A stretch of 41,535 nucleotides of DNA from an uncultured Gammaproteobacteria bacterium. GTDB taxonomy: Bacteria > Pseudomonadota > Gammaproteobacteria > Steroidobacterales > Woeseiaceae. Numbering within the stretch: the stretch's first letter is position 1; each line of letters opens with the position of its first letter. The notes under the pieces are model-generated. The model saw nothing but the letters and a program-made list of their open reading frames with translations. It made no database searches and was not told the DNA's origin. The stretch is from assembly GCA_937899415.1 (NCBI GenBank), contig CALBPI010000019.1, positions 1-41,535 of the forward strand, given 5' to 3'. This document shows, piece after piece, positions 1 to 41,535 of the stretch. The position numbers were made by a program, and so were the translations under genes.

Positions 1-5
1 TGGGG

Positions 6-1904
6 TCAGGCGCTCTGCTTCAGGGCCCGCTTCTTCATATGAATCAGCAGCAACGAGATGGCTGCCGGCGTCACACCGGCCATGCGGGAGGCCTGGCCGA
101 TCGTGGCTGGACGCACGTCAGCCAGCTTTTGCCGCGCTTCGTTCGAGAGCCCATGCACGACCGCGTAGTCGAGGTCATCGGGCAGGCGCAGATCGGCCTG
201 GCGCCGCTGCTGCGCCACTTCACGCTGCTGGCGTTCGACGTAGCCCTGGTACTTCACGTCCGTCTCGACCTGCAGCGCCACCTGCTCGGCGAACTCAGTC
301 GTGGCCAGGTAACCGTCCGCGGCCTCGGGTGCCGACATCGGACCCACGCTGTCGTGAGAGGTGAGTGCCGCGTGATCAAACTCGGGTCGGCGCAACACAT
401 CGAGTGCCTTGACGTCTCGCGCCACACCCTCGATCTGCCCCGCGCGAACGTTGATGCCCGCCAGTCGCGCATGCTCGCGCGTGGCCTCGGCCTGGCGCGC
501 CTCGAACACACGCCAGCGTGTGTCGTCGACGAGCCCGAGCTCGCGTCCGATCGGGGTCAGGCGCCGATCGGCATTGTCTTCTCGCAGTAACAGCCGGTGC
601 TCGGCGCGGCTCGTGAACATGCGGTAGGGCTCCTGCGCGCCCTGCGTGACAAGGTCGTCAACGAGGACGCCCAGGTAGGCTTCGTCGCGGCGTGGGTACC
701 AGGGCTCGAGCGACTGCGCCGCGCGTGCCGCGTTGAGACCCGCGAGCAGACCCTGCGCCGCAGCTTCTTCGTAACCCGTCGTGCCGTTGATCTGGCCCGC
801 AAAATACAGCCCTGGCAGATGCCGCGTCTGCAGCGTGGGCTCCAGATCGCGTGGATCGAAATAGTCGTACTCGATGGCATAGCCCGGGCGCGTAATGTGT
901 GCGTTCTCGAATCCCGCGATGCTGCGTACCATGTCGAGCTGCGCTTCCCAGGGCAGGCTCGTCGAGATGCCGTTGGGGTAGACCTCAAAGGTCTCGAGAC
1001 CTTCGGGCTCCACAAACACCTGGTGCGAGGCCTTGTCCGCGAACCGGACGACCTTGTCTTCAACCGACGGGCAGTAGCGCGGTCCGACGCCTTCGATCTC
1101 GCCCGAGAATATGGGCGACTCGTGTAACGCACCCCGGATGATCTCGTGCGTGGCTTCGTTCGTGTAGGTGATGTGGCAGGGCACCTGTTCGGGATGCTGC
1201 GCACGCCGACCCAGGAACGAGAACACGGGTGCGGGCGTGTCGCCGTGCTGCACCTGCATCACGTCGTAGTCGAGCGAGCGGCCGTCGAGGCGGGGCGGTG
1301 TGCCCGTCTTCAGGCGACCGACGCGGAAGGGCAGCTCGCGCAGCCGTTCGGCAAGCAGATTGGACGGCGGATCGCCTGCACGACCGCCGGCGGACGCGCT
1401 GCGCCCGACGTGAATCTTGCCGCCCAGGAACGTGCCCACGGTGAGCACGACGGCTTCAGCTTCAAAGCGATGCCCAAGGCCCGTCTCGACACCCCGAACG
1501 CAGCCGCCCTCGACGACAAGGTCGGTGATCGTCGCCTGGAACAGGGCCAACCCTGCCTGCGCCTCGACGCGGCGCCGGATCGCCTGGCGGTAAAGCACGC
1601 GGTCGGCCTGCGCACGCGTCGCGCGCACGGCCGGGCCTTTGCTGGCGTTGAGCGTGCGGAACTGGATGCCGGCCTCATCGATGGCCTGCGCCATGACGCC
1701 ACCGAGAGCGTCGACCTCGCGCGCGAGATGGCCTTTGCCGATCCCGCCAATTGCAGGGTTGCAGCTCATCTGCCCGATGGTCTCGATGGCCTGCGTCACG
1801 AGCAGCGTGCGCGCGCCGGCGCGCGCCGAAGCCAGGGCGGCCTCGGTACCGGCGTGACCGCCGCCGATGACAATCACATCGAAGCGTTGGGTGGATGGGC
1901 TCAT
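6..1904 (-). CDS. mnmG: tRNA uridine-5-carboxymethylaminomethyl modification enzyme MnmG (GidA)
   Basis: MnmG is the FAD-binding partner of MnmE; the two modify the wobble uridine (U34) of several tRNAs in the cytosol. The 632-residue product has the usual family length. An N-terminal Rossmann motif [12 protein letters not shown] lies at about residues 11-22. The family motifs [14 protein letters not shown] and [16 protein letters not shown] are intact, and the C-terminal helical region is present. The start is an ATG at 1902-1904. The stop lies 6 bases from the left edge, so the usual neighbours rsmG, parA and parB would be outside the window if present. mnmE is on the same strand but about 5 kb away, separated by four opposite-strand genes. 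Confidence 0.97.
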
Positions 1905-2256
1905 GTTCTTGCGCTGGCGCCGTCGCGGTGACGCTCTGAAATCAGGCCGGCAAGTCTAACTGCCCGGCCCCGCAACCAAAAGTGCGCAACGCACCGCGTA
2001 ACGGTCGCGGCAAGCGACCTTTCGCGCGATCGACGCGAATCCGGCGCCGTCATCGGCGTGCGCGCGCCGTCGCTTGGGCCGTCAGACCCGGGATCGATCC
2101 AAGAATCAACCGCTTAGCGCCAGCAGCTGGCCAAAAGCGGCCGCCGAGCCGAATCCGGCCGTCCGGGAGCCGCGACCCGCAGATCACTGTTTGCTCACTG
2201 TTTTTTGTGCATACTGCGGCGCGACTTCACCGCTGGCCTGACGACGAGAGCCGACC
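1905..2256. other. Divergent intergenic region between mnmG and the S33-type hydrolase gene
   Basis: This stretch of about 350 bases separates two divergent genes and should hold a promoter for each. I see no convincing coding frame with a good start, and no RNA gene. A T-rich patch near 2189-2215 (a T6 run, then a CATACT hexamer) stands out from the GC-rich surroundings. It may be the promoter of the hydrolase operon, but no -35 at standard spacing is convincing. I could not identify a clear mnmG promoter. Confidence 0.4.
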
Positions 2257-3750
2257 ATGCGAATGCCGATTGCCTTCAAGACCCTGGTGGCCGCAGCCGC
2301 CGCCACCCTGGCGCTGCCCGTGCTGGCGCAGGATCCCACGCCTGCGGGCCCCACGCTCGAACTCGAGCCCTGCCGCATTGACGCAGGACCGGGCTTCGAT
2401 ACGGCCAAGGCGCTCTGCGGGAGCTTCGCGCGCCCGGAGAACCCAGAAGACCCCGATGGCCGCAGCATCGAGCTTGCGGTCGCCGTGATTCCGGCACTTA
2501 ACGTCGAGGCCTTGCCCGATCCGCTCGTCCTGCTGGCGGGCGGTCCCGGCCAGTCGGCGATCGATTCGTATCTGCAGGTTGGCGGGGCCTTCGGCAACAT
2601 CCAGCGCGACCGCCCGATCCTGCTCGTCGACCAGCGCGGCACCGGGCGGTCCAACAAGCTCGACTGTCCGCAGCCCAGCGACCCCACAGCGGACATGTGG
2701 AGCGGCGACGTTGAGGCGATCCGCACCTTCACGCAGAACTGCATCGATGCACTCGATGCCGACCTGCGCTTCTACACGACGAGCGTCGCCATCGACGATC
2801 TCGACGCGGTGCGCGCCGCCCTCGGCTACGGGCAGCTCAACCTCTGGGGCGGGTCTTACGGCTCGCGCGTCGCACTCGCCTACCTGCGCCGCTACCCCGA
2901 GTCCACACGCAGCGTCATCATCGACGGCGTTGTCCCCGGCGACGAACTGCTGGGTCCTGCCCTGGCCACCGACGCACAGGACAGCCTCGACAAGCTGTTT
3001 AGCCGTTGTGCCGAATCCGAGTCCTGCAGCGCCGCCTTCCCGAACTTGAGCGCTGACTTCGACGGCCTTCGGACCACGCTGGCGGATACGCCCGTGACGC
3101 TGACCGTGGCGCACCCGCAGACGGGCGCCATGCGCGAGCAGACTATCAATGACAGCATGCTGGCTGCCGTGGTGCGCATGTCGAGCTACTCGCCGGCGAC
3201 GCGCGCGCTGCTGCCGCTCATGATTAACGAAGCCGTGCAGGGTCGCTTTGGCATGCTCGCGAGCCAGGCCTCCCTGATCGAAACCCAGTTCGACGGACTG
3301 CTCGCGCTCGGCATGCACAACAGCGTCGTGTGCAGCGAAGACGCGCCGCTTTACGACGAAGCCGATATCGATCGCGAAGCACTGGCGAACACCTACCTGG
3401 GCGAAGTGCAGATTGAAGGGCTCAACGCCATGTGCGACAGCTGGCCGCGCGGCCCCGTCGACCCCGACAACGGCAAGGCGATTGTGAGCGACGTGCCAAC
3501 GCTGATCCTGTCGGGTCAGTACGACCCCGTGACGCCGCCTGAAAACGGCGACAAGGCCGCGAAGACGCTGTCCGTCTCGCGCCACATCGTCGCCCCGGGA
3601 CAAGGCCATATCATCAGCGCGACGGGCTGCGTGCCACGGCTGCTCGGTGAGTTTGTGAACACGCTTGATCCCGAAGCACTCGACGCCACCTGCGTCGTCC
3701 GCCTGGGCCCGACCCCGTTTTTTGTCAGCACCATCGGCCCCACGCCCTGA
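2257..3750 (+). CDS. Secreted alpha/beta hydrolase, S33/TAP-like peptidase family
   Basis: Predicted periplasmic or secreted serine hydrolase of 497 residues, in the group of proline-iminopeptidase and tripeptidyl-aminopeptidase-like proteins. A signal peptide of about 24 residues ends in PVLAQ. The oxyanion segment LLAGGPGQS is near residue 92 and DQRGTG is near 125. The nucleophile elbow GGSYGS places Ser at about residue 200. The acid is in SGQYDPVTPP and the histidine in GQGH near the C-terminus. The start is ATG 2257; a second in-frame ATG two codons later is possible. The stop is 7 bases before the ABC ATPase gene, so the three genes 2257-5664 look like one operon. The substrate is unknown; an exopeptidase role is inferred from the family only. 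Confidence 0.88.
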   Translation: MRMPIAFKTLVAAAAATLALPVLAQDPTPAGPTLELEPCRIDAGPGFDTAKALCGSFARPENPEDPDGRSIELAVAVIPALNVEALPDPLVLLAGGPGQSAIDSYLQVGGAFGNIQRDRPILLVDQRGTGRSNKLDCPQPSDPTADMWSGDVEAIRTFTQNCIDALDADLRFYTTSVAIDDLDAVRAALGYGQLNLWGGSYGSRVALAYLRRYPESTRSVIIDGVVPGDELLGPALATDAQDSLDKLFSRCAESESCSAAFPNLSADFDGLRTTLADTPVTLTVAHPQTGAMREQTINDSMLAAVVRMSSYSPATRALLPLMINEAVQGRFGMLASQASLIETQFDGLLALGMHNSVVCSEDAPLYDEADIDREALANTYLGEVQIEGLNAMCDSWPRGPVDPDNGKAIVSDVPTLILSGQYDPVTPPENGDKAAKTLSVSRHIVAPGQGHIISATGCVPRLLGEFVNTLDPEALDATCVVRLGPTPFFVSTIGPTP

Positions 3751-3757
3751 GGACGCC

Positions 3758-4489
3758 ATGATCGAAGTACGCAACATTGCCAAGTCGTTTGGCAAAGTGA
3801 AGGCCGTCTCTGACGTCAGTTTCTCAGCGCCCGATGGCCGCATTACGGGTCTGCTCGGACCCAACGGCGCAGGCAAGTCGACGACGCTGCGTGTGCTCTA
3901 CACGGCGATCCAGCCCGACCAGGGCAGCGCCAGTGTTGACGGTATCGATGTCAGCCGCGACCCGCTTGAAGTGCGACGTCGCCTGGGCGCGCTGCCGCAT
4001 GGTGCGGGGCTCTACAACCAGCTCACGGCGCGCGAGAACATCGCTTATTTCGCAGCGATGCACGGTGTCGACAAGTCGGAGCGCAGCGACCGCGTGCAGC
4101 GCATGATCGACCTGCTCGAGATTCATGACTTTGCCGACCGCCGCACCAAGGGCTTCTCGCAGGGCCAGAAGATCAAGGTCGCACTCGCGCGTGCGCTCGT
4201 GCACGGGCCCAGGAACGTGATCCTCGATGAGCCGACGAACGGCCTCGACGTCATGGCCACGCGAAGCCTGCGCCACATCATCCGCAAACTGCGCGAGGAC
4301 GGTTGCTGCGTCCTGTTCTCCTCGCACGTCATGCAGGAAGTCGCGGCACTTTGCGACGAGATCGTTATCGTCGCCAACGGTCGAGTCTCCATGGCCGGCA
4401 CCACGGATGCGATCCGACAGAAGACCGGTTGTGATGATCTCGAGGACGCCTTTGTGCGCGCTATCGGTCGCACGGAGGACGCCGCATGA
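3758..4489 (+). CDS. ABC transporter ATP-binding protein, NatA-like
   Basis: Cytosolic ATPase subunit of an ABC-2 type exporter, 243 residues. It has Walker A GPNGAGKST near residue 33, a signature motif FSQGQ in place of the usual LSGGQ, and Walker B NVILDEPTNGLD. The variant signature fits the NatA/CcmA-like exporter branch. The start ATG 3758 is chosen because TGAGGA, overlapping the stop of the previous gene, is a good ribosome-binding site. A longer in-frame extension upstream would lie inside the hydrolase gene. Its stop overlaps the start of the permease gene in an ATGA junction, which implies translational coupling. Sodium export is known for B. subtilis NatAB, but the substrate here is not proven. 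Confidence 0.93.
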   Translation: MIEVRNIAKSFGKVKAVSDVSFSAPDGRITGLLGPNGAGKSTTLRVLYTAIQPDQGSASVDGIDVSRDPLEVRRRLGALPHGAGLYNQLTARENIAYFAAMHGVDKSERSDRVQRMIDLLEIHDFADRRTKGFSQGQKIKVALARALVHGPRNVILDEPTNGLDVMATRSLRHIIRKLREDGCCVLFSSHVMQEVAALCDEIVIVANGRVSMAGTTDAIRQKTGCDDLEDAFVRAIGRTEDAA

Positions 4490-5664
4490 ACCGCTTCCTG
4501 ACCATCGTCCTGAAAGAAATCAAGGACAACTTCCGCGACCGGCGCACGATGCTGTCAGCGCTCGTATTCGGGCCGCTGTTTGGTCCTGTCATTTTTGCGG
4601 GCGTGATTTCGCTGACGCTGAACCAGGCCACGGGCAAGGCGCAGAAGCCGCTGCCGCTCGCGATTGTGGGCGCCGAATATGCGCCCAGTCTCATGACCTA
4701 TCTGGGACAACAGGACACCGAGATTGAATTGCTCGAGGTCGACGCCGAGACGGCCATTGGGCTCGTGCGTGAAGGCGAAAAGGAAATGGTGTTGCTCATT
4801 GACGCGGGCTACGGCGAGAGCTGGGAGGCCGCGACGCCCGCGCGCGTGAGCCTCGTGCTTGATGGCTCCGACCAGAGCACCTCGCGCCAGGCGCGACGCG
4901 CACGGGGCTACATCAACGGCTGGTCGCAGCAGGTGGGCGCCATGCGGCTCATCGCGCGCGGCATCGACCCGAACGTGGCGCGTGCCATCAACATTGATGA
5001 AATCGACACCTCGACCCCAAGCGGTCGCGCGGGGCTCGTGCTCGGCGTGCTGTCTTACTTCCTGTTGTTCTCGATGCTTGCGGGCGGGATGTACCTGGCT
5101 ATCGACACCACGGCAGGTGAGCGCGAACGCGGCTCCCTCGAACCGCTGCTGACCTTGCCCGTAACGCGCACCGCGTTGCTGCTCGGCAAACTCGCGGCGA
5201 CCTGTTTCTTCATGTCCCTGTCACTCGCCATCGCGCTCGTGGCGCTGGCGGCGGCGCTCGGCTACGTGCCGCTGCAACGGCTCGGCATGAGTGTCGAATT
5301 CGGCCCCACGCAGGTCGTCACGGCGTTCCTGTTCATGGTGCCGTTCACGCTCATCGGCGCGTCGCTGATGACCGTCGTCGCGTCGTTCACGAAGAGCTTC
5401 AAGGAAGCGCAGAGCTATGTGACCTTTGCCATGCTCGCGCCCACGCTGCCCATCATGGTCGCGGCCGTCATGAACCTGAAGTCGACGGCGGCCTGGATGG
5501 CGGTGCCCAGTATGTCGCAGCACCTGCTCATGCTCGACCTCATCAAGGGTGAACCCCTGAATGCGACCTTCGTCGCGATCTCCGTGGGCTCGACGCTTGG
5601 TCTCGGCGTGCTTTTCGCGGCCATTGCCGTCTTCTTCTACCGGCGCGAAAAGCTGCTTATGTGA
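4486..5664 (+). CDS. ABC-2 type transporter permease, NatB-like
   Basis: Inner-membrane permease partner of the preceding ATPase, 392 residues. The layout is that of ABC-2/NatB permeases. An N-terminal amphipathic segment (LKEIKDNFRDRR) and a first membrane helix are followed by a soluble extracytoplasmic region of about 130 residues. A cluster of hydrophobic helices begins near residue 180 (VLGVLSYFLLFSMLAGGMY), and the last helix ends near the C-terminal sequence RREKLLM. The motif TAGERERGSLEPLLTLPVTR is typical of this family. The start codon overlaps the ATPase stop (ATGA). No separate CPBP-type protease gene, often linked with natAB, is present; the upstream S33 hydrolase may take that position. 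Confidence 0.92.
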   Translation: MNRFLTIVLKEIKDNFRDRRTMLSALVFGPLFGPVIFAGVISLTLNQATGKAQKPLPLAIVGAEYAPSLMTYLGQQDTEIELLEVDAETAIGLVREGEKEMVLLIDAGYGESWEAATPARVSLVLDGSDQSTSRQARRARGYINGWSQQVGAMRLIARGIDPNVARAINIDEIDTSTPSGRAGLVLGVLSYFLLFSMLAGGMYLAIDTTAGERERGSLEPLLTLPVTRTALLLGKLAATCFFMSLSLAIALVALAAALGYVPLQRLGMSVEFGPTQVVTAFLFMVPFTLIGASLMTVVASFTKSFKEAQSYVTFAMLAPTLPIMVAAVMNLKSTAAWMAVPSMSQHLLMLDLIKGEPLNATFVAISVGSTLGLGVLFAAIAVFFYRREKLLM

Positions 5665-5731
5665 CGGGATAGCACCCGATTTCGTGACAGTACCCGCAGT
5701 ATTGGTGCTGTTGCGGGGCTAACCTGTCGGG

Positions 5732-6907
5732 ATGTCTAAACCGAGTCGAGATCCGGAGGCCCGGCAGCGCCTGCGTATGCAGCGCTTCCTGATGTCCGTG
5801 ACGTTGTACGCCCTCTGGGCGATCGTCACAGGCTCGGCCTGGTTGCTTGATCTCATCGGCACGCCCACCTGGGTGCTCATGAGCATGGGCCTGGGCGTCA
5901 TCGTCTCGATCATCGGCTTCTGGGCGGCCTTCGCCACCGACTTCAATCAGCGCTTCAAAGACCCGTCGCTAACACTCGCGCAATGCGGCGTGGGCTTAAG
6001 CTGGCTCATGCTGTTGATGTACGTCGTGCCCGAGTGGCGTGACCTGCTGTTGGCCGTGTTCCTCATCGTGCTTATGTTCGGGACGTTTCAGCTCCGTCCG
6101 CGTCAGTTTGCCGCGCTCTCGTTCGCGGCCTTCGTGGGTTACGTGACGATGAGCGGTATTGATCTCGCGGCCGGCAACGAGACGCTCTCGCAAGTTGTAT
6201 TCCGCGGCGTCGTGGTCGGCAGCCTCATGATCTGGTGCGCCTACTTCGGTATCCACGTCAGCGCGCTTCGCGATGCGCTCTACACGCGCAACGAGCAGCT
6301 CGAGACTATGGTGCGCGAGGTGTCACACCTGGCCGAGCGGGATGACCTGACCCAGGCCTACAACCGACGCGCGATTATCGAAACGCTGGGCCGGCTCCGC
6401 GAAGCATCGCTGCGATATGGCGAGCCGTTCAGCATCGTCATCGTCGACCTCGATTACTTCAAACAGGTCAACGATCGATTTGGTCACATGGTTGGCGACC
6501 GGGTACTGGCCGATTTCTCAAACCGCATTCGCGCCGAGCTTCGGCTGCTCGACGAAATCGAACCCGTGGTCGACGACCGGCGGCTCGGGCGTTACGGCGG
6601 CGAGGAATTCATCCTGATTTTGCCGCGCACACGACTGGACGGTGCCCGCCAGTGCGCCGAACGCGTACGGGGTGTCACGGCCGGACATGGCTTTGGCAGC
6701 GGTATCTCGATCACGGTATCCGCAGGCATCGCTGAGTTCTCAAGCGCCGAGCCCATCGACACGCTGCTGCGCCGCGCCGATATGGCGCTCTACTCAGCCA
6801 AGGCAGCGGGCCGCAACTGCGTGCGGTCCATTGCGGCCGACGGCAGTACCAACGCGGACCGCGGCAGCGACGTCGTCAATCTGTCCGACTACAAGAACGA
6901 CCGCTGA
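5732..6907 (+). CDS. Membrane-bound GGDEF protein (probable diguanylate cyclase)
   Basis: Predicted to make cyclic di-GMP from GTP at the inner membrane. The 391-residue protein has about six membrane helices in residues 22-175, then a short helical linker and a GGDEF domain. The domain starts at RDDLTQAYNRR and carries an intact active-site loop GGEEF at 289-293, so it is likely catalytic. The usual inhibitory RxxD motif just before the loop is not seen; the corresponding residues read VDDR, and the segment before the loop is a little longer than usual. The membrane part is not a sensor domain I recognise. It starts 67 bases after natB on the same strand and converges on mnmE. Confidence 0.9.
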   Translation: MSKPSRDPEARQRLRMQRFLMSVTLYALWAIVTGSAWLLDLIGTPTWVLMSMGLGVIVSIIGFWAAFATDFNQRFKDPSLTLAQCGVGLSWLMLLMYVVPEWRDLLLAVFLIVLMFGTFQLRPRQFAALSFAAFVGYVTMSGIDLAAGNETLSQVVFRGVVVGSLMIWCAYFGIHVSALRDALYTRNEQLETMVREVSHLAERDDLTQAYNRRAIIETLGRLREASLRYGEPFSIVIVDLDYFKQVNDRFGHMVGDRVLADFSNRIRAELRLLDEIEPVVDDRRLGRYGGEEFILILPRTRLDGARQCAERVRGVTAGHGFGSGISITVSAGIAEFSSAEPIDTLLRRADMALYSAKAAGRNCVRSIAADGSTNADRGSDVVNLSDYKNDR

Positions 6908-6932
6908 GCCGGCGGCACGCTGTGCCCGGCTT
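6906..6932. terminator. Possible bidirectional terminator hairpin between the GGDEF gene and mnmE
   Basis: The 34-base gap between two convergent genes contains an inverted repeat. GGCAC (6914-6918) pairs with GTGCC (6922-6926), extended after a two-base bulge by GAGCCG pairing with CGGCTT with one G-U pair. No T-run follows on either strand, so it is only a candidate. Confidence 0.35.
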
Positions 6933-6941
6933 CTTGCCCAA

Positions 6942-8288
6942 CTATTTCCCGATACAAAACGACGAAAAGATGCGCCCGAGCAGATCGTCGCTGGTAAACG
7001 CCCCCGTGATTTCCGAGAGCGCCTGCTGCGCGAGGCGCAATTCCTCTGCCATGAGCTCGCCCGCGCGATCCTGCTCGAGCCGCGCCACACCCGCATCAAA
7101 ATGAGCCCGCGCCGTCTCGATGCACTCGAGATGACGTCGGCGTGCCGAGAATCCGCCGCCGATGTCGCCGGCCAGACCAGCGGCCTCATGCAGTCGTTGC
7201 TGCAGCGATGCGACGCCGTCTCCGCGCGTCGCCGATACCGGCACAGCTGACGCATCACCCGTGTCGAGCAACAGCGGCGCTTCGACAAGATCGATTTTGT
7301 TCACAACGAGTGTGCGCGGAATGTCATCAGGCAGGAGTTCCGCCAGTGCGTCTGCCTGAGCCAGCGGATCACCTGTCGCCTCGACCATGACGAGCAGGTG
7401 ATCGGCACGCGCCGCGGCCTGGCGAGAGCGTCGAACGCCTTCGCGTTCCACCACATCATCCGTCTCCCGCAAACCGGCCGTATCGATAAGCGTGACGGGC
7501 AGGCCCGCCACGTCGAGCGTGGTTTCAATGAGATCACGCGTGGTGCCGGCGATGTCGGTCACGATCGCCGTGTCGTCGCCCGACAGGGCATTAAGCAGGC
7601 TCGACTTGCCGACATTGGGGGCACCAGCGAGTACGACGGTGAGCCCGTCGTTGAGCGCGCGACCCTGCTGCGCTCGTCGCTGTAGCGCATCGAACGCGTC
7701 CCGCGTCTGATCGAGCCGCGCGCGCAGTCCGGCGTCATCCAGAAAGTCGATTTCCTCCTCCGGAAAGTCGATTGCCGCCTCAACGTGCATGCGCAGCGTC
7801 GTGATCTGCTCGACGATCGCATGAACGACCTGCGAGAACGCGCCCTGCAGACTGCGCACGGCCGCGCGTGCGGCCTGCGCGGAACCGCTATCGACAAGGT
7901 CAGCGATGGCCTCGGCCTGCGCCAGGTCCAGCTTGTCGTTTAAGAAGGCGCGCTCGGAAAACTCGCCGGGCCGCGCGGGCCGCGCACCCAGGCTGCAGAG
8001 TCGGGCGATAAGCAGGTCAACCACGACGCGGCCACCGTGCCCCTGAAACTCAGCCACATCCTCACCTGTGAACGATCGGGGCGCCGGGAACCAGAGCACG
8101 AGACCCGTATCGATGAGCGTGCCATCGGTATCGTGGAATTCTCGGAGCACCGCCTCGCGGGGCCGGGGCAGATCACCCGCGACAGCTGCCACCATGGACG
8201 CCGTCTCAGGACCCGACACCCGCACCACGGCAACGCCGCCGCGCCCCGCCGCGGAGGCCCGCGCCACTATGGTGTCCGCACTGTTCAT
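6942..8288 (-). CDS. mnmE: tRNA modification GTPase MnmE (TrmE)
   Basis: MnmE is the GTPase partner of MnmG in wobble-uridine modification. The 448-residue product has the N-terminal tetrahydrofolate-binding domain, a helical domain, and an inserted G domain. The G-domain motifs are G1 GAPNVGKSS, G2 with DIAGTTRD, G3 DTAGL and G4 NKID. It ends with the invariant FCIGK, whose cysteine is characteristic of the family. The start is taken as ATG 8286-8288 (MNSADTIVA), matching the family N-terminus; an in-frame upstream start would add 17 unconserved residues. It points away from the origin, like yidC, but a plus-strand hydrolase-OsmC gene lies between the two. Confidence 0.96.
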   Translation of the reverse strand: MNSADTIVARASAAGRGGVAVVRVSGPETASMVAAVAGDLPRPREAVLREFHDTDGTLIDTGLVLWFPAPRSFTGEDVAEFQGHGGRVVVDLLIARLCSLGARPARPGEFSERAFLNDKLDLAQAEAIADLVDSGSAQAARAAVRSLQGAFSQVVHAIVEQITTLRMHVEAAIDFPEEEIDFLDDAGLRARLDQTRDAFDALQRRAQQGRALNDGLTVVLAGAPNVGKSSLLNALSGDDTAIVTDIAGTTRDLIETTLDVAGLPVTLIDTAGLRETDDVVEREGVRRSRQAAARADHLLVMVEATGDPLAQADALAELLPDDIPRTLVVNKIDLVEAPLLLDTGDASAVPVSATRGDGVASLQQRLHEAAGLAGDIGGGFSARRRHLECIETARAHFDAGVARLEQDRAGELMAEELRLAQQALSEITGAFTSDDLLGRIFSSFCIGK

Positions 8289-8375
8289 CGGCGCCACCGT
8301 GCGTGAATCGCGCGGGCGTTGCAATATTGGTCGCCGCAACGCGGTCTACGCCTGCCGAACCCTGGGAGAAGACAC

Positions 8376-9572
8376 ATGCAAACGGAACGCGTGACGTTCG
8401 AGAATGACACTGGCGAGACCCTGTCGGGCCTGATCGACTGGCCGGGCGGTCCCGGTGGTGGCCACCATGCGATCGCCCTGTTTGCGCACTGCTTCACCTG
8501 CACAAAAAACCTGCGCGCGGCCACCAACATCGCGCGGGCACTAGCCGACGCGGGCATCGCCGTCATGCGCTTCGACTTCACGGGGCTCGGTGACAGCGAA
8601 GGCGCGTTCGAAGACACGACCTTTACGAGTAATGTCGACGATCTCATCGCCGCCGCACAGTGGCTCGGCGACACGCACCAGGCGCCGCAGTTACTCGTGG
8701 GCCACTCGCTGGGCGGCACCGCCGTGTTGCGCGCGGCGGCCGCCCTCGATGACGTGGTCGCCGTCGCGACGATTGGCGCGCCGGCCGAGGCCGCGCATGT
8801 GCGCCACTTGTTCAGTGACGCCGAGGACGCGATTCGCGCCGATGGCGCCGCGGAAGTGCTGCTGGCGGGCCGGCCGTTCCGGATCGGCGCGGGCTTTCTC
8901 GACGATGTCGAATCGCAGCCGCCGCTGGAAATGATTCGCCGACTGCGCAAGGCCCTGCTCGTGTTGCACTCACCGATCGACGACACCGTCGAGATCGAGA
9001 ACGCGAGTGCACTGTTTGCCAACGCCATGCACCCCAAGAGCTTTGTGTCGCTCGACGGCGCCGACCACTTGCTGAGCCGACCTTCGGACGCGGCCTGGGC
9101 GGGCAGCGTCATCGCGGGTTGGGCGCAACGTTTCCTCCCTGGCCCCGAAGCGTTATCGCCCGCCGAGCCTGGCCACACGGTGGCGGTCACGCATGCCGGC
9201 AGCTTCCGCACGCCGATCCAGAGCGGGCGCCACGCGATCATTGCCGACGAGCCGGCCAGCGTTGGCGGCAGCGACAGCGGTCCCACGCCGCACGAGTTGC
9301 TATCGGCGGCACTCGCAAGCTGCACCACCATGACCTTGCAGATGTACGCCAGGCACAAGGGGGTAGCGCTCGATCGGGCCGAAGTGGACGTCAGCCACGA
9401 AAAGCGCGATGACGGAGACGGGAACGGTCGCTACGATGCGTTCACGCGCGTGATTCGGGTTGAAGGTGATTTCGACGAAGCGGTGCGCGAACGCATGCTC
9501 GAGATCGCCGACAAGTGCCCCGTGCACCGCACGCTGCACGGCCGCGTCGTTGTGGAGAACGTGCTGGGCTGA
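8376..9572 (+). CDS. Bifunctional alpha/beta hydrolase - OsmC family protein
   Basis: Fusion of two domains in 398 residues. Residues 1 to about 255 form an alpha/beta hydrolase with the nucleophile motif GHSLGG (Ser about 111). Residues from about 265 form an OsmC/Ohr-like domain with the two redox cysteines, one in LASCTTMT and one in KCPVHRTLHG. OsmC/Ohr proteins reduce organic hydroperoxides with paired cysteines; the hydrolase substrate is unknown. This domain order is a known fusion family. ATG 8376 is preceded by GGGAGAA at good spacing, so the longer upstream extension is not used. It diverges from mnmE and converges on yidC; no signal peptide is seen. Confidence 0.93.
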   Translation: MQTERVTFENDTGETLSGLIDWPGGPGGGHHAIALFAHCFTCTKNLRAATNIARALADAGIAVMRFDFTGLGDSEGAFEDTTFTSNVDDLIAAAQWLGDTHQAPQLLVGHSLGGTAVLRAAAALDDVVAVATIGAPAEAAHVRHLFSDAEDAIRADGAAEVLLAGRPFRIGAGFLDDVESQPPLEMIRRLRKALLVLHSPIDDTVEIENASALFANAMHPKSFVSLDGADHLLSRPSDAAWAGSVIAGWAQRFLPGPEALSPAEPGHTVAVTHAGSFRTPIQSGRHAIIADEPASVGGSDSGPTPHELLSAALASCTTMTLQMYARHKGVALDRAEVDVSHEKRDDGDGNGRYDAFTRVIRVEGDFDEAVRERMLEIADKCPVHRTLHGRVVVENVLG

Positions 9573-9584
9573 CAGGCAGCCCGG
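9564..9584. terminator. Hairpin at the convergent ends of hydrolase-OsmC and yidC
   Basis: GGGCTG (9566-9571) and CAGCCC (9577-9582) form a six-base stem with a five-base loop. One wobble pair and one further C-G pair can extend it. It overlaps the stop codon of the plus-strand gene. There is no T-tract, so terminator function is inferred from the position between converging genes. Confidence 0.35.
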
Positions 9585-9590
9585 CGGACG

Positions 9591-11261
9591 TCAGTCGCGC
9601 GACTTCTTGTCTTCGGCCTCGACGACCTTGTTGATCTTCCACTGCTGGGCCACGCCGAGCAGCGTGTTCGTGAACCAGTAGAGCACGAGCCCGGCCGGAA
9701 AGAACGCGAAGAACACCGTGAACACAATCGGCAGCACCTTCATCACGCGCGCCTGTACGGGGTCGGCTGGTGCGGGGTTCAGCTGCTGTTGCAGGAACAT
9801 CGCGGCGCCCATGGCCAGCGGCAGGATGAAGAACGGATCGCGGCTCGAGAGATCCTGAATCCAGAGCAGGAACGGCGCCTGACGCATCTCGACGGACTCA
9901 AGCAGCACCCAGTAGAACGCCAGGAAGAACGGCATCTGAATCAGGATCGGCAAACAACCCGCTGCCGGATTGATCTTCTCGCGTTTGTAGAGCTCCATCA
10001 TCGCCTGCGACAAGGCCTGGCGATCGTCCTTGTAGCGCTCCTGGATCGACTTCATGCGCGGTTGCAGCTTGCGCATCTTGGCGATCGAGCGTCCGCTCTT
10101 TTCCGTGAGCTTGTAGAACACGAGCTTGATCAGGATCGTCACGATGATGATCGACCAGCCCCAGTTGCCGATGAAGCCGTGAATCCACGCGAGCAGCGTG
10201 AACAGCGGGTCCGACAGCAGCGTCAGAATGCCGTAGTCAACGGTCAGCTCGAGTCGCGGCGAAACGTCGCTGAGCTGGTCCTGGAGTTTGGGTCCGACGA
10301 ACAGCGTGACGCCCAGCGCCGCACTCGCGCCCGCGGCCACGTTGACGGGTGCGCCGACAACGCCTGCCACGAAGGTGCCCTCGCTGAGGCCAGCCTGGAT
10401 TCGGGCGGGGCTGTCGGCGGGCGGGACGATGGCCGACAGGAAATGGTGCTCGATGGCGGCAACCCAGCCACCGGTCACGTTCTTGAGATCGACGGGGTCA
10501 TCGTCGAGATCGCCGGGCGCGTGTTTCTCATACTTGTCGCCGTCGTAGACGACGGGGCCCTGGAACGAGTAACTCTCGACGTCGAACATTGAGCGGTCGG
10601 GTGCGACCGCCTCGTGGACGATGCGGGCATAGGGCGCCGCGGCCCAGGCCTCAGTACTGCCGTTCTCGACCCGAAACGTCAGGTCGACGTCGTAGCGGCC
10701 ACGTTCGAACACAAATTCCTTGACGACCTCGAGGCCAGCCGCGTTGCGCCAGGTCAACGGGACGACGAGTCGGTCGCTGCCATCCGCCAGTTCGTAGCGA
10801 TCACGGGCCGAAGAGAAGGTGGCGCGGTGATTGGGTGCATCGTCCTTGTCGCGTCCTGCGAGGCCGGTTCGAAACACGCCGTAATTATCCGGATTCGGGG
10901 ACAGCAGCACGACGAAGTCATCGGGGCGGTCCTTGTCGACGGGATACGCGGGCAGTTCTGCAAAAACAATGTCACCGCCCGCGGTATCGATCTGCACACG
11001 CAAGACGTCGGTGACGACCTCGATGCGTTGCGACGAGGTGACTTCAACTTCAGGCTCAACGACGGGCACCGCATCGGGTGTGGTCTCGAGCGTCGGGATG
11101 TCGTCGCCGGGCACGGGCGCTTCGAGCTCGGGAATGTCCAGTGCTGACGTATCCGCAACAGGCGCTGGCTGCGGCGTGGCGTAATCCGCCTGCCAGGCTT
11201 GCCAGGTCATGAGCAGCATCAGGCCAAACAGGGCCCACGCGAACAGGCGTTGATTATCCAT
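9591..11261 (-). CDS. yidC: Membrane protein insertase YidC
   Basis: YidC inserts and folds inner-membrane proteins, alone or with SecYEG. The 556 residues show the gammaproteobacterial layout: an N-terminal signal-anchor helix (about residues 5-22), a large periplasmic domain, and a C-terminal 60KD_IMP domain with five membrane segments. The conserved cytoplasmic segment KKLQPRMKSIQERYKDD-like (here RKLQPRMKSIQERYKDDR) and the stretch PAAGCLPILIQMPFFLAFY are clear. A lysine-rich tail ends the protein. The start is ATG 11259-11261. It lies 77 bases downstream of rnpA on the same strand with no yidD between them. Confidence 0.97.
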   Translation of the reverse strand: MDNQRLFAWALFGLMLLMTWQAWQADYATPQPAPVADTSALDIPELEAPVPGDDIPTLETTPDAVPVVEPEVEVTSSQRIEVVTDVLRVQIDTAGGDIVFAELPAYPVDKDRPDDFVVLLSPNPDNYGVFRTGLAGRDKDDAPNHRATFSSARDRYELADGSDRLVVPLTWRNAAGLEVVKEFVFERGRYDVDLTFRVENGSTEAWAAAPYARIVHEAVAPDRSMFDVESYSFQGPVVYDGDKYEKHAPGDLDDDPVDLKNVTGGWVAAIEHHFLSAIVPPADSPARIQAGLSEGTFVAGVVGAPVNVAAGASAALGVTLFVGPKLQDQLSDVSPRLELTVDYGILTLLSDPLFTLLAWIHGFIGNWGWSIIIVTILIKLVFYKLTEKSGRSIAKMRKLQPRMKSIQERYKDDRQALSQAMMELYKREKINPAAGCLPILIQMPFFLAFYWVLLESVEMRQAPFLLWIQDLSSRDPFFILPLAMGAAMFLQQQLNPAPADPVQARVMKVLPIVFTVFFAFFPAGLVLYWFTNTLLGVAQQWKINKVVEAEDKKSRD

Positions 11262-11306
11262 AGATGAGTGTTTTGCGGGTCTTGCAGACGATGGGTGCGG
11301 TTAAGT

Positions 11307-11324
11307 CTGTGGCGCGGGCCACAG
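11307..11324 (-). other. Seven-base-pair hairpin between rnpA and yidC
   Basis: CTGTGGC (11307-11313) and GCCACAG (11318-11324) form a perfect seven-pair stem with a four-base loop in the rnpA-yidC gap. No T-run follows on the minus strand, so it may be a processing or attenuation element rather than a full terminator. Function is inferred. Confidence 0.35.
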
Positions 11325-11338
11325 CGGCCGGGCCGGTA

Positions 11339-11713
11339 TTATGCGGAATCACGCCCCTGCCGTCGCGCCGATTTACGGCTCAGTGAACGAAAATGCGTCT
11401 CGAGACTTTTGCGCAGGGCGCTGCCTGAGGCCTGGGTCGCGCTGGCCCGGTTGACGACGACGTAATCGCCGGCGGTCAGTTCTGCCTTGAGGCTGCGAAA
11501 AGCCTCGCGGGCGTGACGTTTGATGCGATTTCGATCGACGGCGCGGCGCGCTTGCTTCTTTGAGATCGCGAGACCGAGCCGGGGTTCCGGTTGATCGCTA
11601 AAGCGGGCGCACACCATAAAGAGCCCGTCCGAAGCCCTTCGGCTGCGGCGGAACACATTCTGGAATTCGCGGCTTTTAAGCAGTCGCTGCTGACGGGGCA
11701 GCGAGAAGCGCAT
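11339..11713 (-). CDS. rnpA: Ribonuclease P protein component
   Basis: RnpA is the protein subunit of RNase P, which removes the 5' leader of pre-tRNAs. The 124-residue basic protein shows the family features: LLKSREFQNVFR near the N-terminus, PRLGLAISKKQARRAVDRNRIKR in the middle with the RNR signature at 61-63, and a basic C-terminus. It starts at ATG 11711-11713 and follows rpmH by 55 bases, as in nearly all bacteria. Confidence 0.95.
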   Translation of the reverse strand: MRFSLPRQQRLLKSREFQNVFRRSRRASDGLFMVCARFSDQPEPRLGLAISKKQARRAVDRNRIKRHAREAFRSLKAELTAGDYVVVNRASATQASGSALRKSLETHFRSLSRKSARRQGRDSA

Positions 11714-11768
11714 GACTTAGGTCGGGGCTGCGGGCCTGTGCAACCCGATGTGCTGCGGCGTGAGCCTG

Positions 11769-11903
11769 TCAGGCAGACAGGCGGTGCCGACCTTTTGCGC
11801 GACGACGCTTGAGCACCAGACGGCCACCCTTGGTGGCCATGCGGGCACGGAAACCGTGGGTACGCTTGCGCTTGATTTTGCTCGGCTGGAAAGTACGTTT
11901 CAT
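11769..11903 (-). CDS. rpmH: 50S ribosomal protein L34
   Basis: Translating the minus strand from ATG 11901-11903 gives a 44-residue, strongly basic protein starting [20 protein letters not shown] and ending GRHRLSA, a full-length L34. L34 is a small protein of the large ribosomal subunit. It is the first gene of the leftward rpmH-rnpA-yidC group at the origin, and a consensus promoter lies about 95 bases upstream. Confidence 0.97.
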
Positions 11904-11996
11904 GGCACTAGGGTCCGTGTGGCGGGCCGCGCGGTGCCGCGCGGCGCTGGCGCGGCCTTGCGTTCAAGGGCGCCCAGGTAGCTGAAAAGGCCCGAG

Positions 11997-12025
11997 AAGA
12001 TACGCGCAGACCTGCAGGCTGTCAA
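11997..12025 (-). promoter_or_regulatory. Sigma-70 promoter of rpmH
   Basis: On the minus strand, a perfect -35 TTGACA (12020-12025) and a -10 TATCTT (11997-12002) are separated by exactly 17 bases. Transcription would start near 11990, giving an rpmH leader of about 85 bases that is very GC-rich and contains two copies of CCGCGCGG. A strong promoter fits a ribosomal protein operon. Confidence 0.8.
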
Positions 12026-12060
12026 TGCTCCGCGTCGGCTTTCAAGGGCTTGCGAATGCC

Positions 12061-12069
12061 TGTGGATAA
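12061..12069 (-). promoter_or_regulatory. DnaA box upstream of dnaA
   Basis: TGTGGATAA is the exact complement of the DnaA box TTATCCACA. It sits 15 bases before a -10-like TATAAG at 12084-12089, so it occupies the -35 zone of a likely dnaA promoter. DnaA bound here could repress its own gene, as known in E. coli. It may also be part of the origin, since pseudomonads use the rpmH-dnaA gap. Confidence 0.7.
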
Positions 12070-12158
12070 GTCTCGATTCTGGGTATAAGCTTGCCGACCC
12101 GTTGCCGGCGGCCAACGCGTCCGTCGGTGCCTCGCGAACGGTTCCACAGGTGATCTCG

Positions 12159-13502
12159 GTGCAGTCTGAACAGGTGTTGTGGCAACAGTGTCTCCGGCGC
12201 ATGCGCTCGGAGCTGTCAGAGCAGCAATTCAACACCTGGATCCGGCCGTTGCAGGTCGAAGCCAACGGCGAGGGCCTTCGATTGCTCGCGCCCAACCGCT
12301 TCGTGGTTGACCAGGTCAACGCGCAATACCTGGCCCGGCTGCAGGCGCTGGCCGACGAACTCTCGGGCGGACCTGTTCCAGTCTCGGCAGCCGTCGGGTC
12401 CCTGACCGAGCGAAACCCGGCCCCAGCAAGAGCCGCCGCTCCGGCGAGGCCACAGGTCACGGCGCCCCAGGTGCCCATGCCCGAAAGCCGACTCATGCGG
12501 GAGTTCACCTTTGACACCTTTGTCGAGGGCAAGAGCAACCAGCTCGCTCGCGCCGCCGCCAGTCAGGTCGCCGAGAACCCGGGCACCGCATTCAACCCGC
12601 TGTTCCTTTATGGCGGCGTGGGTTTGGGCAAGACCCATTTGATGCACGCAATCGGCAACGCGGTGCTCGCTCGCAACCCCAACGCGCGGGTGTGCTATGT
12701 GCACTCGGAACGTTTTGTCGGCGACATGGTGCGCGGGCTGCAGCACAACACGATCAGTGAGTTCAAACGCGCCTATCGGTCGCTTGATGCGCTGCTGATT
12801 GATGACATCCAGTTCTTCGCCAACAAGGACCGGAGCCAGGAAGAGTTTTTCCACACCTTCAATACGCTGCTTGAAGGGCAACGCCAGATCATCCTCACCT
12901 GCGATCGCTACCCCAAGGAAGTTGACGGGCTTGAGGAGCGACTCAAATCGCGATTTGGCTGGGGCCTGACCGTAGCGATCCAGCCACCCGAACTCGAGAC
13001 TTCGGTCGCCATCCTGATCCAGAAGGCGCACGCTGAGGGTGTCGAGTTGCCCGACGAGGTCGCGTTCTTCATCGCCCAGCGGATTCGCTCGAACGTTCGT
13101 GAACTCGAGGGTGCCTTGCGCCGGGTCATCGCAACAGCGAGCTTCACGGGCCGGCCCATCACCATGGATTCCTGCAAGGAAGCGCTGCGCGACGTGTTGG
13201 CGTTGCAGGACAAGCTCGTCACGATCGAAAATATCCAGAAGACCGTAGCCGAGTACTTTAAGATTCGCGTCGGCGAGCTGCTCTCGAAGCGACGCAGTCG
13301 ATCGATTGCACGGCCGCGACAGATCGCGATGAGCCTGGCAAAAGAGCTGACACGCCATTCGCTGCCCGAGATCGGTGATGCGTTCGGCGGTCGAGACCAC
13401 ACAACAGTCTTGCACGCCTGCCGTAAAATCAAGGAATTACGCGAGACCGAAACGCGTGTGGATGAAGACTACAAAAACCTGTTGAGAACGCTGACAGGAT
13501 GA
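12159..13502 (+). CDS. dnaA: Chromosomal replication initiator protein DnaA
   Basis: DnaA binds DnaA boxes and opens the origin. With the chosen start the protein has 447 residues: domain I ([21 protein letters not shown]), a Pro/Ala-rich linker, AAA+ domain III with Walker [10 protein letters not shown] and Walker [10 protein letters not shown], and DNA-binding domain IV with [17 protein letters not shown] and [15 protein letters not shown] chose GTG 12159 because AGGTGA lies 5 bases before it and the protein then begins like other gammaproteobacterial DnaA. GTG 12150 and TTG 12102 are in frame and would add 3 or 19 residues. The stop is directly followed by a DnaA box. Confidence 0.96.
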
Positions 13503-13511
13503 TGTGGATAA
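13503..13511 (-). promoter_or_regulatory. DnaA box, perfect consensus (reverse)
   Basis: TGTGGATAA, an exact match to the complement of TTATCCACA, begins one base after the dnaA stop codon. Confidence 0.8.
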
Positions 13512-13536
13512 CTTGTGGACGTCTCAGACGGCCAAT

Positions 13537-13545
13537 TTATCCACA
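13537..13545 (+). promoter_or_regulatory. DnaA box, perfect consensus (forward)
   Basis: TTATCCACA, an exact consensus match, faces the box at 13503-13511 with 25 bases between them. Confidence 0.8.
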
Positions 13546-13611
13546 GGCGGTACACAGTTTAGGCGCGTGGTTGCAGACAGTTTTCGAACCACACAGATTA
13601 ATTATAAGCTA

Positions 13612-13633
13612 CTGATAAATAAAGTTTTATCAG
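13612..13633. repeat. AT-rich inverted repeat in candidate oriC
   Basis: CTGATAAA and TTTATCAG form a perfect eight-pair stem with a six-base loop within the most AT-rich stretch of the window. It may be part of the DNA unwinding element or a weak transcription-control hairpin before dnaN. Confidence 0.45.
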
Positions 13634-13722
13634 AGTTTTGCACGGCGCTGAGCCGGGCTAATAATAACTACAGTTTTTCATAAAGAGATTCTTTCTCTAA
13701 TAAACAGATCGGGAACGATTGC

Positions 13723-14826
13723 ATGAAACTCACTGTGTCGCGGCAGGCGCTGCTAGGTGCTCTCCAGGCTGTCATTGGTGTCGTTGAGCGACGCCAGACG
13801 ATGCCGATACTCGCCAACATCCTCATGCAGGCGAAAGACGACCGCCTGGCCATGACGGCCACGGACATCGAGGTGGAGTTGCAGTCTGGCTGCGAAGCAC
13901 AGATCGGTATGGCCGGTGACATCACCGTGCCGGGCCGGAAGCTGTTCGACATCGTCAAGGCTTTGCCCGAAGGTGCCGAGCTCAAGTTGGCGCTCAAAGG
14001 CGAGCGGCTTTCCGTGCAAAGCGGTCGCAGCCGCTTCAGCCTCTCGACGCTGCCGGCGGCTGAGTTTCCGGTCATCGACGACATCGAAGCGACGCAGACC
14101 CATGAGCTGCCCGTCGATGTCGTTCATCGCCTGCTCGACAAGACCTACTTTGCTATGGCGCAGCAGGACGTGCGGTACTACCTAAATGGCATGCTCATGG
14201 AGACCGACGGCGGCGTGATCCGCGCGGTGGCGACCGATGGGCATCGTCTCGCCTTATGCCAGGCGGAGCTCGGCGACAAAAACCTGCCCAGCGAACAGGT
14301 CATCGTGCCGCGCAAGGGGGTGCTCGAGCTGCAGCGCATGCTGGGCGACCAAGGCAGCCTCACTGTCAGCATGGGCAAGAACCACATCCGGATTCACTCC
14401 GGGGACATCCGCTTCACCTCCAAACTCATCGACGGGCGCTTCCCGGACTACCAGCGCGTCATTCCCGCGGAAACCGGGAATTACATGGTGGCGGACCGCG
14501 ATACCCTGCGCCGGGCGCTCCAGCGCGCCGCAATCCTTTCGAACGAGAAATACCGGGGTATCCGGCTCGAGATCCGCGACAGCGGCGCCAAGATCATGGC
14601 GCACAATCCCGAGCAAGAAGAAGCTGAGGAGCAGGTTGAAGTCGAATACAGCGGTGAAGACATTGAAATAGGCTTCAATGTGACCTACCTGCTGGACGCG
14701 ATTGGTGCCGTTGACAATGAGAGCGTGCGCATCAGCCTCAACGATGCGAACTCCAGCTGCGTCATCACGGTCCCCGATATCGATCAGTCGGACGCAAAAT
14801 ACGTCGTCATGCCCATGCGGCTGTAG
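13723..14826 (+). CDS. dnaN: DNA polymerase III beta subunit (sliding clamp)
   Basis: The beta clamp tethers DNA polymerase III to DNA. At 367 residues it is full length. It begins MKLTVSRQALLGALQAVIGVVERRQTMPILANIL and ends DAKYVVMPMRL, the family's typical termini (MPMRL is the C-terminal peptide), with three clamp domains between. The start is ATG 13723. It follows the candidate origin and precedes recF by 18 bases, the standard dnaA-dnaN-recF order. Confidence 0.98.
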   Translation: MKLTVSRQALLGALQAVIGVVERRQTMPILANILMQAKDDRLAMTATDIEVELQSGCEAQIGMAGDITVPGRKLFDIVKALPEGAELKLALKGERLSVQSGRSRFSLSTLPAAEFPVIDDIEATQTHELPVDVVHRLLDKTYFAMAQQDVRYYLNGMLMETDGGVIRAVATDGHRLALCQAELGDKNLPSEQVIVPRKGVLELQRMLGDQGSLTVSMGKNHIRIHSGDIRFTSKLIDGRFPDYQRVIPAETGNYMVADRDTLRRALQRAAILSNEKYRGIRLEIRDSGAKIMAHNPEQEEAEEQVEVEYSGEDIEIGFNVTYLLDAIGAVDNESVRISLNDANSSCVITVPDIDQSDAKYVVMPMRL

Positions 14827-14844
14827 GCCGGGGCGCAGCGGGGC

Positions 14845-15912
14845 GTGATTCTCCAGCGACTTCAGATCGCCAATTTCCGCTGCATTACCGATCTCGATCT
14901 GTCGCTGACCTCGCCGGTCAGTGTCATTGCGGGGCCCAACGGGGCCGGCAAGACGAGCCTGATCGAGGCGGCTTACTACGCCACGCGCGGCCGCTCGTTT
15001 CGCCAGCCCCGTAGTGAGCGGCTCGTGCGCCACGGCCAATCCACGTTCCGTATCGTCGCCACGCTGCAGCTCGCGGGGCGAGAGCGCCGGGTTGGCCTGG
15101 AATACGGGCGCGGCGTGCACCGGATCCGTATCGACGGCGCAGACGCCCGCAATCTCGCTGATATCAGCGGCAAGCTCGTGTTGCAGGTGATCGAGCCTGA
15201 AATCCACCATCTCGTTGCTGAGGGTCCCGAAGGCCGCCGCCGATTCCTCGACTACGGTGTGTTCCACGTGGAACCTCGCTATCTGCCGGCCTGGCAGCGT
15301 TACCGCAAGACCCTCAAGCAACGGAACGCGGTGCTGCGCGCCGGGGGTTCAGCTGCAGAGCTTGAAACCTGGGACCAGGCGCTGGTCGCAGCTGGGGAGC
15401 TCATTGATGGTTACCGCAACGGTTACGCGCAGCTGCTGCGGGAGCCGATAGCCGAGACCGCCTCGAGGCTGGGGCTTGATCGAATTGATGTGGGCTACCG
15501 CCCGGGCTGGGAAGCCGGGCAAACGATGCTCAATGCGCTGGCCGCGAACGTCGATCGAGACCGGCAGCTCAGGCAAACGACCGTGGGCCCGCACCGGGCT
15601 GATCTGCGCGTGACGTGGTCCGGGCGGCTCGCGAAGAGCGTGGTATCGCGCGGGCAGCAGAAGCTGCTGGCGTCATCCTTGATCCTGGCCCAGGCGCGAT
15701 TGCTGGCGGGCCTCAAGAACGACGAGGCCGTCATGCTGGTGGACGATCCCGCCGCGGAGCTGGACTCGGGTGCCCTGGCTCGGCTCATGCGAGAACTCGA
15801 GGACATGCCCGGACAGCTGGTCATCACGGGTCTCGACGCGAATATCCCGGGGTTGCCCGAATCCCACGACGTGTTCCACGTGGAACACGGGGCGCTGCAA
15901 CCCGAACCCTGA
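14845..15912 (+). CDS. recF: DNA replication and repair protein RecF
   Basis: RecF is an SMC/ABC-like ATPase that helps load RecA at single-strand gaps. The 355-residue protein has Walker A GPNGAGKT at 30-37, the RecF-family segment VFHVEPRYLPAWQRY, a signature region near SRGQQKLLASSLILAQ, and Walker B VMLVDDPAAELD. The start is GTG 14845, 18 bases after dnaN. Two parS-like sites lie inside the gene, at 15260-15275 and 15872-15887. Both are read as the residues VFHVE in the same frame. Confidence 0.97.
   Translation: MILQRLQIANFRCITDLDLSLTSPVSVIAGPNGAGKTSLIEAAYYATRGRSFRQPRSERLVRHGQSTFRIVATLQLAGRERRVGLEYGRGVHRIRIDGADARNLADISGKLVLQVIEPEIHHLVAEGPEGRRRFLDYGVFHVEPRYLPAWQRYRKTLKQRNAVLRAGGSAAELETWDQALVAAGELIDGYRNGYAQLLREPIAETASRLGLDRIDVGYRPGWEAGQTMLNALAANVDRDRQLRQTTVGPHRADLRVTWSGRLAKSVVSRGQQKLLASSLILAQARLLAGLKNDEAVMLVDDPAAELDSGALARLMRELEDMPGQLVITGLDANIPGLPESHDVFHVEHGALQPEP
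15260..15275. promoter_or_regulatory. parS-like ParB-binding site 1 (inside recF)
   Basis: TGTTCCACGTGGAACC matches the parS palindrome TGTTCCACGTGGAACA of pseudomonads in 15 of 16 positions. It overlaps a conserved RecF peptide (VFHVE), so it is constrained by both protein and DNA function. Confidence 0.75.
15872..15887. promoter_or_regulatory. parS-like ParB-binding site 2 (inside recF, 3' end)
   Basis: TGTTCCACGTGGAACA is a perfect 16-base palindrome and a full match to the parS type used by chromosomal ParB of pseudomonads. It encodes VFHVEH near the C-terminus of RecF. Confidence 0.85.
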
Positions 15913-15918
15913 TCGCGG

Positions 15919-15934
15919 TGTTCCACGTGGAACA
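15919..15934. promoter_or_regulatory. parS-like ParB-binding site 3 (recF-gyrB intergenic)
   Basis: A second perfect copy of TGTTCCACGTGGAACA lies 7 bases after the recF stop and 47 bases centre to centre from site 2. Here no protein-coding constraint can explain the sequence, which strengthens the parS reading for all three. Confidence 0.88.
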
Positions 15935-16004
15935 CCGGGTTTCTGGTTCATTTCGCGACAAAACCGCGCGGCAGAATTCTGCCGAATGGATTTGACCGCC
16001 GTGA

Positions 16005-18524
<2,520 letters not shown>

Positions 18525-18564
18525 TCCTGGTCGGGGAGCCTTCCCCCACGGGTCGACGCGACGG

Positions 18565-19323
18565 CTAGCTGACAGATGCGGCGCGCGCCGCCGCTTCGGC
18601 GCTGCGCCCGCCCATCTTGACGATCTCTGCCTCGACCCAGGCCTGGATCTCTGCGTTCACCACCTTGAGGTCGCGGTCGCCCACTTCGATGGGTTCACCG
18701 ACCACGAACGTCACAGTCCCGGGGTGTTTCATAATGCCGCGCCGCGGCCAGAATGCGCCCGCATTATGCGCGACGGGAACGATGCGTCGGCCAGATGCCG
18801 CCGCGAGCGCAGCGCCGCTGACCCCGTAGCGCCGTGTATCCCCGTGACGCACTCGCGTGCCCTCGGGAAAGATCATCACATTGATGCCTTCGTCGAGCCG
18901 TTCCTGCCCGAGAGCGATGACTTGCTTCACGGCGTTACGCCCGCCGCTGCGATTGATCGCAATAGGCTTGAGTTGCGACAAGGCCCAGCCAAAAATCGGG
19001 ATCCACTTGAGCTCGCGCTTCAGCACCCAGGTCTGCCGCGGGAAAATGATGAGCTCAGCCAGTGTTTCAAACGCTGACGAGTGTTTTAGCAAATAGACAG
19101 ACGCTTCGTCGGGAATGTTCTCGCGACCGATAACGCGGTAGTCGAGACCGCAGAGGATCCTGAGGCTCGCCATGATCATCCGGATCCAGGCCTGGGCGAT
19201 CGAGAAGCGAAAGCGGTGAGGCAGCGGTGCGGCGATCACCAAGACCACAGACCAGACGGCGACGCTCGCAAACATCCAGAACGTGAATATCACCGAGCCG
19301 AGCCACTGAAACACGATCCTCAC
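18565..19323 (-). CDS. 1-acyl-sn-glycerol-3-phosphate acyltransferase (PlsC/LptA-like)
   Basis: Predicted inner-membrane enzyme that adds the second acyl chain to lysophosphatidic acid in phospholipid synthesis. The 252-residue protein has an N-terminal membrane helix (about 8-33). Motif I is KHSSAFE with H81 and E86, i.e. HX4E instead of the common HX4D, and motif III is FPEGTR at 152-157. The HX4E form is, as I recall, usual for the LptA-like branch found next to gmhB near the origin of pseudomonads. The start is a GTG overlapping the gmhB stop (GTGA), so the two are translationally coupled. Confidence 0.92.
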   Translation of the reverse strand: MRIVFQWLGSVIFTFWMFASVAVWSVVLVIAAPLPHRFRFSIAQAWIRMIMASLRILCGLDYRVIGRENIPDEASVYLLKHSSAFETLAELIIFPRQTWVLKRELKWIPIFGWALSQLKPIAINRSGGRNAVKQVIALGQERLDEGINVMIFPEGTRVRHGDTRRYGVSGAALAAASGRRIVPVAHNAGAFWPRRGIMKHPGTVTFVVGEPIEVGDRDLKVVNAEIQAWVEAEIVKMGGRSAEAAARAASVS

Positions 19324-19871
19324 GCCGTTACCTCGAAGACCACCGCAGCAAGATCATCGGCAACCTGTACCCGCGGCCACCATGCCGGCGGTTTATCCGC
19401 AGCCTGTGCCAGGGACCGCGGCCCCTTGCCCGTGCGGACTAGCCACAATTCCGCCCCAACACGGTCACCGGCCTCAAGGTCTCTCAGGGAATCGCCGACG
19501 ACGATCGCTGACTCGAGCGACAATCCCGTTTCTTTCGCAAGGCGGGTGTAGAGACCCGTACGCGGTTTACGACAATTACAGCCTTCGTCGGGACGATGTG
19601 GACAAAACGCAATCGCCGCGATCTCGCCGCCAGCCGCGCGGACCAGCCGCCGCAATTTCTTGTGCATGCCGTAAACGGTTTCCCGGGTGAAAAGCCCTCG
19701 GCCTACACCCGACTGGTTGCTTGCAACGGTCACGACAAACCCGGCCTCGCACAGCCGCGCGATGGCGTCGATGCTGCCAGGCAACGGCTGCCACTCAGCG
19801 ATGCTGCGCACAAAATCGTCGCTGTCGGCATTGATCACGCCGTCACGGTCGAGAATGGCGAGCCGGGCCAT
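19320..19871 (-). CDS. gmhB: D-glycero-beta-D-manno-heptose 1,7-bisphosphate 7-phosphatase
   Basis: HAD-superfamily phosphatase of 183 residues in the ADP-heptose pathway for lipopolysaccharide inner core. The catalytic DxDG motif is at D8/D10 (LDRDGVINAD). SNQSGVGRG, the zinc-binding loop with CPHRPDEGCNC, and VGDSLRDLEAG follow. The Cys/His zinc ligands identify the GmhB/HisB-N branch. The gene lies 6 bases after glyS and overlaps plsC by four bases. Confidence 0.93.
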   Translation of the reverse strand: MARLAILDRDGVINADSDDFVRSIAEWQPLPGSIDAIARLCEAGFVVTVASNQSGVGRGLFTRETVYGMHKKLRRLVRAAGGEIAAIAFCPHRPDEGCNCRKPRTGLYTRLAKETGLSLESAIVVGDSLRDLEAGDRVGAELWLVRTGKGPRSLAQAADKPPAWWPRVQVADDLAAVVFEVTA

Positions 19872-19877
19872 ATCGCC

Positions 19878-21971
19878 TCAGCCGCCGCTTCCTGATTGCA
19901 GCTCGGACACATCGGCGACCTCTAGGAACAAACCGCGAACGTCACTGAGCAGTGCAAGCCGATTCCGCCGCACGGCGGTATCCTCGGCCATGACCATCAC
20001 GTCATCAAAGAAGCTATCCACCGCAGGCTGAAGTGACGCGAGCGTCGACAAGGTCGCCGTGTAATCACGTTCTGCGATCATCGGGCGCGTATCGGTTTGC
20101 GCCTGCACCATCGCGTTCGCCAGAGCGATCGCTGCCGGTTCCGTCAGCGTAGACACATCCAGCGTACCGCCTGCATCGACGCCGGCGCTGCGCAGGATAT
20201 TGACGATGCGCTTGTTGGCGGCCGCCAGGGCTTCGGCCTCGGGCAACGCCACAAACTGTGCGACAGCTCGCAGGCGCTGATCAAAATCGAGCACCGAACG
20301 CGGCATGCGCTCGAGTACCGCATCAAACAGGTCGGTACGCGCGATACCCGCCTCGCGGCTGTAGTAATGCCGCAGGCGCTCCATGACGAAGTCATAGAGA
20401 TCATCGGCCAGCTCAGGGTGCTTGGACGTATCGACGGGCTGCAACGCGACCGCCTCGGCCAGCGCCGCCACGAGATCAATGTCGAGTGCGCCTTCAATGA
20501 GGATACGAACCAGACCGACGGCCGAGCGGCGCAGCGCAAAGGGGTCGCGACTGCCGCCTGGGCGCTTGCCAATGGCGAAGATGCCCGCCAGCGTGTCGAG
20601 CCGATCCGCCGCGGACACTACCTGGCCCGCCACACCGGACGGGATGGCATCACCCGCGAAGCGCGGAAAGTACTGCTCGCGAATCGCCGTGGCGACCCCA
20701 TCGCTCTCGCCATCGTGGCGCGCATAATGGCCGCCCATGATCCCCTGCAGGTCGGGAAACTCGCCGACCATGTCTGTCACCAGGTCGCAACGCGAAAGCG
20801 CTGCCGCTCGCAACGCATCCGTGGCGTCGACGCCCAGCGCCTCGCAAAGGTGCCCGCAGAGCGCGGCCACGCGCCGCACCTTGTCGCCGATGCTGCCCAA
20901 CGCGCGCTGGTAGACGACGTCGTCGAGCCGGGCAAGGCGTGACTCGAGCCGTGTGGCCGTATCGTTCCCCCAGAAGAAGGCGGCATCAGCGAGGCGCGGC
21001 GCAACAACACGCTCGTTCCCGCGGCGCACGGCTTCAGGCGCAACGCTCTCAATGTTGGCCATGGTCACGAAGGCATTGCGGGCTGCGCCATTGGCACCGA
21101 CCACGGGAAAGTAGCGTTGATGCTTCTTGAGCGTGCTCTCAAGCACTTCGCCGGGCAGTTCGAGAAAGCCCGCATCGAACTCGCCCAGCACCGCAACGGG
21201 CCAGTCACACAACGCGGCCACCTCGTTGATCAGGGCCGCGTCTTCAACAAGCGTACCGCCGGCTTCGGCGGCGGCAGCCGAAGCACGAGACCACACGAGG
21301 TCCCGACGCTCAGAGAAGCGCGCGATGACATAGGCGTCCCGCATCGCGGTCTCGTAGCTTGCCGGTGTTTCGATTGCCACCCAGTCCGGATGGTGGAAGC
21401 GATGCCCGCGCGAGCGTCGCCCCGACTCGACGCCGTAAAGCGTCGCCGGAACCACATCGTCGCCGTGCAGCATCACCAGCCAATGCAAAGGCCGAATGAA
21501 CCCCGCGTCGCTGTCGCCCCAGCGCATGCGGCGGGGAATCGGCAGGGCGTCCAGGCTCTCCGCCACCATGTCACCCAGCAGTGCGCTTGCCGGTTCGCCG
21601 TTGCGCTGCGCCTCAAACACGAGCCACTCACCCTTGTCGGTGCTCTGGCGCTCGAGTTCCGCAACCGCAACGCCCGCCTTGGACGCAAACGCCTCGGCAG
21701 CGCGCGTCGGCTTACCGTCGTCGTCAAACGCGACCCGAACGGGCGGCCCCCGCATGAGCTCGGTTTCATCGGCCTGCTGGCGCTCGAGGTCCCGAATGAG
21801 CACAGCCAGCCGCCGCGGCGCCGCGAAGGACTCGATGTCTCCAAAACCCAGCCGCGCCGCACCCAGACGTTTGCGCATGCCGGCTTCGAACGCGGCTGAC
21901 AACGGCTGCATCGCGAGCGGCGGCAGCTCTTCCATGCCAATCTCGATCAGGCAATCCGCGTGCGTGTTCAT
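19878..21971 (-). CDS. glyS: Glycyl-tRNA synthetase beta subunit
   Basis: Beta subunit of the bacterial alpha2-beta2 glycyl-tRNA synthetase, 697 residues, close to E. coli length (689). It begins with LIEIGMEELPP, the beta-subunit hallmark. HD-like and tRNA-binding regions follow, with KRPGGSRDPFALRRSAVGLVR in the C-terminal half. The start ATG is at 21969-21971, and the stop of glyQ is 10 bases upstream, so the two subunits are co-transcribed. Confidence 0.97.
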   Translation of the reverse strand: MNTHADCLIEIGMEELPPLAMQPLSAAFEAGMRKRLGAARLGFGDIESFAAPRRLAVLIRDLERQQADETELMRGPPVRVAFDDDGKPTRAAEAFASKAGVAVAELERQSTDKGEWLVFEAQRNGEPASALLGDMVAESLDALPIPRRMRWGDSDAGFIRPLHWLVMLHGDDVVPATLYGVESGRRSRGHRFHHPDWVAIETPASYETAMRDAYVIARFSERRDLVWSRASAAAAEAGGTLVEDAALINEVAALCDWPVAVLGEFDAGFLELPGEVLESTLKKHQRYFPVVGANGAARNAFVTMANIESVAPEAVRRGNERVVAPRLADAAFFWGNDTATRLESRLARLDDVVYQRALGSIGDKVRRVAALCGHLCEALGVDATDALRAAALSRCDLVTDMVGEFPDLQGIMGGHYARHDGESDGVATAIREQYFPRFAGDAIPSGVAGQVVSAADRLDTLAGIFAIGKRPGGSRDPFALRRSAVGLVRILIEGALDIDLVAALAEAVALQPVDTSKHPELADDLYDFVMERLRHYYSREAGIARTDLFDAVLERMPRSVLDFDQRLRAVAQFVALPEAEALAAANKRIVNILRSAGVDAGGTLDVSTLTEPAAIALANAMVQAQTDTRPMIAERDYTATLSTLASLQPAVDSFFDDVMVMAEDTAVRRNRLALLSDVRGLFLEVADVSELQSGSGG

Positions 21972-21981
21972 CTCGCGGTCC

Positions 21982-22923
21982 TCAGCTCGCCTTGGCCACA
22001 GACGCCACCATTGGGAACCCGATGGCCTCGCGTCGCGCGTAGTAGGCCTCTGCCACGGCGCGCGCCAGTGTGCGCACGCGCAGGATGTAGGCCTGGCGCT
22101 CCGTCACCGAAATTGCCTGACGCGCATCGAGCAGGTTGAATGTGTGCGAGGCGATCAACACCTGGTCGTATGCGGGCAGGGGCAGGTCGGCCTCGATCAG
22201 ACGTTGGCAGTCTGCTTCGGCCTGATCAAACGCCGTAAACAACGCCGCGGTGTCCGCATGCTCGAAGTTGTACGTCGACTGCTCCACTTCATTCTGGTGG
22301 AACACGTCGCCGTAGGTGATTCGGCCCAGCGGTCCGTCCGTCCAGACGATATCGAAAATGCTCTCGACGTCCTGGAGGTACATGGCGATGCGCTCCAGCC
22401 CGTAGGTGATCTCACCCGTGACGGGGCGACACTCCAGACCACCGGCCTGCTGAAAGTAGGTGAACTGCGTAATTTCCATGCCGTTGAGCCAGACCTCCCA
22501 GCCCAGGCCCCAGGCACCCAGGGTGGGCGACTCCCAGTTGTCCTCGACAAAACGGATGTCGTGCACGGCCGGATCGATACCCAGCGCACGCAAGGAATCA
22601 ACGTAGAGCTCCTGGATCTCGAGCGGCGAGGGCTTGATGACCACCTGGTACTGGTAGTAATGCTGCAGCCGAAACGGGTTGTCGCCGTAACGCCCGTCGG
22701 TCGGCCGGCGGCAGGGCTGCACGTAGGCGGCGCTCCAGGGCTCCGGCCCGATCGAGCGCAGGAACGTGGCCGGGTGGAACGTGCCCGCGCCAACGGGCAG
22801 GTCGATGGGCTGCTGGATCACGCAACCGCGTTCGGCCCAGTAATGCTGCAGCGTCAGGATCAGGTCCTGAAAGGTCTGCGGCACCGTCGTGGCGACGGCC
22901 GCGGGCTTGGTTGTTTCACTCAT
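21982..22923 (-). CDS. glyQ: Glycyl-tRNA synthetase alpha subunit
   Basis: Catalytic alpha subunit of the tetrameric glycyl-tRNA synthetase, 313 residues. Family motifs are clear: [32 protein letters not shown] at the N-terminus, [31 protein letters not shown], and [18 protein letters not shown]. It is the first gene of the minus-strand operon glyQ-glyS-gmhB-plsC and diverges from glnA. The start ATG is at 22921-22923. Confidence 0.97.
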
Positions 22924-22978
22924 GTTGGTTGGCTCTTGGCAGCCTCAATGCGGGCCTCTGGCCGCCCGGCAGCCGCGC

Positions 22979-22984
22979 AGTATA
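22979..22984 (-). promoter_or_regulatory. Possible -10 element for the glyQ operon
   Basis: On the minus strand TATACT lies about 55 bases before the glyQ start and matches the -10 consensus in 5 of 6 positions. I see no good -35 at standard spacing, so confidence is low. Confidence 0.35.
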
Positions 22985-23035
22985 GCCGGTTCGACCCCAA
23001 CTGTTGACGCTCGCGAACACCGCTCGCCAGGCTGG

Positions 23036-23052
23036 CGCACCATTTTGGACAA
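23036..23052 (+). promoter_or_regulatory. NtrC-binding site 1 (upstream, weaker)
   Basis: CGCACCATTTTGGACAA fits the NtrC dyad TGCACCA-N3-TGGTGCA with 6 of 7 matches in the left half and 4 of 7 in the right. Its centre is 31 bases upstream of site 2, i.e. on the same DNA face. Confidence 0.6.
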
Positions 23053-23066
23053 CACTGAATTTATGG

Positions 23067-23083
23067 CGCACTATTTAGGTGCA
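23067..23083 (+). promoter_or_regulatory. NtrC-binding site 2
   Basis: CGCACTATTTAGGTGCA matches the NtrC dyad in 5 of 7 and 6 of 7 positions. Relative to the predicted sigma-54 start near 23171 it is centred at about -96 and site 1 at about -127, close to the -108/-140 arrangement known at E. coli glnA. Confidence 0.7.
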
Positions 23084-23117
23084 AATACATGCAAGTTGTC
23101 CGAGCCATATCCATGTA

Positions 23118-23130
23118 AATCAGTTAGTTG
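23118..23130 (+). promoter_or_regulatory. IHF-binding site in the glnA promoter
   Basis: AATCAGTTAGTTG matches WATCARNNNNTTR at every defined position. It lies between the NtrC sites and the sigma-54 element, where a bend would bring NtrC onto the polymerase. Confidence 0.6.
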
Positions 23131-23144
23131 TGCGCTTCCAAGGC

Positions 23145-23160
23145 TGGCACGGTTTCTGCA
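23145..23160 (+). promoter_or_regulatory. Sigma-54 promoter of glnA
   Basis: TGGCACGGTTTCTGCA matches the -24/-12 consensus TGGCACG-N4-TTGCA, with the invariant GG and GC at correct spacing and one mismatch. Transcription is expected near 23171. Confidence 0.85.
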
Positions 23161-23315
23161 CTATTATTGCGCACACGGCAATCAAAACGGTTTTCGGGGG
23201 ACAAGGCTGCGCTTGCCAAGGCATGCGGCGGTCGCCACGGCCGCTGATTTACCCGTAATGACACCAAGACCACTGCCGTCGCCAACGACGACACTCAATC
23301 CGGGAGGATCACCGC

Positions 23316-24728
23316 ATGAGCAGCGCTGACGATGTAATCAGCACCATCAAGGAGCACGACGTCAAATTCGTCGATTTCCGCTTCACTGATACGAAAGGTA
23401 AAGAACAGCACGTCACGGTGCCGGCCCACACGGTCGACGACGACCTGTTCGAAGACGGCAAGATGTTTGACGGTTCATCGATCGCCGGCTGGAAGGGCAT
23501 TAACGAGTCGGACATGATCCTCATGCCGGACGCGAGCTCTTCGGTCGTAGACGTCTTCTCGGAAGAAACCACGCTGAACCTGCGTTGCGATGTCATCGAG
23601 CCCGCAACCATGCAGGGCTACTCGCGTGACCCGCGCTCGCTCGCCAAGCGTGCCGAGGCCTACCTGAAATCGACGGGCATCGCCGACACCGCATACTTCG
23701 GCCCCGAAAACGAGTTCTTCGTCTTTGACGATGTTCGTTTCGACGACAGCATCGGTGGTGCGTTCTACAAGATCGACTCCGTCGAAGGCTGCTGGAACTC
23801 GGGCGCCGAAATGGACGGTGGCAACTACGCCCACCGCCCCGGTCAGAAAGGCGGCTACTTCCCCGTACCACCCGTCGACTCGCTCCACGACCTGCGCTCG
23901 GCCATGTGCCTCGCGCTCGAGGAAATGGGGATCGAGACCGAAGTCCACCACCACGAAGTGGCCACGGCCGGTCAGTGTGAAATCGGCGCCAAGTTCAACA
24001 CGCTCGTGCGCAAAGCTGATGAGGTTCAGATCCTCAAGTACGTCGTGAAAACCGTCGCCCACAGTTACGGCAAGACGGCCGCGTTCATGCCCAAGCCGCT
24101 GGTCGGAGACAACGGTAACGGCATGCACGTTCACCAGTCGCTGTCCAAAGACGGCGAGAACCTGTTCACGGGTGACGGCTACGGCGGTCTCTCGGAAACG
24201 GCGCTCTACTACATCGGTGGCATCATCAAGCACGCGCGTGCGATCAATGCCTTCGCCAACCCGTCGACGAACAGTTACAAGCGTCTGATCCCGGGCTTCG
24301 AAGCACCGACGATCCTGGCCTACTCGGCCCGCAACCGCTCGGCGTCGATTCGTATCCCGTTCATCGCGAACCCCAAGGGTCGCCGTATCGAGGTACGTTT
24401 TCCAGACTCGATGGCCAACCCGTACTTCGCGTTCTCGGCCATGCTCATGGCCGGCCTCGACGGCATCAAGAACAAGATCCACCCCGGCGACGCCGCCGAC
24501 AAGGATCTCTACGACCTGCCGCCCGAAGAGGAAGCCGAACTCAAGACGGTCTGCTTCTCGCTCGACCAGGCGATCGACGCCCTGGAAGCAGATCGCGAGT
24601 TCCTGAAGGCTGGCGACGTGTTCTCCGACGACCTCATCGATGGCTACATCGAGCTCAAGACCGAGGAAGTGCAGCGCCTGCGCCAGGCCACGCACCCCGT
24701 CGAGTTCGACATGTACTACAGCCTCTGA
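23316..24728 (+). CDS. glnA: Glutamine synthetase, type I
   Basis: Makes glutamine from glutamate, ammonia and ATP, the main ammonia-assimilation step; forms a cytosolic dodecamer. The 470-residue protein has [17 protein letters not shown], the catalytic [18 protein letters not shown], and Tyr399 in [10 protein letters not shown]. That tyrosine is the adenylylation site of the GSI-beta class, so activity is probably also controlled by GlnE/PII encoded elsewhere. Start ATG 23316 has GGGAGG upstream. Expression should be NtrC- and sigma-54-dependent from the promoter described above. Confidence 0.98.
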
Positions 24729-24740
24729 TGATTATGTCCG

Positions 24741-24766
24741 GTGCCCCGCCCTTAGTGGCGGGGCAC
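24741..24766 (+). terminator. Ten-base-pair hairpin after glnA
   Basis: GTGCCCCGCC (24741-24750) pairs perfectly with GGCGGGGCAC (24757-24766) across a six-base loop. There is no T-run, so it may only partly stop transcription or protect the glnA 3' end while allowing some read-through into ntrBC. An alternative stem GGGGCAC (24760-24766) / GTGCCCC (24769-24775) shares one arm and excludes the first. Confidence 0.6.
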
Positions 24767-24801
24767 TGGTGCCCCTGGGGCCCAAGCGCTATGCTCGAAC
24801 C

Positions 24802-25356
24802 ATGCGACAAGCAAGCGTTTTCATCGTCTGCAGCCTCTTGTTGTGTGCCACCGCGGCAGCACAGCAGGTCTACCGCTGGGTCGATGAAAACGGTGTGGTC
24901 CATTATTCGGACCAGCCGCCGCCCAATGATGGGGCGGAAACCGTCGAGCTGGACGTGCCTGAAGGATTCTCGAATCCTGCCCGTCGCATTGCTCGCGGCG
25001 AATCGACACGTCGCGCCATCAATCGCGATGACGACGTGCTCGAGGCCGTGGGCAGCTACCGTAGCGCGGCCATCACAACGCCCGAACCGCAACAGGTCCT
25101 ATGGAACATAGCGACCCAGTTGTCCGTCTCGATGACGCTGGAGCCGGCGTTGGCGGGCTCGCACCGGATTCAGTGGCTGCTGGACGGCCAGCCGATCGGC
25201 GAACCGGCGCTGGGCCTGCAGACCACACTGGCGCCGGTGTACCGGGGTACTCACACGCTCACGGCGAACGTGGTGGACAGCCGGGGCACGACGATCTTCT
25301 CGACGGCACCCGTGACGTTCTACGTCCAGCAGGCGACGATCCGCGGCCGCCGCTGA
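24802..25356 (+). CDS. DUF4124 domain-containing secreted protein
   Basis: A small exported protein of unknown function, 184 residues. A signal peptide of about 20 residues ends in ATAAA. The DUF4124 motif QVYRWVDENGVVHYSDQPP follows directly. A C-terminal beta-rich part (about residues 95-180, with GSHRIQWLLDGQPIG and YRGTHTLTANVVDSRG) looks like an immunoglobulin-like fold. The start is ATG 24802; an upstream in-frame extension would run back into glnA. A DUF4124 gene between glnA and ntrB is, to my knowledge, common in pseudomonads and relatives. A role in nitrogen control has not been shown to my knowledge. Confidence 0.85.
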   Translation: MRQASVFIVCSLLLCATAAAQQVYRWVDENGVVHYSDQPPPNDGAETVELDVPEGFSNPARRIARGESTRRAINRDDDVLEAVGSYRSAAITTPEPQQVLWNIATQLSVSMTLEPALAGSHRIQWLLDGQPIGEPALGLQTTLAPVYRGTHTLTANVVDSRGTTIFSTAPVTFYVQQATIRGRR

Positions 25357-25388
25357 GCGGCGGCGACCAACCCGGGTACGCACATATT

Positions 25389-26423
25389 TTGGAGCACCTG
25401 GTCACGAGCGTCGTCCTGCTCGACCGGGACTTCAAGGTTTGCGAGCTCAATCCCGCAGCCGAAAACCTGCTGCAAATCAGCCGCGACCATTTGCGCGGCC
25501 AGCCGCTGACCCGTTACGTCCACGATGCGGACGCGCTGCGCGAGTTGCTCGACAGTGCACGGCATGCCTCGCGTGGTTACCTGAGCGAACTCGTCTTGCG
25601 TCGTGGTGAAGACGCCCGCGACCCCGTTTACATCGACTGCCGCGTGGCGCCCTACACGGGCAACGCTGATGGCTGGCTTATCGTCGAGTTTTCCGACGTC
25701 ACGAAGCGCGTGCGCGTGTCACGTGACAACCAACTGCGATCACAGCATGACACGGGTCGGATGATCATTCGCCAGCTCGCGCACGAGATCAAAAACCCGT
25801 TGGGCGGATTGCGCGGCGCGGCGCAATTGCTCGGCCGCCACCTCGACGACCCAGAACTCACGGGATACACGGCCGTCATCATTAATGAAGTCGATCGCCT
25901 GGCCGCCCTGGTCGATTCCTTGCTCGGACCCGGCGGCAGCATCAACAAGAGCGACGTCAACCTGCACGATGTGCTCGAACATGTGATCCGCCTTGTCGAC
26001 GCCGACCGCGTCGTCAACGTGCGCTGGCAGCGCGACTACGACCCCAGCCTGCCCACGCTCATGCTCGACCGCGACCAGATGATCCAGGCCGTGCTCAATA
26101 TCGTGCGCAACGCCATCGCTGCCAGTGATGGTGCCGATGTCGAGCTGTCGCTGCGCACGCGCGCGCTGACCAACGACACCATCGGGGCGGTGCCGCACCG
26201 TGTGATCGCCAGCATCGAAATCGCTGACAACGGTCCCGGCATCGATCCCGAAATCCGGGATTCCATTTTCTACCCGCTGGTCACGGGGCGCCCCGACGGT
26301 ACGGGGCTGGGTCTCCCGCTCTCGCAGGAGCTCATCCAGCGGCACGGCGGTCTCATCGAATTCACCAGCGAACCCGGACACACGGTGTTCCAGATTCGCC
26401 TGCCCATGGAGTCGTCTTCGTGA
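25389..26423 (+). CDS. ntrB: Nitrogen regulation sensor histidine kinase NtrB (GlnL)
   Basis: NtrB phosphorylates NtrC when nitrogen is short and dephosphorylates it with PII when nitrogen is ample. It has a PAS domain (LLDRDFKVCELNPAAENLL), an H-box with QLAHEIKNPLGGLRG, an N-box NIVRNAIAAS, and G-boxes DNGPGID and GTGLGLPLSQ; no membrane helix. The start is uncertain: no ATG lies between the end of the DUF4124 gene and the PAS domain. TTG 25389 gives 344 residues. A CTG at 25353 overlapping the upstream stop would add 12 residues and restore the helix usually found before the PAS fold. An in-frame ATG at 25101 lies deep inside the DUF4124 gene. Confidence 0.93.
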   Translation: MEHLVTSVVLLDRDFKVCELNPAAENLLQISRDHLRGQPLTRYVHDADALRELLDSARHASRGYLSELVLRRGEDARDPVYIDCRVAPYTGNADGWLIVEFSDVTKRVRVSRDNQLRSQHDTGRMIIRQLAHEIKNPLGGLRGAAQLLGRHLDDPELTGYTAVIINEVDRLAALVDSLLGPGGSINKSDVNLHDVLEHVIRLVDADRVVNVRWQRDYDPSLPTLMLDRDQMIQAVLNIVRNAIAASDGADVELSLRTRALTNDTIGAVPHRVIASIEIADNGPGIDPEIRDSIFYPLVTGRPDGTGLGLPLSQELIQRHGGLIEFTSEPGHTVFQIRLPMESSS

Positions 26424-27823
26424 CCGCATCGTCCACCGTCTGGGTCGTCGACGACGACCAGTCCGTTCGCTGGGTCCTTGAGCAGGCCCTGACACAGGCC
26501 GGTCTGGATGTGAAAACCTTCGAGACGGCGGAGTCACTGCTCGCCGTCATCGAGTCGGGTGCGCCCGACGTCGTGGTCACCGATGTGCGTATGCCGGGCA
26601 TTGATGGCCTGGCACTCATGGACGCGCTGCAAAAACACCACCCGGGCCTGCCCGTGATCGTCATTACGGCGCACTCGGACCTCGACAGCGCCGTCGCGGC
26701 GTATCACGGCGGTGCCTTCGAGTACTTGCCCAAACCGTTCGATATCGACGATGCCGTCGCCCTGGTTCGCCGCGCCGTGGCCGCCAACGACAGTGACGCC
26801 GGCGGCGAGCCCGCGTCCGACGCACCCACGCCTGAGCTCATCGGCCAGGCGCCCGCCATGCAGGACGTGTTCCGGTCAATTGGCCGACTCGCCCGCTCGA
26901 GTATGACCGTCCTGATTACGGGTGAATCGGGCACGGGCAAGGAACTGGTTGCCCGCGCATTGCATCGCAACAGCCCGCGGCGCACGCAACCGTTTATCGC
27001 GCTGAACACCTCAGCCATCGCGTCCGAGCTGCTCGAGTCGGAGTTGTTCGGTCACGAGAAGGGCGCCTTTACGGGTGCCGAGTCCCGACGTATCGGTCGC
27101 TTCGAACAGGCGGACGGCGGCACGCTGTTCCTCGATGAAATCGGGGACATGTCGCCCGCGCTGCAAACGCGTTTGCTGCGCGTGCTGGCTGAGGGCGAGT
27201 TTTACCGCGTCGGTGGGCAGATGCCCATTAAGGTCGATGTTCGCGTGATTGCGGCCACGCATCAGGACCTCGCGACGGCGGTCACTGAGGGCCAGTTCCG
27301 CGAGGACCTGTTCCACCGCCTCAATGTGATTCGTATCGAAACACCGCCGTTGCGCCAGCGCCGCGACGACATTCCGCTGCTGCTTGAGCACTACCTCAAG
27401 GCAGCGGCTGATGAACTTGATGTCGATGCAAAGACGCTGGATACCGCGGCGCAAACCGTCTTGTACGCGTTTGACTGGCCCGGCAACGTGCGCCAGCTCG
27501 TGAACACGTGCCGACGCCTGACCGTGACCGCACCCGGTCGTGTCATTGGCGTGGACGATTTGCCCGAGGAGTTTGGTGCTTCCCGCGGCGGCGAGGCCGC
27601 GACGCAGTCCTGGACCATCAACCTGCAGCATTGGGCCGAACGAGAGCTCGACGTGTCGCGTGAGCGCCCGCTGCTCGATGATGCGATCCCGGCCTTCGAA
27701 CGCACGCTGATTCGCGCAGCGCTTCGGATGGCCTCCGGTCAGCGCGGCGAAGCGGCGAAGTTGCTGGGTTGGGGGCGCAATACACTCACGCGCAAGATCG
27801 CGCAGCACAAACTCGACGTCTGA
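26420..27823 (+). CDS. ntrC: Nitrogen regulation response regulator NtrC (GlnG)
   Basis: Sigma-54-dependent activator of nitrogen genes, 467 residues. It has a receiver domain with the acidic DDD triad near residue 11 and phospho-acceptor Asp55 in VTDVRMPG. The AAA+ domain has GESGTGKE (Walker A), the sigma-54-contacting loop GAFTGA, and [12 protein letters not shown] (Walker B). A Fis-type helix-turn-helix, [16 protein letters not shown], ends the protein. The start is GTG 26420, overlapping the ntrB stop (GTGA). Its DNA targets are visible in this window, upstream of glnA. Confidence 0.97.
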
Positions 27824-27869
27824 CGCGCACACGGCATTCCCGACGCCGTTCAGCTATCGAATGTGCGCG
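27824..27869 (+). terminator. Inverted repeat directly after ntrC
   Basis: CGCGCACA (27824-27831), starting right after the ntrC stop, pairs perfectly with TGTGCGCG (27862-27869). The 30-base loop can itself form a CGGC/GCCG stem. There is no T-run; a 3'-end element for the ntrBC transcript is the best guess. The rest of the gap to trmL (to 27997) holds only a TATATT hexamer near 27929 as a weak promoter hint. Confidence 0.3.
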
Positions 27870-27997
27870 AACCCTGACAGCATGACTCTCGGCCGTCGGA
27901 ATCGCACTCCCGATGCTAGGGACGCGCGTATATTGCTCACCGAGTGCGTACAGCCCCGGATCAGTCCGATCTAGGTGGTGCGCCGCGAGCGGCCTGC

Positions 27998-28474
27998 ATG
28001 TTCCATATCATCCTCTATCAACCCGAGATTCCACCGAATACAGGAAACGTGATTCGGCTCTGCGGCAATACGGGTACGCGACTCCACCTGATCGAACCGC
28101 TCGGCTTTTCGCTAGACGAGAAGAGCGTGCGCCGAGCGGGCATGGACTACGCCGAGTTGGCGGCGGTGCAGCGCTGGGCTGATCTCCAGAGCTGTCTTGC
28201 CGACATCCGCCCGGGCGCACTCTACACGTTGTCGAGCAAGTCGCAGACGCGTTACACCGACGCGCGGTTCCGACCTGGCGATGCGTTATTGTTTGGGCCA
28301 GAAACGCGGGGACTGCCACCCGGCGTGCGTGACCATGTGCCCGAGTCGCAACGCCTGACCTTGCCCATGGTTACGGGCAGCCGCAGCCTCAATCTCGGGA
28401 ATTCGGTGTCTGTGGTGCTCTACGAGGCCTGGCGTCAAAACGGCTTCGATGGCGCGCGCTTCAGCCCGGACTGA
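27998..28474 (+). CDS. trmL: tRNA (cytidine/uridine-2'-O-)-methyltransferase TrmL
   Basis: SPOUT-class enzyme that methylates the ribose of wobble residue 34 in tRNA-Leu. The 158-residue product matches TrmL size. It has the N-terminal FHIILYQPEIPPNTGNVIRLC, the central LLFGPETRGLP and the knot-forming C-terminus LPMVTGSRSLNLGNSVSVVLYEAWRQ. ATG 27998 is chosen because the family begins at that methionine; an upstream start would add 18 residues unlike the family. Its last 14 bases overlap the end of gpsA on the other strand. Confidence 0.95.
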   Translation: MFHIILYQPEIPPNTGNVIRLCGNTGTRLHLIEPLGFSLDEKSVRRAGMDYAELAAVQRWADLQSCLADIRPGALYTLSSKSQTRYTDARFRPGDALLFGPETRGLPPGVRDHVPESQRLTLPMVTGSRSLNLGNSVSVVLYEAWRQNGFDGARFSPD

Positions 28475-29489
28475 ACTCGGCGCCCGTGGCGCGCTGGAAC
28501 AGTGCGCGCACCGCGTCATTCGGTGTCACACCTTCGTAGAGCACCCGGAAGATCTGTTCCGTGATGGGCATGTCTACGTCCATGTCCTGCGCCACCTTGT
28601 GCACGGCGCGTGCGGCGAGCACGCCTTCGACGACCTGCTGAATTTCCGCTTCGGCCTCAGCCACGGTCTTGCCGCTGGCAAGCGCCAGACCCATGCGCCG
28701 GTTACGCGACTGGTTGTCAGTGCAGGTCAGCACGAGATCGCCCATTCCGGCCAGACCCATGAAGGTCTCGGCGAGCGCGCCGCGCGCAAGACCGAAGCGC
28801 ATCATTTCCGACAGGCCTCGCGTGACGAGCGCAACGCGCGCGTTGCTGCCGAAGCCCAGTCCGTCCGAAATGCCCGCGCCGATCGCCATGACGTTCTTGG
28901 TGGCACCACCGACCTCCACGCCGACGATGTCGCCACTCGTGTAGGCACGAAATGCGCCGTCGGTAATGCGCTCGGCAATCGAGGTCGCATAAGCCTCGTC
29001 GTCGGAGGCGACCGTCAGCGCCGTGGGCAGACCGCGCCCGAGCTCGGCCGCAAACGTCGGTCCCGAGAGCACCGCGTGCTGGCCGCCGTCGCCGAGCACT
29101 TCGCCCACGACCTCATGGGGCAGCTTGCCGGTCTCGAGCTCGAGACCCTTGGTGGCCCAACTCACGCGCTCGGGACAACGCCTTGTGACCTTCATGGCCT
29201 CCAGGGTTTGTCGTAAGGCATGGCTGGGCACGACGACGAGAGCCTCGTCGCAGCGCCCCAGCGCATCGGCAAGATCCGTCACGGGCTCGATGCCGTCGGG
29301 GAAGGTGGCGCCAGGCAGGTAGCACTCGTTCTCGCGGGCGCTGGCCATGGCCCCAATGGCCGTCGCATTGCGACCCCAGAGTAGAACCGGCGTGCCCGTG
29401 CGGGCGTACTGGATGGCCAACGACGTTCCGTAGGAACCGGCCCCCAGTACGGCGACGGGCGTGCGGGCGCGGTCGCTAATGCGTGTCAC
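28461..29489 (-). CDS. gpsA: Glycerol-3-phosphate dehydrogenase [NAD(P)+]
   Basis: Makes sn-glycerol-3-phosphate for phospholipid synthesis from dihydroxyacetone phosphate. The nucleotide-binding motif GAGSYGT is at residues 16-22. Catalytic-region motifs GLELETGKL, SGPTFAAEL, EVGGATKNVMAIGAGI and AGMGDLVLTCT are intact. GTG 29489 gives 342 residues, close to E. coli GpsA. It overlaps the secB stop by 14 bases. The ATG further upstream lies inside secB and would add 33 unrelated residues. The gene is last in the rhodanese-grxC-secB-gpsA operon, the order known from E. coli. Confidence 0.95.
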   Translation of the reverse strand: MTRISDRARTPVAVLGAGSYGTSLAIQYARTGTPVLLWGRNATAIGAMASARENECYLPGATFPDGIEPVTDLADALGRCDEALVVVPSHALRQTLEAMKVTRRCPERVSWATKGLELETGKLPHEVVGEVLGDGGQHAVLSGPTFAAELGRGLPTALTVASDDEAYATSIAERITDGAFRAYTSGDIVGVEVGGATKNVMAIGAGISDGLGFGSNARVALVTRGLSEMMRFGLARGALAETFMGLAGMGDLVLTCTDNQSRNRRMGLALASGKTVAEAEAEIQQVVEGVLAARAVHKVAQDMDVDMPITEQIFRVLYEGVTPNDAVRALFQRATGAEFSPG

Positions 29490-29979
29490 CCGCGGCTTGT
29501 TGTGCTGCCGCGGCCTGCTCGGCCTGGTTTCGGGCCCAGAGACCGTCGAAGTCGATGGGCTGCAGCAGGAACTCGGGGAAGCCGCCACGCTGCACAGCCG
29601 ACGCTATGGCTTCGCGGGCGTACGGGAACAGTGTGTTCGGGCAGAATGTGCCCAGAATCTGAGCCGCCTCGGCCTCGTTGAAGCCCTCGATCTGGAATAA
29701 GCCAGCCTGGTGCAACTCAACGAGGAAGACTGTGTCATCACCGATCTTCGAGTCCAGCGTCAGCGTCAGGACCATCTCGTAGATGGGCTGGTCGTCGAGC
29801 TTGCGATGCGTCGTGCGCAGGTTGAGGTTGCTCGTCGGCTGAAGGTCAGCCGTCGTGAAAATCTGCGGCGCCATCGGCGACTCGAAGGACATGTCCTTCA
29901 CGTAGATTTTGCGCAGTGCAACGGTGCGGCGCGGCTGCTCGGCCTGGCCGGCGGCAGCGGCGGCGATTTCGTCAGTCAT
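29476..29979 (-). CDS. secB: Protein-export chaperone SecB
   Basis: Cytosolic tetrameric chaperone that keeps secretory precursors unfolded and hands them to SecA. The 167-residue acidic protein has the family segments LRKIYVKDMSFESPMAPQIF, YEMVLTLTL and LGTFCPNTLFPYAREAIAS. The N-terminal 20 residues are Ala/Gln-rich, and the tail is Ala/Gln-rich too. Start ATG 29977-29979 overlaps the grxC end by 8 bases. Confidence 0.97.
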   Translation of the reverse strand: MTDEIAAAAAGQAEQPRRTVALRKIYVKDMSFESPMAPQIFTTADLQPTSNLNLRTTHRKLDDQPIYEMVLTLTLDSKIGDDTVFLVELHQAGLFQIEGFNEAEAAQILGTFCPNTLFPYAREAIASAVQRGGFPEFLLQPIDFDGLWARNQAEQAAAAQQAAGDTH

Positions 29980-30271
29980 GGTTTGGAGTCTCTGTGGAGT
30001 TGGAGTCGTTTAAGGCGTCCGCGAGCAGGCCATCGAGCTTGCCCGAGCGCTCCAGCGCCTCGAGCTCGTCGTAGCCGCCGATGTGCGTGTCGCCGATAAA
30101 AATCTGGGGCACCGTGCTGCGCCCGTTGGCGCGCGCGATCATCTCGTCCCGGCGCTCGGGTACCTGGCCGATGTCGATGAGCGTGAACTCGACGCCCTTG
30201 TGCTGCAGCAGTCCGCGCGCGGCATTGCAGTAGGGGCACCAGGTCTTGCTGTAAACGGTGATCTCAGCCAT
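29972..30271 (-). CDS. grxC: Glutaredoxin 3 (GrxC)
   Basis: Small glutathione-dependent disulfide oxidoreductase, 99 residues. The active site CPYC is at 12-15, the glutathione-binding TVPQIFIG carries the cis-proline, and GGYDELEALE follows. The C-terminal tail of about 15 residues is a short extension. Its start codon shares one base with the stop of the rhodanese gene upstream, and its end overlaps secB. Confidence 0.96.
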   Translation of the reverse strand: MAEITVYSKTWCPYCNAARGLLQHKGVEFTLIDIGQVPERRDEMIARANGRSTVPQIFIGDTHIGGYDELEALERSGKLDGLLADALNDSNSTETPNHD

Positions 30272-30774
30272 CAGTCAGCGCTGGCCTTGTTCTTGTCGGT
30301 CTTGTTTTTGCCACCCTTGCGCTTCTTGTCTTTCTTGCCGCCTTGCTTCTTCTTGCCCGATACGAGCGGCAAGCCGTCCTGCTGCCACTGGGCGATGCCG
30401 CCCTTGAGCGCGAAGACATCGCCGTAGCCCTTGCGGCGCAAGTCGGCAACGACCCGGCCGCACTGCAAACCGTTCTGGCAGGCGACAATGAGCTTGCTGC
30501 CCTTGAGCGCCTCGAGCCGGTCTTCGTTACTGCCGACCTGGTCCGCCGTTAGATTACGCGCGCCGGCGATGTGCCCGGCTGCAAAGGCTTCGGCGGGACG
30601 GATATCGATCACCTGCCCATCGTTATTGATGAGCTGGACCGCATCCGCCGTCGTCAGGTTGATGCCCGCGCCGGCCTGCAGCCGGAACTCGGTGAAAATC
30701 ACAAGAAACAGGCTGCCGACCAGAGCGGCCGTCAGCCAGAGGTGATTGTTGGTGAATTCGACGACCTGTTCCAT
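30271..30774 (-). CDS. Membrane-anchored rhodanese-like protein (YibN-like) with a lysine-rich tail
   Basis: Predicted single-pass inner-membrane protein with a cytosolic rhodanese domain, 167 residues. A membrane helix covers about residues 11-30. The rhodanese domain runs from about 38 to 135, with VIDIRPAEAF and catalytic Cys99 in CQNGLQC. The last 29 residues (139-167) hold 12 lysines and one arginine, an extension I do not recall from E. coli YibN. ATG 30772-30774 is chosen because the open frame upstream has no family similarity. It heads the grxC-secB-gpsA operon, as yibN does in E. coli. A sulfur-transfer role is inferred from the family. Confidence 0.92.
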   Translation of the reverse strand: MEQVVEFTNNHLWLTAALVGSLFLVIFTEFRLQAGAGINLTTADAVQLINNDGQVIDIRPAEAFAAGHIAGARNLTADQVGSNEDRLEALKGSKLIVACQNGLQCGRVVADLRRKGYGDVFALKGGIAQWQQDGLPLVSGKKKQGGKKDKKRKGGKNKTDKNKASAD

Positions 30775-30802
30775 CGTATTCGGTGCACGTCCAAAGCCGG
30801 TT

Positions 30803-30811
30803 AGTATACCA
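30803..30811 (-). promoter_or_regulatory. Extended -10 promoter for the rhodanese-grxC-secB-gpsA operon
   Basis: On the minus strand TGGTATACT is an extended -10 (TGN plus TATACT, 5 of 6 matches) about 30 bases before the rhodanese ATG. No -35 is evident. The 102-base gap must also hold the envC promoter, which I could not place. Confidence 0.5.
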
Positions 30812-30876
30812 ACATGCCACTCCCACACGTGTGCCGCGGACGACGAATTGCAGGGACCGCGCCACACCCATCGTTT

Positions 30877-32061
30877 ATGTCGAATCGACCGGCCCCCTCT
30901 ACCTGGACTCGTTGGGTCGGGCCAGCCCTGATCCTGATCCTCGCGGTCTGCAGCGGTGCCCAGGCGCAGTCCCGCGTGGCAACTGAGGCCGAGCTCAAGG
31001 AGGTGCGCCAGCGCATCGAGCGCCTGACGGCTCAGGCCGCCGAGCGCACACGGCAACGAGATACCGTGACAGGGCAACTGACCGACACGGAGCGGGAGCT
31101 GGCCCGAGTGCAGACACGGCGGCGCGAATTGCGCCAGGAACAGGCGGAGGCCGGCCAGCGCCTTGCACTCGCGCAGGAGCGGGTGACCTTGCAGGAGGCC
31201 GCGCTGGCCAGTGAACGTGATGCCCTCGGGCAGCAACTCCGCGCGGCCTACAAGAGCGGGCGTCAGGAGCGCATCAAGCTGGTGCTCAACCAGGGCGACC
31301 CCGAGGCTGTCGGGCGAATGCTGACCTATTACCGCTACCTCAATGCCGCCCGGCTGACGAACATCACGGCGCTCAACGAAGGCCTGGCCACACTGGCGCG
31401 CCTTGTGGCCGAGGCCGATCGCGAACAGCGCGTGCTCGAGACGCTGGCGGCCGAGGCCGAGACGCTGATCGCCGAGCTGGGCCGACAGCGGGAAGCGCGC
31501 AAAAAGCTGGTCGCCGACATCGATCGTCGCCTCGCTGATGAGAGCCGTCAGCTCGAGGTTTTGACGGCGGAGGAAGCCGAGCTCAAACGCATCATCGACG
31601 AGCTGGCCAACATCCTCGCCGACTACCCGATCAATGCCGAGCAGCCCATCACGAGCTTGCGCGGCGAGCTGACCTGGCCCGTCGCCGGGCGGCTCGTTCG
31701 CAATTTCGGCCAGGCGCGCTCAGGCGCGTCGCTGCGCAGCAAGGGCATCGTGCTGGCCACGGAAGCGGGCACTGAGGTGCGCTCGATTTACCACGGTCGC
31801 GTGGCCTATGCCGACTGGCTGCCCGGACTCGGTCTGCTCATCATCGTGGACCACGGCAATGATCTCCTGTCCCTGTACGGTTACAACGAGACGTTGAACA
31901 AGTCCGTGGGCGAGTGGATCGCGCCCGGGGAAGTGATCGCCACCGTGGGCAACACCGGGGGCCAGTCGCAGCCCGGCCTCTACTTCGAATTGCGTCAGGG
32001 CACCCGGGCCGTGAATCCACGGCCCTGGTTCCGAAACCGTCCAGGCGCCGGCCGCCGCTAA
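30877..32061 (+). CDS. envC: Murein hydrolase activator EnvC
   Basis: Periplasmic activator of septal amidases AmiA/AmiB in cell separation. The 394-residue protein has a signal peptide (cleavage after AQA, about residue 30), a long coiled coil rich in Glu, Arg, Gln and Leu (about 35-255), and a C-terminal LytM/M23 domain (about 275-390). The M23 metal ligands are lost: the usual HxxxD region reads SKGIVL, and the final HxH region reads YFELR. It is therefore a non-enzymatic LytM protein, as expected for EnvC. ATG 30877 is chosen for the signal peptide. It is followed 69 bases later by ctpA. Confidence 0.93.
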   Translation: MSNRPAPSTWTRWVGPALILILAVCSGAQAQSRVATEAELKEVRQRIERLTAQAAERTRQRDTVTGQLTDTERELARVQTRRRELRQEQAEAGQRLALAQERVTLQEAALASERDALGQQLRAAYKSGRQERIKLVLNQGDPEAVGRMLTYYRYLNAARLTNITALNEGLATLARLVAEADREQRVLETLAAEAETLIAELGRQREARKKLVADIDRRLADESRQLEVLTAEEAELKRIIDELANILADYPINAEQPITSLRGELTWPVAGRLVRNFGQARSGASLRSKGIVLATEAGTEVRSIYHGRVAYADWLPGLGLLIIVDHGNDLLSLYGYNETLNKSVGEWIAPGEVIATVGNTGGQSQPGLYFELRQGTRAVNPRPWFRNRPGAGRR

Positions 32062-32130
32062 GCCGTGAACTCGAGCACTGCGGCGCGGGTGGGCGCTGTG
32101 CTATGTTCGAGGGCCGAATCGGAGACCTGA

Positions 32131-33309
32131 ATGTCTTTGGGAAGTCGCGCATTTATCGCCGTACTGGTTGGCGTTGCCCTTGGGTTGACGCTGACCACGG
32201 CCGGACGTGTCATGGCGCCCGAGTCGCCAGCCGACACGGCTCGTGACGCGCGGCTGTTGCACGAGGTGCTCGAGCGCGTGCGGCGCGAGTACGTCGACCC
32301 CATCGACGATGAACGCCTTATGGAGGCTGCCGTGCGTGGCATGGTCGCCGACCTCGATGCGCACTCGCAGTTTCTCGATGCCGACGAGTTTGAAGACATC
32401 CGAGTGGGCGCCACGGGCCGTTACTCGGGCGTTGGCCTTGAGGTGTCGCTGCAGGGTCGCGACGTTGTGGTCATCGCGCCCTTCGCCGATTCGCCCGCGG
32501 CCCGCGCCGGCATTCAGCCCGGCGACGTCATCATCGCCATTAACGAGCGCCCCGTGAGCGGCAGCGAGTTGTTCGAGACGGTGCAACGCATGCGCGGGCC
32601 GGCTGGCTCACCCGTGCACCTGACCGTCATGCGCCCGGACGTCACAGCGCCGCTGGAGTTTCGCGTCGAACGCGAGTCGCTGCAGATCGCAAGCGTTGAA
32701 GGCTCGTTGCTGGCACCGGGTATCGGCTATGCCCGCGTGAGCCAGTTTCACGAAGCTACGGCGCAGGAGCTGTCACGACTGTTGCGAAACCTCGAGCGTG
32801 AAAACCTGACGCCGCTGGCCGGGCTCGTCCTGGACCTGCGGAACAATCCCGGTGGTTTACTCGATGCGGCTGCGGACGTGGCCGACCTGTTTCTCGATGG
32901 CGGTGTCATTGTGAGAGCCCGCGGTCGCACTGAGGACGCTGCATTCGAGTTGCGTGCACAGCGCGGCAGCCTCGTCTCGGAAACGGAAATCCTCGTGCTC
33001 GTGAACGGCGCATCGGCCTCGGCGGCCGAGATCGTCGCGGGCGCCCTGCAGGACCACGAACGCGCCCGATTGCTCGGCACCTCGACCTTCGGCAAAGGGC
33101 TCGTGCAGACCGTGATGCCGCTGCGCGACGGCCAGGCCATCAAGCTCACGACGTCGCGCTACTACACGCCCGACGGGCACTACATCCAGGACCGAGGCAT
33201 CACCCCCGATATCGTGGTGCGCAACGGCGACGCTGACGACGACCGCCAGCTGGCGCGTGCGCTGGCGACGCTGGGTCACCGGCGACTCGTCCAACACACC
33301 GCCTTGTGA
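32131..33309 (+). CDS. C-terminal processing peptidase (CtpA, family S41)
   Basis: Periplasmic serine protease with a PDZ domain, 392 residues. An N-terminal signal or anchor (about 6-27) precedes a PDZ domain (about 95-170) with the ligand-loop motif GVGLEVS. The protease domain contains LVLDLRNNPGGLL. The Ser/Lys dyad is S297 in NGASASAAEIVAGALQD and K322 in TFGKGLVQT, at the 25-residue spacing of the family. Such enzymes trim envelope proteins; in pseudomonads CtpA degrades cell-wall hydrolases. Linkage to envC and yibQ supports a cell-wall role. It ends in a GTGA overlap with yibQ. Confidence 0.95.
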   Translation: MSLGSRAFIAVLVGVALGLTLTTAGRVMAPESPADTARDARLLHEVLERVRREYVDPIDDERLMEAAVRGMVADLDAHSQFLDADEFEDIRVGATGRYSGVGLEVSLQGRDVVVIAPFADSPAARAGIQPGDVIIAINERPVSGSELFETVQRMRGPAGSPVHLTVMRPDVTAPLEFRVERESLQIASVEGSLLAPGIGYARVSQFHEATAQELSRLLRNLERENLTPLAGLVLDLRNNPGGLLDAAADVADLFLDGGVIVRARGRTEDAAFELRAQRGSLVSETEILVLVNGASASAAEIVAGALQDHERARLLGTSTFGKGLVQTVMPLRDGQAIKLTTSRYYTPDGHYIQDRGITPDIVVRNGDADDDRQLARALATLGHRRLVQHTAL

Positions 33310-34127
33310 CGGCCCGGCGCTGCATCGGGGCGCTTGCCACACTGGCAGGCGCGGCGGCCCTCGCGGCGTTGTCCACCGCGCAGGCGGCAGACCCGGACCC
33401 GACCCCCAGCATCGCGATCATCATCGATGACCTCGGCTACCGCGCGGCACTCGATGCGCGCATCCTCGAGTTGCCCCCCGAAATCGCTGTCGCGGTGCTG
33501 CCCAATGCACCGAACACACGCCGCGTCGCCGAGACGGCAGCGCGTCAGTCGCGTGACGTTCTCGTGCACCTGCCGATGCAGGCGCTGGGGTCGGGAGGGC
33601 TCGCCGACTACGCGCCCGTGGCGTTGCGCGCGGACGTGACGCGGGATGAACTTGAGCGTGTCGTGGCGCACGCGCTCGCGGCTGTGCCCGAGGCGCGCGG
33701 CGTCAATAACCACATGGGCAGCCTGCTTACCCGACAGCACGAACCCATGCGCTGGCTCATGCAAACGCTGGCCTGCCACCGCGACCTCTACTTTATCGAC
33801 AGCTACACGACCGCCGAGAGTGTCGCGCATCGGATGGCGCAGGAGGCGCACGTACCCACGGCGCGCAGAGATGTCTTTCTCGACGACAGTCACGATGCGG
33901 TGGAGATCCGCGCGCAGTTCAAACGCCTGGTGCGCCTGGCGCACGAACGTGGCGCCGCACTTGCGATCGGCCACCCGCAGCTAGAAACCCTCGCGGTACT
34001 GGAATCTGAGCTCGCGCTGCTCGAGCAGTACGGGGTGACACTGGTGCCCGCCACGGCCTTGCTTGAGGGTGTGAGCGCTCGCGAGCGCCCAGCAACGGTG
34101 CTGGCCGGAACACGCACGACACCGTGA
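33306..34127 (+). CDS. Divergent polysaccharide deacetylase family protein (YibQ)
   Basis: Exported protein of 273 residues in the divergent polysaccharide deacetylase family (DUF610). A signal peptide ends near TAQA (about residue 27). Motifs include IAIIIDDLGYR, VLPNAPNT, VLVHLPMQ, GVNNHMGSLLT and LAIGHPQLETL. The aspartates and histidines that bind metal in true deacetylases are largely kept. The substrate is unknown. It starts with GTG 33306 overlapping the ctpA stop. The envC-yibQ association is known from E. coli, where the genes are adjacent; here ctpA lies between them, as in pseudomonads. Confidence 0.9.
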   Translation: MTARRCIGALATLAGAAALAALSTAQAADPDPTPSIAIIIDDLGYRAALDARILELPPEIAVAVLPNAPNTRRVAETAARQSRDVLVHLPMQALGSGGLADYAPVALRADVTRDELERVVAHALAAVPEARGVNNHMGSLLTRQHEPMRWLMQTLACHRDLYFIDSYTTAESVAHRMAQEAHVPTARRDVFLDDSHDAVEIRAQFKRLVRLAHERGAALAIGHPQLETLAVLESELALLEQYGVTLVPATALLEGVSARERPATVLAGTRTTP

Positions 34128-34160
34128 TAATCTAGCGCCGCGTTTAGAGCCCCCGTCACC

Positions 34161-34700
34161 ATGCCTCAGTACCGCTACTGCCCCTCCTGTTCCGCGCCGC
34201 TTGTCTTCGCCCACCACGGCGGCCGAGAACGTCTGGCCTGCAGCAAGTCATGCGGATTTGTGCATTGGGGCAACCCGGTACCTGTCGTCGCGGCCGTCGC
34301 CGAACGTAACGATACGGTCATTCAGGTGCGCAGCCTCGGCTGGCCCGAAGGCTGGTACGGACTCATTACGGGGTTTCTGGAGGCCGGCGAGACGCCGGAA
34401 CAGGCGGTTTTGCGTGAGGTCGAAGAGGAAGTCGGGCTCAAGGCCGAGCTGGGCGCCTTTCTGGGCCTGTATCCCTTCTACCGCATGAATCAACTGCTCA
34501 TTTGCTACCACGTGACCGTTGGCGATGGCGACATTGTGCTCGACACGAGCGAGCTCGAGGGTTTCCGCGAGGTGCCCCTGGCCGAGGTACGGCCCTGGGC
34601 CAGCGGCACGGGCTACGCGTTGCGCGACTGGCTCGCGACGCGTGGTTACCATTTTGCGGATGACGAGTTATTGAGCCTGTCGCGACGGAGTGCGTCATGA
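34161..34700 (+). CDS. Nudix hydrolase with N-terminal zinc ribbon
   Basis: Predicted cytosolic nucleoside-diphosphate-X hydrolase, 179 residues. A zinc ribbon with cysteines 7, 10, 27 and 31 precedes a Nudix box at 71-93 that fits GX5EX7REUXEEXGU exactly (GFLEAGETPEQAVLREVEEE at its core). The zinc ribbon resembles that of NudC-like NADH pyrophosphatases, but the protein is shorter, so the substrate is open. A GATAAT hexamer at 34126-34131, overlapping the yibQ stop, may be its -10. The stop overlaps the Kazal gene start (ATGA). Confidence 0.93.
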   Translation: MPQYRYCPSCSAPLVFAHHGGRERLACSKSCGFVHWGNPVPVVAAVAERNDTVIQVRSLGWPEGWYGLITGFLEAGETPEQAVLREVEEEVGLKAELGAFLGLYPFYRMNQLLICYHVTVGDGDIVLDTSELEGFREVPLAEVRPWASGTGYALRDWLATRGYHFADDELLSLSRRSAS

Positions 34701-35515
34701 GGGTGTTTGCAGCATTGTGTGCCTTGTGGGTGACCAGTTCCGTGTTGGCGCAGTCTGACCAGCCCGGCCTGTTGTGCCCGCAAGTCTGGAAGCCCGTGTG
34801 CGGCGTTGACGGCAAGACCTACGCCAACGAGTGCCAGAGCCGTGCAGCCAGCGTCCTGGTGGACCGGGACGGCGAGTGCGATGACGTCGAGGACCAGGTG
34901 TTGCCCGACGAGGGCGGCAACTGTCCCTCGCGCTTCGCGCCCGTGTGCGGCGATGACGGCAACACCTACGCCAACGCGTGTTTCGCAGCGCTCGCCGAGA
35001 CCACGGTCGCATCTGCCGGCGCCTGCGCGGCTGGTGAATGTCCCGAAGAGGTGCTGCCTGTGTGCGGTCGCAACGGCCGGACCTTTCTCAACCGCTGCAC
35101 GGCCAATCGTGCCCGCGTCGCCGTGGCCTATGACGGTGCCTGTAACGTCGATGCCTGCCCCGATGTGTACGCGCCCGTTTGCAGCGTTGATGGCGACACG
35201 TTTGGTAACGCCTGCGAAGCTGACAAGGCCGGTGCGGAGATCGCATCGACGGGCGCCTGCGGCGTGCGTCGCTGTCCGTCGGTTTTCGTGCCCGTCTGCG
35301 GTGCCGACAACCGGACTTACGGCAACGCCTGCGAAGCCGAGCGCGCCGGCGTGCGCATCGTCGCTCCCGGCGACTGCAGCAATACCAATTGCCGCAGCAC
35401 CTACCAGCCTGTCTGCGGCAGCGATGGCCGCACCTATGACAACCGTTGTTTGCTCGATGCGGCGGGCGTCAACCTGCTCTACGCGGGGGCCTGCGCGAGG
35501 AGCCTTCGCCAGTGA
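34697..35515 (+). CDS. Secreted protein with six Kazal-type protease-inhibitor domains
   Basis: 272 residues: a signal peptide (about 1-18, ending VLA) and six Kazal-like domains at residues 27-61, 76-110, 115-149, 154-188, 193-227 and 232-266. Each domain is exactly 35 residues from first to last cysteine, with four cysteines spaced 8, 11 and 15, and carries the motif PVC-x5-TY/TF-x2-x-C. Classical Kazal domains have six cysteines; here the pair corresponding to C1-C5 is missing. Residues at the position of the inhibitory P1 site are Q, S, E, D, S and S. The protein probably acts outside the cytoplasm, possibly against foreign or envelope serine proteases (inferred). It is coupled to the nudix gene (ATGA) and the GNAT gene (GTGA). 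Confidence 0.92.
   Translation: MRVFAALCALWVTSSVLAQSDQPGLLCPQVWKPVCGVDGKTYANECQSRAASVLVDRDGECDDVEDQVLPDEGGNCPSRFAPVCGDDGNTYANACFAALAETTVASAGACAAGECPEEVLPVCGRNGRTFLNRCTANRARVAVAYDGACNVDACPDVYAPVCSVDGDTFGNACEADKAGAEIASTGACGVRRCPSVFVPVCGADNRTYGNACEAERAGVRIVAPGDCSNTNCRSTYQPVCGSDGRTYDNRCLLDAAGVNLLYAGACARSLRQ
34922..35494 (+). repeat. Tandem coding repeat, 117-base period (Kazal domains 2-6)
   Basis: The five Kazal domains start at residues 76, 115, 154, 193 and 232, a strict 39-residue period, with five-residue steps between last and first cysteines. The DNA copies have diverged, so the repeat is old and held by the protein fold. Confidence 0.85.
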
Positions 35516-36006
35516 GCGCCCACGTGACACTGCGCCGACGATTGTCTGACTGGCTCCGCGGGAATCGCTCGCGCACGTCGCTCAGCTATGAGGCCGGTGA
35601 GGACCCTGCTGACGATGACATTGCAGCGGTGCAACGCGGCCTTGCGAGCTACAACGAGCGCTTCATGGGTACCTCGCCACAGATTCGGCTTGGCGCGTTC
35701 GCGCGGGACGAAACAGGGCGCATCGTGGCCGGCGCACACGGCACCGTGACCTGGGGCTGGCTTTACGTCGAGCGACTCTGGGTCGACGAGACGCTACGCG
35801 GCGACGGGGTGGGCACGGAGGTGTTGGCGCGGCTGGAACGCGCGGCACTGGCGCGCGGCGTGTTCCGGTTTCGCGTGGATACAGCGTCGTTCCAGGCGCT
35901 CGATTTCTACATCAAGCAGGGCTACGAAGTTTTTGCCCAGCTCGAAGACAGCCCGCCCGGGCACACCGATTACTACCTGAAAAAGCGCATCGAGCTGAAC
36001 CCCTGA
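35512..36006 (+). CDS. GNAT family N-acetyltransferase
   Basis: Predicted cytosolic acetyltransferase of 164 residues. The acetyl-CoA-binding motif A is RLWVDETLRGDGVGTEVL (R-G-D-G-V-G pyrophosphate loop). The C-terminal ALDFYIKQGYEVF is the typical GNAT beta-bulge end. GTG 35512 is chosen because GAGGAG lies just upstream and the codon overlaps the Kazal stop (GTGA). The acceptor substrate is unknown. Coupling to the nudix and Kazal genes suggests co-expression, although the three functions have no obvious shared pathway. Confidence 0.9.
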   Translation: MSAHVTLRRRLSDWLRGNRSRTSLSYEAGEDPADDDIAAVQRGLASYNERFMGTSPQIRLGAFARDETGRIVAGAHGTVTWGWLYVERLWVDETLRGDGVGTEVLARLERAALARGVFRFRVDTASFQALDFYIKQGYEVFAQLEDSPPGHTDYYLKKRIELNP

Positions 36007-36018
36007 CCGCGCCGGGCT

Positions 36019-36047
36019 TTGACAGCCGTCGAAGTTGCGTCGAAACT
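36019..36047 (+). promoter_or_regulatory. Promoter of the first MASE1 kinase gene
   Basis: TTGACA (36019-36024), 17 bases, then GAAACT (36042-36047). The -10 is weak alone, but the same element (TTGACAGC ... GA[A/C]ACTG) occurs at the same spacing and distance upstream of the second kinase gene. Confidence 0.55.
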
Positions 36048-36079
36048 GGAGCCGTTCCGGTAACGCGACGGGAGGCGCC

Positions 36080-37687
36080 GTGCAGGAAGCGACACGGAGC
36101 TCGGCCCCGCAGCCGCTACAGCGCGTGACGGCACTGCGCAGTGATTTGGTGTTGGTCGCTGTGCTGCTCGCGCTTCACGCGGTCTGCAGCTGGGGCGTGC
36201 TCTGGGTCTACACGCAAAGCAACGACGTGCCCGCCGTCTACATCGCCAGTGGGGTCACCTGGGCGGCCTTCCTGTTACTGGGCCGTCGCGAGCAACTCAT
36301 CTTCGCGATCGGCGCCGCCGCCATCCAGCTCTTGGGCGAATTTCTCGTCTACAAAGCGTCCGCCTTGCTTGCGGTCACCTTTACTCTGGCAAAAATCCTC
36401 GGGCCGTTCATTGGGGCGCGGATCCTCGGTCGTGTTCTCGGACACCGTGGGCTGCGCGCGTCGCTTCGCGACCTGATCTGGTTTGGCATCATTGCCACGG
36501 TCGCCGTACCGGTGATCGCCATGTTGCCGCCGCACCTCGTGCGCGCGACGGAATTTGGCGTGGGCAGCTACTGGTACGTGTCACTGGTGCTGCTTGAAGC
36601 CATCGGTGTTGCCGTCATGGCACCGCTTATCGTGTTCTGGGCGCACCAGCCGCGGGCACAAATCTCCGGGGTTCGAGGCGAGCCTGTGCTGATTGCCCTT
36701 GCTGCGGTCGTGCTGCTGGCATCGGCCTATTTCGTGCTGCCGCTCTACGGTCACGGTCACACCGTGTTTTACGCTACGACGCCTGTCATGATCTGGTCGG
36801 CGGCGCGCTTTGGCATGCGTGGTGCGAGCCTCATCAACACCGTGCCCACACTGTTTATGTTAGGCACGGCATTGGCGCAGACGGGACCGTTCAGTCAGCC
36901 CGATGACATTGGTATTACGATCATCGAGTTGCAGCTATTCCTGCTGCTGGGCAGTGGTATGGCCTTGCTGCTCGGCGCTTACGCCGAGGCCCGTGAGGAT
37001 GCGCAGCGCCAGCGTGCCATCGACAAACGCCGGCTGCAGGACCTGTCGCTCAAACTGCTCCAGAGCGAAGAACAGTACCGCGACAGCATTGCCACGCGCC
37101 TGCACGACGGCATCGGCCAGACGCTGTCGCTGGGCCGCATGCGACTGGACGACTTGTTTGTTCCGCCGCTGAGTCCCGAGGCGCTGGCGCAGCGGGTAGG
37201 ACCCATTCAGGCGGCCTTCGACACGGCGATCAACGAAGTGCGGGTCATCACGCGCGACGTGGCCATGGGGTTGTACCGGGGCAACGATATTGCAGCGGTG
37301 GTTCAGGAACACCTGGCCAATGTATTCGCGGGCACCGACGTAGAGGCGGTCGTGCATTGCCAGGGGGCTCCCGAACTGGATCACGAGACTGCAATTGTCC
37401 TATCCCGCGCAGTCCGGGAGTGTCTCGTCAATATCGCCAAGCACGCGAATGCACAGAACGTCCGTGTTGATCTCATTGCCAAACCCGGCGCGTCACAGTT
37501 CGTTTCCGTGATTAGCGACGATGGCTCGGGCTTTGACGCCAGTAACCTGAACCTCGACCGCAAGGGCAGCAGCACCTTCGGTTTATCGAGCGTACGCAAT
37601 TCGATGTTGGCGCTGGGAGGGCGGTTCGACATCCGGTCGGAGCGCGACACCGGCACCGAGATTACCCTGACCCTGCCGCTCGCCTAG
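36080..37687 (+). CDS. MASE1-type membrane sensor histidine kinase (copy 1)
   Basis: Membrane sensor kinase of 535 residues. Residues 20-305 form about eight membrane helices with the MASE1-like motif DVPAVYIASGVTWAAFLLLGRR. A helical linker leads to a HisKA_3 dimerisation domain with the phospho-acceptor His342 in RLHDGIGQTLSLGRMRL. An ATPase domain follows with N-box VRECLVNIAKHANAQNV and G-box SDDGSGFDASN. This is the NarL-partner class of kinases. GTG 36080 is chosen because GGGAGG precedes it and the protein then aligns from its first residues (MQEA) with copy 2; TTG 36035 is the longer alternative. No response regulator is nearby; the signal is unknown. Confidence 0.92.
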   Translation: MQEATRSSAPQPLQRVTALRSDLVLVAVLLALHAVCSWGVLWVYTQSNDVPAVYIASGVTWAAFLLLGRREQLIFAIGAAAIQLLGEFLVYKASALLAVTFTLAKILGPFIGARILGRVLGHRGLRASLRDLIWFGIIATVAVPVIAMLPPHLVRATEFGVGSYWYVSLVLLEAIGVAVMAPLIVFWAHQPRAQISGVRGEPVLIALAAVVLLASAYFVLPLYGHGHTVFYATTPVMIWSAARFGMRGASLINTVPTLFMLGTALAQTGPFSQPDDIGITIIELQLFLLLGSGMALLLGAYAEAREDAQRQRAIDKRRLQDLSLKLLQSEEQYRDSIATRLHDGIGQTLSLGRMRLDDLFVPPLSPEALAQRVGPIQAAFDTAINEVRVITRDVAMGLYRGNDIAAVVQEHLANVFAGTDVEAVVHCQGAPELDHETAIVLSRAVRECLVNIAKHANAQNVRVDLIAKPGASQFVSVISDDGSGFDASNLNLDRKGSSTFGLSSVRNSMLALGGRFDIRSERDTGTEITLTLPLA

Positions 37688-37707
37688 CGGCGCCGGCGGC
37701 TTTTTTT
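37675..37707 (+). terminator. Intrinsic terminator overlapping the copy-1 kinase stop codon
   Basis: GCCGC (37675-37679) pairs with GCGGC (37696-37700) and CGCC (37681-37684) with GGCG (37689-37692), the loop being the TAGC that contains the stop codon. It is followed by seven T residues (37701-37707). Stem plus T7 is a standard rho-independent terminator. Confidence 0.7.
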
Positions 37708-37734
37708 GACAGCATAAGCCGACACGCGGACACT
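37706..37734 (+). promoter_or_regulatory. Promoter of the second MASE1 kinase gene
   Basis: TTGACA (37706-37711), 17 bases, then GACACT (37729-37734). The first two bases of the -35 are the last two of the terminator T-run. Spacing and distance to the start codon match the copy-1 promoter within one base. Confidence 0.55.
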
Positions 37735-37765
37735 GAAGTCTGCGCCTTTCCCACAGGGAGCTCGT

Positions 37766-39385
37766 TTGCAGGACGCCCAAGGCACCGCTGCGCAACAGAC
37801 CCTGGACGCGCCGCCCGCATTGCGGCGCGAGGGCGCGCTCGTGCTGGGCCTTATTGCAATCCACGCATTGCTGTCGTGGCCCACCCTGTTTCTGTATTAC
37901 CTGACCGCCGACGTGCCCGCCGTGTACCTCGCGAGCGGCGTGACCGTGGCCGGCTTCATGTTGCTGGGCCGCCGCGGGCAAGTCCTGTTCGCAGCTGGCG
38001 TGTTTTCCTCCCAGTTCCTCGGCGAACTCGTGATCTACGGGTCACCCATCGTCGTGGGCGTTATCTTTAGCGCGTCCAAAACGCTTTCGGGTCTACTGAG
38101 CGCCTTGGCGATGCACCGCGCGCTGGGCCAAAGCGGTTTACCGCCAACCGTCCGCGCACTGACCTGGTTTGCCGCCATCGCTTGTGTAGCGGTGCCGCTG
38201 CTGATGGCGATTCCACCGCAGCTCACCAAAATGGTGTTCTTCGATCCACCGTTCGCGGCTTACTGGCGCTGGGCGTTGCTCGAAGCCTGTGGCGTCGCCA
38301 TCATGGCGCCCGCTTTGTTGTTCTGGCTGCAGCCGCGTAGCGTCACCGTTTCCGATTCACGCGCCGAATTACTGCTCATTGTTGCGGTTTCGACGCTGGT
38401 GCTGATCGGCGTTTATGTGCTGCCCCCATTCGATCCGAATCAACACACGCCGTTCTACGCGGCGACACCCGTCATGATCTGGGCTGCGACTCGATTCGGA
38501 TGCCGCGGCGCAGCCCTCTCTAATCTTGCGTTAACCCTGGTCATGATTGGGGCCGCGCTCTCGGGCCTGGGCCCCTTTCACGATCTCAGTGATGTCGAGC
38601 TTTCCGTCATCGAGTTGCAACTGTTCCTGATGATCGTCACCGCCATGACGCTGTTGCTCGGCGCCTACGCTGAGGCACGGGAGCTTGCGCAGCAGCAACG
38701 TGTGAACGACAAGCGGCGCCTTCAGAATCTCTCGATGCGGCTGCTCGAAAGTGAAGAGCGCTATCGCGACAGCATCGCGACTCGCCTGCATGACGGCATT
38801 GGTCAGACGTTGTCGCTGGGTCGCATGCGCCTGGAAGACGTGTTGTCGCCGCCCGTGAGCCCGGATGCACTTGCGCTGCGTCTGTCTCGAATCGAGACCG
38901 CCTTTGATACCGCGATTACCCAGGTTCGGGATATTACCCGGGACGTGGCTGCCGGACTCTACCGTGGTGAGGATATCGGTGCCGCTGTGGACCAGCATCT
39001 CGCGACGGTGTTCGGAGACACGGACGTTGAAACCTCGCGAAGCAGCGAGGGTATTCCCAAGCTGCCGCATGAAGTGGCCGTGGTCGTGTCACGCGCCGTG
39101 CGCGAGTGTCTCGTGAACACGGCCAAGCACGCGAACGCCAGCGAGGTGCGTGTCGACCTCGGCACCGAATCACGGCCCGACCGGGTCGTGGTGACCATCG
39201 CCGACAACGGCGCAGGCTTCGATCCCGCAGCACTCGACACCGAGATGGCGAGCGCGGACTCGTTCGGCCTCGCCAGCGTGCGCAATTCCATGCTCGCGCT
39301 GGGCGGCGGCTTCACCATTGAAGCCGCCGTTGGTCAGGGCACGCAGGTAACGCTCTCGCTACCGCGGAAGCAGCCGGTGCATTAG
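37766..39385 (+). CDS. MASE1-type membrane sensor histidine kinase (copy 2)
   Basis: Paralogue of the preceding kinase, 539 residues, with the same layout: about eight membrane helices with DVPAVYLASGVTVAGFMLLGRR, a HisKA_3 domain with His342 at the same residue number as copy 1 (RLHDGIGQTLSLGRMRL), N-box VRECLVNTAKHANASEV and G-box ADNGAGFDPA. The kinase core is far more similar between copies than the membrane part, suggesting a shared regulator but different signals. The start is TTG 37766, with GGGAG 5 bases upstream. It converges on, and overlaps by four bases, the ATPase gene on the other strand. Confidence 0.92.
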   Translation: MQDAQGTAAQQTLDAPPALRREGALVLGLIAIHALLSWPTLFLYYLTADVPAVYLASGVTVAGFMLLGRRGQVLFAAGVFSSQFLGELVIYGSPIVVGVIFSASKTLSGLLSALAMHRALGQSGLPPTVRALTWFAAIACVAVPLLMAIPPQLTKMVFFDPPFAAYWRWALLEACGVAIMAPALLFWLQPRSVTVSDSRAELLLIVAVSTLVLIGVYVLPPFDPNQHTPFYAATPVMIWAATRFGCRGAALSNLALTLVMIGAALSGLGPFHDLSDVELSVIELQLFLMIVTAMTLLLGAYAEARELAQQQRVNDKRRLQNLSMRLLESEERYRDSIATRLHDGIGQTLSLGRMRLEDVLSPPVSPDALALRLSRIETAFDTAITQVRDITRDVAAGLYRGEDIGAAVDQHLATVFGDTDVETSRSSEGIPKLPHEVAVVVSRAVRECLVNTAKHANASEVRVDLGTESRPDRVVVTIADNGAGFDPAALDTEMASADSFGLASVRNSMLALGGGFTIEAAVGQGTQVTLSLPRKQPVH

Positions 39386-41535
39386 TCCTCATCCAGCGCA
39401 AACGCAGCACTAAGCCGGCCTTTGCTGTCGCGCGTGTAAGGCAACCAGGCGAGCGCGACGAAGTGAATCTGAATGTCGGTCGACTTGGGCTTGACCGTGA
39501 TCTCTGTAAGGTCGTCTGACTGTGCGTCGTAGGCCTCGTCGAGGGCCTGGACGTCATCCTCAAACGTGCGTTCTAGCTCGGCGAGCTCCGCCTGAACCCG
39601 CGCCTCGGTTTCCCGTGCGCGCGCAACATCACCGGCTTCCTTGCTGATGCCGCCCGCGCTGCGCACGGCGCTGCCGATGGAGCGCGCTGACGTCGATGAC
39701 ACGCGCTTGCGCCCGAGCACGGCACCGAGGATGGCCGTACCGAAGGAGATGGCCGCATCAAGCTTCTTCTTGCGGGACTGCTGGCTCTCGCGCTCGATCG
39801 CCTGGCGTGCGCGCAGCAGTCTGGCTTCAAGGGTATTCATCTTCGACGAGTACCGCTTGCGTAGCTTGGCGACGGCCAGGTCACGCTTCTCGTTGCCGAG
39901 GACCTGTAATCGCGCGCGGAAGTCACCTTCTGTTTCGCCAGGCTCAGACACCGCTTTCATCGCGGCGCTGCGGTAGAGCGTGACCACCTGCGCCTTGCGC
40001 AGCCAGCGCTTGAAGCCCTTCTCCCAGCCGGAATAGGCCCGCGTCTTGGTGAGTGCAACCGGGACTTCGCTGTGGCCGGCGGCGTCTGATTCGGGTTCGT
40101 CGCCGAGATCATCGAGCGCCGCGTCGAGCGTCAGCGCTTCGTCCCAGTCGATGGCGACAGGGCCATCCTCGGGAAGCACGGCCGCGAGGCAGGCGCGTTC
40201 GGTGTCGACCTTGTAGCGGGCGGAGGTGAAGAGGAGCTCGGCGGCACCGATCACGGCGGGACGGTACACGCTCTCGTCATCGCCGCCCGCGATCCAGTAC
40301 TGCGTGATACCCGCAGGGACACTCGGGGCCGCGGCGAGACTTGCGCGTTCCACGGCACGACTATCGCGTTGGGTGAGCGTGGTGGCGGCGGCGCGCTTTT
40401 CGGCGTGGCGGTCCATGGCGTCCTTGCGCGGCGACATGAGCCGTTTGATCTGATCGCGCGTCATGGGGCCCGCGAGATAAGACATGACCCAGCGCGTGCC
40501 AAAGACGACGGGTCCGCGTTCGTGCACGTTGTGCAACAGGAACTGACGCTTGCCGAGGCCCGCGATCGTTTGCGACATCGCGCCTCGATCAAACTCGCCG
40601 CCGCTGCCGGCGCCCGCAAGCCCGTCCATGACCCGCGCCTGATCGCGCTCGGTCTGCAGCCGACCGATCATCCAGGTGCCCGTGTTCGAGAGGCCCTTGT
40701 AGTCGAGGTCGACGGGGTTTTGTGTCGAGAGCACGAGACCGACACCGAAAGCGCGCGCCTGCTTGAGCAGGGTCAGCAACAGTTGCTTCGAGGGCGGGTT
40801 CGCAACAGGGGGCATGTAGCCGAAGATCTCGTCCATGTAGAGGATGGCGCGCAGGCTCGACGTGCCCGGCTGCGCCCGCATCCAGGCAATGAGGTCGTTG
40901 AGCAGCATGCACACGAAGAACATGCGTTCGGCGTCTGACAGGTGCGCGATCGACATGACGGAGATGCGCGGCTTGCCCTCGGGCGTGAACAACAGGCTCG
41001 CCGTCGACAGCGGTTCACCCGACATCCAGGCTTCGAAACCGGGTGCGGCCAGCAGGTTATTGAGCTGCATGGCCAGCGACAGGCGATCTTTGGCCGGGTA
41101 GAAGGTGTCGAGCTCCATCACGCCGATCTTCGTGATGGGCGGGTTTTGAATGAGCGCGATGAGCGTGGCGAGGTCGAGGCTTTGGCCTTGTTGCCAATGG
41201 TGGTCGAGCAGGTTGGCAATAAGGATGTGCTCGCGACTCGTCACGGGGTCCGCATCAATGCCCAGCAGCGCGAGGATGCTTGTCGCTGTGACCTGCACGC
41301 GTTCGCGGTAGAGGTCGCGGTCTTCAGTGAGTGCCTCACTGGGTGCATCGAACGAGCGCAGCACCGACACGGGCAAACCGGCATCCGAGCCCGGCGTGTA
41401 GATCGCCGTATCGACCTTGGAGCGGAAGGTCTTCACGCGCTTGGCGTCCTGGCCCCACTGGCCGATGCCTTTCTCCCAGAGGCCGGCCTGGCCTGCAGCA
41501 AACTGCGCCACGGTTTCACCGCGGTTGGCGGCCGC
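39382..41535 (-). CDS. HerA/FtsK-like P-loop ATPase with C-terminal coiled coil (5' end cut by the window)
   Basis: 717 residues are visible and the frame stays open to the right edge, so the N-terminus with the Walker A loop is missing. A Walker B motif AILYMDEIF is followed by a sensor region LLKQARAFGVGLVLSTQNPVDLDYKGLSNTGTW-like segment, typical of HerA/VirB4/FtsK-type ATPases that act on DNA or protein complexes. The C-terminal third has a coiled coil (about residues 545-600 and 635-685) around a hydrophobic Gly/Ala stretch AISFGTAILGAVLG. I do not recognise a named family with certainty; a DUF87/DUF853-like ATP-binding protein is the best description. Codon 41509-41511 (GTG) is unlikely to be the true start. 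Confidence 0.82.
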   Translation of the reverse strand, partial: AAANRGETVAQFAAGQAGLWEKGIGQWGQDAKRVKTFRSKVDTAIYTPGSDAGLPVSVLRSFDAPSEALTEDRDLYRERVQVTATSILALLGIDADPVTSREHILIANLLDHHWQQGQSLDLATLIALIQNPPITKIGVMELDTFYPAKDRLSLAMQLNNLLAAPGFEAWMSGEPLSTASLLFTPEGKPRISVMSIAHLSDAERMFFVCMLLNDLIAWMRAQPGTSSLRAILYMDEIFGYMPPVANPPSKQLLLTLLKQARAFGVGLVLSTQNPVDLDYKGLSNTGTWMIGRLQTERDQARVMDGLAGAGSGGEFDRGAMSQTIAGLGKRQFLLHNVHERGPVVFGTRWVMSYLAGPMTRDQIKRLMSPRKDAMDRHAEKRAAATTLTQRDSRAVERASLAAAPSVPAGITQYWIAGGDDESVYRPAVIGAAELLFTSARYKVDTERACLAAVLPEDGPVAIDWDEALTLDAALDDLGDEPESDAAGHSEVPVALTKTRAYSGWEKGFKRWLRKAQVVTLYRSAAMKAVSEPGETEGDFRARLQVLGNEKRDLAVAKLRKRYSSKMNTLEARLLRARQAIERESQQSRKKKLDAAISFGTAILGAVLGRKRVSSTSARSIGSAVRSAGGISKEAGDVARARETEARVQAELAELERTFEDDVQALDEAYDAQSDDLTEITVKPKSTDIQIHFVALAWLPYTRDSKGRLSAAFALDED

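Follow-up and report, generated by a model that had tools for sequence, protein, structure and literature searches.

parS-like centromere sites within recF, and their apparent imprint on RecF residues in much of the Gammaproteobacteria

The window analyzed in this work is a stretch of 41,535 nucleotides from an uncultured gammaproteobacterium of the Woeseiaceae, and it makes up an entire contig (C19) of a 3.94-Mb draft genome. It contains three copies of a 16-mer palindrome that, judging from sequence comparisons, are very probably parS sites of a chromosomal ParABS system, to which ParB would bind. Two of them lie within the recF coding region (sites 1 and 2; Table 1) and would represent an old recF pair that fixes both silent positions and amino acid residues of RecF.

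Table 1. Location in the window of the parS-like sites, the neighboring genes, and the origin markers
Feature	Position	Strand	Remarks
DnaA box	12061–12069	-	Exact; 5' of dnaA
dnaA	12102–13502	+	Origin marker; open reading frame as listed, start uncertain; named by eye from its translation
Candidate origin (dnaA-dnaN gap)	13503–13722		Two exact DnaA boxes
DnaA box of the dnaA-dnaN gap	13503–13511	-	Exact
DnaA box of the dnaA-dnaN gap	13537–13545	+	Exact
dnaN	13723–14826	+	Named by eye from its translation
recF	14845–15912	+	355 amino acids; GTG start, TGA stop at 15910–15912; host of sites 1 and 2
parS-like site 1	15260–15275		TGTTCCACGTGGAACC; one end mismatch (AACC); in recF
parS site 2	15872–15887		TGTTCCACGTGGAACA; perfect palindrome; within the 3' end of recF
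Terminator-like hairpin	15916–15937	+	Site 3 plus flanks; poor T run
parS site 3	15919–15934		TGTTCCACGTGGAACA; perfect palindrome; recF-gyrB gap
gyrB	16056–18524	+	Later ATG possible at 16083; named by eye from its translation

An earlier note on this DNA had described a 16-mer that was perfect at 15872 and 15919 and had a single end mismatch at 15260, with no further copy in the window, two of the copies being inside recF and both coding for VFHVE in the same frame. All of these points were borne out. Scanning the window for TGTTCCACGTGGAACA with up to three mismatches allowed returned exactly three matches, with one mismatch at 15260 and none at 15872 and 15919; shuffled windows gave a mean of 0.13 matches at the same tolerance, and three matches were obtained in none of 100 shuffles. 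All three copies are within one mismatch of the 16-bp palindrome TGTTYCACGTGRAACA (one, zero, and zero mismatches, respectively). In the frame of RecF, site 1 codes for V139-F-H-V-E143 plus the start of P144 and site 2 codes for V343-F-H-V-E347, giving two in-frame sites with parS codons in one gene, a grouping made here as a recF-embedded parS pair; site 3 lies past the gene, starting 6 bases beyond its stop codon. The genome-wide count of the motif, which had been proposed as a check, led to the same picture. No fourth site within one mismatch was found in the draft genome (3,938,189 bases in 102 contigs, 98.41% complete), and the one extra place with two mismatches (C62:4275, in a scan allowing up to two) was considered to be at chance level, since a reversed control pattern also yields one place. 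The cluster at the origin thus holds, with all three sites in 675 bases of the dnaA-dnaN-recF-gyrB region and the motif rare elsewhere, although the sequence missing from the draft may contain another site.

The genes of this region follow the order dnaA, dnaN, recF, and gyrB. Since GC skew gave no clear origin within the window, exact DnaA boxes were used as markers. The three sites are located about 1.65–2.3 kb from the middle of the dnaA-dnaN gap, and about 3.2–3.9 kb from the exact DnaA box at 12061.

A single ParB_N protein was found in the genome, a 298-amino acid ParB encoded on contig C6, where its gene is directly flanked by those for ParA and RsmG (both named by eye). This protein aligned (E value of 8e-55) to chain 6t1f (Chromosome-partitioning protein ParB), which we take to be the Caulobacter ParB, and, with the columns counted by eye, its residues at the places of Caulobacter R173 and G201 are R and G, respectively. 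According to the partial text available of PMC7383237, residues 173 and 201 distinguish ParB from Noc, and they are absolutely conserved in ParB. The genome therefore encodes a chromosomal ParB with specificity residues of the parS type and a ParA partner, and this ParB lacks the Noc-type residues (Q173 and R201 in Caulobacter numbering). ParB and Noc are related and their sites are different yet related, so it could be argued that another palindrome-reading protein, for instance a Noc-like one, binds the repeats instead of ParB. We consider this extremely improbable, since the only ParB_N protein of the genome carries the ParB-type amino acid at both of the residues that separate ParB from Noc, and since the 16-mers are identical to the published parS1 and parS2. 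In other bacteria, ParB dimers load at parS, close as clamps and slide along the DNA, and the complex is then moved by ParA. With ParB as the binding protein, its dimers would load at the three 16-mers of the window, close as clamps and slide across the recF region, and ParA would move the ParB complex so that the origin region would be segregated first.

Sites of this type are already known, since parS sites embedded in recF have been reported for Pseudomonas aeruginosa, and the window adds a distant member. As given in the partial texts available, parS1 of P. aeruginosa is TGTTCCACGTGGAACC and parS2 is TGTTCCACGTGGAACA (PMC4368675), both are located in recF (PMC5521831), and the parS sites nearest to oriC are those in recF, at ~4 kb (PMC3909081). 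Likewise from partial texts (PMC4368675 and PMC5098823), the need of parS1–4 for origin segregation was shown in this species, one of these four near-oriC sites is enough for segregation, and sites bound in vivo have zero or one mismatches, other predicted sites not being seen bound. In the recF gene of P. aeruginosa PA7 (L206), exactly both 16-mers were found at places aligned with sites 1 and 2. On the basis of this alignment, sites 1 and 2 correspond to parS1 and parS2 in their known recF location: both 16-mers are shared, the first one down to its end mismatch, and they occupy corresponding places of recF near the origin. The two arrangements differ in their further sites, which in P. aeruginosa are parS3, parS4, and six weaker predicted ones (again from partial text), whereas the window has its third site in the recF-gyrB gap and none other within one mismatch. 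Compared with chromosomal ParABS-parS systems in general, the window shares the 16-bp palindrome, the cluster at the origin, parA-parB beside rsmG, and a ParB of the R173/G201 type, and it differs in having two of its three sites in a coding gene whose protein they apparently mark. A further difference is found with Caulobacter, where the accessible part of the literature places the native parS sites elsewhere and describes recF-gyrB as a hot spot tolerating inserted parS well (PMC5815017). That region of Caulobacter tolerates inserted parS, yet the outgroup recF genes examined carry no native site.

The distribution of the recF sites was determined in the family and order of the window and then in the whole class. 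The first set comprised 40 genomes, our own included; RecF was found in 38, and the loci fetched numbered 30. All 29 loci of other genomes contained one or more 16-mers within two mismatches of TGTTCCACGTGGAACA, and 26 of these 29 contained at least two. Among 370 genomes of the class, a site within one mismatch of TGTTYCACGTGRAACA was detected in 322, ParB (E value of 1e-10) in 347, and RecF above the cut-off in 297. The recF gene was analyzed for 110 of these 297 genomes, drawn from the higher RecF scorers, four of which (L096–L099) had been chosen first since their genome had no site. Any site was found in 106 of the 110 genomes; recF carried one or both of its sites within one mismatch in 99, and both in 80; the two recF sites accounted for 179 of the 238 sites in total, and in 70 genomes all sites were in recF. 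Pooling of all recF genes (170 plus 80, minus four duplicates) resulted in 246 distinct ones, and 29 of them had been fetched because their genome had zero or one site, so that the following totals do not represent an unbiased sample: a site within two mismatches was present at position 1 in 194 genes, at position 2 in 201, and at both in 171, with 30 genes having position 2 only, 20 having position 1 only (plus three with a gap at position 2), and 22 having neither. The distribution of mismatches was two-peaked: exactly three mismatches were counted in just three genes at position 1 and four at position 2, whereas 49 genes at position 1 and 38 at position 2 had at least four mismatches or a truncated stretch. 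On a FastTree tree of RecF built from the columns outside the motif, parsimony required a minimum of 17 state changes for site 1 and 21 for site 2, which indicated more than a single event. When joint loss of both recF sites was examined with a pairs test, 9 pairs were supported and the median p was 0.5.

A different reading of this distribution would be that RecF needs the VFHVE peptides and that codon choice generated the parS-like DNA as a by-product; the peptides do occur in the majority of the RecFs examined from Gammaproteobacteria. Codon choice would predict about 14 genes at each position with the parS codons, far from what was seen. Among the 246 related genes, the FHV[EK] peptide was encoded by CAC-GTG-[GA]AA in 181 of 189 cases at position 1 and in 177 of 193 at position 2, against 13.9 and 14.5 expected from the codon usage of the same genes, these expected values resting on small per-gene counts plus a pseudocount and the rows being related. 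The first 170 genes had behaved in the same way (129 of 134 at position 1 with 9.2 expected, and 123 of 131 at position 2 with 9.3 expected). Synonymous sites were also compared with the rest of recF, as the earlier note had proposed, and seven of the motif codons (V142, V346, V139, E347, E143, H141, and H345) had the strongest codon bias among 267 recF columns, mixed only with four Ser columns; we read the latter as inflated by the measure, since Ser has two separate codon boxes. Values for these top codon columns ranged from 0.49 to 1.14 bits versus a median of 0.033 elsewhere, the background of the test including the motif codons. In codons F140 and F344 the third base falls on the free parS position; these two codons, close to that median, and residues 144 and 348 had 0.03 to 0.10 bits. 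Codon for codon, this column pattern corresponds to a footprint of the 16-mer.

The amino acids follow the site as well. A site necessarily brings nearly this peptide with it, which is trivial; it is not trivial that the peptide is hardly ever found without the site, and this argues against a need of RecF for the peptide. Among the genes with at least four mismatches, FHV[EK] was retained in only one of 49 at position 1 and in none of 38 at position 2, the alignment at the C-terminus of RecF being less certain than at position 1. The sole case, which shows that the peptide can occur without the site, is L236 (Pseudomonas fragi), which retains FHVEP at position 1 with non-parS codons and four mismatches and is perhaps a recent loss of the site. 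The 28 genes without site 1 among the first 170 keep F140 in all cases and D136, G138, and W150 in 26 cases each, and H141 is kept in just eight of them; the entropy of residues 142 and 143 amounted to 3.6 and 3.2 bits without site 1 versus 0.2 and 0.6 bits with it. The idea put forward earlier that peptide and site persist together is upheld by these data and becomes sharper: since the genes losing the site lost H-V-E and kept the neighboring conserved residues, it is apparently the site that makes the peptide persist.

Variation within the sites suggests that, at places where parS is permissive, the protein would push back. Base 5 of the parS palindrome may be C or T and, by symmetry, base 12 may be G or A; in recF, the change at base 5 is silent (Phe) and that at base 12 replaces Glu by Lys, at residues 143 and 347. 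At position 1, 71 of 194 genes had the silent variant and 24 had the Lys variant; at position 2, the numbers were 90 and 26 of 201 (Fisher p of 3e-8 and 1e-12 for positions 1 and 2, with relatedness ignored), and parsimony gave 42 and 48 changes for the silent variant versus 19 and 20 for the Lys variant. As the silent variant is the commoner one, the DNA would allow both and the protein would prefer Glu, a preference that gives the protein some say and to that extent favors a role of the peptide in RecF. The other tolerant place would be the end of site 1, which closes with a C (proline 144) in 83 of 194 genes, versus one of 201 at position 2. Proline 144 would thus explain the end mismatch of the site at 15260, which looks like a coding compromise and not like random decay.

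Genes from outside the class, and from orders within it that have lost a site, were informative in the same respect. For other classes of the phylum, 40 recF genes were compared, and none contained a parS-like site within three mismatches, or FHV[EK] at position 1. Near the C-terminus, FHVE was found in two of these 40 RecFs, where an F-x-V-x-x-G pattern is common that looks like a protein feature of its own. Five solved RecF chains among those listed, presumably from Deinococcus, Caldanaerobacter, and Thermus, also lack the motif at position 1. In Enterobacterales (seven named genomes and E. coli K-12), position 1 reads CFHNEP in eight of eight, and position 2 reads MFAVDQ (three), MFRVEH (three), MFHVEQ (one, Pantoea) or MFTVEK (E. 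coli), with zero to four mismatches; these position 2 sequences look like relics. Four Enterobacterales genes are within two mismatches at position 2 and are counted in the 201. A working chromosomal ParABS is not expected in these four, which weighs against the explanation given here; the partial text available of PMC3909081 describes Enterobacteriaceae and Pasteurellaceae as lacking par genes. A ParB search in the seven named genomes gave no match in four and weaker matches (E values of 7e-21 to 2e-36) in three, and since the same search also matches the E. coli control genome, a match alone is no proof of a chromosomal ParB. In Vibrio, all six genes have lost position 1 (four to six mismatches) and are within two mismatches at position 2. 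That RecF itself needs the peptides, a view to which F140 and the C-terminal F-x-V-x-x-G pattern lend something as protein features, is very unlikely in the light of the codon counts, of the loss of the peptide from genes without a site, of FHNEP at position 1 and varied C-termini in Enterobacterales, and of the solved chains. The parS codons far above expectation, the peptide gone without the site, and its absence from position 1 in the 40 outgroup genes suggest instead that the DNA element dictates these RecF residues.

Fifteen ParB-bearing genomes contained neither recF site; a site within one mismatch was located elsewhere in eight of them and none was found in seven, and these seven weigh against the explanation given here. 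Four genomes of family f60 (G083, G205, G294, and G367; L075, L096, L097, and L098) have a weaker ParB match (E values of 5e-34 to 2e-37) and no parS within one mismatch. ParB matches in other genomes were mostly 1e-48 or stronger, a few others also being weak, and the f60 genomes may have a ParB of altered specificity or a system in decay. Neither a parS within one mismatch nor a recF site was found in genome G265 (f143, L081), whose ParB match looks normal (E value of 1e-55). No ParB match at an E value of 1e-10 was obtained for L099 and L111 (G192 and G286, about 1 Mb), whose recF sites look half-decayed (FHAEP with three mismatches, and a C-terminal site with two and one mismatches), as if caught mid-loss. 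Pantoea coffeiphila (L245) has a perfect parS 16-mer at position 2 and only a weak ParB match (E value of 1e-24), and this 16-mer is either a relic or used by another ParB. A 2.1-Mb MAG labelled Klebsiella pneumoniae (L219, CAMAQZ010000056.1) has a strong ParB match (E value of 2e-54) and both recF sites; it is unlike the other Enterobacterales examined, its label looks wrong, and it was left out of the seven named Enterobacterales. Finally, genes from Pseudoxanthomonas, Luteimonas, and Lysobacteraceae (L205, L216, L218, and L239) have a third parS-like site about 1.15–1.3 kb ahead of the recF stop, which probably places it close to where dnaN and recF meet.

Site 3 of the window would be an extra copy beyond the recF stop. 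Together with its flanks it forms a 22-bp perfect inverted repeat right after this stop, the sole terminator-like match in 14800–16200, and it might therefore be a transcription terminator between recF and gyrB, not a parS site. The features of an intrinsic terminator were found only in part: a stem is present, the T run is poor, and the single match compares with an average of 0.8 in shuffles. The core of the repeat is moreover an exact parS of 16 bp, and parS-like sites (compared by their cores) also occur in several other genomes at the recF stop or close to it. A role as terminator in place of parS is consequently very unlikely, and site 3 could be both parS and terminator. Of the loci scanned downstream of recF, 241 had 150 bases or more there. 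In five loci (L120, L155, L183, L192, and L199) a site within one mismatch starts at −1 to +28 from the end of the recF stop, and all five have lost position 2. Position 2 is kept together with a site at 0 from the end of the stop in L042, L109, and L174, and together with an extra site at −12 in L173 and at +75 in L145. Based on these comparisons, site 3 of the window is probably a lineage-specific extra copy. Since copies near the stop occur in a few genomes that have lost site 2, it may also be an intermediate of relocation, and the window looks like a duplicated state en route to relocation, the cases being few.

In dual-use coding DNA, one stretch is selected both for the protein sequence it encodes and for a DNA-binding protein. 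The situation in recF would differ in that the DNA element appears to set amino acids, and not just silent positions, across much of a class. Sites 1 and 2 would be an old pair carried in recF by much of the Gammaproteobacteria, where the same bases code for a centromere and for RecF residues 139–143 and 343–347, and selection for ParB binding would fix, besides silent positions, amino acids that are otherwise unneeded (H141, V142, and E143; H345 and E347). It is likely that this parS pair was fixed in recF early in Gammaproteobacteria and that FHV[EK] is an imprint of segregation and not of repair, drifting when parS moves or ParB is lost, with the copies after the stop as an exit route. Literature on recF with parS or ParB, on parS in coding sequences or codons, and on gammaproteobacterial parS contained no claim that parS shapes RecF among the matches listed, which mostly exclude subscription papers and were available in part. 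Among those same partly available matches, the generality of recF-embedded parS is the part for which no published account was found.

If this interpretation is correct, a DNA element, and not protein function, would account for strongly conserved motifs of a protein across much of a bacterial class, which would advise caution in inferring function from conservation. The many separate losses would provide a natural experiment on the compromise reached between a centromere and a gene that use the same bases. The main parS locations would be predictable in many Gammaproteobacteria ahead of experiment, and the RecF sequence would be a readable record of the loss of ParABS, as in the Enterobacterales examined, or of its relocation.
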